Shown here piece by piece: positions 1-58,026 of a stretch of DNA of 58,026 nucleotides. Source of the stretch: Bacillota bacterium (GTDB taxonomy: Bacteria > Bacillota > Dethiobacteria > Dethiobacterales > Dethiobacteraceae); the NCBI GenBank assembly GCA_012521405.1, contig JAAYMK010000052.1:1-58026 (forward strand), given 5' to 3'. A model generated the notes under the pieces. It was given only the letters and a program-made list of their open reading frames with translations. It ran no database searches and had not been told where the DNA came from. Each line of letters begins with the position of its first letter. Within the stretch, counting starts at the first letter, position 1. A program made the position numbers and the translations under genes.

Positions 1-55
1 ACATGCCGGCCTGTCACGCCGGAGATCGCGGGTTCGACTCCCGTCAGTTCCGCCA
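1..55 (+). tRNA. tRNA-Asp (GTC), 5' end outside the window
   Basis: This is the 3' part of a tRNA. The anticodon loop reads GTC (12-15 region), the T-arm GGTTCGACTCC is intact, and the acceptor 3' strand CAGTTCC is followed by discriminator G and an encoded CCA at 53-55. The 5' acceptor and D-arm lie outside the window. It is the first member of a six-gene tRNA cluster. Confidence 0.9.
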
Positions 56-122
56 TTTTAAAATCAGCAGTTCTATAACTGCTCTTTGTTTTCTTTAAAT
101 TTAATGCTTTAATATATTTTTT

Positions 123-196
123 GCGGGTGTAGCTCAATGGTAGAGCGCTGGCCTTCCAAGCCAGTTACGTGGGTTCGATTCCCATCACCCGCTCCA
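123..196 (+). tRNA. tRNA-Gly (TCC)
   Basis: A full cloverleaf with acceptor GCGGGTG pairing with CACCCGC, D-arm AGCTCAATGGTAGAGC, anticodon TCC in the loop between GGC and GCC, T-loop GGTTCGATTCC and an encoded CCA. It is one of two glycine tRNAs in this cluster (the other reads GCC at 589-663), together covering all four Gly codons by wobble. Confidence 0.95.
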
Positions 197-246
197 TCTT
201 CTACCTCTTGATTTTAAGCGTAAAATCGATTATACTATTTTAGCAT

Positions 247-322
247 ACGCCTGTAGCTCAGGGGATAGAGCAACGGACTTCTAATCCGTGGGTCGTAGGT
301 TCGAATCCTACCAGGCGTGCCA
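247..322 (+). tRNA. tRNA-Arg (TCT)
   Basis: Acceptor ACGCCTG pairs with CAGGCGT, anticodon stem ACGGA/TCCGT encloses a loop with TCT, and the gene ends in discriminator G plus CCA. This tRNA reads AGA/AGG, the Arg codons that become prevalent in the accessory half of the window. It starts with A, which is unusual but pairs properly. Confidence 0.93.
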
Positions 323-395
323 GATGTTAGATGTCGGAGGTCAGAGTGCCGGATGCAGGCACAGTTTCTGGATCCGATGTGATAATGTATATTGT

Positions 396-473
396 GGTGG
401 GTGTAGCTCAGCTGGTTAGAGCACCAGATTGTGGCTCTGGGGGCCGTGGGTTCGAGTCCCATCATCCACCCCA
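396..473 (+). tRNA. tRNA-His (GTG)
   Basis: Acceptor GTGGGTG pairs with CATCCAC, with the encoded extra 5' G (G-1, at 396) opposite discriminator C, the identity feature of tRNA-His. The anticodon GTG sits between CCAGA and TCTGG. CCA is encoded at 471-473. Confidence 0.94.
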
Positions 474-487
474 AATTAAAATTTAAC

Positions 488-572
488 GCGGGCGTGGCGA
501 AATTGGCACACGCGCTAGACTTAGGATCTAGTGGGTTATCCCTTGGGGGTTCAAGTCCCTCCGCCCGCACCA
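488..572 (+). tRNA. tRNA-Leu (TAG)
   Basis: A class II tRNA with a long variable arm (GTGGGTTATCCCTTG region), acceptor GCGGGCG/CGCCCGC, anticodon TAG in the loop of stem CTAGA/TCTAG, and encoded CCA at 570-572. Confidence 0.94.
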
Positions 573-588
573 ATTAAAATTTATCTCT

Positions 589-663
589 GCGGAAATAGCT
601 CAGTGGTAGAGCATCGCCTTGCCAAGGCGAGGGCCGCGGGTTCGAATCCCGTTTTCCGCTCCA
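589..663 (+). tRNA. tRNA-Gly (GCC)
   Basis: Acceptor GCGGAAA pairs with TTTCCGC, anticodon GCC is enclosed by CGCCT/AGGCG, and CCA is encoded at 661-663. It is the last gene of the cluster and is followed within 10 bp by a terminator. Confidence 0.95.
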
Positions 664-670
664 GTACACA

Positions 671-693
671 AAACGCCAAAATGGCGTTTTTTT
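671..693 (+). terminator. Intrinsic terminator of the tRNA cluster
   Basis: The 8-bp stem AAACGCCA/TGGCGTTT has a 3-nt loop and is followed by a run of T (T7 including the stem end). It directly follows the last tRNA. Confidence 0.85.
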
Positions 694-741
694 ATTTCTT
701 GCAAATTCCTTTCATTTTCTACGATTTAGTGGTAAAATACT

Positions 742-770
742 TTGCAGATTGACATTAACTATGCTATAAT
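742..770 (+). promoter_or_regulatory. Sigma-A promoter for tig-clpP-clpX
   Basis: The -35 TTGCAG (742-747) and perfect -10 TATAAT (765-770) are spaced 17 bp, with a TG at the extended -10 position (762-763). Predicted transcription start is near 777, giving a leader of about 100 nt before tig. The nearby TTGACA at 749 is only 10 bp from the -10 and is not the -35. Confidence 0.75.
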
Positions 771-879
771 GCTTCGCAAAGATTAAATATCAAAGCTTTT
801 TTCCCAAAATCTTAACTTTACGTTTCACTGCGCTTTATCAAGCCGCATAAGATAAAATACATTCAAAGGAGCATAGGGT

Positions 880-2208
880 ATGGTAAAACTGGAGAAAATA
901 GACGAAAATAAGGTCGCCTTAGAAATTGAAGTTGATGAAGAGACGCTGGCTAAAGCCTTCGATCAAGCTTACCGGAAAGTGGTTAAGAAAATTTCACTGC
1001 CAGGTTTTCGCAAGGGCAAAGTACCTCGTGTTGTTTTGGAAAGCCGTTTTGGCCCGGAAATACTTTATGAAGATGCCATTGAAATCATGGTACCGCCCGC
1101 ATATGAGCAGGCTGTGAAGGAAACAGGGATTGAGCCCATAGATCAGCCTGCCATTGATTTAGTACAGCTGGAAAAAGGTAAACCTTTTATTTTTAAAGCG
1201 ACTGTAGAGGTAAAACCGGAAGTTAAACTGGGTGAATACCGCGGCCTGGAAGTAACCCGCCAGGTCCGGGAAATTACTGATGAAGATGTGGAAAAAAGAC
1301 TGCAGCAGATACGCGAACAACATGTAAAGTTGCATGTGGTTGAAGATCGCGCTCTGGAAATGGGTGACGTGGCTGTCATTGATTTTACAGGGTTTATTGA
1401 TGGGGAACCCTTTGACGGAGGTCAAGGGGAAGGGTATTCTTTGGAAATTGGTTCCAATACCTTTATCCCCGGTTTTGAACCTCAACTTGTGGGTATGAAG
1501 ATTGGTGAAGAAAAAGAGATTGCAGTTACTTTCCCGGAAGATTACCACGTGCAAGAAGTGGCAGGGAAGGATGCTATCTTTAAAGTAAAGCTGAATGAAA
1601 TTAAAAGCAAAGAAATTCCTGAACTGACGGATGAATTTGTGCAGGAAATTTCCGAATTTGAAACGGTGGCTGAATTAAAAGAGGATGTTATGAATAAGCT
1701 GAAAGAACAGGAAGAAGAACGGGCGGATAGTGAGGTCAAAATTAAACTGGTTGATGCCATTACGGAAGCCTCCGAAGTGAAAGTGCCTGAAATCCTTATT
1801 GAAAATCAGATTGACATCATGGTTGCCGATTTGGAGCGGTTTTTGCGCATGCAAGGATTAACTTTGGAGAAGTTTTTGGAGCTTGGTAAGAAAACCATGG
1901 AGGAATTGCGCCAAGAGCAGCGCGAAGACGCGGAAAAGCTAGTGAAAAGAGATTTAGTGCTGGACGCTATCAGGAAAAAAGAAGGAATTGAAGCTACAGA
2001 TGAAGAATTACAAGAGCGCATTAAAACCTTAGCTGAAAACTATAACCAAGAGGAGCATGTCATTAAGGAGCTCTTAACGGCACAAGGTCAGTTGGATGTC
2101 ATGCGCCATGAAATTACTTACGGTAAAGTAATTGATTTCTTGGTCGGGGAGGCAAAAATCACCACAGAAATAGTTTCTGCCGTAGAAAAAGAGGAGCAGG
2201 AGGGATAA
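880..2208 (+). CDS. tig: Trigger factor, ribosome-bound chaperone/prolyl isomerase
   Basis: Trigger factor binds ribosomal protein L23 at the exit tunnel and shields nascent chains; its middle domain is an FKBP-type peptidyl-prolyl isomerase. The 442-residue product has the family's usual length. The N-terminal ribosome-binding signature GFRKGKVP lies at residues 42-49. An FKBP-like segment with [14 protein letters not shown] and a [10 protein letters not shown] motif follows (roughly 160-240), then a long helical C-terminal arm domain. The start ATG has AAAGGAG about 9 bp upstream. The gene heads a tig-clpP-clpX unit, an arrangement common in Firmicutes and other bacteria linking chaperoning to proteolysis. 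Only 4 bp separate its stop from clpP. Confidence 0.97.
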
Positions 2209-2212
2209 CCTT

Positions 2213-2794
2213 ATGAGTCTGGTGCCGATGGTTGTCGAGCAGACGAATCGTGGTGAACGAGCTTACGATATTTACTCCAGATTATTAAAGGATCGCATTA
2301 TTTTTATTGGCAGTGCCATTGACGATACTGTGGCAAACCTTGTTATTGCCCAATTATTGTTTTTGGAGTCGGAAGATCCGGATAAGGATATTAACATCTA
2401 TATTAATTCTCCCGGAGGCTCTGTCTATTCCGGGTTGGCCATTTATGATACAATTCAGTACATTAAGCCTGATGTCTCTACCATTTGTGTTGGTTTGGCG
2501 GCCAGTATGGGAGCCGTGCTTTTAGCTGCCGGTACCAAGGGTAAGCGCTTTGCCCTGCCTAACTCTCGTGTCATGGTACACCAGCCCCTTGGCGGTGCCC
2601 AAGGGCAGGCAGTTGACATAGAGATTCATGCCCGCGAGATTATCCGGGTGCGTGAGCAAATTAATGAAATTTTGGCCCGTCATACTGGTAAAGATATAGC
2701 ACAGATTGCAAAAGATACAGATCGCGACTATTTTATGTCCGCCGAAGAAGCAAAGGCATATGGTTTGATTGATGGCGTACTGCAAAAACGTTAG
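2213..2794 (+). CDS. clpP: ATP-dependent Clp protease proteolytic subunit
   Basis: ClpP forms the tetradecameric serine peptidase chamber that degrades substrates unfolded by ClpX or other Clp ATPases. The 193-residue protein has the catalytic triad Ser98 (in AASMGA), His123 (in MVHQPLGG) and Asp172 (in TDRDYFM). The [16 protein letters not shown] substrate-binding strand is intact. A GGAGG lies in the end of tig, indicating coupled translation. The processed N-terminus is short, as in other Firmicutes. Confidence 0.97.
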
Positions 2795-2814
2795 CTCCTG
2801 TAGGAGGGACAAAG

Positions 2815-4080
2815 ATGTTTAAATTCAATGATGAGAAGGGACAGCTAAAATGTTCTTTCTGCGGTAAAACTCAAGAGCAGGTACGCAAATTAGTGGCGGG
2901 GCCCGGCGTTTATATTTGTGATGAATGCATCGAATTATGCAACGAAATTATTGAAGAAGAACTGTCCGAAGAAATGGAACTGGATTTAATTGAACTGCCG
3001 AAACCGACAGAAATCAAGGAAATTCTTGATGAGTATGTAATCGGACAGGATGAGGCGAAAAAATCCTTGGCCGTTGCAGTATATAACCACTATAAGCGTA
3101 TAAATGCCGAACAAAAAACTGATGATGTGGAAATACAAAAGAGTAATATTTTGCTTATTGGCCCTACGGGCGTTGGCAAGACGCTTTTGGCACAAACACT
3201 GGCCAAAATTTTAAATGTGCCCTTTGCCATTGCCGATGCTACTTCCTTGACGGAAGCCGGTTATGTGGGCGAAGATGTGGAAAATATTTTACTGAAGCTA
3301 ATCCAGGCTGCAGACTATGATTTGGAGCGTGCCGAAAAAGGCATCGTTTATATTGATGAAATTGACAAGATTGCCCGCAAAACCGACAATCCTTCCATTA
3401 CCCGTGATGTATCGGGAGAAGGAGTGCAGCAGGCGCTGCTGAAAATTTTGGAAGGAACCATTGCCAGTGTACCGCCGCAGGGCGGTCGCAAGCATCCGCA
3501 TCAAGAATTTATGCAAATTGATACCACCAATATCTTATTTATCTGCGGCGGGGCCTTTGACGGTCTGGAAAAGATCATTAAAAATCGCATTGGTAAAAAA
3601 GGTATTGGTTTTGGGGCAGAAATTGGCAGCAAGCAGGAGGAAAAAAATATTGGCGAGATTTTACGCCAAGTGCTGCCTCAGGATTTAATTAAGTTTGGCC
3701 TGATACCGGAATTTGTCGGTCGCGTTCCGGTGGTGGCCACCCTGGATGCCCTGGATGAAGAAGCTTTAATCCGCATTTTAACAGAACCGCGCAATGCGTT
3801 AATTAAGCAGTACCAGCGCTTGTTTGAAATGGATGATGTGATTTTAGAGTTTAAGGAAGGGACGCTGGGGCTCATCGCCCAGGAAGCAATTCGCCGCAAA
3901 ACGGGAGCGCGCGGTTTGCGGGCGATTTTGGAAGGTATCCTTTTGGATGTGATGTATGAAATTCCTTCCTACGACAATATTGAAAAATGCATCATCACCA
4001 AAGAAGTCATTACAAAACGGGAAAAACCGATTTTGGTGACAACGGAAAAACGTAAAAAGAAAAAGGAAGAATCAGCCTAA
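2815..4080 (+). CDS. clpX: ATP-dependent Clp protease ATP-binding subunit ClpX
   Basis: ClpX is the AAA+ unfoldase that feeds ClpP. The 421-residue protein has an N-terminal zinc-binding domain with Cys13, Cys16, Cys35 and Cys38. Walker A GPTGVGKT is at residues 116-123, Walker B includes VYIDEIDK, and the ClpX signature [15 protein letters not shown] is present. An IGF-type ClpP-docking loop is readable as IGFGAE. The RBS is GTAGGAGGGAC just before the ATG. It is the last gene of the tig operon and is followed by a strong terminator. The lysine-rich C-terminus (KRKKKKEE) is a minor peculiarity. Confidence 0.97.
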
Positions 4081-4123
4081 AAAAAGAGCTGTTATTCTAC
4101 CGTGGAATAACAGCTCTTTTTCT
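4081..4123 (+). terminator. Intrinsic terminator after clpX
   Basis: A 17-bp stem (AAAAAGAGCTGTTATTC, 4081-4097, with its complement at 4105-4121) with a 7-nt loop ends in T5. Its A-rich 5' arm makes it potentially bidirectional. It separates the clpX transcript from lonB. Confidence 0.9.
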
Positions 4124-4230
4124 CAAAAACGGCGGAGGAAATTTTGCAATTATGTGGTGCCAAAGGCGTTTATTCCTTCTGCTTGGGACATACTAAGGTT
4201 AAAGTTTATCTGGCAGAAGGGAGTAATGCT

Positions 4231-5904
4231 ATGTCTGGTTTGGCGCAGCTTATTGGCGTTGTGCAATTAATTATCGCCGTAGTGATTGGCCTTTACTTTT
4301 GGAGCCAATTAAAATCGCAGCGGTCTACCAAAACTGCCGTCCATAAGGGGTCCAACAAGGAATTGGAACAATTAAGGCGGATGCGGCAGACAGCATTGAC
4401 GGAGCCTTTGGCGGAGAAAACAAGGCCCACCAGTTTTGCGGAAATTATCGGTCAGGAGGAAGGGATTAAAGCTTTAAAGGCTGCACTTTGTGGCCCTAAT
4501 CCACAACATGTGATTATTTACGGTCCTCCAGGCGTGGGAAAAACCGCCGCTGCCCGTTTGGTGCTGGAAGAAGCCAAAAAGAACCCTGCTTCTCCCTTTG
4601 GCAAAGAGGCAAAATTTGTGGAACTAGATGCCACCACCACCCGTTTTGATGAGCGCGGTATTGCCGACCCGCTCATCGGTACCGTACATGATCCCATTTA
4701 CCAGGGAGCAGGGCCCCTTGGCATTCAGGGTATTCCCCAACCTAAACCGGGAGCAGTCAGTAAAGCGCACGGCGGTGTGCTCTTTATTGATGAAATAGGT
4801 GAACTGCATCCCACGCAAATGAATAAACTTTTAAAAGTTTTGGAAGACCGTAAAGTATTTTTAGAAAGCGCTTATTATAATCCGGAAGATAAAAATATTC
4901 CCCCCCATATTCATGAGATTTTTCAACACGGTCTGCCGGCCGATTTCCGCTTGGTCGGTGCCACTACGCGTACGCCGGAAGAAATTCCCCCGGCCATTCG
5001 CTCACGGTGTTTAGAAATTTATTTTCGCGGCCTTTTGCCGGATGAGATTATCGAGGTGGCCGCCAATGCCGTCAAGCGCATTGGTTTTACCATTGACCCG
5101 GCCGCCCTGCAGGTTATTGCCCGCTATGCTAAAAACGGTCGTGAAGCCGTCAATATTGTGCAAATTGCTGCCGGTGTGGCCGACAGTGAGCAAGAAACCA
5201 AGCATATTACGGTAGAAACTGTAGAATGGGTGGTTCAGGCCGGCCGGCTGTCACCGCGCCCCGAGCGCAAGATTGCTTCTCAGCCACAGGTGGGGTTTGT
5301 GAACGGCCTGGCGGTTTACGGCCCCGGCATGGGCATGCTTTTAGAAATAGAGGTGGCTGCCCATAAAGTGGGCAAAGGACAGGGGCAGCTTAAAGTTACC
5401 GGTGTGGTTGAGGAAGAAGAACTAGGCAGTGCTCAGCGGGTAATCCGCCGCAAAAGTATGGCCAAAGAGTCGGTGGAAAATGTGCTGACGGTGCTGGCCC
5501 GTTATCTTGATACGGATATAAGGGATTACAATATACATGTGAATTTTCCCGGGGGAACCCCTGTTGACGGCCCCTCTGCCGGGATTGCCGTGGCGTGTGC
5601 CATTTATTCCTCACTGACGGGAATCCCTGTGGATAATACGGTGGCTCTGACCGGAGAATTATCCATTCGTGGCTTTGTCCGCCCTGTGGGCGGTGTCGTC
5701 TGTAAAGTGGAAGCCGCTAGACTTGCCGGCTGCAAAAAAGTGCTTTTACCGCAGGAAAACTGGCAGCAATTATTTTCCCGGTACAAAGAGGTGGAAATTA
5801 TTCCGGTGACGCATTTTGAGGAAGTATTGGCCCATGCTTTATGCCGGCCACAGCAGAAATCTTTACCTCCGGCACAAATGGTGCTTTCTGCTTCACCTCT
5901 GTAG
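4231..5904 (+). CDS. lonB: ATP-dependent protease LonB (membrane-anchored, sporulation type)
   Basis: LonB is the second Lon-type AAA+ serine protease of spore-forming Firmicutes; in Bacillus it acts in the forespore under sigma-F. The ATG at 4231 is chosen because AGAAGGGAG precedes it and the resulting N-terminus (MSGLAQLIGVVQ then a hydrophobic helix to residue ~23) matches the LonB membrane anchor; the longer upstream TTG frame lacks this. Walker A GPPGVGKT is at residues 98-105. The C-terminal Lon peptidase domain has the Ser449-Lys492 dyad (Ser in VDGPSAG, Lys in VVCKVEAA). The 557-residue length fits the family. It lacks the long N-terminal substrate-binding domain of LonA encoded next door. 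Confidence 0.94.
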   Translation: MSGLAQLIGVVQLIIAVVIGLYFWSQLKSQRSTKTAVHKGSNKELEQLRRMRQTALTEPLAEKTRPTSFAEIIGQEEGIKALKAALCGPNPQHVIIYGPPGVGKTAAARLVLEEAKKNPASPFGKEAKFVELDATTTRFDERGIADPLIGTVHDPIYQGAGPLGIQGIPQPKPGAVSKAHGGVLFIDEIGELHPTQMNKLLKVLEDRKVFLESAYYNPEDKNIPPHIHEIFQHGLPADFRLVGATTRTPEEIPPAIRSRCLEIYFRGLLPDEIIEVAANAVKRIGFTIDPAALQVIARYAKNGREAVNIVQIAAGVADSEQETKHITVETVEWVVQAGRLSPRPERKIASQPQVGFVNGLAVYGPGMGMLLEIEVAAHKVGKGQGQLKVTGVVEEEELGSAQRVIRRKSMAKESVENVLTVLARYLDTDIRDYNIHVNFPGGTPVDGPSAGIAVACAIYSSLTGIPVDNTVALTGELSIRGFVRPVGGVVCKVEAARLAGCKKVLLPQENWQQLFSRYKEVEIIPVTHFEEVLAHALCRPQQKSLPPAQMVLSASPL

Positions 5905-6011
5905 CAGATGGAAAATCTAGGCAATAAAAAGGATATAATCGGATCTAGGCGAATACTACTACTGAAAGAGAGTTTCTCATTATTTTGATGATGATTGGAG
6001 GGTAGAGCTCC

Positions 6012-8354
6012 ATGGCGGCAAAGCGAAAAGTCCTTCCACTCCTACCTTTACGCGGCATTCTTGTTTTTCCCAATGTGGTTTTACATTTGGATGTGGGTCG
6101 TGAACGTTCCGTTAACGCTCTGGAACAGGCCATGGTGGAGGACAATCAGATATTACTTGTGGCGCAAAAAGAAGCACGAATTGATGAGCCTACCGTTGAT
6201 GATATTTATACTATGGGTACTATTGCCCAAGTAAAACAATTGTTGAAACTGCCGGGAGGCACAATTCGTGTACTGGTGGAAGGTCTTTCCCGTGCCTATA
6301 TTCGCAATGTGATCGAAACGGAGCCTTATTTTAAAGTAGAGGCGGAAGAAGTAGAAGAAGATGTTGCAAAAACCATTGAAATTGAGGCTCTGATGCGCAG
6401 TGTTATCTACCAATTTGAGCAGTATATCAAATTGAGTAAAAAAATCCCGCCGGAAACCTTGGTGACTGTATCCGCTTTGGAAGAACCCGGTAGGATGGCG
6501 GATCTTATTGCCTCACACTTAACGCTTAAAATCCAGCAAAAACAGGAGATTTTGGAGGCCACTTCACCGCGCCAGCGTCTGGAAAAGTTATCAGAAATCC
6601 TCACCCATGAAATGGAGATCCTGGAAATAGAACGCAAAATCAACTTGCGCGTTCGCAAGCAAATGGAACGGACGCAAAAGGAGTACTATTTGCGGGAGCA
6701 GATGAAAGCCATTCAAAAAGAATTGGGTGAAAGAGATGACCGGATGGCGGAAGCAGATGAATTCCGCGAACAGATCAAAGAGGCCAATTTGCCGGAGGAA
6801 GTTGAAGAAAAGGCGCTGAAAGAAGTGGAGCGGCTGGAGAAAATGCCACCGGCTGCAGCGGAAGCTGTGGTTATTCGCAACTATCTTGACTGGATTTTGG
6901 CCTTGCCGTGGAATGTGCAGACGGAGGATCGTTTAGATTTAAACAGAGCGCAAGAAATTTTAGATGAAGACCATTACGGTTTGGAGAAGGTTAAAGAACG
7001 GATTATTGAATTTTTGGCTGTACGTCAATTGGCGGAAAAACTAAAAGGGCCTATTCTCTGTTTAGTGGGCCCTCCCGGTGTGGGAAAGACTTCCCTGGCT
7101 CGTTCTGTGGCCCGGGCCCTGGAGCGTAAATTTGTGCGTTTATCTTTGGGTGGTGTCCGTGACGAGGCAGAAATACGCGGGCACAGGCGTACCTATGTAG
7201 GTGCCATGCCGGGACGTATTATTCAGGCCATGCGCCAGGCCAAATCAAAAAACCCGGTCTTTTTACTGGATGAAATCGACAAGATGTCTATGGATTTCCG
7301 GGGCGACCCGTCGGCGGCTTTGCTGGAAGTTTTAGATCCGGAACAGAACAATAGTTTTTCCGACCATTACCTGGAGATTCCTTTTGATCTTTCCCACGTC
7401 ATGTTTATCACTACCGCCAACAATATTTATAATATTCCGCAGCCGCTTTTGGACCGCATGGAAACCATTCATATCTCGGGTTATACGGAAGAAGAAAAAG
7501 TTAAAATCGGTGAGCGCTATCTTTTGCCCAAACAGATTAAAGAAAATGGACTGGAGCCCAAACACGTCAGTGTTTCCGAAAAAACTATCCGCAAAATTAT
7601 TCGCCAGTATACCCGTGAAGCAGGCGTGCGGAATTTAGAGCGGCAGCTGGCTACCATTTGCCGTAAAGTTGCCAGCGACGTGGTGCGCAACAATAAACAA
7701 CATTCTGCCATTACTTCACGCAACCTGCATAAATACTTGGGTGTGCCGCGTTACCGGTACGGAGTGGCGGAAAAAGAAGATGAAGTCGGTGTAGCTACCG
7801 GCTTGGCCTGGACGGAAGTGGGCGGCGACACGTTAATCATTGAGGTAACCTTAATGAAAGGCAAAGGAAAATTGCTTTTGACCGGCAAACTGGGCGAGGT
7901 GATGCGTGAATCGGCTCAGGCAGGCTTGTCCTACATCCGTTCTCGGGCGCAAGAGCTGAAGATAGAAGAAGAATTCCATGAAATTTATGATATTCATATT
8001 CATATTCCCGAAGGCGCCATCCCCAAAGACGGGCCTTCCGCGGGGATCACCATGGCTACAGCTTTAATCTCCGCCCTTACCAAGCGGCCTTATAAGAGCA
8101 CGGTAGCCATGACGGGCGAAATTACCTTGCGGGGTCGTGTGCTGCCTGTAGGCGGTTTGAAAGAAAAAATCCTGGCAGCCCACCGTGCCGGCATTAAAAC
8201 CGTCATTATTCCGGCGGACAATAAAAAGGATTTGGCGGAAATACCGCTTAATGTAAGGCGCCGGTTGGAGTTTATCACTGTGGAACATATGGATGAAGTG
8301 TTAAAACACGCTCTGCATGAGGCGCCGGAGCAAAGTCCGGCCGACTCCTCATGA
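6012..8354 (+). CDS. lon: ATP-dependent protease La (LonA)
   Basis: LonA degrades misfolded and regulatory proteins in the cytoplasm. The 780-residue protein has the N-terminal LAN domain ([19 protein letters not shown] near residues 9-27), a coiled-coil region, AAA+ Walker A GPPGVGKT, and a C-terminal peptidase domain with Ser676 (KDGPSAG) and Lys719 ([10 protein letters not shown]), spaced as in the E. coli dyad. GGAGG lies 10 bp before the ATG. It follows lonB and overlaps engB by 4 bp (ATGA), the same lon-ysxC coupling known in Bacillus. Confidence 0.97.
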
Positions 8355-8935
8355 AGATAAATTCGGCTGAATTTATTATTAGTGCGGCTTGGCCTGAACA
8401 GTTTCCCCAGGATAGACTCCCCGAAATCGCCTTTGTGGGCCGTTCTAACGTGGGCAAATCTTCCCTTTTAAATTCTTTGGTGAAGCGCAAGCAATTGGCT
8501 AAAACCAGCAGCACCCCGGGTAAAACGCAGTTAATTAATTTCTTTCTTATCAATAAAGCTTTTTACCTGGTGGATCTGCCGGGTTACGGCTTTGCCCGTG
8601 TGTCACAGGCCGTGAAAAAGAAATGGGGACGACTTATTGAAGAGTACTTGTCTACCCGTGAGACGCTGATGCTTGTTGTACTGCTGGTGGATATACGCCA
8701 CCCGCCTACGGCTGACGACAGGGAGATGTACCGGTGGTTAGTTTACTATAACTTGCCTACAGTGGTGGTCGCCACTAAAGCCGATAAAGTGTCCCGGGGC
8801 AGCCTGCAAAAACATATTAACCAAATCCGCCAGGGTTTAAATCTCGGAAGCCAAGGGCCGGTGATTCTCTACTCTGCGCAAACATCCCAGGGTAGAGATG
8901 ATTTGTGGAGAATCATAAGACAATATCTTTCTTAA
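8351..8935 (+). CDS. engB: Ribosome biogenesis GTP-binding protein EngB/YsxC
   Basis: EngB is an essential GTPase in assembly of the 50S subunit. The 194-residue protein has G1 GRSNVGKS (30-37), the G2 region [10 protein letters not shown]3 DLPGYG and G4 TKAD. The start ATG overlaps the lon stop codon as ATGA, implying translational coupling. A terminator begins at its stop codon. Confidence 0.96.
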
Positions 8936-8966
8936 AAAGCTGCTGCCAGCATGGCAGCAGCTTTTG
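8935..8966 (+). terminator. Intrinsic terminator after engB
   Basis: A 14-bp stem AAAAGCTGCTGCCA/TGGCAGCAGCTTTT with a 3-nt loop ends in T4. It closes the lonB-lonA-engB unit. Confidence 0.85.
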
Positions 8967-9052
8967 CTAAGACTGTTTCTTGTTTGCTAAACAAGCGGAT
9001 GTCTTCTTTCCTCGCGGCTGCATCATGAAAAAATAAACACGAAGTGTCTTTC

Positions 9053-9081
9053 TTGACATCAATAGGGGCATACATTATAGT
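9053..9081 (+). promoter_or_regulatory. Sigma-A promoter for valS-folC
   Basis: A consensus -35 TTGACA (9053-9058) and -10 TATAGT (9076-9081) are spaced exactly 17 bp. Transcription would start near 9088, leaving a leader of about 80 nt. This is too short for a T-box, and no T-box-type GGTGG core is seen. Confidence 0.85.
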
Positions 9082-9166
9082 GGAGAAAGAACATTAGCAT
9101 CCGTTCATATTTAAGTTTGTCCATGACAAAAAGGATGGTTGGTTTTTGATTAAGGAGGCTTCTCTT

Positions 9167-11812
9167 ATGACGGAAAAAACGCTCAAACCTGTCTACAATC
9201 CGGCAGAAGTGGAGGACAGGCTTTACCAAACTTGGCTGGAGAATAACTATTTTTATGCTCACCGTGATCCCAGCAAGGAAACCTTTACCATCGTGATTCC
9301 ACCGCCCAATGTGACAGGTTCTTTGCATATGGGACATGCCTTGGATAATACAATTCAAGATATTTTAGTGCGCCGTAAGCGTATGCAGGGTTACGATACT
9401 CTTTGGCTGCCGGGCACTGATCATGCCGGCATTGCCACACAAATTAAAGTGGAAGAACATTTAAGTAAAGAGGGGCTTACCCGCCATGACCTGGGCCGGG
9501 AAAAGTTTCTGGAAAGGACATGGCAGTGGAAAGAAAAATATCATGCCCGCATTGTTAAACAGTTGTATAAACTAGGTGTATCTTGCGACTGGTCCCGGGA
9601 ACGTTTTACCATGGATGAAGGTTGCTCCCGCGCAGTACGGGAGGTTTTTGTTTCTCTGTATGAAAAGGGACTTATTTATCGCGGCAATTATATCATTAAC
9701 TGGTGCCCCCGCTGTCGTACTGCTTTATCCGATATTGAAGTGGAGCATGAGGAACAGCAGGGCACTTTAACCTATATTCGTTACCCGTTGGTGGACGAGG
9801 AAGGCTACCTGGTGGTGGCCACAACGCGACCGGAAACAATGCTGGGAGATACGGCTGTGGCCGTGCATCCGGAAGATACACGCTACCAGCATTTAATCGG
9901 TAAAGAGGTTTTACTCCCTTTAATGAACCGCAAAATACCTATTGTGGCTGATGAATATGTAGATCCGGAATTTGGCAGTGGTGCGGTTAAAGTTACTCCC
10001 GCCCACGACCCCAACGACTTTGCCATTGCCCAGCGCCACGATCTCCCGTCTCTTGTTGTCATTGCCGAAGACGGTACCATGACGGAAGAAGCCGGTGCCT
10101 ATGCGGGGCTGGACCGTTATGAAGCCAGAGAAAAAGTTGTGGCCGATTTGCAAAAAGAAGGGTATTTACTGGAAAATAAAGACCACACCCATGCCGTGGG
10201 GCATTGCCAACGCTGTAACACAGTGGTGGAACCGCTTTTGTCCAAGCAATGGTTTGTGAAAATGAAACCTTTGGCCGCACCGGCCATTAAAGCTGTGCAA
10301 GACGGGGAAACACGTTTTGTTCCTGAACGCTTTACAAAGGTTTACCTGCACTGGTTGGAAAATATCCGTGACTGGTGTATTTCACGGCAATTGTGGTGGG
10401 GTCACCGGATTCCGGCCTGGTATTGTGAATGCGGGGAAACAATTGTGGCAAAGACTGAACCGGAAGTTTGCCCCCGCTGCGGCAGTTCCCAACTAAAACA
10501 GGATGAAGATGTGCTTGACACCTGGTTTTCTTCTGCCCTCTGGCCTTTTTCTACTTTGGGCTGGCCCGAGGCAACTCCTGACTTGAAGCATTATTTCCCC
10601 ACTGATGTGTTAGTAACCGGTTATGATATTATTTTCTTCTGGGTGGCCCGCATGATTTTTATGTCTTTGGAATTCATGAAGCAGGTTCCCTTCCATACCG
10701 TTTATATCCATGGATTGGTGCGGGATGCCCAAGGCCGGAAAATGAGCAAGTCCCTTGGTAATGGGGTAGATCCGCTGGAGATTATTGAAAAGTATGGCGC
10801 CGACACACTGCGTTTTACACTTATTACCGGGCAGGCACCCGGTAATGACCAGCGTTTCCGCCAGGAAAATGTGGAAAACAGCCGCAACTTTGCCAACAAG
10901 ATTTGGAATGCTTCGCGCTTTGTGCTCATGAATCTGGAAGGCTTTACGGCAGAGGATATGTCCCTGTCCGGGAAACTTTCCGATGCCGATCGCTGGATTT
11001 TGCACAGCTTCAATGAAACAGTCCGCGAAGTAAACCGCTTAATGGATGCTTATGAACTGGGCGAAGCGGCCCGTGTATTGTATGATTTCCTCTGGAGTGA
11101 CTATTGTGATTGGTATATTGAATTGGCAAAAATAGTGCTTTATAATTCGCAGGATGAGGCGGAAAAACAAACCACCCGTTCCGTTTTATGCTATGTATTG
11201 GAGCGGACCTTGGCGCTGTTGCATCCCTTTATGCCCTTTATTACGGAAGAGATCCGTCTCAAACTGCCTCAAGTAAAATCTACCACGGTGCTGGCAGAGT
11301 GGCCTACTGAAAGTGAAGAATTCGTCTTTCCTGATGCTTATGAGCGGATGCATACTTTAATGGAAGTAATCCGCACCATCCGCTATTTGCGCAGTGAAGT
11401 GCAGCTGCCGCCCGGGAAAAAAGCGCAGGTAATCCTGCGTGCGGCAGATGAAAAAACGGCAGATGTTTTGCGTGCCGGCATCCCCATTTTAGAGAAGCTG
11501 GCAACACTGGATAAAGTGGATATTGTCAGGGAGCAGGAGTCTCCGCCCAAGCAGGCGCTGACGGCAGTGGTAAAAGAAATTGAGATTTTCCTGCCCCTTG
11601 CCGGTCTTGTTGATATTGAGCAGGAAATAAAACGGCTCACTAAAGAAGTGGCCAAACTGGAGTCTGAATTAAAGCGGGCGGAAGGTAAGCTGCAGAATCA
11701 AGGCTTTTTAACAAAGGCGCCGCCACAGGTTGTGGAACAGGAAAAGGCTAAAGCCGAAGATTATCGCCTGCGTCTTGCTAAAGTTAAAGAACGCTTGCAA
11801 ATGCTGCGCTAG
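9167..11812 (+). CDS. valS: Valyl-tRNA synthetase
   Basis: A class I aminoacyl-tRNA synthetase that charges tRNA-Val and edits threonine. The ATG at 9167 follows TAAGGAGG by 8 bp and gives 881 residues, the usual Firmicutes length; the upstream in-frame TTG at 9146 precedes that RBS and is rejected. HIGH-class motif HMGH is at residues 54-57, KMSKS at 525-529, and the C-terminus is a coiled coil ([24 protein letters not shown]) that contacts tRNA. An embedded CxxC pair (CECG, CPRCG around residues 415-430) suggests a zinc knuckle. It is followed by folC 15 bp downstream, the standard valS-folC pair. Confidence 0.96.
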
Positions 11813-11827
11813 AGCGGAGGGAAGCAC

Positions 11828-13135
11828 ATGGAATATCAAGAGGCTTTAGAGTGGATTCACGGCTTGTACCGCTTCGGCTCCAACTTGGGGTTGGAGCGGG
11901 TGAGCCGGCTCATGGAGCTTTTAGGTAATCCGCAACACCGGTTTAAAAGTGTTCATATTGCCGGCACCAACGGCAAAGGTTCCACGGCGTCTTTTCTGGC
12001 CGAAATGCTGCAGGCGGAAGGGTTAAAGGTAGGCCTTTATACCTCACCTTATATTGAAAAATTTACTAACCGCATGGCCATTAACGGCATAGACATTGAT
12101 GAAAAAGAAATCGTACAGCTGGTAGAAAAAGTAAAACCGGTGGTGGAAGAGCTGGCCGCCGATGAGGTGGGACAGCCCACGGAATTTGAAGTGGTAACTG
12201 CCTTGGCATTCACTTATTTTGCCCGCAAGCAGCCCGATTGGGTTATCGTGGAAGTGGGCCTGGGCGGCCGTTTGGATGCCACCAATGTCATTAAGCCTGT
12301 TTTGTCGGTGATTACCAATATTGGCCTGGAGCATACACAAGTTTTAGGTAATACTATAACTGCCATTGCCGGAGAAAAGGCCGGGATTATAAAACACGGA
12401 GTACCGATAGTGACGGCGGCGGAAAAAGAGGAAGCATTGCGCGTCTTTAGAGATGTAGCCGCCCAAAAAGAGGCAAAACTCTGGCAGGTGGACCGGGATT
12501 TTACGTATGAAGTCAAACAAGCGGGACTTGATGGCATAATCTTTGATTATGCAAGTCCCTGGCGCAAACTAACTAATTTAGAGATTAAGCTAATCGGGCG
12601 GCACCAAGCCCGCAATGCCGCCTTGGCCGTGGCCGCCCGGGAATTGATGCCCCTTACCTTTCAGGAAGAAGCTGTGCGTAAGGGGCTTATGCGGACACGC
12701 TGGCCCGGGAGACTGGAGATTTTTTCCCGGGAACCGCTGGTGCTGGTGGATGGGGCGCATAATGTTGACGGCATTTTAGCTTTGCGGGATGCCTTGAAAG
12801 ATATTTTAGGCGGCCGCAGGCTGCGGCTTGTCCTGGGGATTTTGGGAGATAAAGCGGTAGAAGAAATTCTTAGCCTCATAATTCCGCTGGCAGATGCCGG
12901 GATCATCATCACCACACCGGATAACCCGCGGGCAGCCGATCCTTACCAAGTGGCGGAGCTGGCCAAACGCTATGCTGGTAACACGCCTGTGGAAGTCATT
13001 CCCACTGTGGCCGCTGCGGTGCGGCAGGCGGTGGCCGGGCTCTCTGCCAAAGAAGCTTTATGTGTTTCCGGATCGCTTTATACCATCAGTGAAGCCAGGG
13101 AAGTTTTGAAAAAGCTTTTTATAAGAACAGAATGA
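11828..13135 (+). CDS. folC: Bifunctional folylpolyglutamate/dihydrofolate synthase
   Basis: FolC adds glutamate to dihydropteroate and/or to reduced folates, retaining folates in the cell. The 435-residue protein has the Mur-ligase-type ATP motif GTNGKGS near residue 47, the Mur central-domain motif EVGLGGRLDATNV and a C-terminal domain with LVDGAHN. A strong RBS GCGGAGGGAAG precedes the ATG. It is co-transcribed with valS. Folate polyglutamylation is compatible with a C1-dependent anaerobe, but this is not specific. Confidence 0.95.
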   Translation: MEYQEALEWIHGLYRFGSNLGLERVSRLMELLGNPQHRFKSVHIAGTNGKGSTASFLAEMLQAEGLKVGLYTSPYIEKFTNRMAINGIDIDEKEIVQLVEKVKPVVEELAADEVGQPTEFEVVTALAFTYFARKQPDWVIVEVGLGGRLDATNVIKPVLSVITNIGLEHTQVLGNTITAIAGEKAGIIKHGVPIVTAAEKEEALRVFRDVAAQKEAKLWQVDRDFTYEVKQAGLDGIIFDYASPWRKLTNLEIKLIGRHQARNAALAVAARELMPLTFQEEAVRKGLMRTRWPGRLEIFSREPLVLVDGAHNVDGILALRDALKDILGGRRLRLVLGILGDKAVEEILSLIIPLADAGIIITTPDNPRAADPYQVAELAKRYAGNTPVEVIPTVAAAVRQAVAGLSAKEALCVSGSLYTISEAREVLKKLFIRTE

Positions 13136-13300
13136 TTTGGCTAATTGTAAATTTTGCCCTGGGGCAGGGATTCCGTGATTTTTGTTGAATATTATTGCAA
13201 TGTGCCAGGTTACAGTGCCAAAGCAGCATTTCCCTGTGAAATCCTTCCCAAGCTGTCAAAAAGAGAGATAAAAATACAAAGGGTGAAGGATTTTTCGCAA

Positions 13301-13338
13301 TGGCCGCGAATCATTCGTGGATGGCCACAATTTTTTTT
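13301..13338 (+). terminator. Terminator-like hairpin between folC and rnfC
   Basis: CGCGAA (13305-13310) pairs with TTCGTG (13314-13319) over a 3-nt loop, the outer TGGC pairs with GCCA (13324-13327), and T8 follows at 13331-13338. It could end the valS-folC transcript or act as an attenuator for rnf, since it lies only 28 bp before the rnfC start. The rest of the 230-nt gap (13136-13300) holds no gene and no clear promoter. CAGGGA near 13165 and TCCCTG near 13230 could pair, suggesting further structure. Confidence 0.55.
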
Positions 13339-13366
13339 ATTAATTTTAAAGGGGTGAATTGAGCGT

Positions 13367-14698
13367 ATGAGTTTGAAAACGTTTAAGGGAGGCGTTCATC
13401 CCGGAGACCGCAAGAGTGCTACGGAGAAGAAGCCTGTTGTACCTGCCAAACCTCCGGCTGTAGCAATAATTCCCTTGTCGCAGCATATTGGTGCTCCTTG
13501 TGAGCCGCTTGTGGCCGTTGGTGACGAAGTAAAAATGGGACAAAAAATTGGCGATAGTAAGGGTTTTGTTTCTGCGCCGGTGCATTCCAGTGTTTCAGGG
13601 AAAGTAATAAAAATCGATACTTGTAAATCTGCTCCCGGTGGCACTGTGGACGCTATTTTTATTGAAAATGATTTTCAGGATACCTGGCATGAAGATGTAA
13701 AACCTAATCCTAATTGGGAAAAATTGAGTGCCGATGAATTAAAGAAAATTGTACGGGAAGCAGGCATTGTGGGGATGGGAGGAGCGACTTTCCCGACACA
13801 TGTCAAACTGTCACCGCCGCCGGAAAATAAAATTGATTATGTGCTGGTGAACGGTGCAGAGTGCGAACCGTACTTGACAAGCGATCACCGTGCCATGTTG
13901 GAAAGGCCGGATGATTTGATTGTGGGTCTGCAGTTAATTATGAAAATGGTCGGGGCAGAAAAAGGGTGTATCGGGATTGAAGATAATAAGCCCGATGCTG
14001 TGGAAGCAGTAACAAAGGCAGCGGCTAAGGATCCAAGAATTGAAGTGCGTGCCCTGCCCACCAAGTACCCGCAAGGGGCGGAAAAACAATTAATTAAAGT
14101 CTTTACCGGCAGGGAGGTTCCTTCCGGCGGTCTGCCTGCCCATGTGGGTTGTATTGTGCAGAACGTGGGTACTTGCATTGCCATAACCGACGCCGTATGT
14201 AAAGGTTTGCCGCTGATTGAGAGAATTGTTACCATTACAGGTTCGGGAATTAACGAACCTAAAAATATGCTTGTGCGCATAGGAACACCGCTAGAAGATG
14301 TTATTGAGCAGTGCGGCGGCTTTAAACCTAATTTGAAAAAGCTTATTCTCGGCGGCCCTATGATGGGATTTGCCCAGCCGGGACCGGAGAATCTGCCGGT
14401 AACCAAAGGTACTTCAGGAATTCTCTGTCTCACAGATGAGGAAGTTACGATTGAGGAAATTGGACCGTGCATTAAATGTGCAAAATGTGTGGAAGTTTGC
14501 CCGGTAAGTATTATGCCGCTGTTTATTGGTTCATCTGTGGAGCAAGGTTTATATGACAGGGCGGAAAAGTATGATGCCATGGACTGCATTGAGTGCGGCT
14601 GTTGCTCATACATCTGCCCGGCAAAACGCCCGCTTACACAATGGATTCGTATGGCAAAAAGTGAAATTGCGGCCAAACGCCGTGCGGCGGCGAAATAG
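13367..14698 (+). CDS. rnfC: Rnf electron transport complex subunit C
   Basis: RnfC is a peripheral subunit of the ferredoxin:NAD+ oxidoreductase that couples electron transfer to Na+ or H+ export; it carries the NADH/flavin site and two [4Fe-4S] clusters. The 443-residue protein has the N-terminal biotinyl-like region (VAIIPLSQHIGAPCEPLV), a glycine-rich segment GIVGMGGATFPTHVKL, an SLBB-type region, and two ferredoxin motifs CIKCAKCVEVCP and CIECGCCSYICP near the C-terminus. It starts a six-gene rnfCDGEAB operon, the usual order in clostridia. Confidence 0.96.
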   Translation: MSLKTFKGGVHPGDRKSATEKKPVVPAKPPAVAIIPLSQHIGAPCEPLVAVGDEVKMGQKIGDSKGFVSAPVHSSVSGKVIKIDTCKSAPGGTVDAIFIENDFQDTWHEDVKPNPNWEKLSADELKKIVREAGIVGMGGATFPTHVKLSPPPENKIDYVLVNGAECEPYLTSDHRAMLERPDDLIVGLQLIMKMVGAEKGCIGIEDNKPDAVEAVTKAAAKDPRIEVRALPTKYPQGAEKQLIKVFTGREVPSGGLPAHVGCIVQNVGTCIAITDAVCKGLPLIERIVTITGSGINEPKNMLVRIGTPLEDVIEQCGGFKPNLKKLILGGPMMGFAQPGPENLPVTKGTSGILCLTDEEVTIEEIGPCIKCAKCVEVCPVSIMPLFIGSSVEQGLYDRAEKYDAMDCIECGCCSYICPAKRPLTQWIRMAKSEIAAKRRAAAK

Positions 14699-14725
14699 GG
14701 AGTAGGGGCAAAGGAGGGAGAATTA

Positions 14726-15640
14726 ATGGAAAACAAATTAATTGTATCGTCCTCACCACACTTAAAGAGTGATGAAAGTATTCGCAGTATCATGACTGAT
14801 GTGCTTGTGGCGTTGTTTCCTGCCGCATTGGCTGCCATAATCTTTTTCGGCTTCCGTGCTCTTATCACCATTGTTCTTTGTATGTTATCTGCCATGATCA
14901 CTGAAGCGGTGATTTTACGTAAGAAAGATATTTTCGGTGACGGCAGCGCGGCAGTAACCGGTTTGCTTTTGGCGATGACTTTGCCTCCTGCGCCGCCTTG
15001 GTGGCTTTGCATCATTGGCGGTGTAGTAGCTATAGGTATTGGCAAACAAGTTTTTGGCGGTCTGGGTAACAATATTTTCAACCCGGCTTTAGTAGCCAGG
15101 GCGGTGTTAATGATTTCCTGGACCGGCCATATGACAAACTGGTTAAGTCCGATAGATTTGGTTTCCTCGGCTACACCTTTAGCTTCAGCAGGAACACCCG
15201 ACTTTTTAAAACTTTTTGTCGGTAACGTTGCCGGTTCTTTAGGTGAAACCAGTGCCTTTGCCTTGCTTTTAGGTGCAGCTTGGTTATTTTATAAAGGTCA
15301 CATTAATTGGCGCATTCCCACAGGGTACCTGGCAGTAGTTTTCGTTATGGGGATACTCTTGGGCAGCCAAGGCGTCTCTTTGAGTGCCGGACTGTTCCAT
15401 GTTTTAGCCGGGGGTGTGATCCTGGGTGCATTTTTCATGGCTACCGATATGGTAACTTCTCCGGTGACACCAAAAGGACAACTAATCTTTGGTTTGGGCT
15501 GCGGTTTAATGACCATGCTTGTCCGCCTGTACGGCAGCTATCCGGAGGGTGTTACTTTTGCCATTTTACTCATGAATGCGGTAACGCCGTTAATTGATAA
15601 CCTGACCCTGCCCAGAAAGTACGGGGAGGTGGCCAAGTAA
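14726..15640 (+). CDS. rnfD: Rnf electron transport complex subunit D
   Basis: RnfD is an integral membrane subunit with covalently bound FMN. The 304-residue product has about nine hydrophobic helices. It contains a segment GDGSAAVTGLLLAMTLPP, which includes the SxxTGxL-like region seen in NqrB/RnfD near the flavinylated threonine; the exact target residue cannot be fixed by eye. GGAGGGAG precedes the ATG. The last base of its stop codon is the first base of the rnfG start. Confidence 0.94.
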   Translation: MENKLIVSSSPHLKSDESIRSIMTDVLVALFPAALAAIIFFGFRALITIVLCMLSAMITEAVILRKKDIFGDGSAAVTGLLLAMTLPPAPPWWLCIIGGVVAIGIGKQVFGGLGNNIFNPALVARAVLMISWTGHMTNWLSPIDLVSSATPLASAGTPDFLKLFVGNVAGSLGETSAFALLLGAAWLFYKGHINWRIPTGYLAVVFVMGILLGSQGVSLSAGLFHVLAGGVILGAFFMATDMVTSPVTPKGQLIFGLGCGLMTMLVRLYGSYPEGVTFAILLMNAVTPLIDNLTLPRKYGEVAK

Positions 15641-16449
15641 TGAAAGAAGTACTTCGTTTAGCTGTAATTTTAATGGTAATCTGCGCCGTTTCTGCCGGCG
15701 TTTTAGCCTATACAAACGATGTCACTACAAAGATTATTGAAGAACGCATTCAGAAGGAAAAAATTGAACTTTTACAGCGACTTTTCCCCGCAGTAACCAG
15801 GTTTGAAGATCAAGAAGTCGATGGCCGCACCGCCACTTTGGGCTATGATGACCAAGACAACCTGGTGGGAATTCTTGCCGAAGGCAAAACAAACGGTTAC
15901 GGCGGTGAGATTCGCTTTAACCTGGCCATTGACGGCGAAGGTAAGCTGGTCAGTTTAACGATTATTTCCCATAGCGAAACTGCAGGGCTTGGCTCAAAAA
16001 TTGAAGATGAAGCTTACCGCCAGCAGTATGTGGGTAAAACTGTCAACGATGATTTTGATGTTGACAATATTTCCGGAGCCACTATCACTAGCCTGGCCAT
16101 GGAAAACGGTGTCCAGGCAGAAATGGAAGCAATCTTGCTGGCCTTTGGCGGAGATCTTATCCAAGGTCCGGCGGAAATAGACATTACGACAATCCCGGAC
16201 GGTGTTTACACCGGCGAGGGTAAAGGCTTAAAGCCCGGTATTAAAGTTGAAGTGACCGTGGAAGGCGGTAAGATTACCAATATTGAAGTTTTAGCCGGCG
16301 AAGATACACCTGAATATTTCAACCAGGCAAAAGCCCAAGTTCCTAAGCGGATCATCGAGGAGCAGTCAGTGCAAGTTGATGCAGCCAGTGGTGCTACCTT
16401 TAGCAGTAAAGGCATCATGGAAGCTGTGAAAAACGCACTGCAGCAATAA
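15640..16449 (+). CDS. rnfG: Rnf electron transport complex subunit G with two FMN-binding domains
   Basis: RnfG carries a covalent FMN on the extracellular side of the membrane. After an N-terminal hydrophobic anchor (residues ~5-24) the first FMN-binding domain contains DNISGATIT (142-150), the flavinylation motif with Thr150 as likely acceptor. The protein then continues past the usual end of RnfG into a second FMN-binding-like domain, with VYTGEGKGLKPGIKVEV and the motif DAASGATFS (247-255, Ser255 in the acceptor position). At 269 residues it is longer than the roughly 180-210 typical of single-domain RnfG. The flavin transferase ApbE is not in this window. Confidence 0.93.
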   Translation: MKEVLRLAVILMVICAVSAGVLAYTNDVTTKIIEERIQKEKIELLQRLFPAVTRFEDQEVDGRTATLGYDDQDNLVGILAEGKTNGYGGEIRFNLAIDGEGKLVSLTIISHSETAGLGSKIEDEAYRQQYVGKTVNDDFDVDNISGATITSLAMENGVQAEMEAILLAFGGDLIQGPAEIDITTIPDGVYTGEGKGLKPGIKVEVTVEGGKITNIEVLAGEDTPEYFNQAKAQVPKRIIEEQSVQVDAASGATFSSKGIMEAVKNALQQ

Positions 16450-16463
16450 TGGGGGGTGAGGAA

Positions 16464-17063
16464 ATGAGTTTACTGAAAGAAGTAACCAAAGGAATCTTTA
16501 AGGAAAACCCAACCTTCCGACTGGTACTAGGTACCTGCCCCACGCTTGCCGTCACCACCTTGGCAATAAACGGTTTGGGCATGGGACTTTCTACAGCTGC
16601 CGTATTAATCGCATCAAACTTTGTCATTTCTCTTCTGCGGAAGTTTATTCCTGATAAAATTCGTATTCCGGCCTATATTGTCATTATTGCCACCTTTGTG
16701 ACCGTGGTTGATATGCTGTTGAATGCATTTACGCCGGAACTTCACTCCGCTTTGGGGATTTTTATCCCGCTTATTGTGGTAAACTGCATCATCCTGGGGC
16801 GGGCTGAAGCTTTTGCTTCCAAAAACCCCATTGTTGCTTCCATTGCTGACGGGCTTGGTATGGGGCTAGGTTTTACCTTATCCTTGACCATCATGGGAGC
16901 GATCAGGGAAATACTTGCGGCCGGCACAATTTTCGGTGTTGGCATCATGGGGGCCGGTTACGAACCCTTTCAAATTTTCGGTTCCCCCGCCGGCGGTTTT
17001 CTGGTCTATGGCTTAATGATGGCGTTGGTTAACATGTTCTTTAAAAAGTTCAGGTTGGAATAG
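16464..17063 (+). CDS. rnfE: Rnf electron transport complex subunit E
   Basis: An integral membrane subunit related to NqrD, with about six helices, involved in electron transfer and ion translocation. The ATG at 16464 is preferred over the one at 16449 that overlaps the rnfG stop. It follows GGGGGTGAGG and yields the conserved N-terminus MSLLKEVTKGIFKENP. The conserved stretch LVLGTCPTLAVTT contains the cysteine that helps bind an iron-sulfur cluster with RnfA in this family. Confidence 0.94.
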   Translation: MSLLKEVTKGIFKENPTFRLVLGTCPTLAVTTLAINGLGMGLSTAAVLIASNFVISLLRKFIPDKIRIPAYIVIIATFVTVVDMLLNAFTPELHSALGIFIPLIVVNCIILGRAEAFASKNPIVASIADGLGMGLGFTLSLTIMGAIREILAAGTIFGVGIMGAGYEPFQIFGSPAGGFLVYGLMMALVNMFFKKFRLE

Positions 17064-17076
17064 AGGAGGGTAGATG

Positions 17077-17652
17077 ATGGCGAGTATATTGGCAATTATT
17101 TTTGGCGCCATTTTTGTGAACAACTTTGTGTTGTCAAGGTTCCTCGGCATCTGCCCGTTCCTTGGTGTTTCCAAAAAGGTGGATACATCCATTGGCATGG
17201 GTATGGCCGTTACTTTTGTCATGGGGTTAGCCTCTTTAGTCACATGGCTATTGGAATATTATATTTTGCAAGCGTATCAACTGGAGTATTTACGCACAAT
17301 CGTTTTTATTCTGGTGATTGCGGCTCTGGTGCAGTTTGTGGAACTGGTAATCCGCAAAATCAGTCCTGTTTTATATCAGGCACTGGGTATTTTCCTGCCG
17401 CTGATTACCACCAACTGTGCCGTGCTGGGGGTGGCACTGTTAAATGTGCAGTTGCAATATAATCTCTTGGAGTCGGTGGTATTCGGCGTAGCTGCGGCCC
17501 TTGGGTTTACACTGGCCCTGGTTATTATGGCAGGTATCCGGGAACGTTTGGAAATGGTCCCCATCCCGAAATATTTCCGCGGTGTTTCCCTTGCATTAAT
17601 TATTGCCGGAATCCTTTCCATCGCCTTTATGGGATTTCAAGGCATGATGTAG
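17077..17652 (+). CDS. rnfA: Rnf electron transport complex subunit A
   Basis: A six-helix membrane subunit (191 residues) paired with RnfE. The [22 protein letters not shown] segment and the later TTNCAVLG segment supply the conserved cysteines that, with RnfE, bind an intramembrane iron-sulfur centre. Two ATGs are adjacent (17074 and 17077); the second is better spaced from GAGGAGGG. The gap to rnfE is 13 bp and to rnfB 13 bp. Confidence 0.94.
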
Positions 17653-17665
17653 GAGGCGAATTTAG

Positions 17666-18448
17666 ATGATTGTAGCGGCAGTAATCACTCTGGCAGCATT
17701 AGGTCTCATTTTTGGTGGAGCATTGGCTTATGCTTCCCAGAAATTTGCCGTAGAAGTTGATCCGAAAGTTGAAGAGGTACGTGAACTGTTGGCCGGTGCC
17801 AACTGTGGTGCTTGTGGTTATGCCGGCTGTGATCAGTTTGCCGAGGAAGTTGTGGCGGGCAACGCCCCTGTTACCGGTTGTGCGCCTGCCGGAACGGAAG
17901 CGGCAAATAAGATTGCAGGAATCATGGGTGTGGAAGCACCGGATACTTTGGAGCGCCAGGTGGCACAGCTTAAATGCTTGGGCGACTGCAATACCGTAAA
18001 AATTAAGCACATCTATGACGGGCCACAGGATTGCAGAGCGGCGCTGATGTTTGGCGGTGGTCCCATTGCCTGCAGTTTTGGTTGTGTGGGTTTGGGCAAT
18101 TGTGTCCGTGCTTGCCCCACAGATGCCATCACCCTTGGCGAAAACGGACTGCCGGTTATTGATAAAGACTTGTGTATCGGCTGCAGCATCTGTGTGAAAG
18201 AATGCCCGCGTCAAGTGCTTGAGCTTGTTCCGGAAACAAAAAAACATCATGTAAGTTGCCGGAATCAGGATAAAGGCAAGCAAGTACGTGAGGTTTGCGC
18301 CAGGGGTTGTATTGCTTGCACCTTGTGCGTAAAAAAATGTCCGGAAAACGCCATTAGTATGGTAAACAATGTGGCAGTCATTGATTATGATAAGTGCACA
18401 AATTGCGGTACTTGTGTAGAAGTCTGCCCGCAAAAAACGATTATCTAG
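17666..18448 (+). CDS. rnfB: Rnf electron transport complex subunit B
   Basis: RnfB accepts electrons from reduced ferredoxin. The 260-residue protein has an N-terminal membrane helix, then a [4Fe-4S] domain with Cys47, Cys50, Cys55 and Cys72 (NCGACGYAGC and TGCAPAG). Several ferredoxin-type motifs follow: CVRACPTDAI, CIGCSICVKECP, CIACTLCVKKCP and CTNCGTCVEVCP. This multi-cluster chain is typical of clostridial RnfB. It is the last gene of the operon and is followed immediately by a strong terminator. Confidence 0.96.
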   Translation: MIVAAVITLAALGLIFGGALAYASQKFAVEVDPKVEEVRELLAGANCGACGYAGCDQFAEEVVAGNAPVTGCAPAGTEAANKIAGIMGVEAPDTLERQVAQLKCLGDCNTVKIKHIYDGPQDCRAALMFGGGPIACSFGCVGLGNCVRACPTDAITLGENGLPVIDKDLCIGCSICVKECPRQVLELVPETKKHHVSCRNQDKGKQVREVCARGCIACTLCVKKCPENAISMVNNVAVIDYDKCTNCGTCVEVCPQKTII

Positions 18449-18455
18449 TGACGGG

Positions 18456-18488
18456 AAACGGTGCGAACATAAATTCGCACCGTTTTTT
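18456..18488 (+). terminator. Intrinsic terminator of the rnf operon
   Basis: A perfect 12-bp stem AAACGGTGCGAA/TTCGCACCGTTT with a 6-nt loop continues into T7. It lies 8 bp after the rnfB stop. Confidence 0.92.
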
Positions 18489-18522
18489 TACAACTTGGTT
18501 TGGTAATACTTAGTGATACATG

Positions 18523-18551
18523 TTGACAATCTTGCTTTTTACAAGTAAACT
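18523..18551 (+). promoter_or_regulatory. Sigma-A promoter for the antiporter-subunit operon
   Basis: A consensus -35 TTGACA (18523-18528) and -10 TAAACT (18546-18551) are spaced 17 bp. The same -10 sequence appears in the promoter at 22629. Transcription from about 18558 would make a leader of about 140 nt that folds extensively (next entry), although the first arm of its closing helix overlaps the -10. Confidence 0.7.
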
Positions 18552-18690
18552 AATAGCGTTGTCCCCCTATAAGTTATTTTTATAACAACAGAAAGGGTAG
18601 GCTTTTACGGCAGCCGGAAGGGGCCGGTATCTATCCGGTTGTCGTGGGGAAGGTGCAAAGATTGTACAGAAAAGCTATTAGCGTAAGGAG
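18550..18690 (+). promoter_or_regulatory. Structured leader RNA, candidate riboswitch
   Basis: Five pairings are visible. (1) CTAATAGC (18550-18557) with GCTATTAG (18674-18681), a perfect 8 bp closing the domain. (2) TCCCC (18562-18566) with GGGGA (18646-18650). (3) GTTAT/ATAAC hairpin (18573-18586). (4) An 11-bp helix 18607-18617 with 18635-18645, including GU pairs. (5) GTGCAA/TTGTAC hairpin (18653-18667). The Shine-Dalgarno AAGGAG (18685-18690) lies 3 nt beyond the closing helix, so translational control is plausible. The weak point is that the predicted transcription start (about 18558) would leave the 5' arm of helix 1 outside the RNA unless transcription begins slightly upstream. The class is not recognised; Na+ or other ion-sensing families would fit the downstream genes. 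Confidence 0.5.
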
Positions 18691-18700
18691 TTGAGAAGCC

Positions 18701-20185
18701 GTGGAAATTTTTAAACAAGTTTTACCGGTCTGGATTGCTCTGTTTCCCATTGTCATGACTTTTGTCATTTATTTTGTGCAAAAGCGATCGGAAAAACTAC
18801 GCAACGGTTTAGCGGTAGCCACTGCTGTGATTACCTTTGTTTCGGTGCTTTCATTGTTTCCTTTTATTGCTGCCGGCGAAATTATTGAAGTGCAGTTGTT
18901 TTCCTTGCTACCTAATGTGATGGTTTCCTTCCGGGTAGATGTTTTAAGTTTTTCCCTGTCGATTTTGTCATCTTTTGTCTGGATGTTGGCAACCATATAT
19001 TCGCTGGATTATATGCGCCATGAACACGGCGGCAACCGTTATTATCCCATTTTAACGGTTACTTTGGCCGGTTGTGTGGGGATCTTTTTAGCCGGTGATT
19101 TTTTCACACTGTTTCTCTTTTTTGAGTTAATGTCGCTGGCCTCTTATGTGCTTGTAATCCATGAAGAAACGGAAGAAGCTCTCCGTTCAGGGTACAAGTA
19201 TTTAATTATGACTATTATTGGCGGTTTAGCCCTCTTTTTTGGCATAGTTATTACATTTGAATTAGGCGGCTCCGTATCTTTGGGTGACGGTGTTTTAATT
19301 CAGGAACCGTCTTCCTTGGCTTTGGTGGCGTTTCTTGCTTACCTGGTGGGCTTTGGCATGAAAGCCGGGATGTTCCCGCTGCATGTCTGGTTGCCCGATG
19401 CACACCCGGTGGCTCCTTCTCCAGCCAGTGCTTTATTGTCAGGAATTATGCTAAAAACAGGTGCTTACGGTTTGCTGCGGGTAATCTACCAGGTCTTTGG
19501 CATGCCGCTTTTGCAGGAAACCGGCTGGATCACAATTTTAGCTGTCCTGGCCGTCATTTCCATTCTTTTAGGCTCGGCGGTGGCTTTAACGCAAGAAGAA
19601 CTAAAGCGTCGTTTAGCCTACTCCAGCATCGGGCAAATGGGATATATTTTGCTGGGGATGACCATTTTTACTGAACGCGCCCTGATTGGTGATATCTTTC
19701 ACATTTTCAGTCATGCCACCATGAAAAGTACCCTCTTTTTGGCGGCCGGTGCCATTATTTTGAAAACAGGTAAACGCAAAATTAAGGATTTGGGCGGAGT
19801 GGGCAGGCAAATGCCGCTGACCATGGCTGCCTTTACCTTGGCGGCCCTGGCCATGATCGGTATTCCTCCCATGAACGGTTTTGTCAGTAAATTAACACTT
19901 GCTTTAGGCGCCCTTGATGCGCGTCAACCGTTCTATGTAGTTGTTTTGCTCATCAGTAGTTTGTTAAACGCACTTTATTACCTGCCCATCGTGATTTCCG
20001 CTTTCTTTGGCAAGGAAGCGGAAGGTGAAAAAAGACTGGCAAAGATCAACGAAGCACCGGCAAAAATGCTGGTACCTGTTGTTGTCATTGCCGTGTGCAC
20101 GCTTTTGTTGGGTCTGGTACCTGTTAATATTCCTTTTGATCTTTCCCGCAAAGCGGCTGAGTTTTTATTCCGGGGAGGCTTTTAA
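18701..20185 (+). CDS. Complex I-like proton/cation antiporter subunit (NuoN/MrpD-like)
   Basis: An integral membrane protein of 494 residues and about 14 helices of the proton-conducting antiporter fold shared by NuoL/M/N, MrpA/D and HyfB/D/F. Signatures include FFELMSLASYVLVIHEE and PLHVWLPDAHPVAPSPASALLSG, with the helix-break TGAYGLLR and a conserved lysine in the discontinuous helices. It begins with GTG, with AAGGAG 10 bp upstream. No Mrp E/F/G or Nuo hydrophilic subunits are nearby; the only partner is the next gene, 5 bp downstream. It probably moves H+ or Na+, but the physiological partner enzyme is unknown. It adjoins rnf but is separately transcribed. Confidence 0.85.
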   Translation: MEIFKQVLPVWIALFPIVMTFVIYFVQKRSEKLRNGLAVATAVITFVSVLSLFPFIAAGEIIEVQLFSLLPNVMVSFRVDVLSFSLSILSSFVWMLATIYSLDYMRHEHGGNRYYPILTVTLAGCVGIFLAGDFFTLFLFFELMSLASYVLVIHEETEEALRSGYKYLIMTIIGGLALFFGIVITFELGGSVSLGDGVLIQEPSSLALVAFLAYLVGFGMKAGMFPLHVWLPDAHPVAPSPASALLSGIMLKTGAYGLLRVIYQVFGMPLLQETGWITILAVLAVISILLGSAVALTQEELKRRLAYSSIGQMGYILLGMTIFTERALIGDIFHIFSHATMKSTLFLAAGAIILKTGKRKIKDLGGVGRQMPLTMAAFTLAALAMIGIPPMNGFVSKLTLALGALDARQPFYVVVLLISSLLNALYYLPIVISAFFGKEAEGEKRLAKINEAPAKMLVPVVVIAVCTLLLGLVPVNIPFDLSRKAAEFLFRGGF

Positions 20186-20190
20186 TTATT

Positions 20191-22590
20191 ATGTTTTTTC
20201 TGGCTGCACAGGATTTGGCCACAATTGAAACTTTTTCCCTTTTGCCGCCAGCCGCAATTGCTGTGCCGCTTGTAGGCTCATTGGTGGTGCTGGGGGCGGA
20301 ACGCTTGGCTGCAAAATGGCGGAATGTCTTGGCAGTTTTGACGGCCCTACTAACTGTTGTTCTTGTCATGTTGATGCTGCCGCAAGTGCTGCAAACGCCG
20401 CTAAAGTATGAACTGCCAAAAATTATGCAGGTAGGCTTGCTTTTACGGGTGGATCTCTTTGGCTTTATTTTTGCTGCCCTCATGAGCATTATTTGGTTTT
20501 TGGCAACTTTGCATGCTGTGGCTTACATGGCCCATGAGCATGCCCAGGCTCGCTTTTTTGTTTTTCTTTTGGCGACGCTGGGCAGTTGCCTAGGTGTAGT
20601 GCTTTCCGGTGATTTAATTTCTTTGTTTTTATTTTTTGAAATGATGACTTTTTTCTCTTATGTCCTGGTGATCCATGAACAAACGCAGGAAGCCATGCAT
20701 GCCGGTGGCGTGATGCTCTATTTGAGTGTTGCCGGCGGCTTGGTAATCTTAATGGGGATTTTTCTCCTTTATGCTGGAATTGGCACTGCGGAAATTAAGC
20801 CCCTTTATGACTTTATTGCCCAAAGTGCTTTAAATCCTTATGTGCTGATGGCCCTCTTTATTGTTGGGTTTGGTATTAAAGCCGGGATGATACCCCTGCA
20901 TATTTGGCTGCCCAAGGCGCATCCGGTGGCACCATCACCGGCCAGCGCCTTGCTTTCGGCCTTAATGATTAAAACGGGAGCCTATGGGATTTTTCGCGTT
21001 GTTGGCATGATTTTTACCCCGGCACAGGTACCGGAGACGATTAGTGTGCTTCCGTCCATGGAGATGGGCTACCTGATTATCTGGATCGGGATTATAACGA
21101 TGTTTTTGGGCGCTTTCATGGCGCTTTTGTCTACAGGGGCGAAAAAAATTTTGGCATACAGTTCCGTCTCGCAAATGGGTTATATTCTCATGGGAATCGG
21201 TGTGGCGGCTTACTTGGGAGCCGAGGGCGCCATGGGTTTTGCCGGGGCCCTTTACCATATTATTAATCATGCTTTTTTCAAAGCAGGTTTTTTCCTGCTG
21301 GTTGGTTCTATTTATATGGTGACCCATGAATTGGATATCCGGGTCCTGGGCGGTCTACGGCATAAAGTCCCGTTTCTGATGGTTATCTTTTTGATTGCTT
21401 ATGCCGGTATTGGCGGTATTCCCGGTTTTAACGGTTATGTCAGTAAAACTTTATTGCATCATGCCATTGTGGAGGCGGCTACACACGGAGAGGCACCGCT
21501 TTTAATGTGGGCGGAAAAAATTTTTATGCTCACCAGTGCCATGACACTTTGTTATTTCGCCAAACTGTTCCGTGGCCTCTTTTTGGGCCGGGTGCCGGAA
21601 AAGTTTGCCAAGTTGGATTATAGTTTTTCCTGGCCGGTTTATACCGTCTTAAGCATTTTTGGTGCCATAATTCTTGCCATTGGTGTTTTTCCCCATTTCC
21701 TGCTGCAGAAAATCATTATCCCGTCCATGCAGTGGTTTACGTATGACAGCCATCTGGTGGAACATTTAAGGGAACTAAATGTTTGGAATTTACATGATTT
21801 ACAGGGCAGTGCGGTGGTGGTAATTATGGCCGTAATCTTATTTACACTCCTTGATCGTTTAGGCTTTTTTACTTTACGCTTACCTAAATGGCTCAGTGTG
21901 GAGTATTTATTCTACCTGCCGGCAGCCCGTTTTGTACAAAAAACATTTGCCCAAGCCTGTACTGCCTTTGATCGTGCGCTCAATTGTTTTTACCTGCAAA
22001 TCTCCGCAGTGGCCAGGAAATTATGCCTGTTATTTGTCCGTTTTGATACTGCCCTGAATACCACTTATGTCGGCTCCGGCAAGTTGGGCAAAGGTTTTGT
22101 GAAACGGTCAGAGCAGTTTGATGATGCTTTAAACCAAGCCTACACAATTTCCGCTGCCGGGGCGCGGAAACTGGTTGCTGGGACGGGGAAATTTGATCAG
22201 TCCCTGAACCGGGTTTATGAAACTTCCGCCGGCGGGGCACGTAAACTGGCTGAGCAAACAGAAAAGTTTGAGCGTTCGTTAAACGAAGTTTATGTCACAT
22301 CAGCCACTAAAGCGCGCAGCCTTGCCGCAGGCTCGGAAAAACTGGACAAAACTTTGAATCAAGCTTATGCCCGGTCTGGGCAGGCGGCGGAAAAAATTGT
22401 GCGCAGAACTGCTGATTTGGATGAATCTTTAAACACCGCCTATGAAAGTTCCGGCCGGCGTACTTTTACAATTTGGCGACGCTTGCAACTTTGGACCGGC
22501 TGGAGAAGCGTTAACTTTTATTTTGATATTTTTCTTGTGGCGATAGTGCTTGTTTTGTTTGTGATGATTATTTTTGCCTATCACAACTAA
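20191..22590 (+). CDS. Complex I-like antiporter subunit with seven 25-residue C-terminal repeats
   Basis: This 799-residue protein has the antiporter core in its first ~500 residues, with FFEMMTFFSYVLVIHEQT and PLHIWLPKAHPVAPSPASALLSALM as signatures, close to its upstream neighbour. After further membrane helices (to ~residue 570), residues 593-767 form seven exact 25-residue repeats with consensus FDxxLNxxYxxSaxxARKL. A final transmembrane helix (about 774-797) follows. The arrangement core - long amphipathic helical segment - terminal membrane helix resembles NuoL with its lateral helix HL, but the repeat is far longer. GGGGAGG precedes the ATG. Function beyond ion translocation is inference. 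Confidence 0.85.
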   Translation: MFFLAAQDLATIETFSLLPPAAIAVPLVGSLVVLGAERLAAKWRNVLAVLTALLTVVLVMLMLPQVLQTPLKYELPKIMQVGLLLRVDLFGFIFAALMSIIWFLATLHAVAYMAHEHAQARFFVFLLATLGSCLGVVLSGDLISLFLFFEMMTFFSYVLVIHEQTQEAMHAGGVMLYLSVAGGLVILMGIFLLYAGIGTAEIKPLYDFIAQSALNPYVLMALFIVGFGIKAGMIPLHIWLPKAHPVAPSPASALLSALMIKTGAYGIFRVVGMIFTPAQVPETISVLPSMEMGYLIIWIGIITMFLGAFMALLSTGAKKILAYSSVSQMGYILMGIGVAAYLGAEGAMGFAGALYHIINHAFFKAGFFLLVGSIYMVTHELDIRVLGGLRHKVPFLMVIFLIAYAGIGGIPGFNGYVSKTLLHHAIVEAATHGEAPLLMWAEKIFMLTSAMTLCYFAKLFRGLFLGRVPEKFAKLDYSFSWPVYTVLSIFGAIILAIGVFPHFLLQKIIIPSMQWFTYDSHLVEHLRELNVWNLHDLQGSAVVVIMAVILFTLLDRLGFFTLRLPKWLSVEYLFYLPAARFVQKTFAQACTAFDRALNCFYLQISAVARKLCLLFVRFDTALNTTYVGSGKLGKGFVKRSEQFDDALNQAYTISAAGARKLVAGTGKFDQSLNRVYETSAGGARKLAEQTEKFERSLNEVYVTSATKARSLAAGSEKLDKTLNQAYARSGQAAEKIVRRTADLDESLNTAYESSGRRTFTIWRRLQLWTGWRSVNFYFDIFLVAIVLVLFVMIIFAYHN
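21967..22491 (+). repeat. Seven in-frame 75-bp repeats encoding 25-residue helical units
   Basis: The seven copies start at 21967, 22042, 22117, 22192, 22267, 22342 and 22417, each exactly 75 bp. At the protein level positions 1 (F/L), 2 (D/E), 5 (L), 6 (N), 9 (Y) and 12 (S, except in the first copy) are nearly invariant. At the DNA level the copies differ widely, so the repeat is old and kept by selection on protein structure rather than recent expansion. Confidence 0.95.
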
Positions 22591-22605
22591 GAAGAAGGCT
22601 CTTTA

Positions 22606-22634
22606 TTGCAACGGCCCGGTGAACATGATAAACT
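22606..22634 (+). promoter_or_regulatory. Sigma-A promoter upstream of the Gx transporter gene
   Basis: The -35 TTGCAA (22606-22611) and -10 TAAACT (22629-22634) are spaced 17 bp, with TG at the extended position (22626-22627). It lies in the 95-bp gap after the antiporter pair. Confidence 0.6.
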
Positions 22635-22685
22635 GTTAAAGATGGTAAAGTCTTACCTGTATTTAACAAAGGAAGGTTAAATCTG

Positions 22686-23213
22686 TTGAAAATAAAAAAA
22701 CTTACCCATTTGGCATTATTAATTGCCTTTGCTTTAGTGATCCATACCGTAGAAAATGCCATCCCTGTGCCTTTGCCCATTCCCGGTGCCAAACTTGGTT
22801 TGGCCAATGTGATCACACTTTTAACTTTTGTTTTGTACGGTTTTGATGCGGCTTTAATAGTGTCTGCCGTACGCACCGTTTTAGGGAGCATTTTTGCCGG
22901 CAATTTTTTAGCTACCGGTTTTTATTTAAGTTTTTCCGGAGCCATCATTTCCACCATTGTTATGGCCGGCGGTATCCATGCGTGGCGTAAAGAGAAACTA
23001 TCTTTAGTTGCCGTGAGTATTCTGGGTGCAGCGGCGCATAATACCACACAAGTAACTGTGGCGGCCATGCTGATTGGCAATTTTAATTTAATTCCTTTGT
23101 ACTTGCCTTTACTGCTCATTATTGCTCTTCCTACCGGGTTTTTTACAGGGCTGGCCGTTACCTATACCGAGAAAGCACTAAAAAATGTTCTGGGCAGCCT
23201 TAGACAAAAATAA
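22686..23213 (+). CDS. Gx transporter / heptaprenyl diphosphate synthase component I-like membrane protein
   Basis: A 175-residue hydrophobic protein with about five transmembrane helices, resembling the family annotated as heptaprenyl diphosphate synthase component I or Gx transporter. Conserved features include AIPVPLPIPGAKLGLANVITLL near residues 25-46 and a histidine-asparagine motif AAAHNTTQ. It starts with TTG, with AAAGGAAGG 9 bp upstream. ECF S-component-like topology suggests substrate uptake, but its substrate is unknown. A terminator follows directly. The common partner (a small NusG-II/DUF protein) is not adjacent here. Confidence 0.75.
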   Translation: MKIKKLTHLALLIAFALVIHTVENAIPVPLPIPGAKLGLANVITLLTFVLYGFDAALIVSAVRTVLGSIFAGNFLATGFYLSFSGAIISTIVMAGGIHAWRKEKLSLVAVSILGAAAHNTTQVTVAAMLIGNFNLIPLYLPLLLIIALPTGFFTGLAVTYTEKALKNVLGSLRQK

Positions 23214-23225
23214 ATCATTTTATAG

Positions 23226-23253
23226 CCGGAAGTGTAAAACTTCCGGTTTTTTT
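23226..23253 (+). terminator. Intrinsic terminator after the Gx transporter gene
   Basis: The 8-bp stem CCGGAAGT/ACTTCCGG has a 5-nt loop and a T7 tail. The remaining 110 bp before maf contain a TTGACA at 23261 but no well-spaced -10. Confidence 0.88.
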
Positions 23254-23363
23254 GCAGGAATTGACAGAAGAAAAACGAAAAGAACCGTGTAGACGAAAGT
23301 AAAGAAAGAGAAAAATACTATCAGGTATATTTTCCAAGATTAACAGCAAGAGGGGAAAGACGG

Positions 23364-24002
23364 ATGACGAAAATTATTTTGGCTTCAGCTTCACCGCGCC
23401 GGGCGGAACTTTTACGGCAAATAGGTATTGACTTTGAGGTGCAGGTCAGCGGTGTGTCTGAAGAAAAAATTGCCGGCAAAGATCCGGCTAAACTGGTGGA
23501 ACAGCTGGCAAGGGCCAAAGCACTGGCCGTGGCAAAAAACCGGCCGCAAGAGCAAGCGGTGGTGATCGCAGCCGATACAGTAGTTTGCGTGGACGGCATG
23601 CTTTTAGGTAAACCAAAAGATGCTCAAGATGCCAAGCGTATGTTGCGCCTGCTTAGCGGGCGCAGTCATCAAGTGCTGACCGGCATTGCCGTGGTTGCTT
23701 TGCCGTTAGGGGAAGTTTTAAGCCACGTGGAAGTAACGGAAGTTTTTATGCGCCCACTTTCCGCCGCAGAGATTAATTGGTATATTGCCAGCGGTGAGCC
23801 CTTTGACAAAGCAGGCGGCTACGGCATTCAGGGCAAAGCGGCCGTTTTTGTGGAAAAAATCGCCGGTTGTTATTTTAATGTGGTGGGATTGCCTTTGGCG
23901 GCTTTATGGCAGCTGCTCAAAGAGCTTAATTTAGATCTAACCGGTAAGGGAGCTGGTAGAGATGACTCGGCGCCTGACCATCAAGGATCTGCCACCCACT
24001 GA
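23364..24002 (+). CDS. maf: Maf family nucleotide pyrophosphatase
   Basis: Maf proteins hydrolyse non-canonical or canonical nucleoside triphosphates (dTTP/UTP-type in Bacillus) and influence septum formation. The signature ILASASPRRAELLRQIGI opens the protein, with the later VVIAADTVV and GKPKDAQDAKRML motifs and KAGGYGIQGKAAVFVEKIAGCYFNVVGLP. At 212 residues it is some 15-20 longer than usual: the last ~13 codons run into radC, overlapping it by 41 bp, and carry a hydrophilic tail without family similarity. It starts the conserved maf-radC-mreBCD block. AGAGGGGAAAG is the RBS. Confidence 0.93.
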   Translation: MTKIILASASPRRAELLRQIGIDFEVQVSGVSEEKIAGKDPAKLVEQLARAKALAVAKNRPQEQAVVIAADTVVCVDGMLLGKPKDAQDAKRMLRLLSGRSHQVLTGIAVVALPLGEVLSHVEVTEVFMRPLSAAEINWYIASGEPFDKAGGYGIQGKAAVFVEKIAGCYFNVVGLPLAALWQLLKELNLDLTGKGAGRDDSAPDHQGSATH

Positions 24003-24648
24003 GCGCCCCCGGGAAAGATTAATAGCAAGCGGCACGAGCGTGCTTTCTGATGCGGAACTGCTGGCTATTTTATTGCGCAGCGGTACGGAACAGGAGACGG
24101 CCGTGGATTTGGCCGAACGCATTTTAGTGGAGATTGGGGGGCTGGCCAACTTACCCCGCTGTGGCCTGGAGGAATTAACCACCGTCAAAGGTGTGGGACC
24201 GGCAAAGGCGGTGACGCTCTTGGCGGCTGCTGAACTGGCAGTGCGCATAAGCAGCCGCCTGCGTACGGAAAAGGTGGTTATTTCTTCACCCCGGGATGTG
24301 GCCGGTTTAGTGATGGAAGAAATGCGCCACTATTTGCGTGAACATTTTCGCATTTTACTGCTGGATACAAAGAATAAAGTTATCGGTGTGGAGGAAATTT
24401 CCATCGGCAGTTTAAATGCTTCTGTGGTGCATCCGCGGGAGGTTTTTCGTCCGGCCATTCGGCGGGCTTGCGCCAGCCTCATTCTCATTCATAATCATCC
24501 CAGCGGCGACCCCACCCCCAGCCAAGAAGATCTGGAAGTTACCCGGCGCTTAAGGGAGGCGGGGAAGCTATTGGGAATTGAGGTTTTAGATCATTTAATC
24601 ATTGGTGATGGCAAATTTACTAGCTTGCGTGAGCAAGGCTTGCTGTAA
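23962..24648 (+). CDS. radC: RadC-family JAB domain protein
   Basis: RadC proteins carry an N-terminal helix-hairpin-helix (LEELTTVKGVGPAKAVTLLA) and a C-terminal JAB/MPN metal-binding domain with HNHPSGDPTPSQED, all zinc ligands intact. The cellular role remains uncertain; the old link to DNA repair is doubtful and the domain is that of a metal-dependent hydrolase. The 228-residue length is standard. The start is supported by AGGGAG 10 bp upstream inside maf. Confidence 0.95.
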   Translation: MTRRLTIKDLPPTERPRERLIASGTSVLSDAELLAILLRSGTEQETAVDLAERILVEIGGLANLPRCGLEELTTVKGVGPAKAVTLLAAAELAVRISSRLRTEKVVISSPRDVAGLVMEEMRHYLREHFRILLLDTKNKVIGVEEISIGSLNASVVHPREVFRPAIRRACASLILIHNHPSGDPTPSQEDLEVTRRLREAGKLLGIEVLDHLIIGDGKFTSLREQGLL

Positions 24649-24681
24649 ATGAGGAATGTCCTGGAAACACAAACTTGTCTA

Positions 24682-24711
24682 TTGTGTCCGGGGTTATAAC
24701 TGATATATAAT
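24682..24711 (+). promoter_or_regulatory. Promoter for the mreB operon
   Basis: A perfect -10 TATAAT (24706-24711) follows a -35 TTGTGT (24682-24687) at 18 bp. Transcription would start near 24718, before the preferred mreB start at 24751. Confidence 0.55.
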
Positions 24712-24750
24712 GATACTTAGCGATTCTAAATGAAGGGAGACGCTTTGCGG

Positions 24751-25788
24751 ATGCGCTTTATTACGAAATATTTTTCTCGAAATATCGGGATAGATCTAGG
24801 AACAGCAAACACGATCGTTTTTGTCAAAGGAAAGGGAATTGTTTTGCGCGAGCCATCGGTAGTGGCCATTCGCCGCGATACAGGTACTATTTTAGAAGTG
24901 GGTGAAGAAGCAAAGCGGATGATCGGGCGTACCCCAGGAAATATTGTGGCCATACGGCCCATGAAAGATGGCGTGATTGCTGATTTTGACGTGACGCAGA
25001 CGATGCTGCGCCACTTTATTGCCAAAGCATATAAACGTAAAACCATGTTTAAGGCACAAGTTGTTGTCTGTGTTCCTTCCGGGGTGACCGAAGTAGAAAA
25101 ACGTGCTGTCATCGATGCTACCAAACAAGCCGGGGCCAAGGAAGCTTTTTTAATTGAGGAGCCCATGGCGGCAGCCATTGGTGCCGGATTGCCTGTGGAA
25201 GAACCTACAGGAAGTATGATTGTTGACATCGGTGGCGGCACCACGGAAGTGGCCATTATTTCCCTGGGAGGAATTGTGACCAGTCGCTCCATCCGCGTCG
25301 GCGGAGATGAGATGGACCAGGCCATTGTCCAATATATTAAGAAGAATTACAATTTAATGATTGGTGAACGTACCGCCGAGGAAATTAAAGTGGAGATCGG
25401 GACCGCCATGCGCGATGAAGAAAATCCGAAAACCATGGAAATTCGCGGACGGGATTTAGTCAGCGGTTTGCCAAAAACACAAGAGATCAGTGATGCGGAA
25501 ATTGAAATGGCATTGGCAGATCCGGTGGCCGGTATCCTGGAGGCCATTAAAATCACTTTGGAGAAATCACCGCCTGAACTGGCTGCAGATATTATGGACA
25601 AGGGCATTGTCATGACCGGCGGCGGAGCGCTTTTACACGGTTTGGACAAGTTGGTGGCCAAGGAAACAGGAATGCCCGTTTATATTGCCGAAAATCCACT
25701 GGATTGTGTGGCGCTGGGAGCAGGAAAAGCGCTGGCAGAAATAGAACTGCTACGCCGCGTTGCCCTTACGCCACGTAGAGTCGGCTGA
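24751..25788 (+). CDS. mreB: Rod shape-determining protein MreB
   Basis: The actin homologue that organises lateral wall synthesis in rods. The family signature [21 protein letters not shown] opens the protein, and the actin-fold motifs [15 protein letters not shown] and [13 protein letters not shown] follow. The ATG at 24751 (345 residues) is preferred because AAGGGAG precedes it; an upstream in-frame ATG at 24730 lacks an RBS and lies close to the transcription start. It leads mreB-mreC-mreD-mrdA, a complete elongasome module. Confidence 0.95.
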
Positions 25789-25808
25789 GCCAGGAAGGCC
25801 GTTGAAAG

Positions 25809-26723
25809 GTGAAATCTGTGCTTGTGCCCAAAAAAAAGAAAAAGCAACACTATAAAAGAATAGGCATATTACTGCTGGTATTGGCTGTACTGCTGGTGTT
25901 GGCAGCTTCTACTGCCCACAGGCAGGGGGTTTCCTTTCCCGAAGAAGTCCTGCAGGTGATTGTGGCCCCTGTCCAAGGGGCCTTTCAACGTTTAACTGTT
26001 ACGGTGAAGGAGTTCGCTGCTACGCTCAAAAACTTCCGGCAGCTTAAACAGGAAAATGAAGAACTCCGTCAAAAACTGGCAGAAGCAATTACTTTGGAGG
26101 CGCGTTTAAATGAATTGCGTAAGGAAAATGCCAGATTACGCCGCATGCTTGAACTGAAGGAAGCTACCACTTATGATTTAATTGCGGCGGAAGTAATTGC
26201 CCGGGATCCGGCTAGATGGTTCGATACGGTGACCATTAATAAAGGTAGCATACATGGCGTCCGGGAAAAAATGGCGGTTATTACCACCGATGGTTTAATT
26301 GGCAATATTTTAGCTGTGACACCCACCACCGCCCAGGTTTTACTGCTCACTGATTCACGCCGCGGTGTGGCTGTGGCTGCCATGGTGCAGCGTTCACGGG
26401 AACCGGGTGAAGTGGGAGTGGTGGAAAATGACCCGGGTAAACCGGGTTTATTAAGGATAAAAGATTTGCCGCGGGAAGCCAATATTCTTCCCGGCGATAC
26501 CATTATTTCCTCCGGATTGGGCGGTGTGTTTCCGAAAGGTTTTGTCATTGGTTATGTCTTAGAAACAGGTGTGGACGAGCTGGGATTGACGCAATATGCC
26601 ACTTTACAGCCGGCGGCAAATTTTAATCGTTTAGAAGAAGTTTTTGTGGTAGTTCCCCAAGAAGATGCCATAGATTTACCGGAGGAAGCAGAAATGGAGG
26701 AACCGGAAGGGGATGCTTATTAG
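25809..26723 (+). CDS. mreC: Rod shape-determining protein MreC
   Basis: MreC is a bitopic scaffold that links MreB to PBP2. The 304-residue protein has a basic cytoplasmic N-terminus (KKKKKQHYKR), one membrane helix (about 20-36), a coiled coil (FRQLKQENEELRQKLAEAITLEARLNELRKEN, split here as one continuous helix) and the C-terminal beta domain with VITTDGLIGNI and SSGLGGVFPKGFVIG. The start is either GTG 25809 (AGGAAGG upstream) or GTG 25818 (GAAAGGTG upstream); the choice changes three residues only. The acidic C-tail is unremarkable. Confidence 0.93.
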   Translation: MKSVLVPKKKKKQHYKRIGILLLVLAVLLVLAASTAHRQGVSFPEEVLQVIVAPVQGAFQRLTVTVKEFAATLKNFRQLKQENEELRQKLAEAITLEARLNELRKENARLRRMLELKEATTYDLIAAEVIARDPARWFDTVTINKGSIHGVREKMAVITTDGLIGNILAVTPTTAQVLLLTDSRRGVAVAAMVQRSREPGEVGVVENDPGKPGLLRIKDLPREANILPGDTIISSGLGGVFPKGFVIGYVLETGVDELGLTQYATLQPAANFNRLEEVFVVVPQEDAIDLPEEAEMEEPEGDAY

Positions 26724-27238
26724 TGGCTTATTTGATTACCTTTGTCTTATTTGTTGTCAGCCTTGCCATTGAAGGTTCTGTCTTTGCCCTGGCCGGTCCC
26801 GATGGTGTACACCCGGATCCTTTACTGGTGGTGGTAGTGGCTTTAGCAGTTTTGGCAGGTATGCGCAAAGGTGCCGTACTGGGATTATGTGCCGGTTTAC
26901 TGCAGGATATTATCTTTGGGGCACCTTTAGGTTTTTTTGCTGCCGTGAAGCTGCCGGTGGGGGCTTTGGCCGGTCTAATTGCTGAAGATATTTATAAAGA
27001 TTTTATTTTGGCTCCCATGCTGCTTGTTGCTTTTTTTACTTTAAGCGGTGATGTTTTCATATATTTCTTGGCAAAACTTTTTGACGTGCCCATAGTTTTC
27101 TCTTTAAGAGCATATTTGCAAAATTATATTTTGCCCCGCATGCTTATGCATTTTTTTCTCATGGGGCTTCTTTATCCTTTTCTGTATCGCGCACATAAAC
27201 GGAAGCTTTTATTTGAAGAAAGTTATCTTGAGGAGTAA
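26723..27238 (+). CDS. mreD: Rod shape-determining protein MreD
   Basis: A small membrane protein (171 residues, about five helices) of the elongasome. It starts with GTG sharing one base with the mreC stop, so it is translationally coupled. The conserved pattern GLLQDIIFGAPLGFFA in the second half of the domain is typical of MreD. Sequence conservation in this family is weak, so the assignment also rests on position between mreC and mrdA. Confidence 0.9.
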   Translation: MAYLITFVLFVVSLAIEGSVFALAGPDGVHPDPLLVVVVALAVLAGMRKGAVLGLCAGLLQDIIFGAPLGFFAAVKLPVGALAGLIAEDIYKDFILAPMLLVAFFTLSGDVFIYFLAKLFDVPIVFSLRAYLQNYILPRMLMHFFLMGLLYPFLYRAHKRKLLFEESYLEE

Positions 27239-27244
27239 AGAAAG

Positions 27245-29029
27245 ATGTCAAAATCGCTCCAGCGTCGCCTGCGTGTTTTTACCGTGGTAGTGATAATGAT
27301 CATCTTGCTGCTGACGGCACGTCTGGCTTGGTTGCAAATATACCAGTATGATTATTACGTAGCCAAGGCGGAAAGTAACCGCCTGCGCGATATACCTATT
27401 CTTGCTACCAGGGGGGAAATAAAGGATCGCAACGGCCAGGTTTTAGCCACAAACCGGCCGGGTTATACCGTGTCACTTTTGGGCTTGGACCGGCAGAAAG
27501 CTGCCGATGTGATCCGTTATTTAAGTGAAATTTTGGAGATTGAGGAGCAAGAGATTAGAGATAAAATCGCCAAACAGCAGTTTAAAAGTTATGCTCCCAT
27601 ACAGATTGCCACTGACGTATCCCCGGAAATTGTAGCCCAATTGGAAGAGCGCCGCCTTGAGCTGCCGGGTGTTATTTATGAGACCCAGCCGGTGAGAGAG
27701 TATCCCCAGCAATCAGTGGCTGCGCATATTTTAGGTTATGTGGGCGTTATTCGGGAAAATCAATACCAGGAACTAAAACATGAAGGTTATCGTTTTACTG
27801 ATATTATCGGCCAATCCGGTTTAGAAGCCACTTTTGAAAAATACCTGCGGGGTCAGGACGGTACACTGCGGGTGGAAACGAACCGCTTTGGTAACCGAGT
27901 GCGTGAACTAGAGCGAACCAACCCGATTCCGGGCAATACCTTACATCTGACTTTAGATTTACGCCTGCAAGTCATTGCCGAAAATGCCCTGGACCAGGTG
28001 ATTGCCGCCTTAAAGGAAGAAGGTAATGAGCAAGTAGGTAAAGGCGCCGTGGTGGCTTTAGATCCCAACACGGGTGGCATTTTAGCCATGGTCAGTTATC
28101 CCGCCTTTAACCCCAATACTTTTTATCAGGATTACAATGAAATTCGTGACAACCCGGATAAACCGGAAATTAATAAAGCCATTCAGGGGACGTATCCTGT
28201 AGGTTCCACCTTTAAACTGGTGGGGGCCCTTGCCGCTTTGGAAGAAGGTATTATTACCGAAAAGTCACGTGTAGTATGCGGTGGAGTGAAAACTTTTTTC
28301 GGTTCTGACAGGCGGCGTTGCTATAATTACACCGCCCACGGTGCTTTAAATGTTGTCGGTGCTTTGCAAAAGTCATGTAATATTTTCTTTTATGAAATGG
28401 GTTACCATTTGGGCGGCGAGCGTTTAAGTAAGTATGCCAAAGATTTTGGTTTTGGCAGTTTGGTGGGATTAACCGATATTCGCGGTGAGGTGCCGGGGCT
28501 CATCAATGGGCCGGAAACAAGAAGTGACTTTATGCCCGGGGATGTGCTCTCAGCCGCCATTGGCCAAGGCCATGCCATTACACCGCTGCAGCTGGCCAAT
28601 TACGGTGCTATGCTGGCCAATGGTGGTATCCACTACCGGCCGCATTTGGTGAAAAAAATTACCAGTTATACCGGAGAAGTAATTTTAGAGCAAGAACCGG
28701 AAATCTTAAAAAAACTTGACTATGAGCAAAAACATTGGGAAATTGCCCGCAAAGGGATGGAAGCGGTGACGGAACTGGGTGGTACCGGCTCAAGTTTGCG
28801 GACACTGCCTGTAAAAGTCGCCGGCAAAACCGGTTCTGCGGAAGCAGGTGCCAATAAAATCTCCCATAGCTTATTTGTGGGTTATGCTCCGGCGGAAGCA
28901 CCGGAAATAGCTCTGGCCATAGTGGTGGAAAACGGCGGTTTGGGCGGCGATGCCGCCGTACCTGTGGCCAAAATGATTTTTGAAGCATATTACGGTGAAG
29001 AAGCGGCGGAAAGCAATGCAGAAATGTAG
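27245..29029 (+). CDS. mrdA: Penicillin-binding protein 2 (elongasome transpeptidase)
   Basis: A class B PBP that cross-links lateral peptidoglycan together with RodA. The 594-residue protein has one N-terminal membrane helix, the pedestal domain with RGEIKDRNGQVLATN, and a transpeptidase domain with Ser321-Thr-Phe-Lys324, Ser377-Cys-Asn379 and Lys528-Thr-Gly530. GAGGAG precedes the ATG by 9 bp. A terminator follows its stop, so it ends the mreBCD-mrdA unit; its probable partner rodA lies at 31062. Confidence 0.95.
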   Translation: MSKSLQRRLRVFTVVVIMIILLLTARLAWLQIYQYDYYVAKAESNRLRDIPILATRGEIKDRNGQVLATNRPGYTVSLLGLDRQKAADVIRYLSEILEIEEQEIRDKIAKQQFKSYAPIQIATDVSPEIVAQLEERRLELPGVIYETQPVREYPQQSVAAHILGYVGVIRENQYQELKHEGYRFTDIIGQSGLEATFEKYLRGQDGTLRVETNRFGNRVRELERTNPIPGNTLHLTLDLRLQVIAENALDQVIAALKEEGNEQVGKGAVVALDPNTGGILAMVSYPAFNPNTFYQDYNEIRDNPDKPEINKAIQGTYPVGSTFKLVGALAALEEGIITEKSRVVCGGVKTFFGSDRRRCYNYTAHGALNVVGALQKSCNIFFYEMGYHLGGERLSKYAKDFGFGSLVGLTDIRGEVPGLINGPETRSDFMPGDVLSAAIGQGHAITPLQLANYGAMLANGGIHYRPHLVKKITSYTGEVILEQEPEILKKLDYEQKHWEIARKGMEAVTELGGTGSSLRTLPVKVAGKTGSAEAGANKISHSLFVGYAPAEAPEIALAIVVENGGLGGDAAVPVAKMIFEAYYGEEAAESNAEM

Positions 29030-29055
29030 AAAAACGCTCCCGGGAGCGTTTTTCC
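29030..29055 (+). terminator. Intrinsic terminator after mrdA
   Basis: A near-perfect palindrome AAAAACGCTC CCGG GAGCGTTTTT just after the stop codon forms a 10-bp stem with T5. Confidence 0.85.
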
Positions 29056-29154
29056 TTTTTATAGAACCATTGTCGTTTATTTTACTTACTGGCAGGAAAA
29101 TGCCGCTATATGCCGAAAAGTATTGGGGAGTGAGTGTTGTAGTGGAGGACGTTT

Positions 29155-29820
29155 ATGAATAAATATGCAGTGGAATTTAAAGGGACAAAGGAAGGAGTTA
29201 CCATTTATTGTTTAGAGGGTGCAGATTTTACGGAAATTCTTTCCGATCTGGCTGCCAAACTCCGACAAAGAGCCTCCTTTTTTGGTGATGCAGAGGTAAG
29301 CATCGATCTTGGCAACAGAGAATTGACGGAGGAGGAAAGGGAAGCTTTAATTACAACAGTGACGAAAAACAGCCGTTTACGTTTAAAGAGCATTCATAGC
29401 AGTCAAGAGAAAGCACCTGCCATAACTTCTGCCAAACGGCAGGGAGAGATGGAAGATCTGAGCTTGGATGGTTTTAAAGAAGGTAGAGCACTTGTGATCA
29501 AGCGGACTTTACGTTCAGGTCAGTATATCCGCTATCCCGGCCATGTCATTGTCCTGGGAGATGTGAATCCGGGGGCGGAAATCGCGGCAGACGGTGATAT
29601 TTACGTTTTTGGTACGCTACGGGGCATTGCTCATGCCGGTGCCAACGGAGACAGAACGGCATCTGTTGTTGCTTTGCGGCTGGCGCCGACACAGCTGCGA
29701 ATTGCAGATGTCATTTCCCGGGCGCCTGATCATGATGATTTGCCTGACCAGCCTGAATATGCGTATGTACAGGATTTGCGCATTTTGATTGCAGCCATAA
29801 CAGCCAAACAAAATACATAG
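29155..29820 (+). CDS. minC: Septum site-determining protein MinC
   Basis: MinC inhibits FtsZ polymerisation away from midcell when recruited by MinD. The 221-residue protein has an N-terminal FtsZ-binding domain and the conserved C-terminal beta-helix domain with RSGQYIRYPGHVIVLGDVNPGAEI and GTLRGIAHAGANGD. GGAGG lies 7 bp before the ATG. The gene starts minC-minD-minE, spaced 21 and 14 bp apart. Confidence 0.95.
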   Translation: MNKYAVEFKGTKEGVTIYCLEGADFTEILSDLAAKLRQRASFFGDAEVSIDLGNRELTEEEREALITTVTKNSRLRLKSIHSSQEKAPAITSAKRQGEMEDLSLDGFKEGRALVIKRTLRSGQYIRYPGHVIVLGDVNPGAEIAADGDIYVFGTLRGIAHAGANGDRTASVVALRLAPTQLRIADVISRAPDHDDLPDQPEYAYVQDLRILIAAITAKQNT

Positions 29821-29841
29821 TGCAAAAAGGGGAGAAAATCC

Positions 29842-30642
29842 ATGGGGGAAGTTATTGTTATTACGTCCGGTAAAGGCGGAGTGGGTAAAACAACAACTAC
29901 GGCCAATCTCGGTGTCGGTTTGGCGCTGGCCCAGAAAAAAGTTGTCTTGATAGACGCAGATATCGGCTTAAGAAATCTTGATGTGGTCATGGGCCTGGAA
30001 AACAGGATTGTGTATGATCTGGTGGATGTGGTGGAAGGACGCTGCCGGGTGAAACAGGCGCTCATCCGGGACAAGCGCTATGACAATCTTTTTCTTTTAC
30101 CGGCAGCCCAGACACGAGACAAAAATGCCGTCAGTCCAGAGCAAATGAAAAAACTCTGTGAGGAGCTAAAGCAGGAATTTGATTTTGTTTTAGTTGACTG
30201 CCCGGCCGGTATTGAACAGGGTTTCCGCAATGCCATTGCCGGAGCGGACCGGGCATTAATTGTGACCACCCCGGAAGTGTCGGCTGTTCGGGATGCTGAC
30301 CGTATTATCGGCTTGCTGGAGGCGGCGGAAATAAAATCTTTCCGTTTGGTCATTAACCGCCTGCGGCCCGAAATGGTCAAACGTGGCGATATGCTGGATA
30401 TTGATGATATCTTGGAGATTTTGGCCATTGAGTTAATTGGTGTCATACCCGACGATGAAAAAATTATTATTTCTACCAACCGTGGTGAGCAGGTAGTTAC
30501 CAATGCCAATGACTCCCCGGCCGGCAAAGCTTACCTGAATATAGCGCAAAGGCTGCTTGGAGAGACGGTTCCTTTTCTGGATCTTTACCAAAATCAATCC
30601 TTCTTTAGCCGTTTAAAAAGATTAATCGGCTTAGGCGGATAG
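29842..30642 (+). CDS. minD: Septum site-determining ATPase MinD
   Basis: MinD is a membrane-associated ParA-type ATPase that recruits MinC. The deviant Walker A GKGGVGKTTTTANLG is near residues 10-24, and DADIGLRNLDVVMG and VDCPAGIEQGF are conserved. The C-terminal amphipathic membrane-targeting helix FFSRLKRLIGLGG is intact. The length (266) is standard. Confidence 0.97.
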   Translation: MGEVIVITSGKGGVGKTTTTANLGVGLALAQKKVVLIDADIGLRNLDVVMGLENRIVYDLVDVVEGRCRVKQALIRDKRYDNLFLLPAAQTRDKNAVSPEQMKKLCEELKQEFDFVLVDCPAGIEQGFRNAIAGADRALIVTTPEVSAVRDADRIIGLLEAAEIKSFRLVINRLRPEMVKRGDMLDIDDILEILAIELIGVIPDDEKIIISTNRGEQVVTNANDSPAGKAYLNIAQRLLGETVPFLDLYQNQSFFSRLKRLIGLGG

Positions 30643-30656
30643 AAAGGAAGTGAACC

Positions 30657-30929
30657 ATGAATCTAAAGGCATTGCTTGCTGCTTTGACCGGCAGACAGTC
30701 CAGTAAAGAAGTGGCAAAGGAGCGCCTGCGTCTGGTACTAGTCCACGACCGTGCCAGTGTAGCTCCGGAGTTTCTCGATAAAATTAAGGAGGAAATGATT
30801 GCTGTAATCTCCAAGTATATGGAAATTGATGAAAGCAACACCGTTGTTAATATGCATCATACCGACGGCACGGCAGTTTTAGAGGCCAATTTAGCCGTGA
30901 AAAGTATAAAACGACCTGCCCACAGCTAA
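30657..30929 (+). CDS. minE: Cell division topological specificity factor MinE
   Basis: MinE stimulates MinD ATPase and drives pole-to-pole oscillation. The 90-residue protein has an N-terminal amphipathic start (MNLKALLAALTG), a MinD-interaction segment with KERLRLVLVHDR and the C-terminal dimerisation domain. Its presence means the Min system here is of the oscillating type rather than the DivIVA/MinJ-anchored type of Bacillus; this is known in several clostridia. Confidence 0.93.
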   Translation: MNLKALLAALTGRQSSKEVAKERLRLVLVHDRASVAPEFLDKIKEEMIAVISKYMEIDESNTVVNMHHTDGTAVLEANLAVKSIKRPAHS

Positions 30930-30935
30930 CCGGTC

Positions 30936-30965
30936 AACCATGCTTTGCATAGTAAGGGTTTTTCT
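30936..30965 (+). terminator. Possible weak terminator after minE
   Basis: AACC...GGTT and ATGC/GCAT can pair around a TTT loop, with a bulge, and T5 follows. It is imperfect; it may slow rather than end transcription. Confidence 0.35.
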
Positions 30966-30970
30966 TGCGC

Positions 30971-30999
30971 TTTACGGTATGATTAACTTTCCGTATAAT
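30971..30999 (+). promoter_or_regulatory. Promoter for rodA
   Basis: The -35 TTTACG (30971-30976) and perfect -10 TATAAT (30994-30999) are spaced 17 bp. The predicted start near 31006 excludes the upstream GTG at 31005 as a rodA start and supports the GTG at 31062. Confidence 0.65.
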
Positions 31000-31061
31000 T
31001 ATAAGTGCTAGGGGTTTACCTTGCACTTATTTTTTCTGATTATTTTGCTGGGAGTGGAAAA

Positions 31062-32165
31062 GTGTTTGATCGTAGGCTGATACGCAACCTGGATTGGTTG
31101 CTTATATTGACAGTGATAGCTATTTTTGCCATTAGCTTGATTATTATCACCAGCACCACGGTAAATTTCACCGGTGACCCTTTGTATTATGCCAAGCGCC
31201 ATGCTCTACGTTTCGGTGCAGGTCTAGTTGCGCTGCTTTTTATTTTAAGCTTGGATTATACGTATTTTTACCGTTTTGCCCCCTATATATATTTTGCCAA
31301 TGTACTTTTACTTTTGGCTGTGCTTTTTGTAGGTTCAGATTCCGGCGGGGCTCAGCGCTGGATTGATTTAAAATTTTTTGAACTGCAACCTTCCGAGTTT
31401 GCCAAACTGGCCATTATCATTTCTTTGGCCCGGCACTTAACCGATCAGGAGGGAAATTTCGACAGTTTTTTTAGCGCTATTCCTTTTTTCCTGCATGTGG
31501 CCATACCTATGTTCTTAATTTTCCGCCAACCTGATTTAGGTACTTCAATAGTTTTTATCGTGATTTTGTTGGGCATGCTTTTTATGGCCGGCATAAAATT
31601 TAAACACTTGGCCGCTTACATTGGGCTGGGACTGGCAGCGCTGCCCTTTGTGTGGTTTAGATTAAAAGACTACCAGAAAATGCGGCTGATTATTTTTTTG
31701 GATCCATACCAAGATCCCCTAAATGACGGTTATCAAATTATTCAGTCTCTGATTGCCGTGGGATCGGGAGGTTTATACGGTAAAGGTTTATTTGCTGAAG
31801 GGACACAGAACCACCTTGGTTTTTTACTGGAGCAGCATACAGATTTTATTTTTTCCGCTTATGCAGAAGAAACAGGTTTTATCGGTGCCGTCATCCTGCT
31901 CTTTTTATTTTTGGTGTTGATTTTACGGATTATCCGCGTTGCCTACCAGGCGCGGGATACCTTTGGAACGCTGGTGTGCATCGGCATCGCCACCATGATG
32001 ACTTTTCATGTTTTAATTAATGTGGGTATGACTATCGGTATTATGCCGGTAACCGGCCTGCCGCTGCCTTTTGTCTCTTATGGGGGCAGTTCTTTGCTGA
32101 TGAATATGATGGCCATAGGCGTTGTGCTCAATATTGGTATGCGGCGGCAAAAATTTATGTTTTAA
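31062..32165 (+). CDS. rodA: Peptidoglycan glycosyltransferase RodA (FtsW/RodA/SpoVE family)
   Basis: A SEDS glycosyltransferase that polymerises lipid II with PBP2. The 367-residue protein has about ten membrane helices and the SEDS signature near the C-terminus (GMTIGIMPVTGLPLPFVSYGGSS). The catalytic-loop region has FVGSDSGGAQRWIDL and the PSEFAKLA motif. The start GTG 31062 has GGGAG 7 bp upstream. Being next to minCDE and near mrdA, RodA is favoured over FtsW, but the family is hard to split by eye. Confidence 0.88.
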   Translation: MFDRRLIRNLDWLLILTVIAIFAISLIIITSTTVNFTGDPLYYAKRHALRFGAGLVALLFILSLDYTYFYRFAPYIYFANVLLLLAVLFVGSDSGGAQRWIDLKFFELQPSEFAKLAIIISLARHLTDQEGNFDSFFSAIPFFLHVAIPMFLIFRQPDLGTSIVFIVILLGMLFMAGIKFKHLAAYIGLGLAALPFVWFRLKDYQKMRLIIFLDPYQDPLNDGYQIIQSLIAVGSGGLYGKGLFAEGTQNHLGFLLEQHTDFIFSAYAEETGFIGAVILLFLFLVLILRIIRVAYQARDTFGTLVCIGIATMMTFHVLINVGMTIGIMPVTGLPLPFVSYGGSSLLMNMMAIGVVLNIGMRRQKFMF

Positions 32166-32166
32166 G

Positions 32167-32192
32167 CCACCCCTTGGGGTGGATTTTTTTTT
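32167..32192 (+). terminator. Intrinsic terminator after rodA
   Basis: The 7-bp stem CCACCCC/GGGGTGG with a 2-nt loop is followed by A then T9. Confidence 0.85.
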
Positions 32193-32264
32193 ATCCTCAA
32201 AAGCATAACTTGAGGGACAAGTAAATATACATGGATAAGGACAAACCTCAAAGAGGTGAGGAGT

Positions 32265-33059
32265 TTGAAATATTATCGGAGCCGGCAAAGGCAAAGGCCG
32301 CGTTCTGATTTACGCCAGCGGCTAGAACAAAGACAACTTTATAAAGAAAGTTTCGGCGGCTTTGGCAAAGAATCCGCAGGATTGCCGGTGGTTTTATTAC
32401 GGCAGCTGCAGGAAAATCTTTTTGAGAAAACAGTGGCGGCCATTATGGTGGTGCTGATCCTTGGTGCTTTTAGTTTGTGGCATACCGATTTTACCGGCCG
32501 GGTGGTTGATTGGGTTTATACGCTCACGGTTAGCCACTCCCAGCCTTCCGCTTGGCTGGAGCGGGCAAAACCTGTGATGCAGACGCTAAGCAATTTATAC
32601 CCGTCAAGGGATAATTCTCGGAATAATGTCCCCGCAGACACTGCTACAGGGGAAGAGACTTGGGAAGAGGAAACAATGGTGCATCCGGTAAGCGGAGTGT
32701 TGAGCAGTCCCTTTGGCACACGCCCGGCAGCCGACGGCCAAAATATAGAAATGCACTACGGTATAGATGTGACCACAGAGCCGGGAGCTCCTGTTTATGC
32801 CGCCTTCGCCGGGAAGGTAAGTTTAGTACAGGAACATGAGAGATATGGTACCACCATTTACCTGCAACATGACAATGACCTGGTGACAATTTACGGCCGT
32901 GTTACAGCTCCTCTGGTGGCTGTGGGTGAACAGGTGGCCCAGGGACAGGAAATTGCCAAAGTGGCACCGGCACCGGAGGGAGAGAGTCATTTGCATTTTG
33001 AAATTTGGGAAAACAAGCGGCCCGTTGATCCGCAGAAATTTCTGACTGAGATTAACTAA
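32265..33059 (+). CDS. spoIVFA: SpoIVFA-like M23 metallopeptidase-domain protein
   Basis: In Bacillus, SpoIVFA anchors and restrains the intramembrane protease SpoIVFB in the outer forespore membrane. This 264-residue protein has an arginine-rich cytoplasmic N-terminus, one membrane helix (about residues 50-68) and a C-terminal LytM/M23 domain. All zinc-peptidase residues are readable: His164 and Asp168 (HYGID) and His242/His244 (HLH). It could thus retain peptidoglycan hydrolase activity. The TTG at 32265 is preferred because AGAGGTGAG lies just upstream; the GTG at 32256 would fall within that RBS. It is 16 bp from spoIVFB. The name rests on position and architecture. Confidence 0.82.
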   Translation: MKYYRSRQRQRPRSDLRQRLEQRQLYKESFGGFGKESAGLPVVLLRQLQENLFEKTVAAIMVVLILGAFSLWHTDFTGRVVDWVYTLTVSHSQPSAWLERAKPVMQTLSNLYPSRDNSRNNVPADTATGEETWEEETMVHPVSGVLSSPFGTRPAADGQNIEMHYGIDVTTEPGAPVYAAFAGKVSLVQEHERYGTTIYLQHDNDLVTIYGRVTAPLVAVGEQVAQGQEIAKVAPAPEGESHLHFEIWENKRPVDPQKFLTEIN

Positions 33060-33075
33060 AAGGAGAGGCCTGTAC

Positions 33076-33960
33076 TTGAAACTGTTTCGCCTGGCAGGAA
33101 TTACATTTCGTTTTCATTGGGTTTTTCTTGTGCTTGTTTTTGTGCTGCTTTATTATGGATATCTAAGTGAAACGTTAATTATTTTTAGTCTTGTTGCCGC
33201 TCATGAAGTGGTGCATCTTTTGGTGGCCCGGATGCAGGGTTTGGAAGTGGGAGAAGTTGAACTTTTTCCCTTTGGCGGTGTCGCAAAAATTGAAGATGCC
33301 CTGGAACTGGATCCGCACGTGGAAAGTGTGGTGTCTTTAGCCGGGCCGCTTTTTAATTTTGTCTTGGCGGCGGCAGGTATCTTGCTTTATGCCAATATTT
33401 CTGCCTGGCGGCAAAATGAGGTGCTGCTCTTTTTTATTCGCAGCAACCTAACCCTGGGGCTTTTTAATCTTTTACCGGCACTGCCCTTGGATGGGGGCAG
33501 GATTCTGCGGGCAAAGCTTTGCGGAACGCTTGGTTTTCAAAAAGCTACCGAACTTTGTATTCGCCTCAGTCAATTGCTGGCGCTGCTAATTTTTGCCCTG
33601 GGCTTATATCTTTTTTATCTGGGCCATTTTCACGTGACACTTTTGGCCACGGCAATTTTTTTATATTTTGCCGCCGAAAAAGAACGCAGTGCCTCCATGT
33701 ATGCCTTTATTCGCGGTTTAACGAGGAAAAAACAGATTCTGCTTGCGGAAGGAGTAATGCCTTTAACGACACTTTTGGCTTTGCCGGAGACACCGCTGAA
33801 AGAAATACTGCGGCGGTTTACCATGAAAAAATATCATCATATCCTCATTGTCACTCAAAGCGGGCGGATTGTGGGTGAGGTGACAGAGGATGAACTTGTG
33901 GGCACTGTGTTACAAAAAGGTATTTATGCCAAGGCTGAAGCTGCTTTAAGCAAAAAATAA
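33076..33960 (+). CDS. spoIVFB: SpoIVFB-like site-2 (M50) intramembrane metalloprotease
   Basis: SpoIVFB cleaves pro-sigma-K in the mother cell during sporulation. The 294-residue protein has the zinc motif HEVVH (His43, Glu44, His47) in a membrane helix and the third ligand in NLLPALPLDGG (Asp139). It ends in a CBS-type region (about 215-285), matching SpoIVFB architecture. The start is TTG with AAGGAGAGG 10 bp upstream. Together with the preceding gene it forms the spoIVFAB pair, placed between the min genes and rplU as in Bacillus. Confidence 0.9.
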   Translation: MKLFRLAGITFRFHWVFLVLVFVLLYYGYLSETLIIFSLVAAHEVVHLLVARMQGLEVGEVELFPFGGVAKIEDALELDPHVESVVSLAGPLFNFVLAAAGILLYANISAWRQNEVLLFFIRSNLTLGLFNLLPALPLDGGRILRAKLCGTLGFQKATELCIRLSQLLALLIFALGLYLFYLGHFHVTLLATAIFLYFAAEKERSASMYAFIRGLTRKKQILLAEGVMPLTTLLALPETPLKEILRRFTMKKYHHILIVTQSGRIVGEVTEDELVGTVLQKGIYAKAEAALSKK

Positions 33961-33983
33961 GCTTAAAATTGCCCTTTTACAGC

Positions 33984-34012
33984 CTGACAAAGGGAGAATT
34001 TTTTATTATAAT
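33984..34012 (+). promoter_or_regulatory. Promoter of a leader/short RNA upstream of the radical SAM gene
   Basis: A -35 CTGACA (33984-33989) and perfect -10 TATAAT (34007-34012) are spaced exactly 17 bp. Transcription from about 34019 meets a strong terminator 60-90 nt downstream, so the primary product would be a ~90-nt RNA unless the terminator is bypassed. Confidence 0.7.
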
Positions 34013-34018
34013 TAAGCT

Positions 34019-34109
34019 GTAAGGCGGCGAAGGAACCGGGGCGGCAAACAAGAAAAACTTTGCAGCCATTAAAGCAAAAACCGGCTGTAGATTTAACACC
34101 GGTTTTTTT
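34019..34109 (+). ncRNA. Candidate ~90-nt leader or small RNA ending in a terminator
   Basis: From the predicted start a G-rich segment is followed by GCAGCC (34062-34067), which can pair with GGCTGT (34083-34088). That pairing is incompatible with the terminator stem AAAAACCGG (34076-34084)/CCGGTTTTT (34099-34107), so an attenuation switch is possible. The remaining 139 bp to the radical SAM gene hold only a weak promoter-like pair (TTTAAC 34161, TATGCT 34183). No known RNA family is recognised. Confidence 0.4.
34076..34109 (+). terminator. Intrinsic terminator 140 bp upstream of the radical SAM gene
   Basis: The 9-bp stem AAAAACCGG/CCGGTTTTT, extended by TGT/ACA inside the loop, ends in T7. 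It is 115 bp downstream of spoIVFB and could also terminate that transcript. Confidence 0.8.
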
Positions 34110-34248
34110 GTTTTCCTAAGTCAAAAAAAATTGAGCAACTTTTCTGTAAATTTACCCGGCTTTAACCATGTCGGGGAAGGGATATGCTGTATTCATGTTA
34201 AATTGATAAAAGGGAAAAATAGTTAATAAAAGCTTAGGCGGAGGTCTC

Positions 34249-36108
34249 ATGAAAAACTACAAGGAAAAATTTTGGCAAGAGATTTTACCGCGCGTACAAA
34301 AACCGGTGCGGTATTTAGGCAATGAAGTAAATGCACAAAGCAAAGATCATGAGCAATGTACCATGCGTATTGCCCTGGTTTTTCCCGATTTATATGAAAT
34401 AGGAATGTCACATTTAGGTTTAAAAATTCTTTATCATTTATTAAATGAGCGGCGGCAGTGGGCGGCAGAACGTGTTTTTATGCCCGGTGCTGATTTAGAA
34501 GAGATTATGCGGGAAGAAAAATTTCCTCTCTGTTCCCTGGAGACAGTGACGCCTGTGGCGCATTTTGATTTGGTAGGTGTGACACTGCAATATGAGCTAT
34601 CATATACAACCGTATTGCAGATGCTGGATTTGGCCGGTATTCCGCTTTTAGCTGCTGAACGTGGCGAAGGCGATCCTTTAGTGGTGGGAGGCGGCCCCGG
34701 GGCCTTTAATCCGGAGCCCATAGCCGATTTTTTTGACTTTTTTGTCATAGGTGATGCTGAGGAAGTATTCCCCGAAATTGTACAGCTTTTGGAAGAGCAT
34801 AAGAGCCTGCCCCGGCAGGAGAAACTGCTGCAACTGGTGGCTTTGCCGGGAGTGTACGTACCTTCACTGTACCGGGCGCAATATTCGCCTGCCGGTTCTT
34901 TTGTGAAACTTGAGCCGGTGCATCCCCTGGCTCCAACCCGTGTAAGGCGTGCAGTTGTCGCCGATTTGGACAAAGCTTATTATCCCACGGATTTTGTTGT
35001 TCCTTATGGTAGTATTGTCCATGACCGTTTAATGCTGGAAATATTTCGCGGCTGCACCAGAGGCTGCCGCTTCTGCCAGGCAGGAATGATTTACCGGCCT
35101 GTACGGGAACGCAAAAAAGAAACATTAAGACGACTGGCACAAAAAATGGTGCGCGCCACCGGTTATGAGGAGATTGCTTTAAGTTCATTAAGTTCGGGAG
35201 ATTACAGCGCCATTGGCGAGTTAATTCAAGATTTAAGTGCAGATTTGGCCCGGGAAGGTGTTACGTTATCCTTACCGTCTTTGCGTTTAGATTCATTTTC
35301 AGAGGGTTTGGCACGGCAGTCCCAGCAGGTGCGCAAAAGCGGTTTAACTTTTGCCCCGGAAGCGGGCACACAGCGCCTGCGCGATGTGATAAATAAAAAT
35401 ATTACAGAAGCGGAACTTATCTCTGCCGCCAGGGACGCATTTGCTGCCGGCTGGACAAATATTAAACTTTATTTTATGATCGGCTTGCCTACGGAAACCG
35501 ATGAGGATTTATTGGGGATAGTGCATTTGACACAGCAGGTGCTGAATACCTATAAACAGGTATGCGGTAAAGGGAAGCCACAGGTTACTGTTTCCGCTTC
35601 CGTCTTTGTGCCTAAAGCGCATACTCCTTTCCAATGGTTTGGCCAGGTTCCGCAAGCCGAAATCAAACGCAGGCAGGATTTGTTACGACAGCATTTGCGC
35701 CTGCCCGGCGTGCATTTTCAGTGGCACGGTGCGGAGATGAGTTTGCTGGAAGCAGCCATTGCCAGAGGGGGCCGGGAGCTTGCGCCTGTCATTTTGCGTG
35801 CCGCTCAGCTTGGTTGTAAGCTGGACAGTTGGGATGAACATTTTCGTTTTGCTTTATGGCAGCAAGCTTTTGCGGAGAACGGCTTGGAACTGGCAACTTG
35901 TGCCCAGCGCGAGTATGCTTTAACGGACCCGCTGCCCTGGGATCATATCGATGCAGGTGTTAGTAAGCGTTATCTCCAGCGAGAATATAAACGTGCTTTA
36001 AAGGGAGAAACCACAAAAGACTGCCGGGAGGGATGTCTAGGCTGCGGCATGGTACTGCTTTTAGATGAAGAAAATAGAGGGGTATGTACAAATGCGGATT
36101 TGGATTGA
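34249..36108 (+). CDS. B12-binding-domain radical SAM protein (TIGR03960-like)
   Basis: A 619-residue protein of the family found next to the DUF2344 protein and rng in many Firmicutes. The N-terminal half looks like a cobalamin-binding-type Rossmann region (RIALVFPDLYEIGMSHLGLKIL, then VVGGGPGAFNPEPIADFFD). The radical SAM core has Cys269-x3-Cys273-x2-Cys276 (GCTRGCRFCQ). The C-terminus carries a second Cys592-x3-Cys596-x2-Cys599 motif (DCREGCLGCG), perhaps an auxiliary cluster or zinc site. Its reaction is unknown; linkage with rng and ribosomal genes suggests RNA or ribosome modification. GGCGGAGG precedes the ATG. Confidence 0.85.
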   Translation: MKNYKEKFWQEILPRVQKPVRYLGNEVNAQSKDHEQCTMRIALVFPDLYEIGMSHLGLKILYHLLNERRQWAAERVFMPGADLEEIMREEKFPLCSLETVTPVAHFDLVGVTLQYELSYTTVLQMLDLAGIPLLAAERGEGDPLVVGGGPGAFNPEPIADFFDFFVIGDAEEVFPEIVQLLEEHKSLPRQEKLLQLVALPGVYVPSLYRAQYSPAGSFVKLEPVHPLAPTRVRRAVVADLDKAYYPTDFVVPYGSIVHDRLMLEIFRGCTRGCRFCQAGMIYRPVRERKKETLRRLAQKMVRATGYEEIALSSLSSGDYSAIGELIQDLSADLAREGVTLSLPSLRLDSFSEGLARQSQQVRKSGLTFAPEAGTQRLRDVINKNITEAELISAARDAFAAGWTNIKLYFMIGLPTETDEDLLGIVHLTQQVLNTYKQVCGKGKPQVTVSASVFVPKAHTPFQWFGQVPQAEIKRRQDLLRQHLRLPGVHFQWHGAEMSLLEAAIARGGRELAPVILRAAQLGCKLDSWDEHFRFALWQQAFAENGLELATCAQREYALTDPLPWDHIDAGVSKRYLQREYKRALKGETTKDCREGCLGCGMVLLLDEENRGVCTNADLD

Positions 36109-36793
36109 GTTTGCTTTAAAGGAGCCACTACGTTTTTTATCTCATTTAGATCTCTTGCGAACATGGCAGCGGGCGGTGAGACGTGCCGCCATGCCTTTAG
36201 TATACAGCCAGGGTTTTAACCCTCACCCCAAGATGGCTTTTGCTGCTCCTTTACCAGTGGGGGCCACCAGTCTCGGAGAATATGTTGATATTCAGTTTGC
36301 CACAGAAATTACAGACGAAAAAATAGCCGCCTTGCAGGCGGTGCTGCCGGCGGGGCTGGAAATTTTACAATGGCGTGTTGTACCGCAGAGGGCGCCGGCA
36401 CTGATGAGTTTAGTGAAAGCAGCGGAATGGTCGGTAAAAATACCTAATGCACAAGGGTTACCGGAGCGGGTGCAGAAAATACTGCAAGCCACTTCTTTAC
36501 CTATTGTGCGCAGGACAAAAAAAAAGGTAAGCACCATTGATCTCAGGCCGTATCTTTATCGTTTAGAAATGACGCCGTCCGGTCGTTTGGAAATGCTTTT
36601 GGCAATGGGTAACTCCGGAGGAACAAAGCCCCGGGAGGTGCTTGAATTGTTGCAAATCCCTGCCGCAGAAGCGCAGCTTTTGCGCCGGAAAATTTTGCTG
36701 GCCGCCGGACCTTATTTACAATCTCCCATGGCTGTGTTGTTGAAAGAAAAAGAGGTGTTTTTTAATGCAGAAGCAGATTATTATCAATTGTGA
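36092..36793 (+). CDS. TIGR03936/DUF2344 radical SAM-associated protein
   Basis: The 233-residue partner of the upstream radical SAM enzyme. The hallmark LRFLSHLDLLRTWQRAVRRA is at the N-terminus, followed by YSQGFNPHPKMAFAAPLPVG. The ATG at 36092 overlaps the upstream gene by 17 bp and has GAGGGG about 10 bp before it; a longer start at 36065 has no RBS. Both genes overlap their neighbours, implying tight coupling with rng. No enzymatic activity is established for the family. Confidence 0.88.
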   Translation: MRIWIEFALKEPLRFLSHLDLLRTWQRAVRRAAMPLVYSQGFNPHPKMAFAAPLPVGATSLGEYVDIQFATEITDEKIAALQAVLPAGLEILQWRVVPQRAPALMSLVKAAEWSVKIPNAQGLPERVQKILQATSLPIVRRTKKKVSTIDLRPYLYRLEMTPSGRLEMLLAMGNSGGTKPREVLELLQIPAAEAQLLRRKILLAAGPYLQSPMAVLLKEKEVFFNAEADYYQL

Positions 36794-38438
36794 TAATAAG
36801 CAGACGCGTGTGGCCGTACTGGAAGACGGCAGACTGGTGGAACTTTATCTGGAGCGGCCGGTGCACCAGCGGGTGGTGGGCAACATATATAAAGGTGTAG
36901 TGGCCAATGTACTGCCGGGGATGCAGGCGGCCTTTGTGGATATAGGGTTAGAGCGCAATGCTTTTCTTTATGTTGACGATGCTATTGTGGAGGCAAAGGA
37001 AAACGAGGTTAAAACAAAAAAATCCATTGAGCAGCTTTTGCGCCCCGGCGAAGAAATTATGGTACAAGTGGTTAAGGAACCCTTTGGGAGTAAAGGCGCC
37101 CGCCTTACCCGCCAAATTACTATTCCCGGCAGGCATTTGGTTTTAATGCCTACCGCCGATTATATTGGCATCTCACGGCGCATAGAAGGGACGGAAGAGC
37201 GGGAACGTTTGCGGCAAATTGTGTCGAAAATGCGCCCGGAAAATATGGGCTTGATTGTACGCACAGTGGCAGAAGGTGAAGAAGAGGCTGTATTGCAGCA
37301 GGATTTAAACTTTTTACTGCCTTTGTGGGAGCGGGTACAAGCCCGATTTCGGCAGAAAAAGGCACCCTGCCTGATTTATCAGGATCTTGACCTGATTTAT
37401 CGCATTATTCGTGATCTTTTTACCGATGAAATTAAGCGTTTGATTGTAGATACGCGCTATGAGTACGAAAAGATTTTAGAAACATTGGATGTAATTGATC
37501 CTTCCCTGAAAGATAGAGTGGAATGTTATTGCGGTCGGGAACCTATTTTTGATGTTTACGGTATTGAACCGGAAATCGAGCGGGCTTTATCACGGGTGGT
37601 CTGGTTAAATTGCGGTGGCTACCTGGTTTTTGATCATGCCGAGGCTTTGACTGTGATCGATGTCAATACAGGCAAATATACCGGCAAAACCAATTTGGCA
37701 GATACGGTACTGAAAACCAACCTGGAAGCGGCAGCGGAAATTATGCGTCAAATTCGCCTGCGTGATATCGGCGGCATCATTATTATTGATTTTATTGATA
37801 TGGATAATGAAGAACATGCCAAACAAGTTTTAGACATTTTAATGGAAAAAAGTAAACAGGACCGGACAAAAACACATGTTTTAGGTTTTACTCACCTTGG
37901 TTTGGTAGAAATGACCCGGAAAAAAGCGCGGCAGGGGCTGGATGCGGTACTGCAGCAAAGCTGTCCCTATTGCAACGGCCGCGGCAAAGTTTTGGCGGCA
38001 GATGTGATTAGCGCACGGACTGAGCGCCAATTACGCAGCTTTTTGGACGGTTTGGATGCCGAGGCGGTGCTGGTGGAATTGCACCATAGCGTGGCCGGCC
38101 TTTTGATTGGTCCCAACGGTTCTTACTTGCGTAAACTGGAAGAAGAGACAGGTAAATCCATTTTTGTTCGTGGCAGTGATACTATTCATGTAGAAAAATA
38201 TAAAATTTTGGCTTTTGGCACCCTGGCGGAGGTACAAAAAGTTGCTTATCCCGTTTCTGTAGGGGAACGCTATGAAGTAAAGGTGGAAGAGCCCCATGCC
38301 AATAACCCTTATGACGGCATCGCCCGCATTAGCGGCTTTGTAATTGATGTGCAATCAGGCGGTGCCTTTGTGGGTGAAACGATTACCGTGGAAATTCAGG
38401 AAGTGACAAAAACTTTTGCGCGGGCGAAAATCGTATGA
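36765..38438 (+). CDS. rng: Ribonuclease G/E family protein with C-terminal TRAM-like domain
   Basis: RNase E/G endonucleases process rRNA and mRNA. The 557-residue protein has an N-terminal S1 domain (GNIYKGVVANVLPGMQAAFVD), a catalytic DNase I-like region with the metal-binding segments LTVIDVNTGKYTG and IIIIDFIDM, and the Zn-link CPYCNGRG. After the usual RNase G core it ends with DGIARISGFVIDVQSGGAFVG and following residues, which resembles a TRAM RNA-binding domain. The start overlaps the preceding gene by 29 bp, with AGAGGTG as RBS. Confidence 0.93.
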   Translation: MQKQIIINCDNKQTRVAVLEDGRLVELYLERPVHQRVVGNIYKGVVANVLPGMQAAFVDIGLERNAFLYVDDAIVEAKENEVKTKKSIEQLLRPGEEIMVQVVKEPFGSKGARLTRQITIPGRHLVLMPTADYIGISRRIEGTEERERLRQIVSKMRPENMGLIVRTVAEGEEEAVLQQDLNFLLPLWERVQARFRQKKAPCLIYQDLDLIYRIIRDLFTDEIKRLIVDTRYEYEKILETLDVIDPSLKDRVECYCGREPIFDVYGIEPEIERALSRVVWLNCGGYLVFDHAEALTVIDVNTGKYTGKTNLADTVLKTNLEAAAEIMRQIRLRDIGGIIIIDFIDMDNEEHAKQVLDILMEKSKQDRTKTHVLGFTHLGLVEMTRKKARQGLDAVLQQSCPYCNGRGKVLAADVISARTERQLRSFLDGLDAEAVLVELHHSVAGLLIGPNGSYLRKLEEETGKSIFVRGSDTIHVEKYKILAFGTLAEVQKVAYPVSVGERYEVKVEEPHANNPYDGIARISGFVIDVQSGGAFVGETITVEIQEVTKTFARAKIV

Positions 38439-38439
38439 A

Positions 38440-38469
38440 TTGACAAAATAGGTGCCCCTGTGCTAGAAT
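38440..38469 (+). promoter_or_regulatory. Promoter for the rplU-prp-rpmA operon
   Basis: A consensus -35 TTGACA (38440-38445) and -10 TAGAAT (38464-38469) are spaced 18 bp, with TG at the extended position. It starts at the rng stop codon. Confidence 0.8.
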
Positions 38470-38475
38470 ATTTTA

Positions 38476-38556
38476 GCGACTGCCGCAACCGCTCGGTAGA
38501 GGTTTAAACTAAAGGGCAAAATGGCCTTTAGTACCTTTGACCGGCGAGTCTGATGG
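38476..38556 (+). promoter_or_regulatory. L21 leader-type RNA upstream of rplU
   Basis: ACTAAAGG (38508-38515) pairs with CCTTTAGT (38525-38532). This is enclosed by AGGT/ACCT (38500-38503 with 38533-38536) and CGGT/ACCG (38494-38497 with 38540-38543), forming an interrupted hairpin that precedes the L21 start. Firmicutes rplU operons commonly have an L21 leader thought to mediate autoregulation; position and architecture fit, but I have not matched the covariance model. Confidence 0.6.
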
Positions 38557-38572
38557 AGGAAGGTGAAAATTG

Positions 38573-38884
38573 ATGTATGCCATTATCGAAACAGGCGGCA
38601 AGCAGTACCGTGTTGAGGAAGGTACTGTATTGGATGTGGAACTTTTGCCGGCCGAAGAGGGTGCAGTTGTCGATTTTGACCGTGTGTTAGCGGTGAAAAA
38701 AGACGATAAACTGCAGGTAGGAAAGCCTTATATTGACGGAGCGCTTGTCCGGGCCAAAGTTTTAAGCCACGGAAAGGGCAAAAAGATTATCGTCTTTAAA
38801 TATAAGGCGAAAAAGAATTATCGGCGCAAACAGGGTCACCGCCAGCCCTTTACCCGGGTTATGATCGAAAAAATTGAGGCCTAG
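38573..38884 (+). CDS. rplU: 50S ribosomal protein L21
   Basis: L21 binds 23S rRNA domain I. The 103-residue protein opens with [17 protein letters not shown] and ends with the conserved [21 protein letters not shown]. The ATG at 38573 is favoured over the adjoining TTG at 38570. GGAGGAAGGTG provides the RBS. Confidence 0.97.
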
Positions 38885-38889
38885 TGTAA

Positions 38890-39213
38890 ATGATTCACGT
38901 CCGTGTTAAAAGGACAGACGGCCACATTACCGGTATTAACGTCAAAGGGCATTCCGGCAGTGCACCCAAAGGAGAAGATATTGTTTGTGCCGGAGTTTCG
39001 GCACTAGTGCAAACGCTTTATTTCAGTTTACAGAAACTTTTGCAGCTGGAATTAGAAGCTAAAATCCGTGAAGGATATTTTGACATGAGGATACCGCAAA
39101 ACTTGCCGGAAAGCCTGCAGGAAAAAACTGCACTTTTGGCAGAAGCAACACTGGTAGGGTTGGCCGCCATGGCAAAAAGTTACCCGGAGTATTTGCAAGT
39201 GCATGACGAATAG
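38890..39213 (+). CDS. prp: Ribosomal-processing cysteine protease Prp
   Basis: Prp removes the N-terminal extension of L27 in Firmicutes. The 107-residue protein has the catalytic His21 ([12 protein letters not shown]) and Cys33 ([11 protein letters not shown]), spaced as in characterised Prp. It lies between rplU and rpmA, as usual. Its presumed substrate is encoded immediately downstream with the matching cleavage motif. Confidence 0.95.
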
Positions 39214-39225
39214 GAGGTGAACCTG

Positions 39226-39513
39226 ATGTTCATGGATCTACAATTATTTGCGCAGAAAAAAGGTGTAGGTAGCTCACGGAACGGTCGTGACAGCAATGCT
39301 AAATATCTGGGAATAAAACGTGCGGCAGGGCAAGCAGTGACAGCAGGAAGTATTCTTGTCCGTCAGCGCGGTACAAAAATACATCCCGGTATTAATGTAG
39401 GTAGAGGTAAAGATGATACTCTTTACGCCCTGGTAGACGGCATTGTGGCCTACGAGCGTAAAGGTAAGCATAAGAAACAAGTCAGCGTTTACACCAACGG
39501 TGAAGCCGTCTAA
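39226..39513 (+). CDS. rpmA: 50S ribosomal protein L27 with cleavable N-terminal extension
   Basis: L27 lies near the peptidyl transferase centre. The 95-residue protein begins [17 protein letters not shown]: the LQLFA segment followed by QKKG is the Prp recognition site, with cleavage expected after Ala9. The ATG at 39226 follows AGGAGGTG by 7 bp; an in-frame GTG at 39217 is inside that RBS. The remainder ([23 protein letters not shown]) is standard L27. Confidence 0.96.
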
Positions 39514-39530
39514 ACATTAGCTTTCAGTCA

Positions 39531-39560
39531 ATAAACCGGAGTGTACCTCCGGTTTATTTG
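39531..39560 (+). terminator. Terminator after rpmA
   Basis: An 11-bp stem ATAAACCGGAG/CTCCGGTTTAT with a 5-nt loop is followed by T-rich sequence (TTGTTATTTTT). The T-run is interrupted, so termination may be partial. Confidence 0.7.
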
Positions 39561-39625
39561 TTATTTTTATTACCGGGACAAGCAAAGCAGAGGTGATGTT
39601 GGCGGAGATAAAAGCTATCTCAAAA

Positions 39626-39655
39626 AGGTAAGAAGAGGTAAGAAGAGGTAAGAAG
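39626..39655 (+). repeat. Three perfect tandem 10-bp repeats AGGTAAGAAG before spo0B
   Basis: Three exact copies of AGGTAAGAAG at 39626, 39636 and 39646 directly precede the Shine-Dalgarno region (AAGGGG, 39653-39658) of the spo0B-like gene. Each copy contains an SD-like AGGT/AAGAAG purine run. Copy number could vary by slippage. Confidence 0.95.
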
Positions 39656-39664
39656 GGGATTAAA

Positions 39665-40210
39665 ATGCATGACCATGACCTTAATGAGGCCTTTACTAAG
39701 CTAATCCAATATTACCGCCATGATATTCTCAATATCCTGCAAATGGTAAGTGGTTTGGCGCAGCTGCAAAAAACCGATAGGCTGATGGCCTATATTCGGA
39801 AAGCAACGGAAGAAGTGCAGCAGTTTGGCCGCTTTATTGGCTGTGGCGATGCCCGTTTTGCTCTGTTACTTTATGACGGGTTGTTACGGGACCTGAATGG
39901 AAAATATATTTTGCGGGTAGACGATAGTTTACCGCTGCTGGCAAAGGATGTGCTTGTGGCTTTGCAGCGGACTCTGACTACTTTAAAAGCCGGCTTGGCA
40001 GATTTGCATGATTTTACCTTGCTTGTGCACATTCAGGGCGGACAAGCCCCTGCTCTGCATTTGCAGCTATCGCCGGATAAGCCGACCGCAGAGTTGTGGC
40101 AGACGCTGCTTGTTGCGGCGAGAGAAAACGGGCTAACTGTCCGCTTACAGCCCGCCGACGGTAAGTTTTCGCTATTCTTGGATAAGTGTGGGGCAGGGGG
40201 AGAAAAATAA
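39665..40210 (+). CDS. spo0B: Spo0B-like sporulation phosphotransferase
   Basis: Spo0B passes phosphate from Spo0F to Spo0A in Bacillus. The 181-residue protein has the Spo0B-type helical hairpin with YYRHDILNILQMVSGLAQLQ; His19 corresponds to the phosphorylated histidine. The C-terminal half (about 80-175) is a degenerate ATPase-like domain with no visible N/G boxes, as in Spo0B. Position between rpmA and obg matches the Bacillus order. Clostridia often lack a full phosphorelay, so its partner here is uncertain. Confidence 0.82.
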   Translation: MHDHDLNEAFTKLIQYYRHDILNILQMVSGLAQLQKTDRLMAYIRKATEEVQQFGRFIGCGDARFALLLYDGLLRDLNGKYILRVDDSLPLLAKDVLVALQRTLTTLKAGLADLHDFTLLVHIQGGQAPALHLQLSPDKPTAELWQTLLVAARENGLTVRLQPADGKFSLFLDKCGAGGEK

Positions 40211-40215
40211 GCTGA

Positions 40216-41520
<1,305 letters not shown>

Positions 41521-41537
41521 TTGACGGGGTGGAGTAC

Positions 41538-42194
41538 ATGACATTACAACTGCCAAAAAGAAATCAGGAAAAGGCCATTGGTATCATGGGTGGAACATTT
41601 GATCCGATCCACCTTGGTCATTTGGTGACGGCAGAGGAGGTCCGTATTCAGTTTGATTTAGATAGGGTAATTTTTGTGCCTACCGGACGCCCACCGCATA
41701 AAGAAGCGGAAAAAGTGACAGATCCGGAACATCGCTATTTAATGACGGTGTTGGCGACAATTAATAATCCTTATTTTACCGTTTCCCGGGTTGAAATTGA
41801 TCGGGCAGAGGGAAAATCTTACACCATCGACACCATTCGTTTTTTTAAAAATTATTTTGGCAGTGAAACAAAACTCTATTTTATTACCGGGGCTGATGCC
41901 ATTATGGAGATTATTACCTGGAAAGATTATAAAGAATTGCTTTCCATTTGCCACTTTATCGCCGCCACGCGTCCCGGTTACAGTTTGCATAAACTGAAAG
42001 AAACCATCGGGGAAAATTGTCCGGAAATACTGCAAAACATTTCCATTGTGCAAATTCCCGGCATGCAAATCTCTTCCACGCTCATAAGGCAGCGTGTTTC
42101 CGCAGGTAAGCCCATTAAATATCTGACAACTGATGCAGTGACGCAATATATTTATAAAAACAAACTTTACCAAAAAAATTCTGCACAAGTATAA
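41538..42194 (+). CDS. nadD: Nicotinate-nucleotide adenylyltransferase
   Basis: NadD converts nicotinate mononucleotide plus ATP to deamido-NAD. The nucleotidyltransferase motif GGTFDPIHLGHL (residue ~20) and C-terminal ISSTLIRQRV are intact. The ATG at 41538 (218 residues) is chosen over GTG 41529, which overlaps the GGGGTGG ribosome-binding site. It is followed at some distance by yqeK and rsfS, a common grouping. Confidence 0.95.
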   Translation: MTLQLPKRNQEKAIGIMGGTFDPIHLGHLVTAEEVRIQFDLDRVIFVPTGRPPHKEAEKVTDPEHRYLMTVLATINNPYFTVSRVEIDRAEGKSYTIDTIRFFKNYFGSETKLYFITGADAIMEIITWKDYKELLSICHFIAATRPGYSLHKLKETIGENCPEILQNISIVQIPGMQISSTLIRQRVSAGKPIKYLTTDAVTQYIYKNKLYQKNSAQV

Positions 42195-42249
42195 AACCTG
42201 CACTTCTCCAGATACTATGAATAGTAATCTGGAAGTGGAGGTGAATTTT

Positions 42250-42501
42250 TTGGTAAAAACACTTTATGTGGGTAATATTCCCTGGTCTACCACGGAAGAA
42301 GAGTTAAAGGCATTTTTTAGCGAGCAAGGGGAAGTAATTAGTGCTCGGATTATTACAGAGCGGGGCACAGGTCGTTCCAAAGGGTATGGCTTTGTGGAAG
42401 TGGCAGATGAGGATGCAGAGAAAATCGTGGAACTGAACGGTGTTGAACTAGACGGCAGGAAATTAGTCATTAACGAAGCAAAGCCCCGTCCTGAATCATA
42501 A
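42250..42501 (+). CDS. Small RRM-type RNA-binding protein
   Basis: The 83-residue protein is a single RNA recognition motif: RNP2 LYVGNI near residue 5 and RNP1 KGYGFVEV near residue 42. Such stand-alone RRM proteins occur in cyanobacteria and clostridia; targets are mostly unknown. The TTG at 42250 is favoured: GGAGGTGA lies 7 bp upstream and the protein then begins MVKTLYVGNIPW. The alternative ATG at 42217 would add a nonconserved leader overlapping that RBS. An inverted repeat (42207-42231) sits just before the RBS. Confidence 0.88.
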   Translation: MVKTLYVGNIPWSTTEEELKAFFSEQGEVISARIITERGTGRSKGYGFVEVADEDAEKIVELNGVELDGRKLVINEAKPRPES

Positions 42502-42526
42502 TAGATAAAAGAGAAAAACTTCCTCG

Positions 42527-42549
42527 AAGGCAACATTTATTGCCTTTTT
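42527..42549 (+). terminator. Intrinsic terminator after the RRM gene
   Basis: AAGGCAA pairs with TTGCCTT over a 6-nt loop, followed by TTTG. The next 95 bp before yqeK contain no clear promoter. Confidence 0.75.
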
Positions 42550-42644
42550 GTTTGCTAAAGGCGCAGGCAAGGGAAGAGATGAGGAAAAGCGCGTCCACAG
42601 CAGGAAAAGCCTGCCTTTTTGTCGAAGCGTAACTTGGTGATGTT

Positions 42645-43220
42645 ATGCTGGAGCACCGAATTGTGCAGCATTTAAAGGAGAATTTTTCGCCTGAATTGTT
42701 CGCCCATGCTTTAGGTACGGCAGAAACTGCCGGTGCACTGGCGAGGATTTTAGGCTGCGACGAAGGAAAAGCCCGTTTGGCCGGATTACTGCATGATGCT
42801 GCCCGCAAATGGCCGGCACAGGATTTACTGTCTTTTGCTAAAAAACATAATCTTGCGCTTGATGAATACTGCCTGGTACAGCCTGTGCTTTTACATGCAC
42901 CGGTAGGTGCCGTGCTGGCCAAGGAGCAATGGGGCATAGATGATAAAGAGATTCTTAACGCCATTGCTTACCACACGCTGGGTTTTCCCGGCATGACGCT
43001 TTTGGCCCAGATTGTTTATCTTGCCGATAAAATTGAGCCCAACCGGTCATATCCACAAGTGGAAGAGCTGCGCTCTTTAGCACGGCATAATTTTCCCAAG
43101 GCTCTACGCATGGCTGTGGCTAATTCCCTAGCTTATCAACTAGCCAAAAATCAGATTATCCATCCTTCAGCAGTTACGTATTGGAACTGGTTGGTGCAAA
43201 ACAATAAAGAGGGAGGGTAA
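42645..43220 (+). CDS. yqeK: YqeK-type HD phosphohydrolase (Ap4A hydrolase)
   Basis: YqeK-family HD proteins hydrolyse diadenosine tetraphosphate symmetrically to ADP. The 191-residue protein has the HD-domain metal motif: His in FAHALGTAETAGALA, the LLHDAAR pair, and later LLHAPVGAVLA and AIAYHTLG. The RBS is weak (TTGGTGATG). It forms the usual nadD-yqeK-(LCP-like)-rsfS series. Confidence 0.9.
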   Translation: MLEHRIVQHLKENFSPELFAHALGTAETAGALARILGCDEGKARLAGLLHDAARKWPAQDLLSFAKKHNLALDEYCLVQPVLLHAPVGAVLAKEQWGIDDKEILNAIAYHTLGFPGMTLLAQIVYLADKIEPNRSYPQVEELRSLARHNFPKALRMAVANSLAYQLAKNQIIHPSAVTYWNWLVQNNKEGG

Positions 43221-43223
43221 ATT

Positions 43224-44333
43224 TTGGCTGCTTACTATAGAGTAAGGACCAAACGGCGTAAGCTGAAAGTAGGCCGTTTGTTCTTTCTGTTGGCCATTTT
43301 CGCTTTTGTTGTCCTACTCTTATTTGTCTCCCGTTTTCTCGGAGCTTTAAATCAGATTCAAGAAACAAGTGCTTGGGCGGAAGCACTGCCGCCGGCAGAA
43401 GATGAACTTGTACACCTTCTGCTTTATACAGTGGAAGGTGAAGGTGATGAGAAAGAACTGACCGGCTTGGCTGTGGCTGCGCTCAGGCGGGACAGGAAAA
43501 CGGTTCGTTTTTTGCAGATTCCCTCCAATGCCGCCATTAGTTCCCAACTGAATAATTTACAAACGGCTGCTGAAGTTTTTACAGATGGTGGTGTAGAAAA
43601 ACTTATTCATGCACTCTCTAGCCAATTGCAAACTAAAATTAATGTTTTTTTAGAAATAAACGAAACTTCCTTGCTGGAGCTGGCGGAAAAGCTCCAGCCT
43701 TTGGCGGAAGCAATCCCGGCTATGGCGGTGCCGGAGCAAGATAATGATTTTGCTGCCAAGGAACAAATTTTGGCCGGTGTGCTACATTATCTTTTTCAGG
43801 GAAATCTTTATGAAAATATTATGAACTTTAGGCGTGTAACTTCGATTTTTTCCACAAACTTATCCTGGCGCGAAGCTTTAAGCTTACTAAAAATTCTTGA
43901 AACCTGCATGGCTTCCAGTCAAACCATGCAGTTGCCTCTTTTACCGGGGGAGGGAGAAATTCAAGACGGAAAGATTTACCGGTATATAGATGAGGAAAGC
44001 ATTCCCGCCTTTACCATTTGGCTTGACAGCATAGAAGCCACCATCCCCAAAAGACAAATAACGGTGGAAGTACTAAATGGTTGTGGGGTGCCCGGTGCCG
44101 CCGGCGAGGTGGCGGAAATGCTGCAAGGCGAAGGATTTGCCGTCAAAAGAACCGGCAATGCCGACCATTTTAACTATGAACGCTCACAAGTCATTAGTCG
44201 CACATCTAATATTGATGTGGCGAAGGAAGTGGCTATTTTGGTGGCCAATGCCCAATTGTTAAAGGATGAAATAAGTGAAAGTGATGTATTGGTAACGGTA
44301 ATTGTGGGGAAAAATTATCATATTGGAGAATAA
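43224..44333 (+). CDS. LCP-like/LytR C-terminal domain membrane protein
   Basis: A 369-residue protein with one N-terminal membrane helix (about 14-36), an extracytoplasmic LCP-like region (roughly 55-235) and a clear LytR_C domain (VEVLNGCGVPGAAGEVAEMLQ, about 285-368). LCP enzymes attach wall polymers to peptidoglycan, but the catalytic arginines and the usual SIPRDT motif are not recognisable; the equivalent stretch reads LQIPSNAAIS. It may be a non-catalytic member. It starts with TTG preceded by GAGGGAGGG, and lies between yqeK and rsfS, the normal slot for an LCP-type gene in clostridia. Confidence 0.75.
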   Translation: MAAYYRVRTKRRKLKVGRLFFLLAIFAFVVLLLFVSRFLGALNQIQETSAWAEALPPAEDELVHLLLYTVEGEGDEKELTGLAVAALRRDRKTVRFLQIPSNAAISSQLNNLQTAAEVFTDGGVEKLIHALSSQLQTKINVFLEINETSLLELAEKLQPLAEAIPAMAVPEQDNDFAAKEQILAGVLHYLFQGNLYENIMNFRRVTSIFSTNLSWREALSLLKILETCMASSQTMQLPLLPGEGEIQDGKIYRYIDEESIPAFTIWLDSIEATIPKRQITVEVLNGCGVPGAAGEVAEMLQGEGFAVKRTGNADHFNYERSQVISRTSNIDVAKEVAILVANAQLLKDEISESDVLVTVIVGKNYHIGE

Positions 44334-44347
44334 GGGGAGGGGTCTGT

Positions 44348-44698
44348 TTGACCGAGGATGTTCAAAGGTTAGTTGACCTGATCAAAAATGCAGCAGAAAA
44401 TAAAAAAGCTGAAGATTTGGTGGTGCTGCATGTAGGTGCAGTATCGATCATTGCCGATTATTTTATTATCGCCACTGGTAATACCAAGCTGCAAGTTCAT
44501 GCCATTGCCGATGAGATTATGGAAAAAACAGAGGAAGCAGGAATCCCGCTTTTACATAAAGAAGGTTACGATGAAGGTCTTTGGGTCTTGCTGGATTACG
44601 GTTCGGTAGTTGTCCATATATTCCAACCCGAACAAAGATCCTTCTATAACCTTGAGCGCCTCTGGGCCCATGCTCCCGAAGCAGGCAATAATTACTAG
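44348..44698 (+). CDS. rsfS: Ribosomal silencing factor RsfS
   Basis: RsfS binds L14 on the 50S subunit and blocks subunit joining during starvation. The 116-residue protein has KKAEDLVVLHVGAVSIIADYFIIATG and the conserved GYDEGLWVLLDYGSVVVHIF. It starts with TTG after GGGAGGGG. It is the last core gene before tRNA-Ala. Confidence 0.96.
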   Translation: MTEDVQRLVDLIKNAAENKKAEDLVVLHVGAVSIIADYFIIATGNTKLQVHAIADEIMEKTEEAGIPLLHKEGYDEGLWVLLDYGSVVVHIFQPEQRSFYNLERLWAHAPEAGNNY

Positions 44699-44718
44699 CA
44701 TAATTCAGGAAATTAAAG

Positions 44719-44747
44719 TTGACAAGGGTCATTAAACCAGGTATAAT
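44719..44747 (+). promoter_or_regulatory. Strong sigma-A promoter of tRNA-Ala
   Basis: Both hexamers match consensus exactly: TTGACA (44719-44724) and TATAAT (44742-44747), spaced 17 bp. The start would be near 44754, 19 bp before the tRNA. Confidence 0.92.
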
Positions 44748-44772
44748 AATCATTGTCACTGCAAAAGTAAGT

Positions 44773-44848
44773 GGGGATGTAGCTCAGTTGGGAGAGCGCC
44801 TGAATGGCATTCAGGAGGCCAGGGGTTCGACTCCCCTCATCTCCACCA
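44773..44848 (+). tRNA. tRNA-Ala (GGC)
   Basis: Acceptor GGGGATG pairs with CATCTCC, anticodon stem CCTGA/TCAGG encloses ATGGCAT (anticodon GGC), and CCA is encoded at 44846-44848. It is a single-gene transcription unit with its own promoter and terminator and stands at the boundary between core and accessory genes. Confidence 0.96.
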
Positions 44849-44899
44849 AGGAAAAATTCCGATAAAATCGGTGTTTATAGATTTTAAGAACTAAAAAGG

Positions 44900-44926
44900 G
44901 ACCAGCATTAAGCTGGTCTTTTTTTT
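44900..44926 (+). terminator. Bidirectional terminator between tRNA-Ala and mogA
   Basis: The 7-bp stem GACCAGC/GCTGGTC with loop ATTAA is followed by T8 on the plus strand. On the minus strand the complement of AAAAAGG gives CCTTTTT, so it can also end the convergent mogA transcript. Confidence 0.88.
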
Positions 44927-44958
44927 CAGTCTCTTGTCCGGCGTAAGCTATTTTCCGG

Positions 44959-45450
44959 TTACTTTCTGGCGCAATCGCCGGCAGTTCCTTTTAAAACTTC
45001 TAAACCATGCTGTAAAGCCGGTAGAATGGTAGCGAGATTTTCCTGAACTGCTTTGGGGCTGCCGGGCAGGTTAATAATTAAAGTTTGTTTTCTGATGCCT
45101 GCCACCGCCCTGCTTAACATAGCCTTCGGGGTAATTTTGAGGCTTTCATACCGCATGGCTTCCGGGATACCCGGAACTTGCCTGTCAACTACATCCAAGG
45201 TGGCTTCCGGGGTCCAGTCCCGTGGCGAAAACCCGGTGCCGCCGCTGGTAAGAATTAAATCCAGTTTGAGCTTATCACACATATCTATCATCTCTTGGGC
45301 CAGCACTTGCCTATCATCGGGCAGGATCACTGTTTTTTCTATTTTATAGCCGTTTTCCGTCATGATTTCCGCGATTAATTTGCCGCTTTGATCAATTCTT
45401 TCTCCTTTTGCTCCTTTATCGCTGGCAACTATGATACCTACTCTAAACAC
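44959..45450 (-). CDS. mogA: Molybdopterin adenylyltransferase MogA/MoaB family
   Basis: MogA adenylylates molybdopterin, activating it for metal insertion by MoeA. The 163-residue protein has the MPT-binding motif LILTSGGTGFSPRDWTPEAT and a C-terminal LPGSPKAVQENL motif. The GTG at 45450 is preferred because GGAGG lies 7 nt upstream; the TTG at 45456 is too close to that RBS. It is convergent with tRNA-Ala and divergent from the tup operon, whose downstream moeA genes encode the next enzyme of the pathway. Confidence 0.92.
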   Translation of the reverse strand: MFRVGIIVASDKGAKGERIDQSGKLIAEIMTENGYKIEKTVILPDDRQVLAQEMIDMCDKLKLDLILTSGGTGFSPRDWTPEATLDVVDRQVPGIPEAMRYESLKITPKAMLSRAVAGIRKQTLIINLPGSPKAVQENLATILPALQHGLEVLKGTAGDCARK

Positions 45451-45585
45451 CGGCAAACCTCCTATCGGTTACATTCTCAGCAGACAAAATTTTTATATGC
45501 TGCTAGGTTATCCAATAAAAGTTTGTTTTTATTGTATCACGAGAAGATTATATTTGAAACGTTTTGCTGAATTTGGCGTAAAATC

Positions 45586-45614
45586 TTGTTCTGTTATGTC
45601 AAATATGATATACT
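45586..45614 (+). promoter_or_regulatory. Promoter of the tungstate/Moco operon
   Basis: The -35 TTGTTC (45586-45591) and -10 TATACT (45609-45614) are spaced 17 bp with a TG extended element (45606-45607). Transcription from about 45621 would give a leader of some 145 nt that ends in a terminator before tupA. The 135 bp between mogA and this promoter contain no gene. Confidence 0.72.
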
Positions 45615-45638
45615 CTCTGTGTGAAAATAATATATCTA

Positions 45639-45767
45639 ATTTTCCGAGTCAACTATTCTAAGGCCTAGGCTATGAATGTTGACCGCTGGGTATAAAGAGA
45701 AATCTTTATGCCTTCCGTGCTTGAAAAGGAAAATGATGTGTAAAAACATTCCTTTGAATGTTTTTTT
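45639..45767 (+). promoter_or_regulatory. Riboswitch-like leader with terminator upstream of tupA (Moco/Tuco-type candidate)
   Basis: A three-way junction is readable. P1: ATTTTCC (45639-45645) with GGAAAAT (45728-45734). P2: GTCAAC and ATTC (45648-45658, one bulge) with GAAT-GTTGAC (45674-45683). P3: an 11-bp helix 45688-45698 with 45703-45713 capped by a GAAA tetraloop. A terminator follows at 45743-45767. The P2 strand GAATGTT (45674-45680) is also complementary to AACATTC (45745-45751) in the terminator, giving an alternative antiterminator. Position before tungstate transport and molybdopterin genes suggests sensing of the cofactor or metal. The known Moco motif has not been confirmed base by base. 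Confidence 0.65.
45743..45767 (+). terminator. Regulated intrinsic terminator before tupA
   Basis: The 9-bp stem AAAACATTC/GAATGTTTT with a CTTT loop runs into T7. It lies 64 bp upstream of tupA, inside the leader, so it must be bypassed for expression. Confidence 0.85.
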
Positions 45768-45830
45768 GTTTTTACATGGTGATTTTCCTTTTCCTGCACA
45801 TGAAAAATTTGCTGCAAAGGGGAGATTGGT

Positions 45831-46739
45831 GTGAGAAAGAAAAAATTTAGCTTGTTGTTCATTCTTTTATTGGTTTTATCTCTTATTGTCGTAGGCTGTG
45901 GTTCCAAGGAGCCTGCGGAACCGGAGGAACCGCTTACAGAGGAAAATAATATGGAGGAAGGACAAGCCACGGAAGAGGAGCCTAAAGCCGGTGGCAGTAT
46001 CATTCTCTCCACCACCACATCTACAGAAAACAGCGGACTTTTAGATTTTATTCTTCCCGATTTTACGGAAAAAACAGGCATTGAAGTAAAAGTGGTAGCA
46101 GTAGGTACAGGTAAAGCTTTGCAAATGGGCGTAGACGGTGAAGCAGATGTGCTGTTAGTGCACGCCAAGGCCAGTGAAGAGGAATTTGTGGCTGAGGGTC
46201 ATGGACTGGAAAGATTTGATGTGATGTATAATGATTACATCCTGGTGGGACCGGCTGATGATCCGGCAAAGATTAAGGATCAAGCCAACAGTAACATTGT
46301 AGATGCCTTTAAACTTCTGCATGAGGGAGGACATACTTTTGTTTCCCGGGGCGACGATTCCGGCACCCATAAGAAAGAATTGGAATTGTGGGGAGAAGCC
46401 GGTTTAGAACCTGAGGGAGCATGGTATGTTTCCGCCGGTAAAGGCATGGGCGATGTGTTGCAGATGGCCGATGAAATGCAGGGTTACACTCTAGCTGACA
46501 GGGCAACTTATCTTTCCATGCGGGACAACCTGGAATTAGTCATTGTGACAGAAGGCGATGAAAGATTATTTAACCAATATGGCGTCATCGCTGTAAACCC
46601 GGAGAAAAATGACCAAATTAACGCTGAAGGGGCACAAGCTTTTATCGCATGGCTGCTGTCGGATGAAACGCAAGAACTGATTAGCCAGTTCGGCGTTGCA
46701 GAATATGGCGAGCCCTTATTTATCCCTAACGCCAAGTAA
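45831..46739 (+). CDS. tupA: Tungstate ABC transporter substrate-binding lipoprotein
   Basis: TupA binds tungstate outside the membrane and delivers it to TupB. The 302-residue protein has a lipoprotein signal (basic start, hydrophobic stretch, lipobox VVGC with Cys at ~23) and an acidic linker. Its TupA-type start of the mature domain is ILSTTTSTENSGLLDFILPDFTEKTG (read as a continuous beta-alpha unit), with later GTGKALQMG, VSRGDDSGTHKKEL and YTLADRATYLS. These TTTSTENSG and SRGDDSGTH elements are typical of TupA rather than ModA. It starts with GTG and GGGGAGA as RBS. Confidence 0.92.
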   Translation: MRKKKFSLLFILLLVLSLIVVGCGSKEPAEPEEPLTEENNMEEGQATEEEPKAGGSIILSTTTSTENSGLLDFILPDFTEKTGIEVKVVAVGTGKALQMGVDGEADVLLVHAKASEEEFVAEGHGLERFDVMYNDYILVGPADDPAKIKDQANSNIVDAFKLLHEGGHTFVSRGDDSGTHKKELELWGEAGLEPEGAWYVSAGKGMGDVLQMADEMQGYTLADRATYLSMRDNLELVIVTEGDERLFNQYGVIAVNPEKNDQINAEGAQAFIAWLLSDETQELISQFGVAEYGEPLFIPNAK

Positions 46740-46774
46740 GAGGCAGAAAAATCTAAAAAGAGAGGGTGGAGGCA

Positions 46775-47470
46775 ATGCGTTATATACTTGAAGGCATAAT
46801 TTACGCCATAAAACTGTTGTTATCCTTTGATCCGGAAATTTATGAGATTATCGGTTTATCCATGTATGTTTCCTTTGCCTCTACCCTCATTTCTTCTTTT
46901 CTTGGTATTCCCTTAGGTTTTCTCCTTGGTTTAAAACATTTTAAAGGGAGAAAAATTTTTGCCCGCCTTTTAAATACAGCCATGAGTTTGCCACCGGTAG
47001 TTGTGGGACTGGTGGTTGCTCTTATTTTATCCAGAAGAGGACCTTTAGGGCAGTTGCAACTGATTTTTACACCTGCTGCTATGATTATTGCACAAACTTG
47101 TTTAGTTTTGCCAATTGTGATGGGGGTTATTTTTAATAGCTCCCGGGATAAAGGGACGGAAGTAGAAAAAATGTGCCTGACATTAGGTGCCAATAAGTTG
47201 GATACATTGCTTGTTTTAGTGAAAGAATTGAGAGCCAATATTTTAGTAGCCATCACTTCAGGTTTTGGCCGGGCAATTTCTGAAGTTGGTGCAGTAATGA
47301 TAGTGGGAGGCAATATAAAAAACCATACCAGGGTAATGACAACTTTTATTGCCATGAACCATAGCATGGGAAATTATTATATTTCCATTGCTATGGGTTT
47401 AGTTTTACTGGGGATCTCTTTTATCGTAAATGCCATTTTATACGGCAGGATCACAGGTACAGGTGATTAA
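46775..47470 (+). CDS. tupB: Tungstate ABC transporter permease
   Basis: A binding-protein-dependent transport permease of 231 residues with about five or six helices. The EAA-type cytoplasmic loop is in EKMCLTLGANKLDTLL, and GFGRAISEVGAVMIVGGNI is the TupB/ModB signature. The ATG at 46775 follows GGGTGGAGG closely and is preferred to GTG 46766. Its stop is one base before the tupC start. Confidence 0.93.
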   Translation: MRYILEGIIYAIKLLLSFDPEIYEIIGLSMYVSFASTLISSFLGIPLGFLLGLKHFKGRKIFARLLNTAMSLPPVVVGLVVALILSRRGPLGQLQLIFTPAAMIIAQTCLVLPIVMGVIFNSSRDKGTEVEKMCLTLGANKLDTLLVLVKELRANILVAITSGFGRAISEVGAVMIVGGNIKNHTRVMTTFIAMNHSMGNYYISIAMGLVLLGISFIVNAILYGRITGTGD

Positions 47471-47471
47471 A

Positions 47472-48185
47472 ATGGAAATTACACTAAAAAACGTAAAAAA
47501 GCGCTATCATCAGAAAACAGTCTTGGATATTCCGGACTTTCATTTTTTTCCGGGGAAAATTTATGGTATTATCGGTCCTAACGGTGCCGGGAAGAGCACT
47601 TTGCTCAAAGTCATAGCCAGGCTTGAGGAATTAAGTGAAGGGGAAATTTTTTACCAGCAGCAACCGTTCCGCAAGGAAATTTTAAAGACGATGACATATT
47701 TAACGCAAAAGCCTTTTTTATTTTCCGCCAGTGTGGTGGAGAATATCTCCTACCCCTTGAAGTTTAGAAAATATAAAAGAGATGAAATTCGTTTTTTAGT
47801 GGAAAAAATAATTTCTGAATTCGGCATTGAACATTTGGCCCACCAGTTGGCCACTAAACTTTCCGGGGGCGAAGCACAAAGGGTTGCCTTGGCGAGGGCA
47901 TTGATTTTTAAGCCGCAAATTCTCCTGCTTGATGAGCCTACTTCCAATATGGATCCAAATTCAATTGAAATTATTGAAAAGATAATTTTAAAATATAATC
48001 ATAAAAAAGGTAAAACTATTCTTTTTATCACCCATAATGTGGCACAAGCAAAGAGAATTTGCGATGAAGTGATTTATTTAGAAAATGGTATAATAGTGGA
48101 AAGCGGTAAAGCTAAAGATGTGATTGCCTCCCCCAAGTCAGAAAACTTGCGCAGATTTCTTTCTTTGGAATATTATGTTAACTAA
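47472..48185 (+). CDS. tupC: Tungstate ABC transporter ATP-binding protein
   Basis: The ATPase of the tungstate importer (237 residues). Walker A GPNGAGKS, signature LSGGEAQRVALARAL and Walker B LLLDEPTSNMD are intact, with the switch His in FITHNV. The ATG at 47472, with AGGTGAT upstream, is favoured over an out-of-family extension beginning at 47430 inside tupB. No C-terminal TOBE/MOP domain is present, in contrast to typical ModC. Confidence 0.93.
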   Translation: MEITLKNVKKRYHQKTVLDIPDFHFFPGKIYGIIGPNGAGKSTLLKVIARLEELSEGEIFYQQQPFRKEILKTMTYLTQKPFLFSASVVENISYPLKFRKYKRDEIRFLVEKIISEFGIEHLAHQLATKLSGGEAQRVALARALIFKPQILLLDEPTSNMDPNSIEIIEKIILKYNHKKGKTILFITHNVAQAKRICDEVIYLENGIIVESGKAKDVIASPKSENLRRFLSLEYYVN

Positions 48186-48197
48186 TGAGGTGGGAAG

Positions 48198-49424
48198 ATG
48201 GAATTATTTAAGGTTCATAGTGTAAAAGAAGCCAAAGAACTTTTACGGCAAAACTTTGCTGATTTTGCTTTTGCTGTGGAAGAAATCCCCATAGAGCAGG
48301 CTTTAGGCAGGTATTTGGCTGAAGATGTTGTTTCCCCCATAGATGTTCCCCATTTTAGAAGATCTACGGTAGACGGGTATGCTGTGCTTGCCAAGGATAC
48401 CTTTGGCGCCAGTGAAAGCATGCCTGTTTTTTTACAAGTTTGCGAAGAGGTGGAAATGGGTAAAGAAGCCAAAAGTAAACTCATTTCCGGTCAAGCTGCC
48501 TATGTGCCGACGGGAGGTATGCTGCCTGAGGGGGCAGATTCCGTAGTTATGGTGGAGTATACAGAAAAGCTGGATGCCACCGGCATTGCTGTCTACTATA
48601 CTGCGGCGCCCAAGGAAAATGTGGTGGATGTGGGCGACGATATTCAAAGCGGTTCTTTAGTTTTGCCAAAGGGTTTAAAAATAAGGCCGCAAGATATTGG
48701 CGTTTTATCTGCCATCGGCTTAAGTACGGTAAAAGTTTTTCAAAAACCAAAGGTTGCAGTGATTTCCACAGGTGATGAAATTGTCAGTCCAGAGGAAGAA
48801 GTAAAACCGGGACAGATTAAAGATATTAATACTTTTACCCTTGCCGCCATGGTGGAGGCCGTTGGCGGCGTTGTGACGATTAAAGAGGTGGTCAGAGACG
48901 ATTTTGACCTTTTAAAACAAACTGTTGAAAGAGTAATGGCAGGCAATGATATAATTATCTTGTCAGGGGGCAGTTCGGTGGGTACAAAAGATATTGTCCC
49001 TAAGGTTATAAACGCTGTGGGCGAACCGGGTGTTTTTGTGCACGGAGTCTCCATTAAACCCGGTAAGCCTACCATTCTGGCAAAGGTAGGCAAGAAACCT
49101 GTCTTTGGTTTGCCCGGACATCCCACATCAGCCATGATTGTCTTTAAGATTTTTGTGGAATACTTTATGAAGACTTTTATGCATAATCAAGAGTTGGACA
49201 AGTTTATTCTAGGAGAACTGGCTGTCAATGTCCATTCAGCCCCGGGCAGGGAGACTTATCAGATGGTAACCTTGGAAAAGCAGGGAGAAAAATATTTAGT
49301 TAAGCCTGTACACGGTAAATCCGGCTTTATTACGCTAATGTCAAAAGCAACTGGCTATATTAAAATTCCCACCAATAAAGAAGGGTTGACAGAAGGGGAA
49401 ACGGTGAAAGTTTATCTATTCTAA
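48198..49424 (+). CDS. moeA: Molybdopterin molybdenumtransferase MoeA
   Basis: MoeA inserts molybdate or tungstate into adenylylated molybdopterin. The 408-residue protein has the standard four-domain layout: DVPHFRRSTVDGYAVLA near residue 50, STGDEIV, DINTFTLAAMVEAVGG, and the GGSSVGTKD segment of the MPT-binding domain, then FGLPGHPTSAMIVF and a C-terminal barrel. It follows tupC by 12 bp. With a second MoeA-type gene downstream, the two may serve Mo and W, or bis- and mono-type cofactors. Confidence 0.93.
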   Translation: MELFKVHSVKEAKELLRQNFADFAFAVEEIPIEQALGRYLAEDVVSPIDVPHFRRSTVDGYAVLAKDTFGASESMPVFLQVCEEVEMGKEAKSKLISGQAAYVPTGGMLPEGADSVVMVEYTEKLDATGIAVYYTAAPKENVVDVGDDIQSGSLVLPKGLKIRPQDIGVLSAIGLSTVKVFQKPKVAVISTGDEIVSPEEEVKPGQIKDINTFTLAAMVEAVGGVVTIKEVVRDDFDLLKQTVERVMAGNDIIILSGGSSVGTKDIVPKVINAVGEPGVFVHGVSIKPGKPTILAKVGKKPVFGLPGHPTSAMIVFKIFVEYFMKTFMHNQELDKFILGELAVNVHSAPGRETYQMVTLEKQGEKYLVKPVHGKSGFITLMSKATGYIKIPTNKEGLTEGETVKVYLF

Positions 49425-49443
49425 ATTTGTGAAGGGTGATAAA

Positions 49444-51366
49444 ATGAGCCAAATCGAAAGGAATATATACCTTTCCAATGTTGATCTCCATGAGGCGATA
49501 GAGCTTTTTAGTAAAAGTTTTGACGATTTTAGTAGTTTAAGGCGCAGTGAAATAATTCCCGTGACGGAGTCCTTGGGCAGAATCACCAAGGAACCGGTAT
49601 TTGCCAAGATTTCATCACCCCACTACAATGCAGCGGCCATGGATGGGATTGCCGTCAAAGCAGCCAGTACTTATGGTGCTGATGAAAACAATCCTGTAAG
49701 GTTAAAGCTAAACAAGGATTTTAAGTATATTGACACTGGAGATGTAATTGAAGACCCCTTCGACGCCGTCATCATGATCGAGGATGTTGTTACCATCGAC
49801 GAAGAAACTGTAGAAATTATCAAAGCAGCTTCCCCTTGGCAGCATGTAAGACCTGTGGGGGAAGATATAGTTGCTAATGAAATGATCATTCCTGCTTCCC
49901 ATAAGATTAGGCCTTTTGATATTGGCGCTTTACTCAGCGGCGGGATAGTAGAAGTAGAAGTTATCAGTATGCCTAAAGTGGGAATTATCCCCACCGGTAC
50001 AGAAATTATTGAACCCTGGGATAAAATTGAGCCCGGTAAAATCATTGATTCAAATTCAAGAATGTTTGAAAATCTGGTGAAGGAGTACGGCGGTTTGCCC
50101 GTCAGGTACAATCCGGTCATTGACGATTATGAGCTAATTAAAAAACAAGTGAAAGCGGCCATGGCAGAAAATGACATTGTTATTGTTAATGCAGGTTCTT
50201 CCGCCGGGTCAGAAGATTATACGCCCCATATAGTTAAAGAGTTGGGAGAACTAATTGTTTATGGCGTAGCCATCAAACCGGGAAAGCCTGTTGTTTTAGG
50301 GAAAATAGACAATAAGCCTCTGATCGGTATCCCGGGCTATCCTGTTTCTGCGTATTTTGTTTTTGAAGCTTTTGTAAAACCGCTAATTTTTAAGATTTTA
50401 AATCTTGAAGTGAAAAAAAGACCGGTTGCAAAAGCTGTTTTGTCAAAAAGAATTGTTTCTTCTTTAAAACATTTGGAATTTGCCCGAATGAAGCTGGGGA
50501 AGGTGGAAGATAAGTTAATTGCCACCCCGTTAAGCAGGGGGGCCGGTGTAACTACATCTTTAGTAAAGGCCGATGGTATTACCATTATTCCCAAACATAT
50601 TGAAGGATTTGAAGCAGGCGAAATGATTGATGTTGAATTGCTCAGGGACCTGGAGGAAATTGAAAATACCATTGTTTCCATCGGCAGCCACGACATTATT
50701 ATGGATTTAATCGGCACCATGATTCACGCCAAGTATCCGAAAATGTCTTTATCCTCGGCCCATGTGGGCAGCCTGGGTGGCATCATGGCCATAAAAAGAG
50801 GGGAGGCCCATCTTGCTCCCGTACATCTTTTGGATGAAGAAACAGGCATCTATAACCTCAGCTATATTAGGAGATTTCTTGGTGATAAAGAAGTAGTGCT
50901 GGTTAAAGGCATTAAGAGGCAGCAAGGGATAATGGTGCGCAAGGGCAACCCGAAAAAGATCAAAGGGATAGAAGATTTAACGCGTGAGGATGTAACTTTT
51001 GTTAACAGGCAAAAAGGCTCCGGCACCAGAGTCCTCCTGGATTATAAGCTGAAACAATTAGGCATCGATGCTGCAAAGATAGTTGGTTACGACAGAGAAA
51101 TGACCACCCATATGACTGTTGCTTCAGCCATCATTTCGGGAACTGCCGATGCAGGTATCGGCATTAAATCAGTGGCCAATGTGATGGAGTTAGATTTTAT
51201 TCCCATCGGTGAAGAAGAATACGATTTTGTGCTGGAACAGAAATTTTTGGAGCAGGAAAATATTAAAGTCTTTCTGGAAATTTTACAGTCTGAAGAATTT
51301 AAGCAAAAACTTCTTGAACTGGGAGGCTATTCCTTGGAGGAGCCGGGTAAGTTAATCTACCCATAA
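49444..51366 (+). CDS. MoeA fused to a C-terminal periplasmic-binding (LysR-substrate/ModA-like) domain
   Basis: This 640-residue protein starts with a complete MoeA module (to about residue 405): SPHYNAAAMDGIAVKA, PTGTEIIEP, DSNSRMFENLVKEYGG, NAGSSAGSEDY and IGIPGYPVSAYFVF. A binding-protein-like domain follows (about 420-640), with IGSHDIIMDLIGTMIH, SAHVGSLGGIMAIKRGEAHLAP and NRQKGSGTRVLLDY. Such MoeA-PBP fusions are known in anaerobes and archaea; the extra domain may bind metal oxyanion or a ligand in the cytoplasm, as there is no signal peptide. The ATG at 49444 follows GAAGGGTGAT. A remote alternative is an effector-binding regulatory role. Confidence 0.9.
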   Translation: MSQIERNIYLSNVDLHEAIELFSKSFDDFSSLRRSEIIPVTESLGRITKEPVFAKISSPHYNAAAMDGIAVKAASTYGADENNPVRLKLNKDFKYIDTGDVIEDPFDAVIMIEDVVTIDEETVEIIKAASPWQHVRPVGEDIVANEMIIPASHKIRPFDIGALLSGGIVEVEVISMPKVGIIPTGTEIIEPWDKIEPGKIIDSNSRMFENLVKEYGGLPVRYNPVIDDYELIKKQVKAAMAENDIVIVNAGSSAGSEDYTPHIVKELGELIVYGVAIKPGKPVVLGKIDNKPLIGIPGYPVSAYFVFEAFVKPLIFKILNLEVKKRPVAKAVLSKRIVSSLKHLEFARMKLGKVEDKLIATPLSRGAGVTTSLVKADGITIIPKHIEGFEAGEMIDVELLRDLEEIENTIVSIGSHDIIMDLIGTMIHAKYPKMSLSSAHVGSLGGIMAIKRGEAHLAPVHLLDEETGIYNLSYIRRFLGDKEVVLVKGIKRQQGIMVRKGNPKKIKGIEDLTREDVTFVNRQKGSGTRVLLDYKLKQLGIDAAKIVGYDREMTTHMTVASAIISGTADAGIGIKSVANVMELDFIPIGEEEYDFVLEQKFLEQENIKVFLEILQSEEFKQKLLELGGYSLEEPGKLIYP

Positions 51367-51393
51367 GGGCCGGTCTTTTTAAGGAGGATCACA

Positions 51394-52356
51394 ATGCAAG
51401 ATACTTTAGGAAGAAAAATTAATTATTTAAGAGTTTCAGTTACAGACTTATGTAACCTAAGATGTATGTACTGCATGCCTGCGCATGGTGTTTGTAAAAA
51501 GGATCATGACAGCATTTTGAGGATCGAAGAAATTGCTGAGATAGTGAAAGCCGCGGTTGAATTGGGTATCAATAAAGTCAGACTCACCGGGGGAGAGCCC
51601 TTGGTGAGAAAAGGAATTTTGGATTTAGTCGGCGAAATTGGCAGTATTGAAGCCATTAAAGACTTTAGCATGACCACCAATGGTGTCCTCCTTAAAAAGT
51701 ATGCCCAAGCTTTAAAAGCTGCCGGTCTGCATCGGGTCAATATCAGTTTAGACACCTTAAATGCGGAAAAATATAAATACATTACCCGTGGCGGCCACTT
51801 GCAAGATGTGTTGGACGGTATTGCTGAAGCCAAAAGGGTAGGCTTGCTGCCTTTGAAAATAAATGTTGTCCTTATCGGCGGTTTCAATGATGATGAAATT
51901 ACAGACTTTGTGGAACTTACTTTGCAGGAAGAGGTTGAAATTAGATTTATCGAACTTATGCCGGTGGGAGAAGCAAGTACGTGGGCAAAAACACATTTTC
52001 TCTCCAATGAAACTGTGTTGGAGAAATTTCCCGACCTGGTACCGGAAATTACTAATGACAAGAGCAGTCCCGCCAAATATTTTAAGCTGCCTCAAAGTAA
52101 GGGACGTGTGGGATTAATTAATCCCATCAGTAATCATTTTTGCGGCGCTTGTAACCGGCTTAGGGTTACGGCCGACGGTAAAATTAAACCTTGTCTGCAT
52201 GCAAATGCAGAAATTGATATCAGAAAGCTCTTGGCTGCCGGTAAAACTTTGACAGATATTCTTGCCGCCGCCATCTTGCAAAAGCCGGCAGGTCACAAGT
52301 TAAATGACCCCAATTTTGAGCCTATTGAAAGAAATATGTATCAAATTGGAGGCTAA
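51394..52356 (+). CDS. moaA: GTP 3',8-cyclase MoaA
   Basis: A radical SAM enzyme that, with MoaC, converts GTP to cyclic pyranopterin monophosphate. The 320-residue protein has Cys20, Cys24 and Cys27 ([10 protein letters not shown]) for the SAM cluster and the second cluster ligands in [21 protein letters not shown]. The conserved C-terminal Gly-Gly ends the protein. GGAGG precedes the ATG by about 8 bp. Confidence 0.96.
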
Positions 52357-52358
52357 AG

Positions 52359-52841
52359 ATGGAGTTTACGCATTTTAACCACAAGGGTAAAGCAAGAATG
52401 GTGGAAGTTGGCCATAAGGCTGATACCGAAAGAGTTGCTGTGGCCAGGGGCAGCATAAAAATGGCACCGGAAACTTTAAAAATGATCAGAGAAGGACAGA
52501 TGAAAAAAGGAGATGTGCTTGGAGTGGCACAGATCGGCGGGATTATGGCCTGTAAAAGGACAAGTGAACTGATTCCAATGTGCCATAATATATTTCTCAC
52601 CGGTGCCGATATTGATTTTGAAATTGATGAAGCAAACAGTTGTGTCAAGATTGAGGCACAAGTAAAAACAGTAGGGAAGACAGGGGTGGAAATGGAGGCA
52701 TTAACCGCAGTTTCCGTAGCAGCCCTGACAATTTATGATATGTGTAAAGCAGTGGATAAAGATATGATTATTGAAAACATTAGATTGGTGAGAAAAAGCG
52801 GCGGGAAATCTGGAGAATACAGGCGGAAGGGTGAAAACTAA
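52359..52841 (+). CDS. moaC: Cyclic pyranopterin monophosphate synthase MoaC
   Basis: MoaC completes cPMP formation from the MoaA product. The 160-residue protein has [38 protein letters not shown] and the C-terminal KSGGKSG motif. GGAGG lies at the end of moaA, 2 bp separate the genes, and its stop overlaps the next start by one base. Confidence 0.96.
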
Positions 52842-53275
52842 TGGCAAAAGTTGTGGCCATCAATTTAAGCAGGAAAAAAGGTGTGATTAAAACACCTATA
52901 CCGGAAGGAAATTTTCTTGAGGATTTCGGGCTGGAAGGAGATGCCCATGCCGGTAAATGGCATCGCCAAGTAAGCCTTTTAGGTGTGGAAAGCATCGAAA
53001 AAATGAAAGCCATCGGTATAAAAGGTTTATGCGAGGGTAAATTTGCCGAAAACATTACAACCGAAGGTATAGAACTATATAAACTTCCCATAGGCACAAA
53101 ACTGCAGATAGGGGAAACTATCCAGGAAGTCACCCAAATTGGCAAGGAGTGCCACGAAAAATGTGCTATCTATAAACAAGTAGGCAGTTGTGTCATGCCC
53201 AAGGAAGGGATATTTACCAAGGTATTAAAGGGTGGAAAAGTAAAACCTGGTGATGAAATTAAAGTCCTGGAGTAA
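52841..53275 (+). CDS. MOSC domain protein
   Basis: A 144-residue stand-alone MOSC domain (the fold of Moco sulfurase C-termini and YiiM). It contains GLEGDAHAGKWHRQVSLLG and the conserved cysteine region GKECHEKCAIYKQVG. MOSC proteins bind sulfur-carrying or molybdopterin ligands; those in Moco operons of anaerobes are thought to help in cofactor maturation. It is translationally coupled to moaC. No moaE, moaD or mobA is seen in this window, so the pathway is completed elsewhere. Confidence 0.9.
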   Translation: MAKVVAINLSRKKGVIKTPIPEGNFLEDFGLEGDAHAGKWHRQVSLLGVESIEKMKAIGIKGLCEGKFAENITTEGIELYKLPIGTKLQIGETIQEVTQIGKECHEKCAIYKQVGSCVMPKEGIFTKVLKGGKVKPGDEIKVLE

Positions 53276-53281
53276 AGAAGA

Positions 53282-53318
53282 AAGGCCTCAGAGCAGCATG
53301 CTCCGAGGCTTTTTTTTA
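53282..53318 (+). terminator. Terminator of the tup-Moco operon
   Basis: GCCTC-A-GAGCA (53285-53295) pairs with TGCTC-C-GAGGC (53299-53309) around one mismatch, and T9 follows. On the minus strand it can serve, less well, for the convergent gene ending at 53316. Confidence 0.88.
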
Positions 53319-54182
53319 TAACTCGCAGGTAGGCACCGGCCAGTTCATGGACTTGCAGGCGGGGCCTACAGTGGCATGTACCAGTTCTACCTGGCCGTTT
53401 CTCATTTTAAAGAGGTGGCAGTCCGGTAATGAACTGGCAAAGTGACAGAAAGCAACCACCATGCCGGCTTCCACATCTACAAGGAACCTTCTGGGGCCGT
53501 GGTTGGGAATCACTAAGCCTTTGGGGCTGCAGTTATGTTCAGTCATACCTTCAGGCCAGGGGAAACCTTCCTGCTTGATGGTTGTCTGGGTGCCGTTTTC
53601 CCACCGGTCACAGACGGCGGCAAAGGGAGTGGCAACATCGGGATCCAAGGCAAACATATCGAAATAATCGTTGGCGGCGGCAATCATGGCCAGTCTGGAG
53701 CTGCGTTCGGAGAAGGGCAGAATCTGCTCCCAATCCTCATCTTTGGTGGCTAAAAGACCGTCCGGATTAAAAGCAAAGTCACCTTCGCGGGCAATGATGG
53801 CTTCAATTTCAGCCAGTTTGCCATGATTAAAGCCCAGACGTACGGCATAAATCACCTTTTTGCCGTTTTCCTCCATGACTGCTTCGGTAAAGGTACCGAA
53901 TTTCTCCGTATCAACTAAAGTACGTTTCATCAGAATTTTACCGGCTGTTTTCCAAAAGCCTTCCCCCATGTGAACATTTTTGATGACACCGTTTTCCGTA
54001 AATTTTACCCCGGGGGCAAATTGTAATTTTGACGGTTGGTGTGCCAGCAGTGCTTCAAAATAAAAATCGGTAAAATCCTTTAACATGGCACGAATTCCAG
54101 AAGACCACTCTTCTTTAAAATTACGTTCCGGTTCGGTAAACATTCTGATTTCACCCACCGGTGGTTTTGCTCCGTTAGTCAT
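53316..54182 (-). CDS. SnoaL/NTF2-like (DUF8021-like) protein, unknown function
   Basis: The 288-residue soluble protein has no signal peptide or membrane helix. The first part (about 40-140) resembles an NTF2/SnoaL-like cone: FEALLAHQPSKLQFAPGVKFTENG, then GEGFWKTAG, and YAVRLGFNHGKLAEIEAIIARE, a pattern seen in DUF8021-type proteins. The second part repeats a similar layout (FPWPEGMTEHNCSPKGLVIPNHGPRRFLVD, then VVAFCHFAS). Such proteins accompany metabolism of small organic molecules, but no activity can be assigned. It is divergent from a TRAP transporter, suggesting a shared substrate. GGAGGG is 14 nt from the ATG, rather far. Confidence 0.6.
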   Translation of the reverse strand: MTNGAKPPVGEIRMFTEPERNFKEEWSSGIRAMLKDFTDFYFEALLAHQPSKLQFAPGVKFTENGVIKNVHMGEGFWKTAGKILMKRTLVDTEKFGTFTEAVMEENGKKVIYAVRLGFNHGKLAEIEAIIAREGDFAFNPDGLLATKDEDWEQILPFSERSSRLAMIAAANDYFDMFALDPDVATPFAAVCDRWENGTQTTIKQEGFPWPEGMTEHNCSPKGLVIPNHGPRRFLVDVEAGMVVAFCHFASSLPDCHLFKMRNGQVELVHATVGPACKSMNWPVPTCEL

Positions 54183-54556
54183 TTTCTCTTTTCCAGCCCT
54201 CCTTTTTGTGCAGACCTGGCAAGGTCAGAAAAAATCTGCCGGTACTGCTTTGAAATGGTTTTCATTACTATATTATGGGTAATTCTACATAGTTAACCTA
54301 TAATCCTGCTTATTGCCGGATTTTCCTCCTATGCCGCAGCAAATTATGCAGTGTTTAAGTATGAATAATGTTTAAAGCAAAGCAGGCAAATAATTAGAAT
54401 ATTATTAATGTTGCTTGCATATCGGTTAGTGGGAGCATGATGTACAGGCAAGTAGGTTGAGTTTGGCGGGTAAAAAGTGAGAGAGGTTATCACGGCGTGG
54501 CAGATGGGGGCATAAAGGAAATAATTTATCTTAAAACATGAAGGAGGGTGGAAATT
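54183..54556. other. Intergenic region between the divergent DUF8021-like gene and TRAP operon
   Basis: This 374-bp AT-rich stretch contains no gene. On the minus strand TTAACT (54291-54296) and TATAGT (54267-54272), 18 bp apart, form a candidate promoter for the 53316-54182 gene. On the plus strand a TATAAT at 54299-54304 lacks a good -35. No convincing operator palindrome, sigma-54 site or terminator was found; no regulator gene is adjacent. Confidence 0.6.
54267..54296 (-). promoter_or_regulatory. Candidate promoter for the DUF8021-like gene
   Basis: On the minus strand the -35 TTAACT (54291-54296) and -10 TATAGT (54267-54272) are spaced 18 bp, giving a leader of about 78 nt. Confidence 0.45.
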
Positions 54557-55597
54557 TTGCAAAAAGCAGTTGCATGTATCGTTTTAAGCATAATGTTAAT
54601 AAGTTTATTCCTTGTGGGCTGTAGCGGTGAGGACAAGGCGGAAGAGGTAATTGTCTGGGAAGCAGCTTCAGGTTGGGTGCCGGGGGACATCATGAGGGAT
54701 GTCTTTGATATTTTCATAAAAGTTTTGGAAGAAAAAACTGAAGGACAATTAAAAATCAATGTTTCGGGACCGGAAACATTCCCCTCACCGGAGCAGATTA
54801 ATCTATTGCGCGACGGGGCACTTGACCTTATTGGTACCACTCCAGCTTTCTACCTGGAAGATCTGCCTGAAGGTGTGGTTTTGGCTTATACCTGGGGTAC
54901 GCGGGAAGAAAGAAGGGCGGCCGGTTTATATGATGTGGTGGATAAAGCGCACCGGGAAAGGTATAATGCTACATTTGTCACGGAAGCTCCAGCCGGAACC
55001 ATGCATATCTTTATGAAAAACCCCATCGAAAAATTATCTGATCTTCGAGGAAAAAGATTAAGAAGCCCGGCGGCATACATGCCTGCCCTGGAAGCCTTGG
55101 GTGTTACCACCATGTTTATGAGTGACGCCGATACAATTGATGCGCTCCAACAAGGCGTTATTGACGGAGCCATCAGTTCTGTAGCAACTTATGACAGTTG
55201 GAATTACTATGAAGTTGCTCCCTACACCATTTACCCCTCTTTTGCCTTTGTGTTGAGTGTCATCTTTGCCAATGTGGATAGTCTTGAAGCGTTACCTGAA
55301 CATTTACAGGAAGCTTTTTATGAAGCTGTCGAAGAGGCGGAACCGTTAATGGAAGAGTATGCAGTAAAGGAAGTAAAAAGATTTCATGACAGTGCTGCAG
55401 ATAAAGGCATTGTCGATATTCATTTTGAAGGTGCCGAAGCAGAGGAATTTTACAATATCTTTTTTGACAGGTACCTGGAAGTGGCTGTCCGGCCCAACAG
55501 CGGTGATGAAATGGCCAATCATTTAGCCGAAATTTATGCCAAGCTGAATGCACCTCCGCAAGGTAAATTTATCGGCCCCTATAACCCGGCAAATTAG
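54557..55597 (+). CDS. dctP: TRAP transporter substrate-binding lipoprotein (DctP family)
   Basis: The extracytoplasmic solute receptor of a tripartite TRAP transporter. The 346-residue protein has a lipoprotein signal with lipobox LVGC (Cys near residue 22). DctP features are the early GWVPGDIMRDVFDIF, the LKINVSGPETFPSPEQINLLRDGALDLIG segment (split by the strand-helix junction at PETF), and LRGKRLRSPAAYMPALEALGV with the substrate-binding arginine. The TTG at 54557 has AAGGAGGGTG 6 bp upstream and is preferred to GTG 54548 inside that RBS. Substrate cannot be told; an organic anion is usual. Confidence 0.9.
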   Translation: MQKAVACIVLSIMLISLFLVGCSGEDKAEEVIVWEAASGWVPGDIMRDVFDIFIKVLEEKTEGQLKINVSGPETFPSPEQINLLRDGALDLIGTTPAFYLEDLPEGVVLAYTWGTREERRAAGLYDVVDKAHRERYNATFVTEAPAGTMHIFMKNPIEKLSDLRGKRLRSPAAYMPALEALGVTTMFMSDADTIDALQQGVIDGAISSVATYDSWNYYEVAPYTIYPSFAFVLSVIFANVDSLEALPEHLQEAFYEAVEEAEPLMEEYAVKEVKRFHDSAADKGIVDIHFEGAEAEEFYNIFFDRYLEVAVRPNSGDEMANHLAEIYAKLNAPPQGKFIGPYNPAN

Positions 55598-55603
55598 CTT
55601 AAT

Positions 55604-55652
55604 GACGCATCCGGTATGTTTGCCCGATGCTTAATTGCATGCCGGGTGCGTC
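55604..55652 (+). promoter_or_regulatory. Intercistronic stem-loop between dctP and dctQ
   Basis: An 11-bp stem GACGCATCCGG (55604-55614) with CCGGGTGCGTC (55642-55652), one GU pair, lies in the 87-bp gap. No T-run follows, so it is more likely an mRNA-stabilising or processing element that favours excess receptor over membrane subunits. Confidence 0.65.
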
Positions 55653-55684
55653 CTGTTTACTCTAAAAAGGTGAGGTGAAGGCAG

Positions 55685-56242
55685 ATGAGTAAACTGGGAA
55701 AAATCGTACGCAGTCTTGTTGACAACTGGTATCGCCTGGCAATAACCATTAGCTGCCTAATTGTGACTTTAGCAATGTTAATCATTGTCGCAGAGGTTAC
55801 TGCCCGCAAGTTTTTTAATTATTCCATTCAATTTGTGATGCAGTTTAGCGGCTATACACTTTTTGCCGTTACTTTTTTCGCTGCCGCCTGGGTGCTGCGG
55901 GAAAAATCCCATTTAAGTGTTACTTTTGTCATTGATAATTTTAAACAACGAACACGTGCCATCCATGATTTAATCCTGAAAATCATTGGTTTTTTAATCA
56001 GTGTTTTTTTGCTTTATATTACCGCCCACTACTTGGTGAATAGTGTAATTGCCACAGGCATGTCAACAGAATATCCCATTCGTTTTCCTCTGGCGTATAT
56101 CTTTGTCTGGATGCCGGTAGGTTGGTTATTTATGGTGATAGAGTATTTGTTGCAAATCTGGCAGGATCTAAAGAGCCTGATAAAACCTAAACAAACTCAG
56201 AATGATCCCATGACAATAGAAGAGATGGGAGGGTTATCATGA
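55685..56242 (+). CDS. dctQ: TRAP transporter small permease subunit
   Basis: A 185-residue membrane protein with four helices, as expected for DctQ. The second-helix region contains VTARKFFNYSIQFVMQFSGYTLFAVTFFAAAWVLREKSHLSV, a family-like layout (R-K-F then a helix then REKSHLSV). AGGTGAGG is the RBS. The stop overlaps the dctM start by 4 bp (ATGA). Confidence 0.88.
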   Translation: MSKLGKIVRSLVDNWYRLAITISCLIVTLAMLIIVAEVTARKFFNYSIQFVMQFSGYTLFAVTFFAAAWVLREKSHLSVTFVIDNFKQRTRAIHDLILKIIGFLISVFLLYITAHYLVNSVIATGMSTEYPIRFPLAYIFVWMPVGWLFMVIEYLLQIWQDLKSLIKPKQTQNDPMTIEEMGGLS

Positions 56243-57546
56243 GTGTATTTTTAGTGGTAGGAGTTTTATTGGGCGTATTTTTTCTTTTAATGTTTTTAGG
56301 TTTACCGGTAGCTTTAGCATTTATTGCCGCCAACCTTTCTGTGCTTTTCCTCCACAGCGGTACCAGATTTTTTAGCCTTATAGCAGTAGGCATGTTTAAT
56401 TCTTTGAATTCCTTTGTTCTCATTGCCGTTCCCCTTTTTATCATTATGGGAGAAGTAATGGTACGGTGCCGCTTTGTTGATTTAATCACAGACGTTTCGG
56501 AGAGTATTTTTGGTAAGCTGCGCGCCCAGGATGCAATCCTGACGGTAGGTACAGGCACCGTTCTCGCAGCCTTAAGCGGTGCACCCATTGCTACCGGTGC
56601 TACCTTAGGCTCAACAATGGTACCAAGGATGATTGATAACGGTTATGCCAAATGGTTTGCAGCCGGTGCTGCCCTTGGTGGTGCCTCCCTGGCCACACTG
56701 ATTCCGCCAAGTTCGCTGGCCATTATCCTGGCAACTTTAGCCGAGGTTTCGCCCACCAGGGTACTCATTGGCGGTATTGTGCCCGGCCTTATTTGTTCAT
56801 TTTTATTTATTGTTTTTATCCTTATCAGCAGCAGAATATGGCCTCATCTTGCCCCTGCCGTGCCTGAAGGAAAAAATAAATCTTCAAAGCGTGAAATTGT
56901 GGTTAGGATACTGCGAGCGGCACCGTTGCTTTTGATTGTATTTCTCGTGGTAGGGGTGATCTTTCTTGGCATAGCCACAGCCACAGAAGCGGCAGCCTTA
57001 GGAGCACTGGGTACCATTTTACTAGGCTTCGCCTATAAAAGAATGTCTTGGAGAATATTAAAAGATACTTTAGTGGCAACGGTGAAGATGACAAGTATGC
57101 TTTTTCTCATCCTTTCAGCTTCAAGCATTTTTGGCAGGGTACTTACTCTCACCGGTGCCGGCGGTACTATTGTTAATGCCATAGTTTCAGCACCGGTTCC
57201 GCCAATAGTTGTTATACTAATTATGATTGGAAGCATTTTATTGCTGGGATGCGTAATGGACGCCATTGCCATGATGATGATAACAGTTCCCCTGTATGTT
57301 CCTGCAGTAATTGCTTTAGGTTTTGATCCGCTTTGGTTTTGTGTGTTAGTATTAATAACTACAGGAGTAGCAGGTCTCACGCCTCCGGTAGGGATGGTGC
57401 TATATGCCTTGAAAGGAGCTACCGACAAAGTAGATATGAAAGATGTATATCTAGGCGGAGCACCGTACTTTACCATTGAAATTCTGGTAATACTTTTGCT
57501 TATGGCTTTTCCTGCTCTTGGCCTCTGGCTGCCGAATCTGATTTAA
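56239..57546 (+). CDS. dctM: TRAP transporter large permease subunit
   Basis: The 435-residue, about 12-helix channel subunit of the TRAP transporter. DctM features include VALAFIAANLSVLF, a long FNSLNSFVLIAVPLFIIMGEVM, the LAALSGAPIATGATLGS loop, LIPPSSLAIILA, and the C-terminal GLTPPVGMVLYALKG. These two PP-containing loops mirror each other, as in the family's inverted repeat. Coupled to dctQ by the ATGA overlap. Confidence 0.94.
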   Translation: MSVFLVVGVLLGVFFLLMFLGLPVALAFIAANLSVLFLHSGTRFFSLIAVGMFNSLNSFVLIAVPLFIIMGEVMVRCRFVDLITDVSESIFGKLRAQDAILTVGTGTVLAALSGAPIATGATLGSTMVPRMIDNGYAKWFAAGAALGGASLATLIPPSSLAIILATLAEVSPTRVLIGGIVPGLICSFLFIVFILISSRIWPHLAPAVPEGKNKSSKREIVVRILRAAPLLLIVFLVVGVIFLGIATATEAAALGALGTILLGFAYKRMSWRILKDTLVATVKMTSMLFLILSASSIFGRVLTLTGAGGTIVNAIVSAPVPPIVVILIMIGSILLLGCVMDAIAMMMITVPLYVPAVIALGFDPLWFCVLVLITTGVAGLTPPVGMVLYALKGATDKVDMKDVYLGGAPYFTIEILVILLLMAFPALGLWLPNLI

Positions 57547-57567
57547 AGGAATTTTTGTAAACAAAAA

Positions 57568-57633
57568 ATGAGGAATCTCGCATACACTTCCCATTTACTT
57601 TCCAAAAAGAAGGCAGGGGTTCCTCATCTTTTT
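57568..57633 (+). terminator. Long-loop hairpin/terminator after dctM
   Basis: ATGAGGAA (57568-57575) pairs with TTCCTCAT (57620-57627) across a 44-nt loop, followed by C and T6. The loop is long for an intrinsic terminator but the position just after dctM and the T-run fit. A remnant of a mobile element end is the alternative. Confidence 0.5.
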
Positions 57634-57639
57634 TATGCT

Positions 57640-57914
57640 TTCCTGACATCATAGGGTATTGACTTCATGTTTGTATTTGCCATACAATGGAAACAAGACT
57701 TATGCAAGCATTTTTTCTCGAACATACGTATTTTGTTTTCAGAAAAATTGTCGTCGACCTGCGATAGTGCAAAAATCCCTGGAGATCGACGACAACTCTA
57801 AAATCTCTCTAACCTAGATAAATCAAGGCCCAGCACCATTTCTTGCTTTTTAAGCCACCCGTTTACAACCTAACGGCAAAAATTAAAAAGCCTTATTTTA
57901 TGGTGTTCTAACGG
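57640..57914 (+). promoter_or_regulatory. CRISPR leader region
   Basis: About 275 bp of AT-rich noncoding DNA precede the first repeat. A promoter candidate, TTGACT (57659-57664) and TACAAT (57683-57688), 18 bp apart, reads toward the array. A 10-bp perfect inverted repeat TTGTCGTCGA (57748-57757)/TCGACGACAA (57786-57795) with a 28-nt spacer lies in the middle. No open frame is visible. The leader assignment follows from repeat orientation: the repeat ends in ATTGAAAC, the usual 5' handle of crRNA, so transcription is left to right. Confidence 0.65.
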
Positions 57915-58026
57915 GTTTCTAGCCTACCTATAAGGAATTGAAACTGCAGATTACAGACGCCAACGGCAATCTAATAGCAATCCAGAGTTTCTAGCCTACC
58001 TATAAGGAATTGAAACATGCTTTACA
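57915..58026 (+). CRISPR. CRISPR array, leader end (two repeats visible, truncated by window end)
   Basis: Two identical 30-bp repeats at 57915-57944 and 57987-58016 begin GTTTCTAGCC and end GGAATTGAAAC; the ends GTTTC/GAAAC are complementary. The spacer between them is 42 bp (57945-57986), and a second spacer begins at 58017. The repeat type, with an ATTGAAAC 3' end, is of the kind associated with type I-B and III systems in clostridia. No cas gene lies in the window, so the type is inference. Confidence 0.92.

Follow-up and report, generated by a model that had tools for sequence, protein, structure and literature searches.

A P3-lacking Moco-family RNA upstream of a tungstate-type transporter operon is a likely transcriptional OFF switch that probably senses tungsten cofactor

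In this Dethiobacteraceae genome, a structured leader precedes genes for oxyanion transport and pterin cofactor synthesis, which raises the question of what this RNA is, what it senses, and how it controls the genes behind it. We examined it within a window, by which we mean the whole stretch of 58,026 nucleotides analysed (contig JAAYMK010000052.1). Gene order downstream of the leader is tupABC-moeA-moeA/PBP-moaA-moaC-MOSC, all on the forward strand. The transporter genes encode a tupA-like substrate-binding protein (45831–46739; PF12849 at 1e-53, and the TupA model NF041772 at 1e-72, under its curated cut-off), a tupB-like permease (46766–47470; NF038017 over cut-off, and the TupB model NF041773 at 7e-51, under cut-off), and a tupC-like ABC ATPase (47472–48185; PF00005, with the WtpC and PstB models also matching, all under cut-off). 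Because TupA, TupB, and TupC all fall under the NCBIfam equivalog cut-offs, the term "tungstate" rests on homology. The remaining genes are moeA (48198–49424; MoeA_N, MoCF_biosynth, and MoeA_C), moeA fused to a PBP-like domain (49429–51366; NF011068 at 800 bits, over cut-off, and PF12727), moaA (51394–52356; TIGR02666 over cut-off), moaC (52359–52841; TIGR00581 over cut-off), and a gene for a MOSC-domain protein (52841–53275; PF03473). A divergent mogA/moaB-like gene (44959–45456, reverse strand; PF00994, and TIGR00177 over cut-off) is not downstream of the switch.

Transcription of the leader is expected to begin near 45621, downstream of a promoter with hexamers TTGTTC (45586–45591) and TATACT (45609–45614), a 17-bp spacer, and an extended −10 TG. 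Both hexamers, their separation, and the TG motif recur in a congener (locus L032, identical with L113) whose TupA is 89–91% identical to that of the window. An automatic promoter scan made no call for the tupA promoter, since the −35 hexamer agrees with the consensus at only three of six positions. Transcription would then meet an intrinsic terminator (45742–45772), which consists of a 10-bp stem (45742–45751 with 45756–45765), a CTTT loop, and a U-rich tail. Its stem-loop is identical in the congener and lies 65 bp upstream of the tupA GTG, which is preceded by a likely Shine-Dalgarno sequence, AAGGGGAG (45816–45823). The promoter, hairpins, and terminator that an initial annotation had read from the letters of this DNA are all present where it had placed them.

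The leader is a clear, ordinary, and conserved member of the Moco/Tuco riboswitch family. The Rfam covariance model RF01055 (Moco RNA, "Molybdenum/Tungsten riboswitch") matched positions 45630–45747 of the forward strand with 83.2 bits (E 9.4e-19; curated threshold 36 bits), and the alignment spans model positions 1–135 of 135 with the invariant core positions kept. Folding of 45621–45770 gave a minimum free energy of −44.4 kcal/mol (z −6.4), and none of 200 shuffled sequences was equally stable. P1, P2, and P4 are all present in this fold, and its helices agree with the covariance model pair for pair. The genomic position also suits the family, as the RNA lies 5′ of Mo/W transport and pterin cofactor genes (tupABC, moeA, moaA, and moaC). 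The initial annotation had proposed running this model, and the outcome bears out its cis-regulatory RNA of Moco/Tuco kind with a terminator platform; the same score rules out the new tungstate- or cofactor-sensing class that it had also entertained. Weak matches of the leader to other Rfam models (Phe_leader, TP53TG1, and others) were all far under threshold, and we attribute them to chance.

Mapped onto the window, the Rfam model places each helix of the aptamer. P1 pairs 45640–45645 with 45728–45733, with outer pairs extending to 45632/45741, and P2 (45648–45683) pairs 45648–45658 with 45674–45683, with a distal stem at 45662–45665/45668–45671. P4 (45688–45713) is an 11-bp hairpin (45688–45698 with 45703–45713) closed by a GAAA loop (45699–45702); this mapping shows that the hairpin previously labelled P3 is real but corresponds to P4 in the literature numbering. 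Three elements are additional to the earlier description, namely a small P5 (45714–45724; 45714–45715 with 45723–45724), a GAAA tetraloop receptor within P2, and a second arm beyond the terminator (45782–45799). The receptor comprises CUAAG (45658–45662) and its partner UAUG (45671–45674), both in conserved alignment columns, and such a receptor has already been described for the Moco RNA family (PMC2408646). That paper (Regulski et al. 2008) is the direct prior art for the tupA leader, which shares with RF01055 the P1 helix, P2 with its receptor, P4 with its GAAA loop, P5, the conserved core, a terminator platform, and downstream cofactor and transport genes, and which shows no difference in the aptamer core. 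The E. coli Moco RNA, unlike the tupA leader, has a P3 and overlaps the ribosome-binding site.

Covariation among homologous leaders, which had been named in advance as the test of these helices, backs all of P1, P2, P4, and P5. Across 48 P3-lacking RNAs of related genomes, 25 of the 32 pairs change on both sides. Two-sided cells numbered 370, compared with 137.5 ± 12.1 in shuffles, and the covariation score was reached in none of 500 shuffles; as the Rfam model served to collect these RNAs, they lean towards its structure, but the effect size is well beyond such bias. Cells were paired in 90.3% of cases, compared with at most 52.6% when the structure was slid along the alignment. By helix, two-sided changes affected four of six P1 core pairs, eight of nine P2 pairs, three of four distal P2 pairs, and eight of 11 P4 pairs (95.8% of cells paired), and both P5 pairs covary (100% of cells paired).

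Pairing between the aptamer and the terminator suggests how this RNA could switch. The sequence AAAGGAA (45725–45731), which overlaps the 3′ strand of P1, is complementary to TTCCTTT at the terminator apex (45749–45755), and this pairing is kept in the congener. At the decision point, taken as a nascent RNA ending at 45756, the aptamer fold has an energy of −36.0 kcal/mol and the AAAGGAA/TTCCTTT antiterminator −34.1 kcal/mol, a cost of 1.9 kcal/mol. For the class, we compared 62 non-redundant terminator-bearing members with dinucleotide shuffles (Wilcoxon test). Complementarity of the terminator 5′ half to the aptamer 3′ core exceeded that of shuffles (p 9e-7); two control strands gave p 0.06 (P4 3′) and p 0.03 (P2 5′), so only the 3′-core signal is strong. 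Within the window itself the duplex was marginally better than shuffles (p 0.11), and the case for this antiterminator draws on how it is conserved, on its being mutually exclusive with P1, and on the statistic for the class. The arrangement shares with the general design of terminator-type riboswitches an aptamer 3′ strand used by both P1 and the antiterminator, but differs in that the antiterminator meets the terminator apex (the last three stem bases and the loop) and not the whole 5′ arm.

Two other readings of the switch have to be weighed against this one. The initial annotation had the 3′ strand of P2, GAATGTT (45674–45680), pair with AACATTC (45745–45751) in the terminator 5′ arm and so allow read-through. 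The 7-nt complementarity is indeed exact in the tupA leader and better than with shuffled terminator halves (p 0.007), but it is not conserved, as the congener has GAAGGTT and the duplex advantage is gone (p 0.65). At the decision point this hybrid reaches only −24.5 kcal/mol, which leaves it 11.5 kcal/mol short of the aptamer fold, and the class shows no enrichment for pairing of the P2 3′ strand with the terminator 5′ half (p 0.13, same 62 members). On the congener, the energies, and the class statistics we rejected the P2 hybrid as antiterminator; read-through by this route is highly improbable, and AAAGGAA/TTCCTTT is the better candidate. A genetic ON switch, in which ligand would favour the antiterminated form, is a reading that we consider very unlikely. 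Direction of control is not computable from sequence, which leaves it some room, but the minimum-free-energy structure contains aptamer and terminator side by side and so shows them to be compatible, the antiterminator draws on the P1 3′ strand, and the downstream uptake and synthesis genes lead one to expect feedback repression. The E. coli member, moreover, represses on Moco (PMC2408646). For the Moco riboswitch of E. coli, PMC12121620 reports termination and cites a structural study.

Because the aptamer and terminator can form together, we infer that the operon should be OFF when the aptamer is folded around its ligand. The suggestion that ligand turns the operon off is thus retained, with the P1/P5 core and not P2 as the part that should be stabilised. 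When cofactor is plentiful, ligand would stabilise the core of P1, P2, P4, and P5, and the tetraloop of P4 would dock in P2; AAAGGAA would be sequestered in P1, the terminator would form unopposed, and tupABC and the pterin cofactor genes would go untranscribed. When cofactor is scarce, P1 would open and AAAGGAA would pair with TTCCTTT at the terminator apex, blocking the terminator and switching on tungstate uptake and pterin synthesis. Taken as a whole, an RF01055 member in P3-lacking form that probably senses Tuco and works as a transcriptional OFF switch is a reading in which we have good, though not full, confidence.

The absence of P3 bears on which metal form the RNA senses. In the tupA leader the P3 hairpin is deleted in the Rfam alignment, and a four-nucleotide junction (45684–45687) takes its place. 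Regulski et al. (2008, PMC2408646) found that 58 of 176 Moco RNAs were without P3, a pattern that tracked tungsten cofactor (Tuco) genes, and P3-lacking RNAs were proposed as Tuco riboswitches. The exact metabolite is still unidentified according to PMC10845959, and neither of these papers reports direct ligand binding to any family member. Like the proposed Tuco riboswitches, the tupA leader lacks P3, is followed by a tungstate-type transporter and pterin synthesis genes, and occurs in a genome with tungsten-type genes. We surveyed 144 class members, of which 104 lack P3. Tup-type transporters, classed by similarity to the TupA and TupB of the window, followed 22 P3-lacking and two P3-bearing RNAs, compared with nine and eight for mod-type permeases (Fisher p 0.008); ten of the P3 calls were set by hand, and related genomes contribute loci that are not independent of one another. 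This trend agrees with the published link between P3 and tungsten, with exceptions in both directions.

Gene content of the genome as a whole is consistent with tungsten use, with names again assigned by homology. It encodes five AFOR_N proteins, a domain that also occurs in E. coli, and one PF00384 protein of formate dehydrogenase type with an in-frame TGA that would encode selenocysteine. No TIGR01256 match, the model searched for modA, was found in the genome. Four MoCoBD_1 proteins are also encoded, and this family usually carries molybdenum.

From the missing P3, the transporter, the AFOR_N and formate dehydrogenase-type proteins, and the lack of a modA match, we infer that the tupA leader probably senses the tungsten cofactor, in preference to that of molybdenum. 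The same riboswitch and OFF switch might instead sense Moco, or the cofactor with either metal, which we judge unlikely. Such a ligand would accommodate the MoCoBD_1 proteins, the two P3-bearing RNAs before tupA-like genes and the nine P3-lacking RNAs before mod-type permeases, and the finding that the E. coli RNA lost regulation when its P3 was removed and did not become a Tuco sensor (PMC2408646). It fits less well with a P3-lacking leader whose first genes are for a tungstate-type transporter, with the lack of a detected modA, or with the 22:2 versus 9:8 association. That the first genes encode an oxyanion transporter could also point to a distinct class sensing the tungstate or molybdate anion itself. 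This we regard as extremely improbable given the full-length RF01055 match with its invariant core, and PMC2408646 ties E. coli regulation to cofactor synthesis genes.

The arm beyond the terminator sets the tupA leader apart from other P3-lacking, Tuco-type RNAs. These 18 nt (45782–45799) are 89% complementary to 45717–45734, on the 3′ side of P5 and P1, and the predicted duplex of −21.4 kcal/mol compares with −9.1 kcal/mol in shuffles, none of 1,000 of which was as good. The corresponding duplex in the congener has p 0.002 despite diverged flanking sequence. At p ≤ 0.02 an arm was found in three of 72 class loci, two of them from the genus of the window, which rules out a class-wide feature and marks it as genus-specific. 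In full-length read-through mRNA the arm may dismantle P5 and P1. By the time the arm is transcribed, termination has already been decided, so a read-through lock can be offered only as a possible role. Together with 45739–45748/45767–45776, the arm would also form a long hairpin in read-through RNA.

The only other RF01055 RNA found in the genome, also P3-lacking, precedes an operon that looks like an import or salvage system for a pterin cofactor, judging from its predicted proteins. This operon (locus L112, G000:C24:8000-16500, reverse strand; locus L266, 5285–8046, reverse strand) begins with an FMN_bind lipoprotein, a lipoprotein with two Oxidored_molyb (PF00174) stretches, and a PF09819 ECF-type membrane component. 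It continues with a type I phosphodiesterase/nucleotide pyrophosphatase, a small cysteine-free PF00174 protein, two ABC ATPases, a CbiQ-type EcfT, MobB, and MoeA. A lipoprotein of this operon had no match in a PDB sequence search, and we found no description of such a system in the literature searched; Moco importers were not among the coenzyme uptake functions in a 2013 regulon survey (PMC3766115). Of 398 genomes in the phylum, 47 encode relatives of the PF09819 component, and these often adjoin PF00174 and phosphodiesterase proteins (loci L268–L297), with mobB downstream in L295. Two of 20 loci tested have an RF01055 RNA no more than 1.5 kb from such a relative (L281, and L274, where it is directly upstream), and all six PF09819-type ECF operons in the riboswitch survey have P3-lacking RNAs. 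Tentatively, and with some doubt, both P3-lacking RNAs could together define a tungsten cofactor regulon that joins uptake and synthesis to ECF-type pterin cofactor import or salvage, with the post-terminator arm locking the tupA leader ON and freeing the mRNA from the ligand.

The tupA leader adds one more clear-cut case to an established family, within the subgroup that has a putative Tuco ligand. Its usefulness lies in a strongly tungsten-flavoured operon and in a simple platform of two states whose antiterminator is open to testing; with one other copy in the genome, before a putative importer, it offers a tractable place to test the tungsten versus molybdenum preference of P3-lacking RNAs.

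The survey also turned up other arrangements of Moco RNAs. Four loci of the same family (L116, L117, L121, and L123) have P3-bearing RNAs followed by a gene of 244–250 aa that resembles tatC by sequence; in three of the four, moaA comes next, together with a gene that is moeA-like or of MOSC type. The congener has a third Moco RNA (L115, G001:C45) with core CCAAA and not CCGAG, before genes of 310, 382, 355, and 260 aa. Genomes G156 (contigs C21 and C13), G139, G111, and G165 each carry 12–15 Moco RNAs, some closely spaced and of mixed P3 status.

Elsewhere in the window, a 288-aa protein with no Pfam or NCBIfam match (53316–54182, reverse strand) is convergent with the operon end. Beyond it are TRAP-type transporter genes (54548–57546), a DctP-family binding protein (PF03480) and then two apparent membrane subunits, followed by two CRISPR-DR2 direct repeats at the contig end (57915–58016, reverse strand). 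A ribosomal protein L21 leader lies at 38477–38561 (40.4 bits), and a tRNA cluster occupies positions 1–660.
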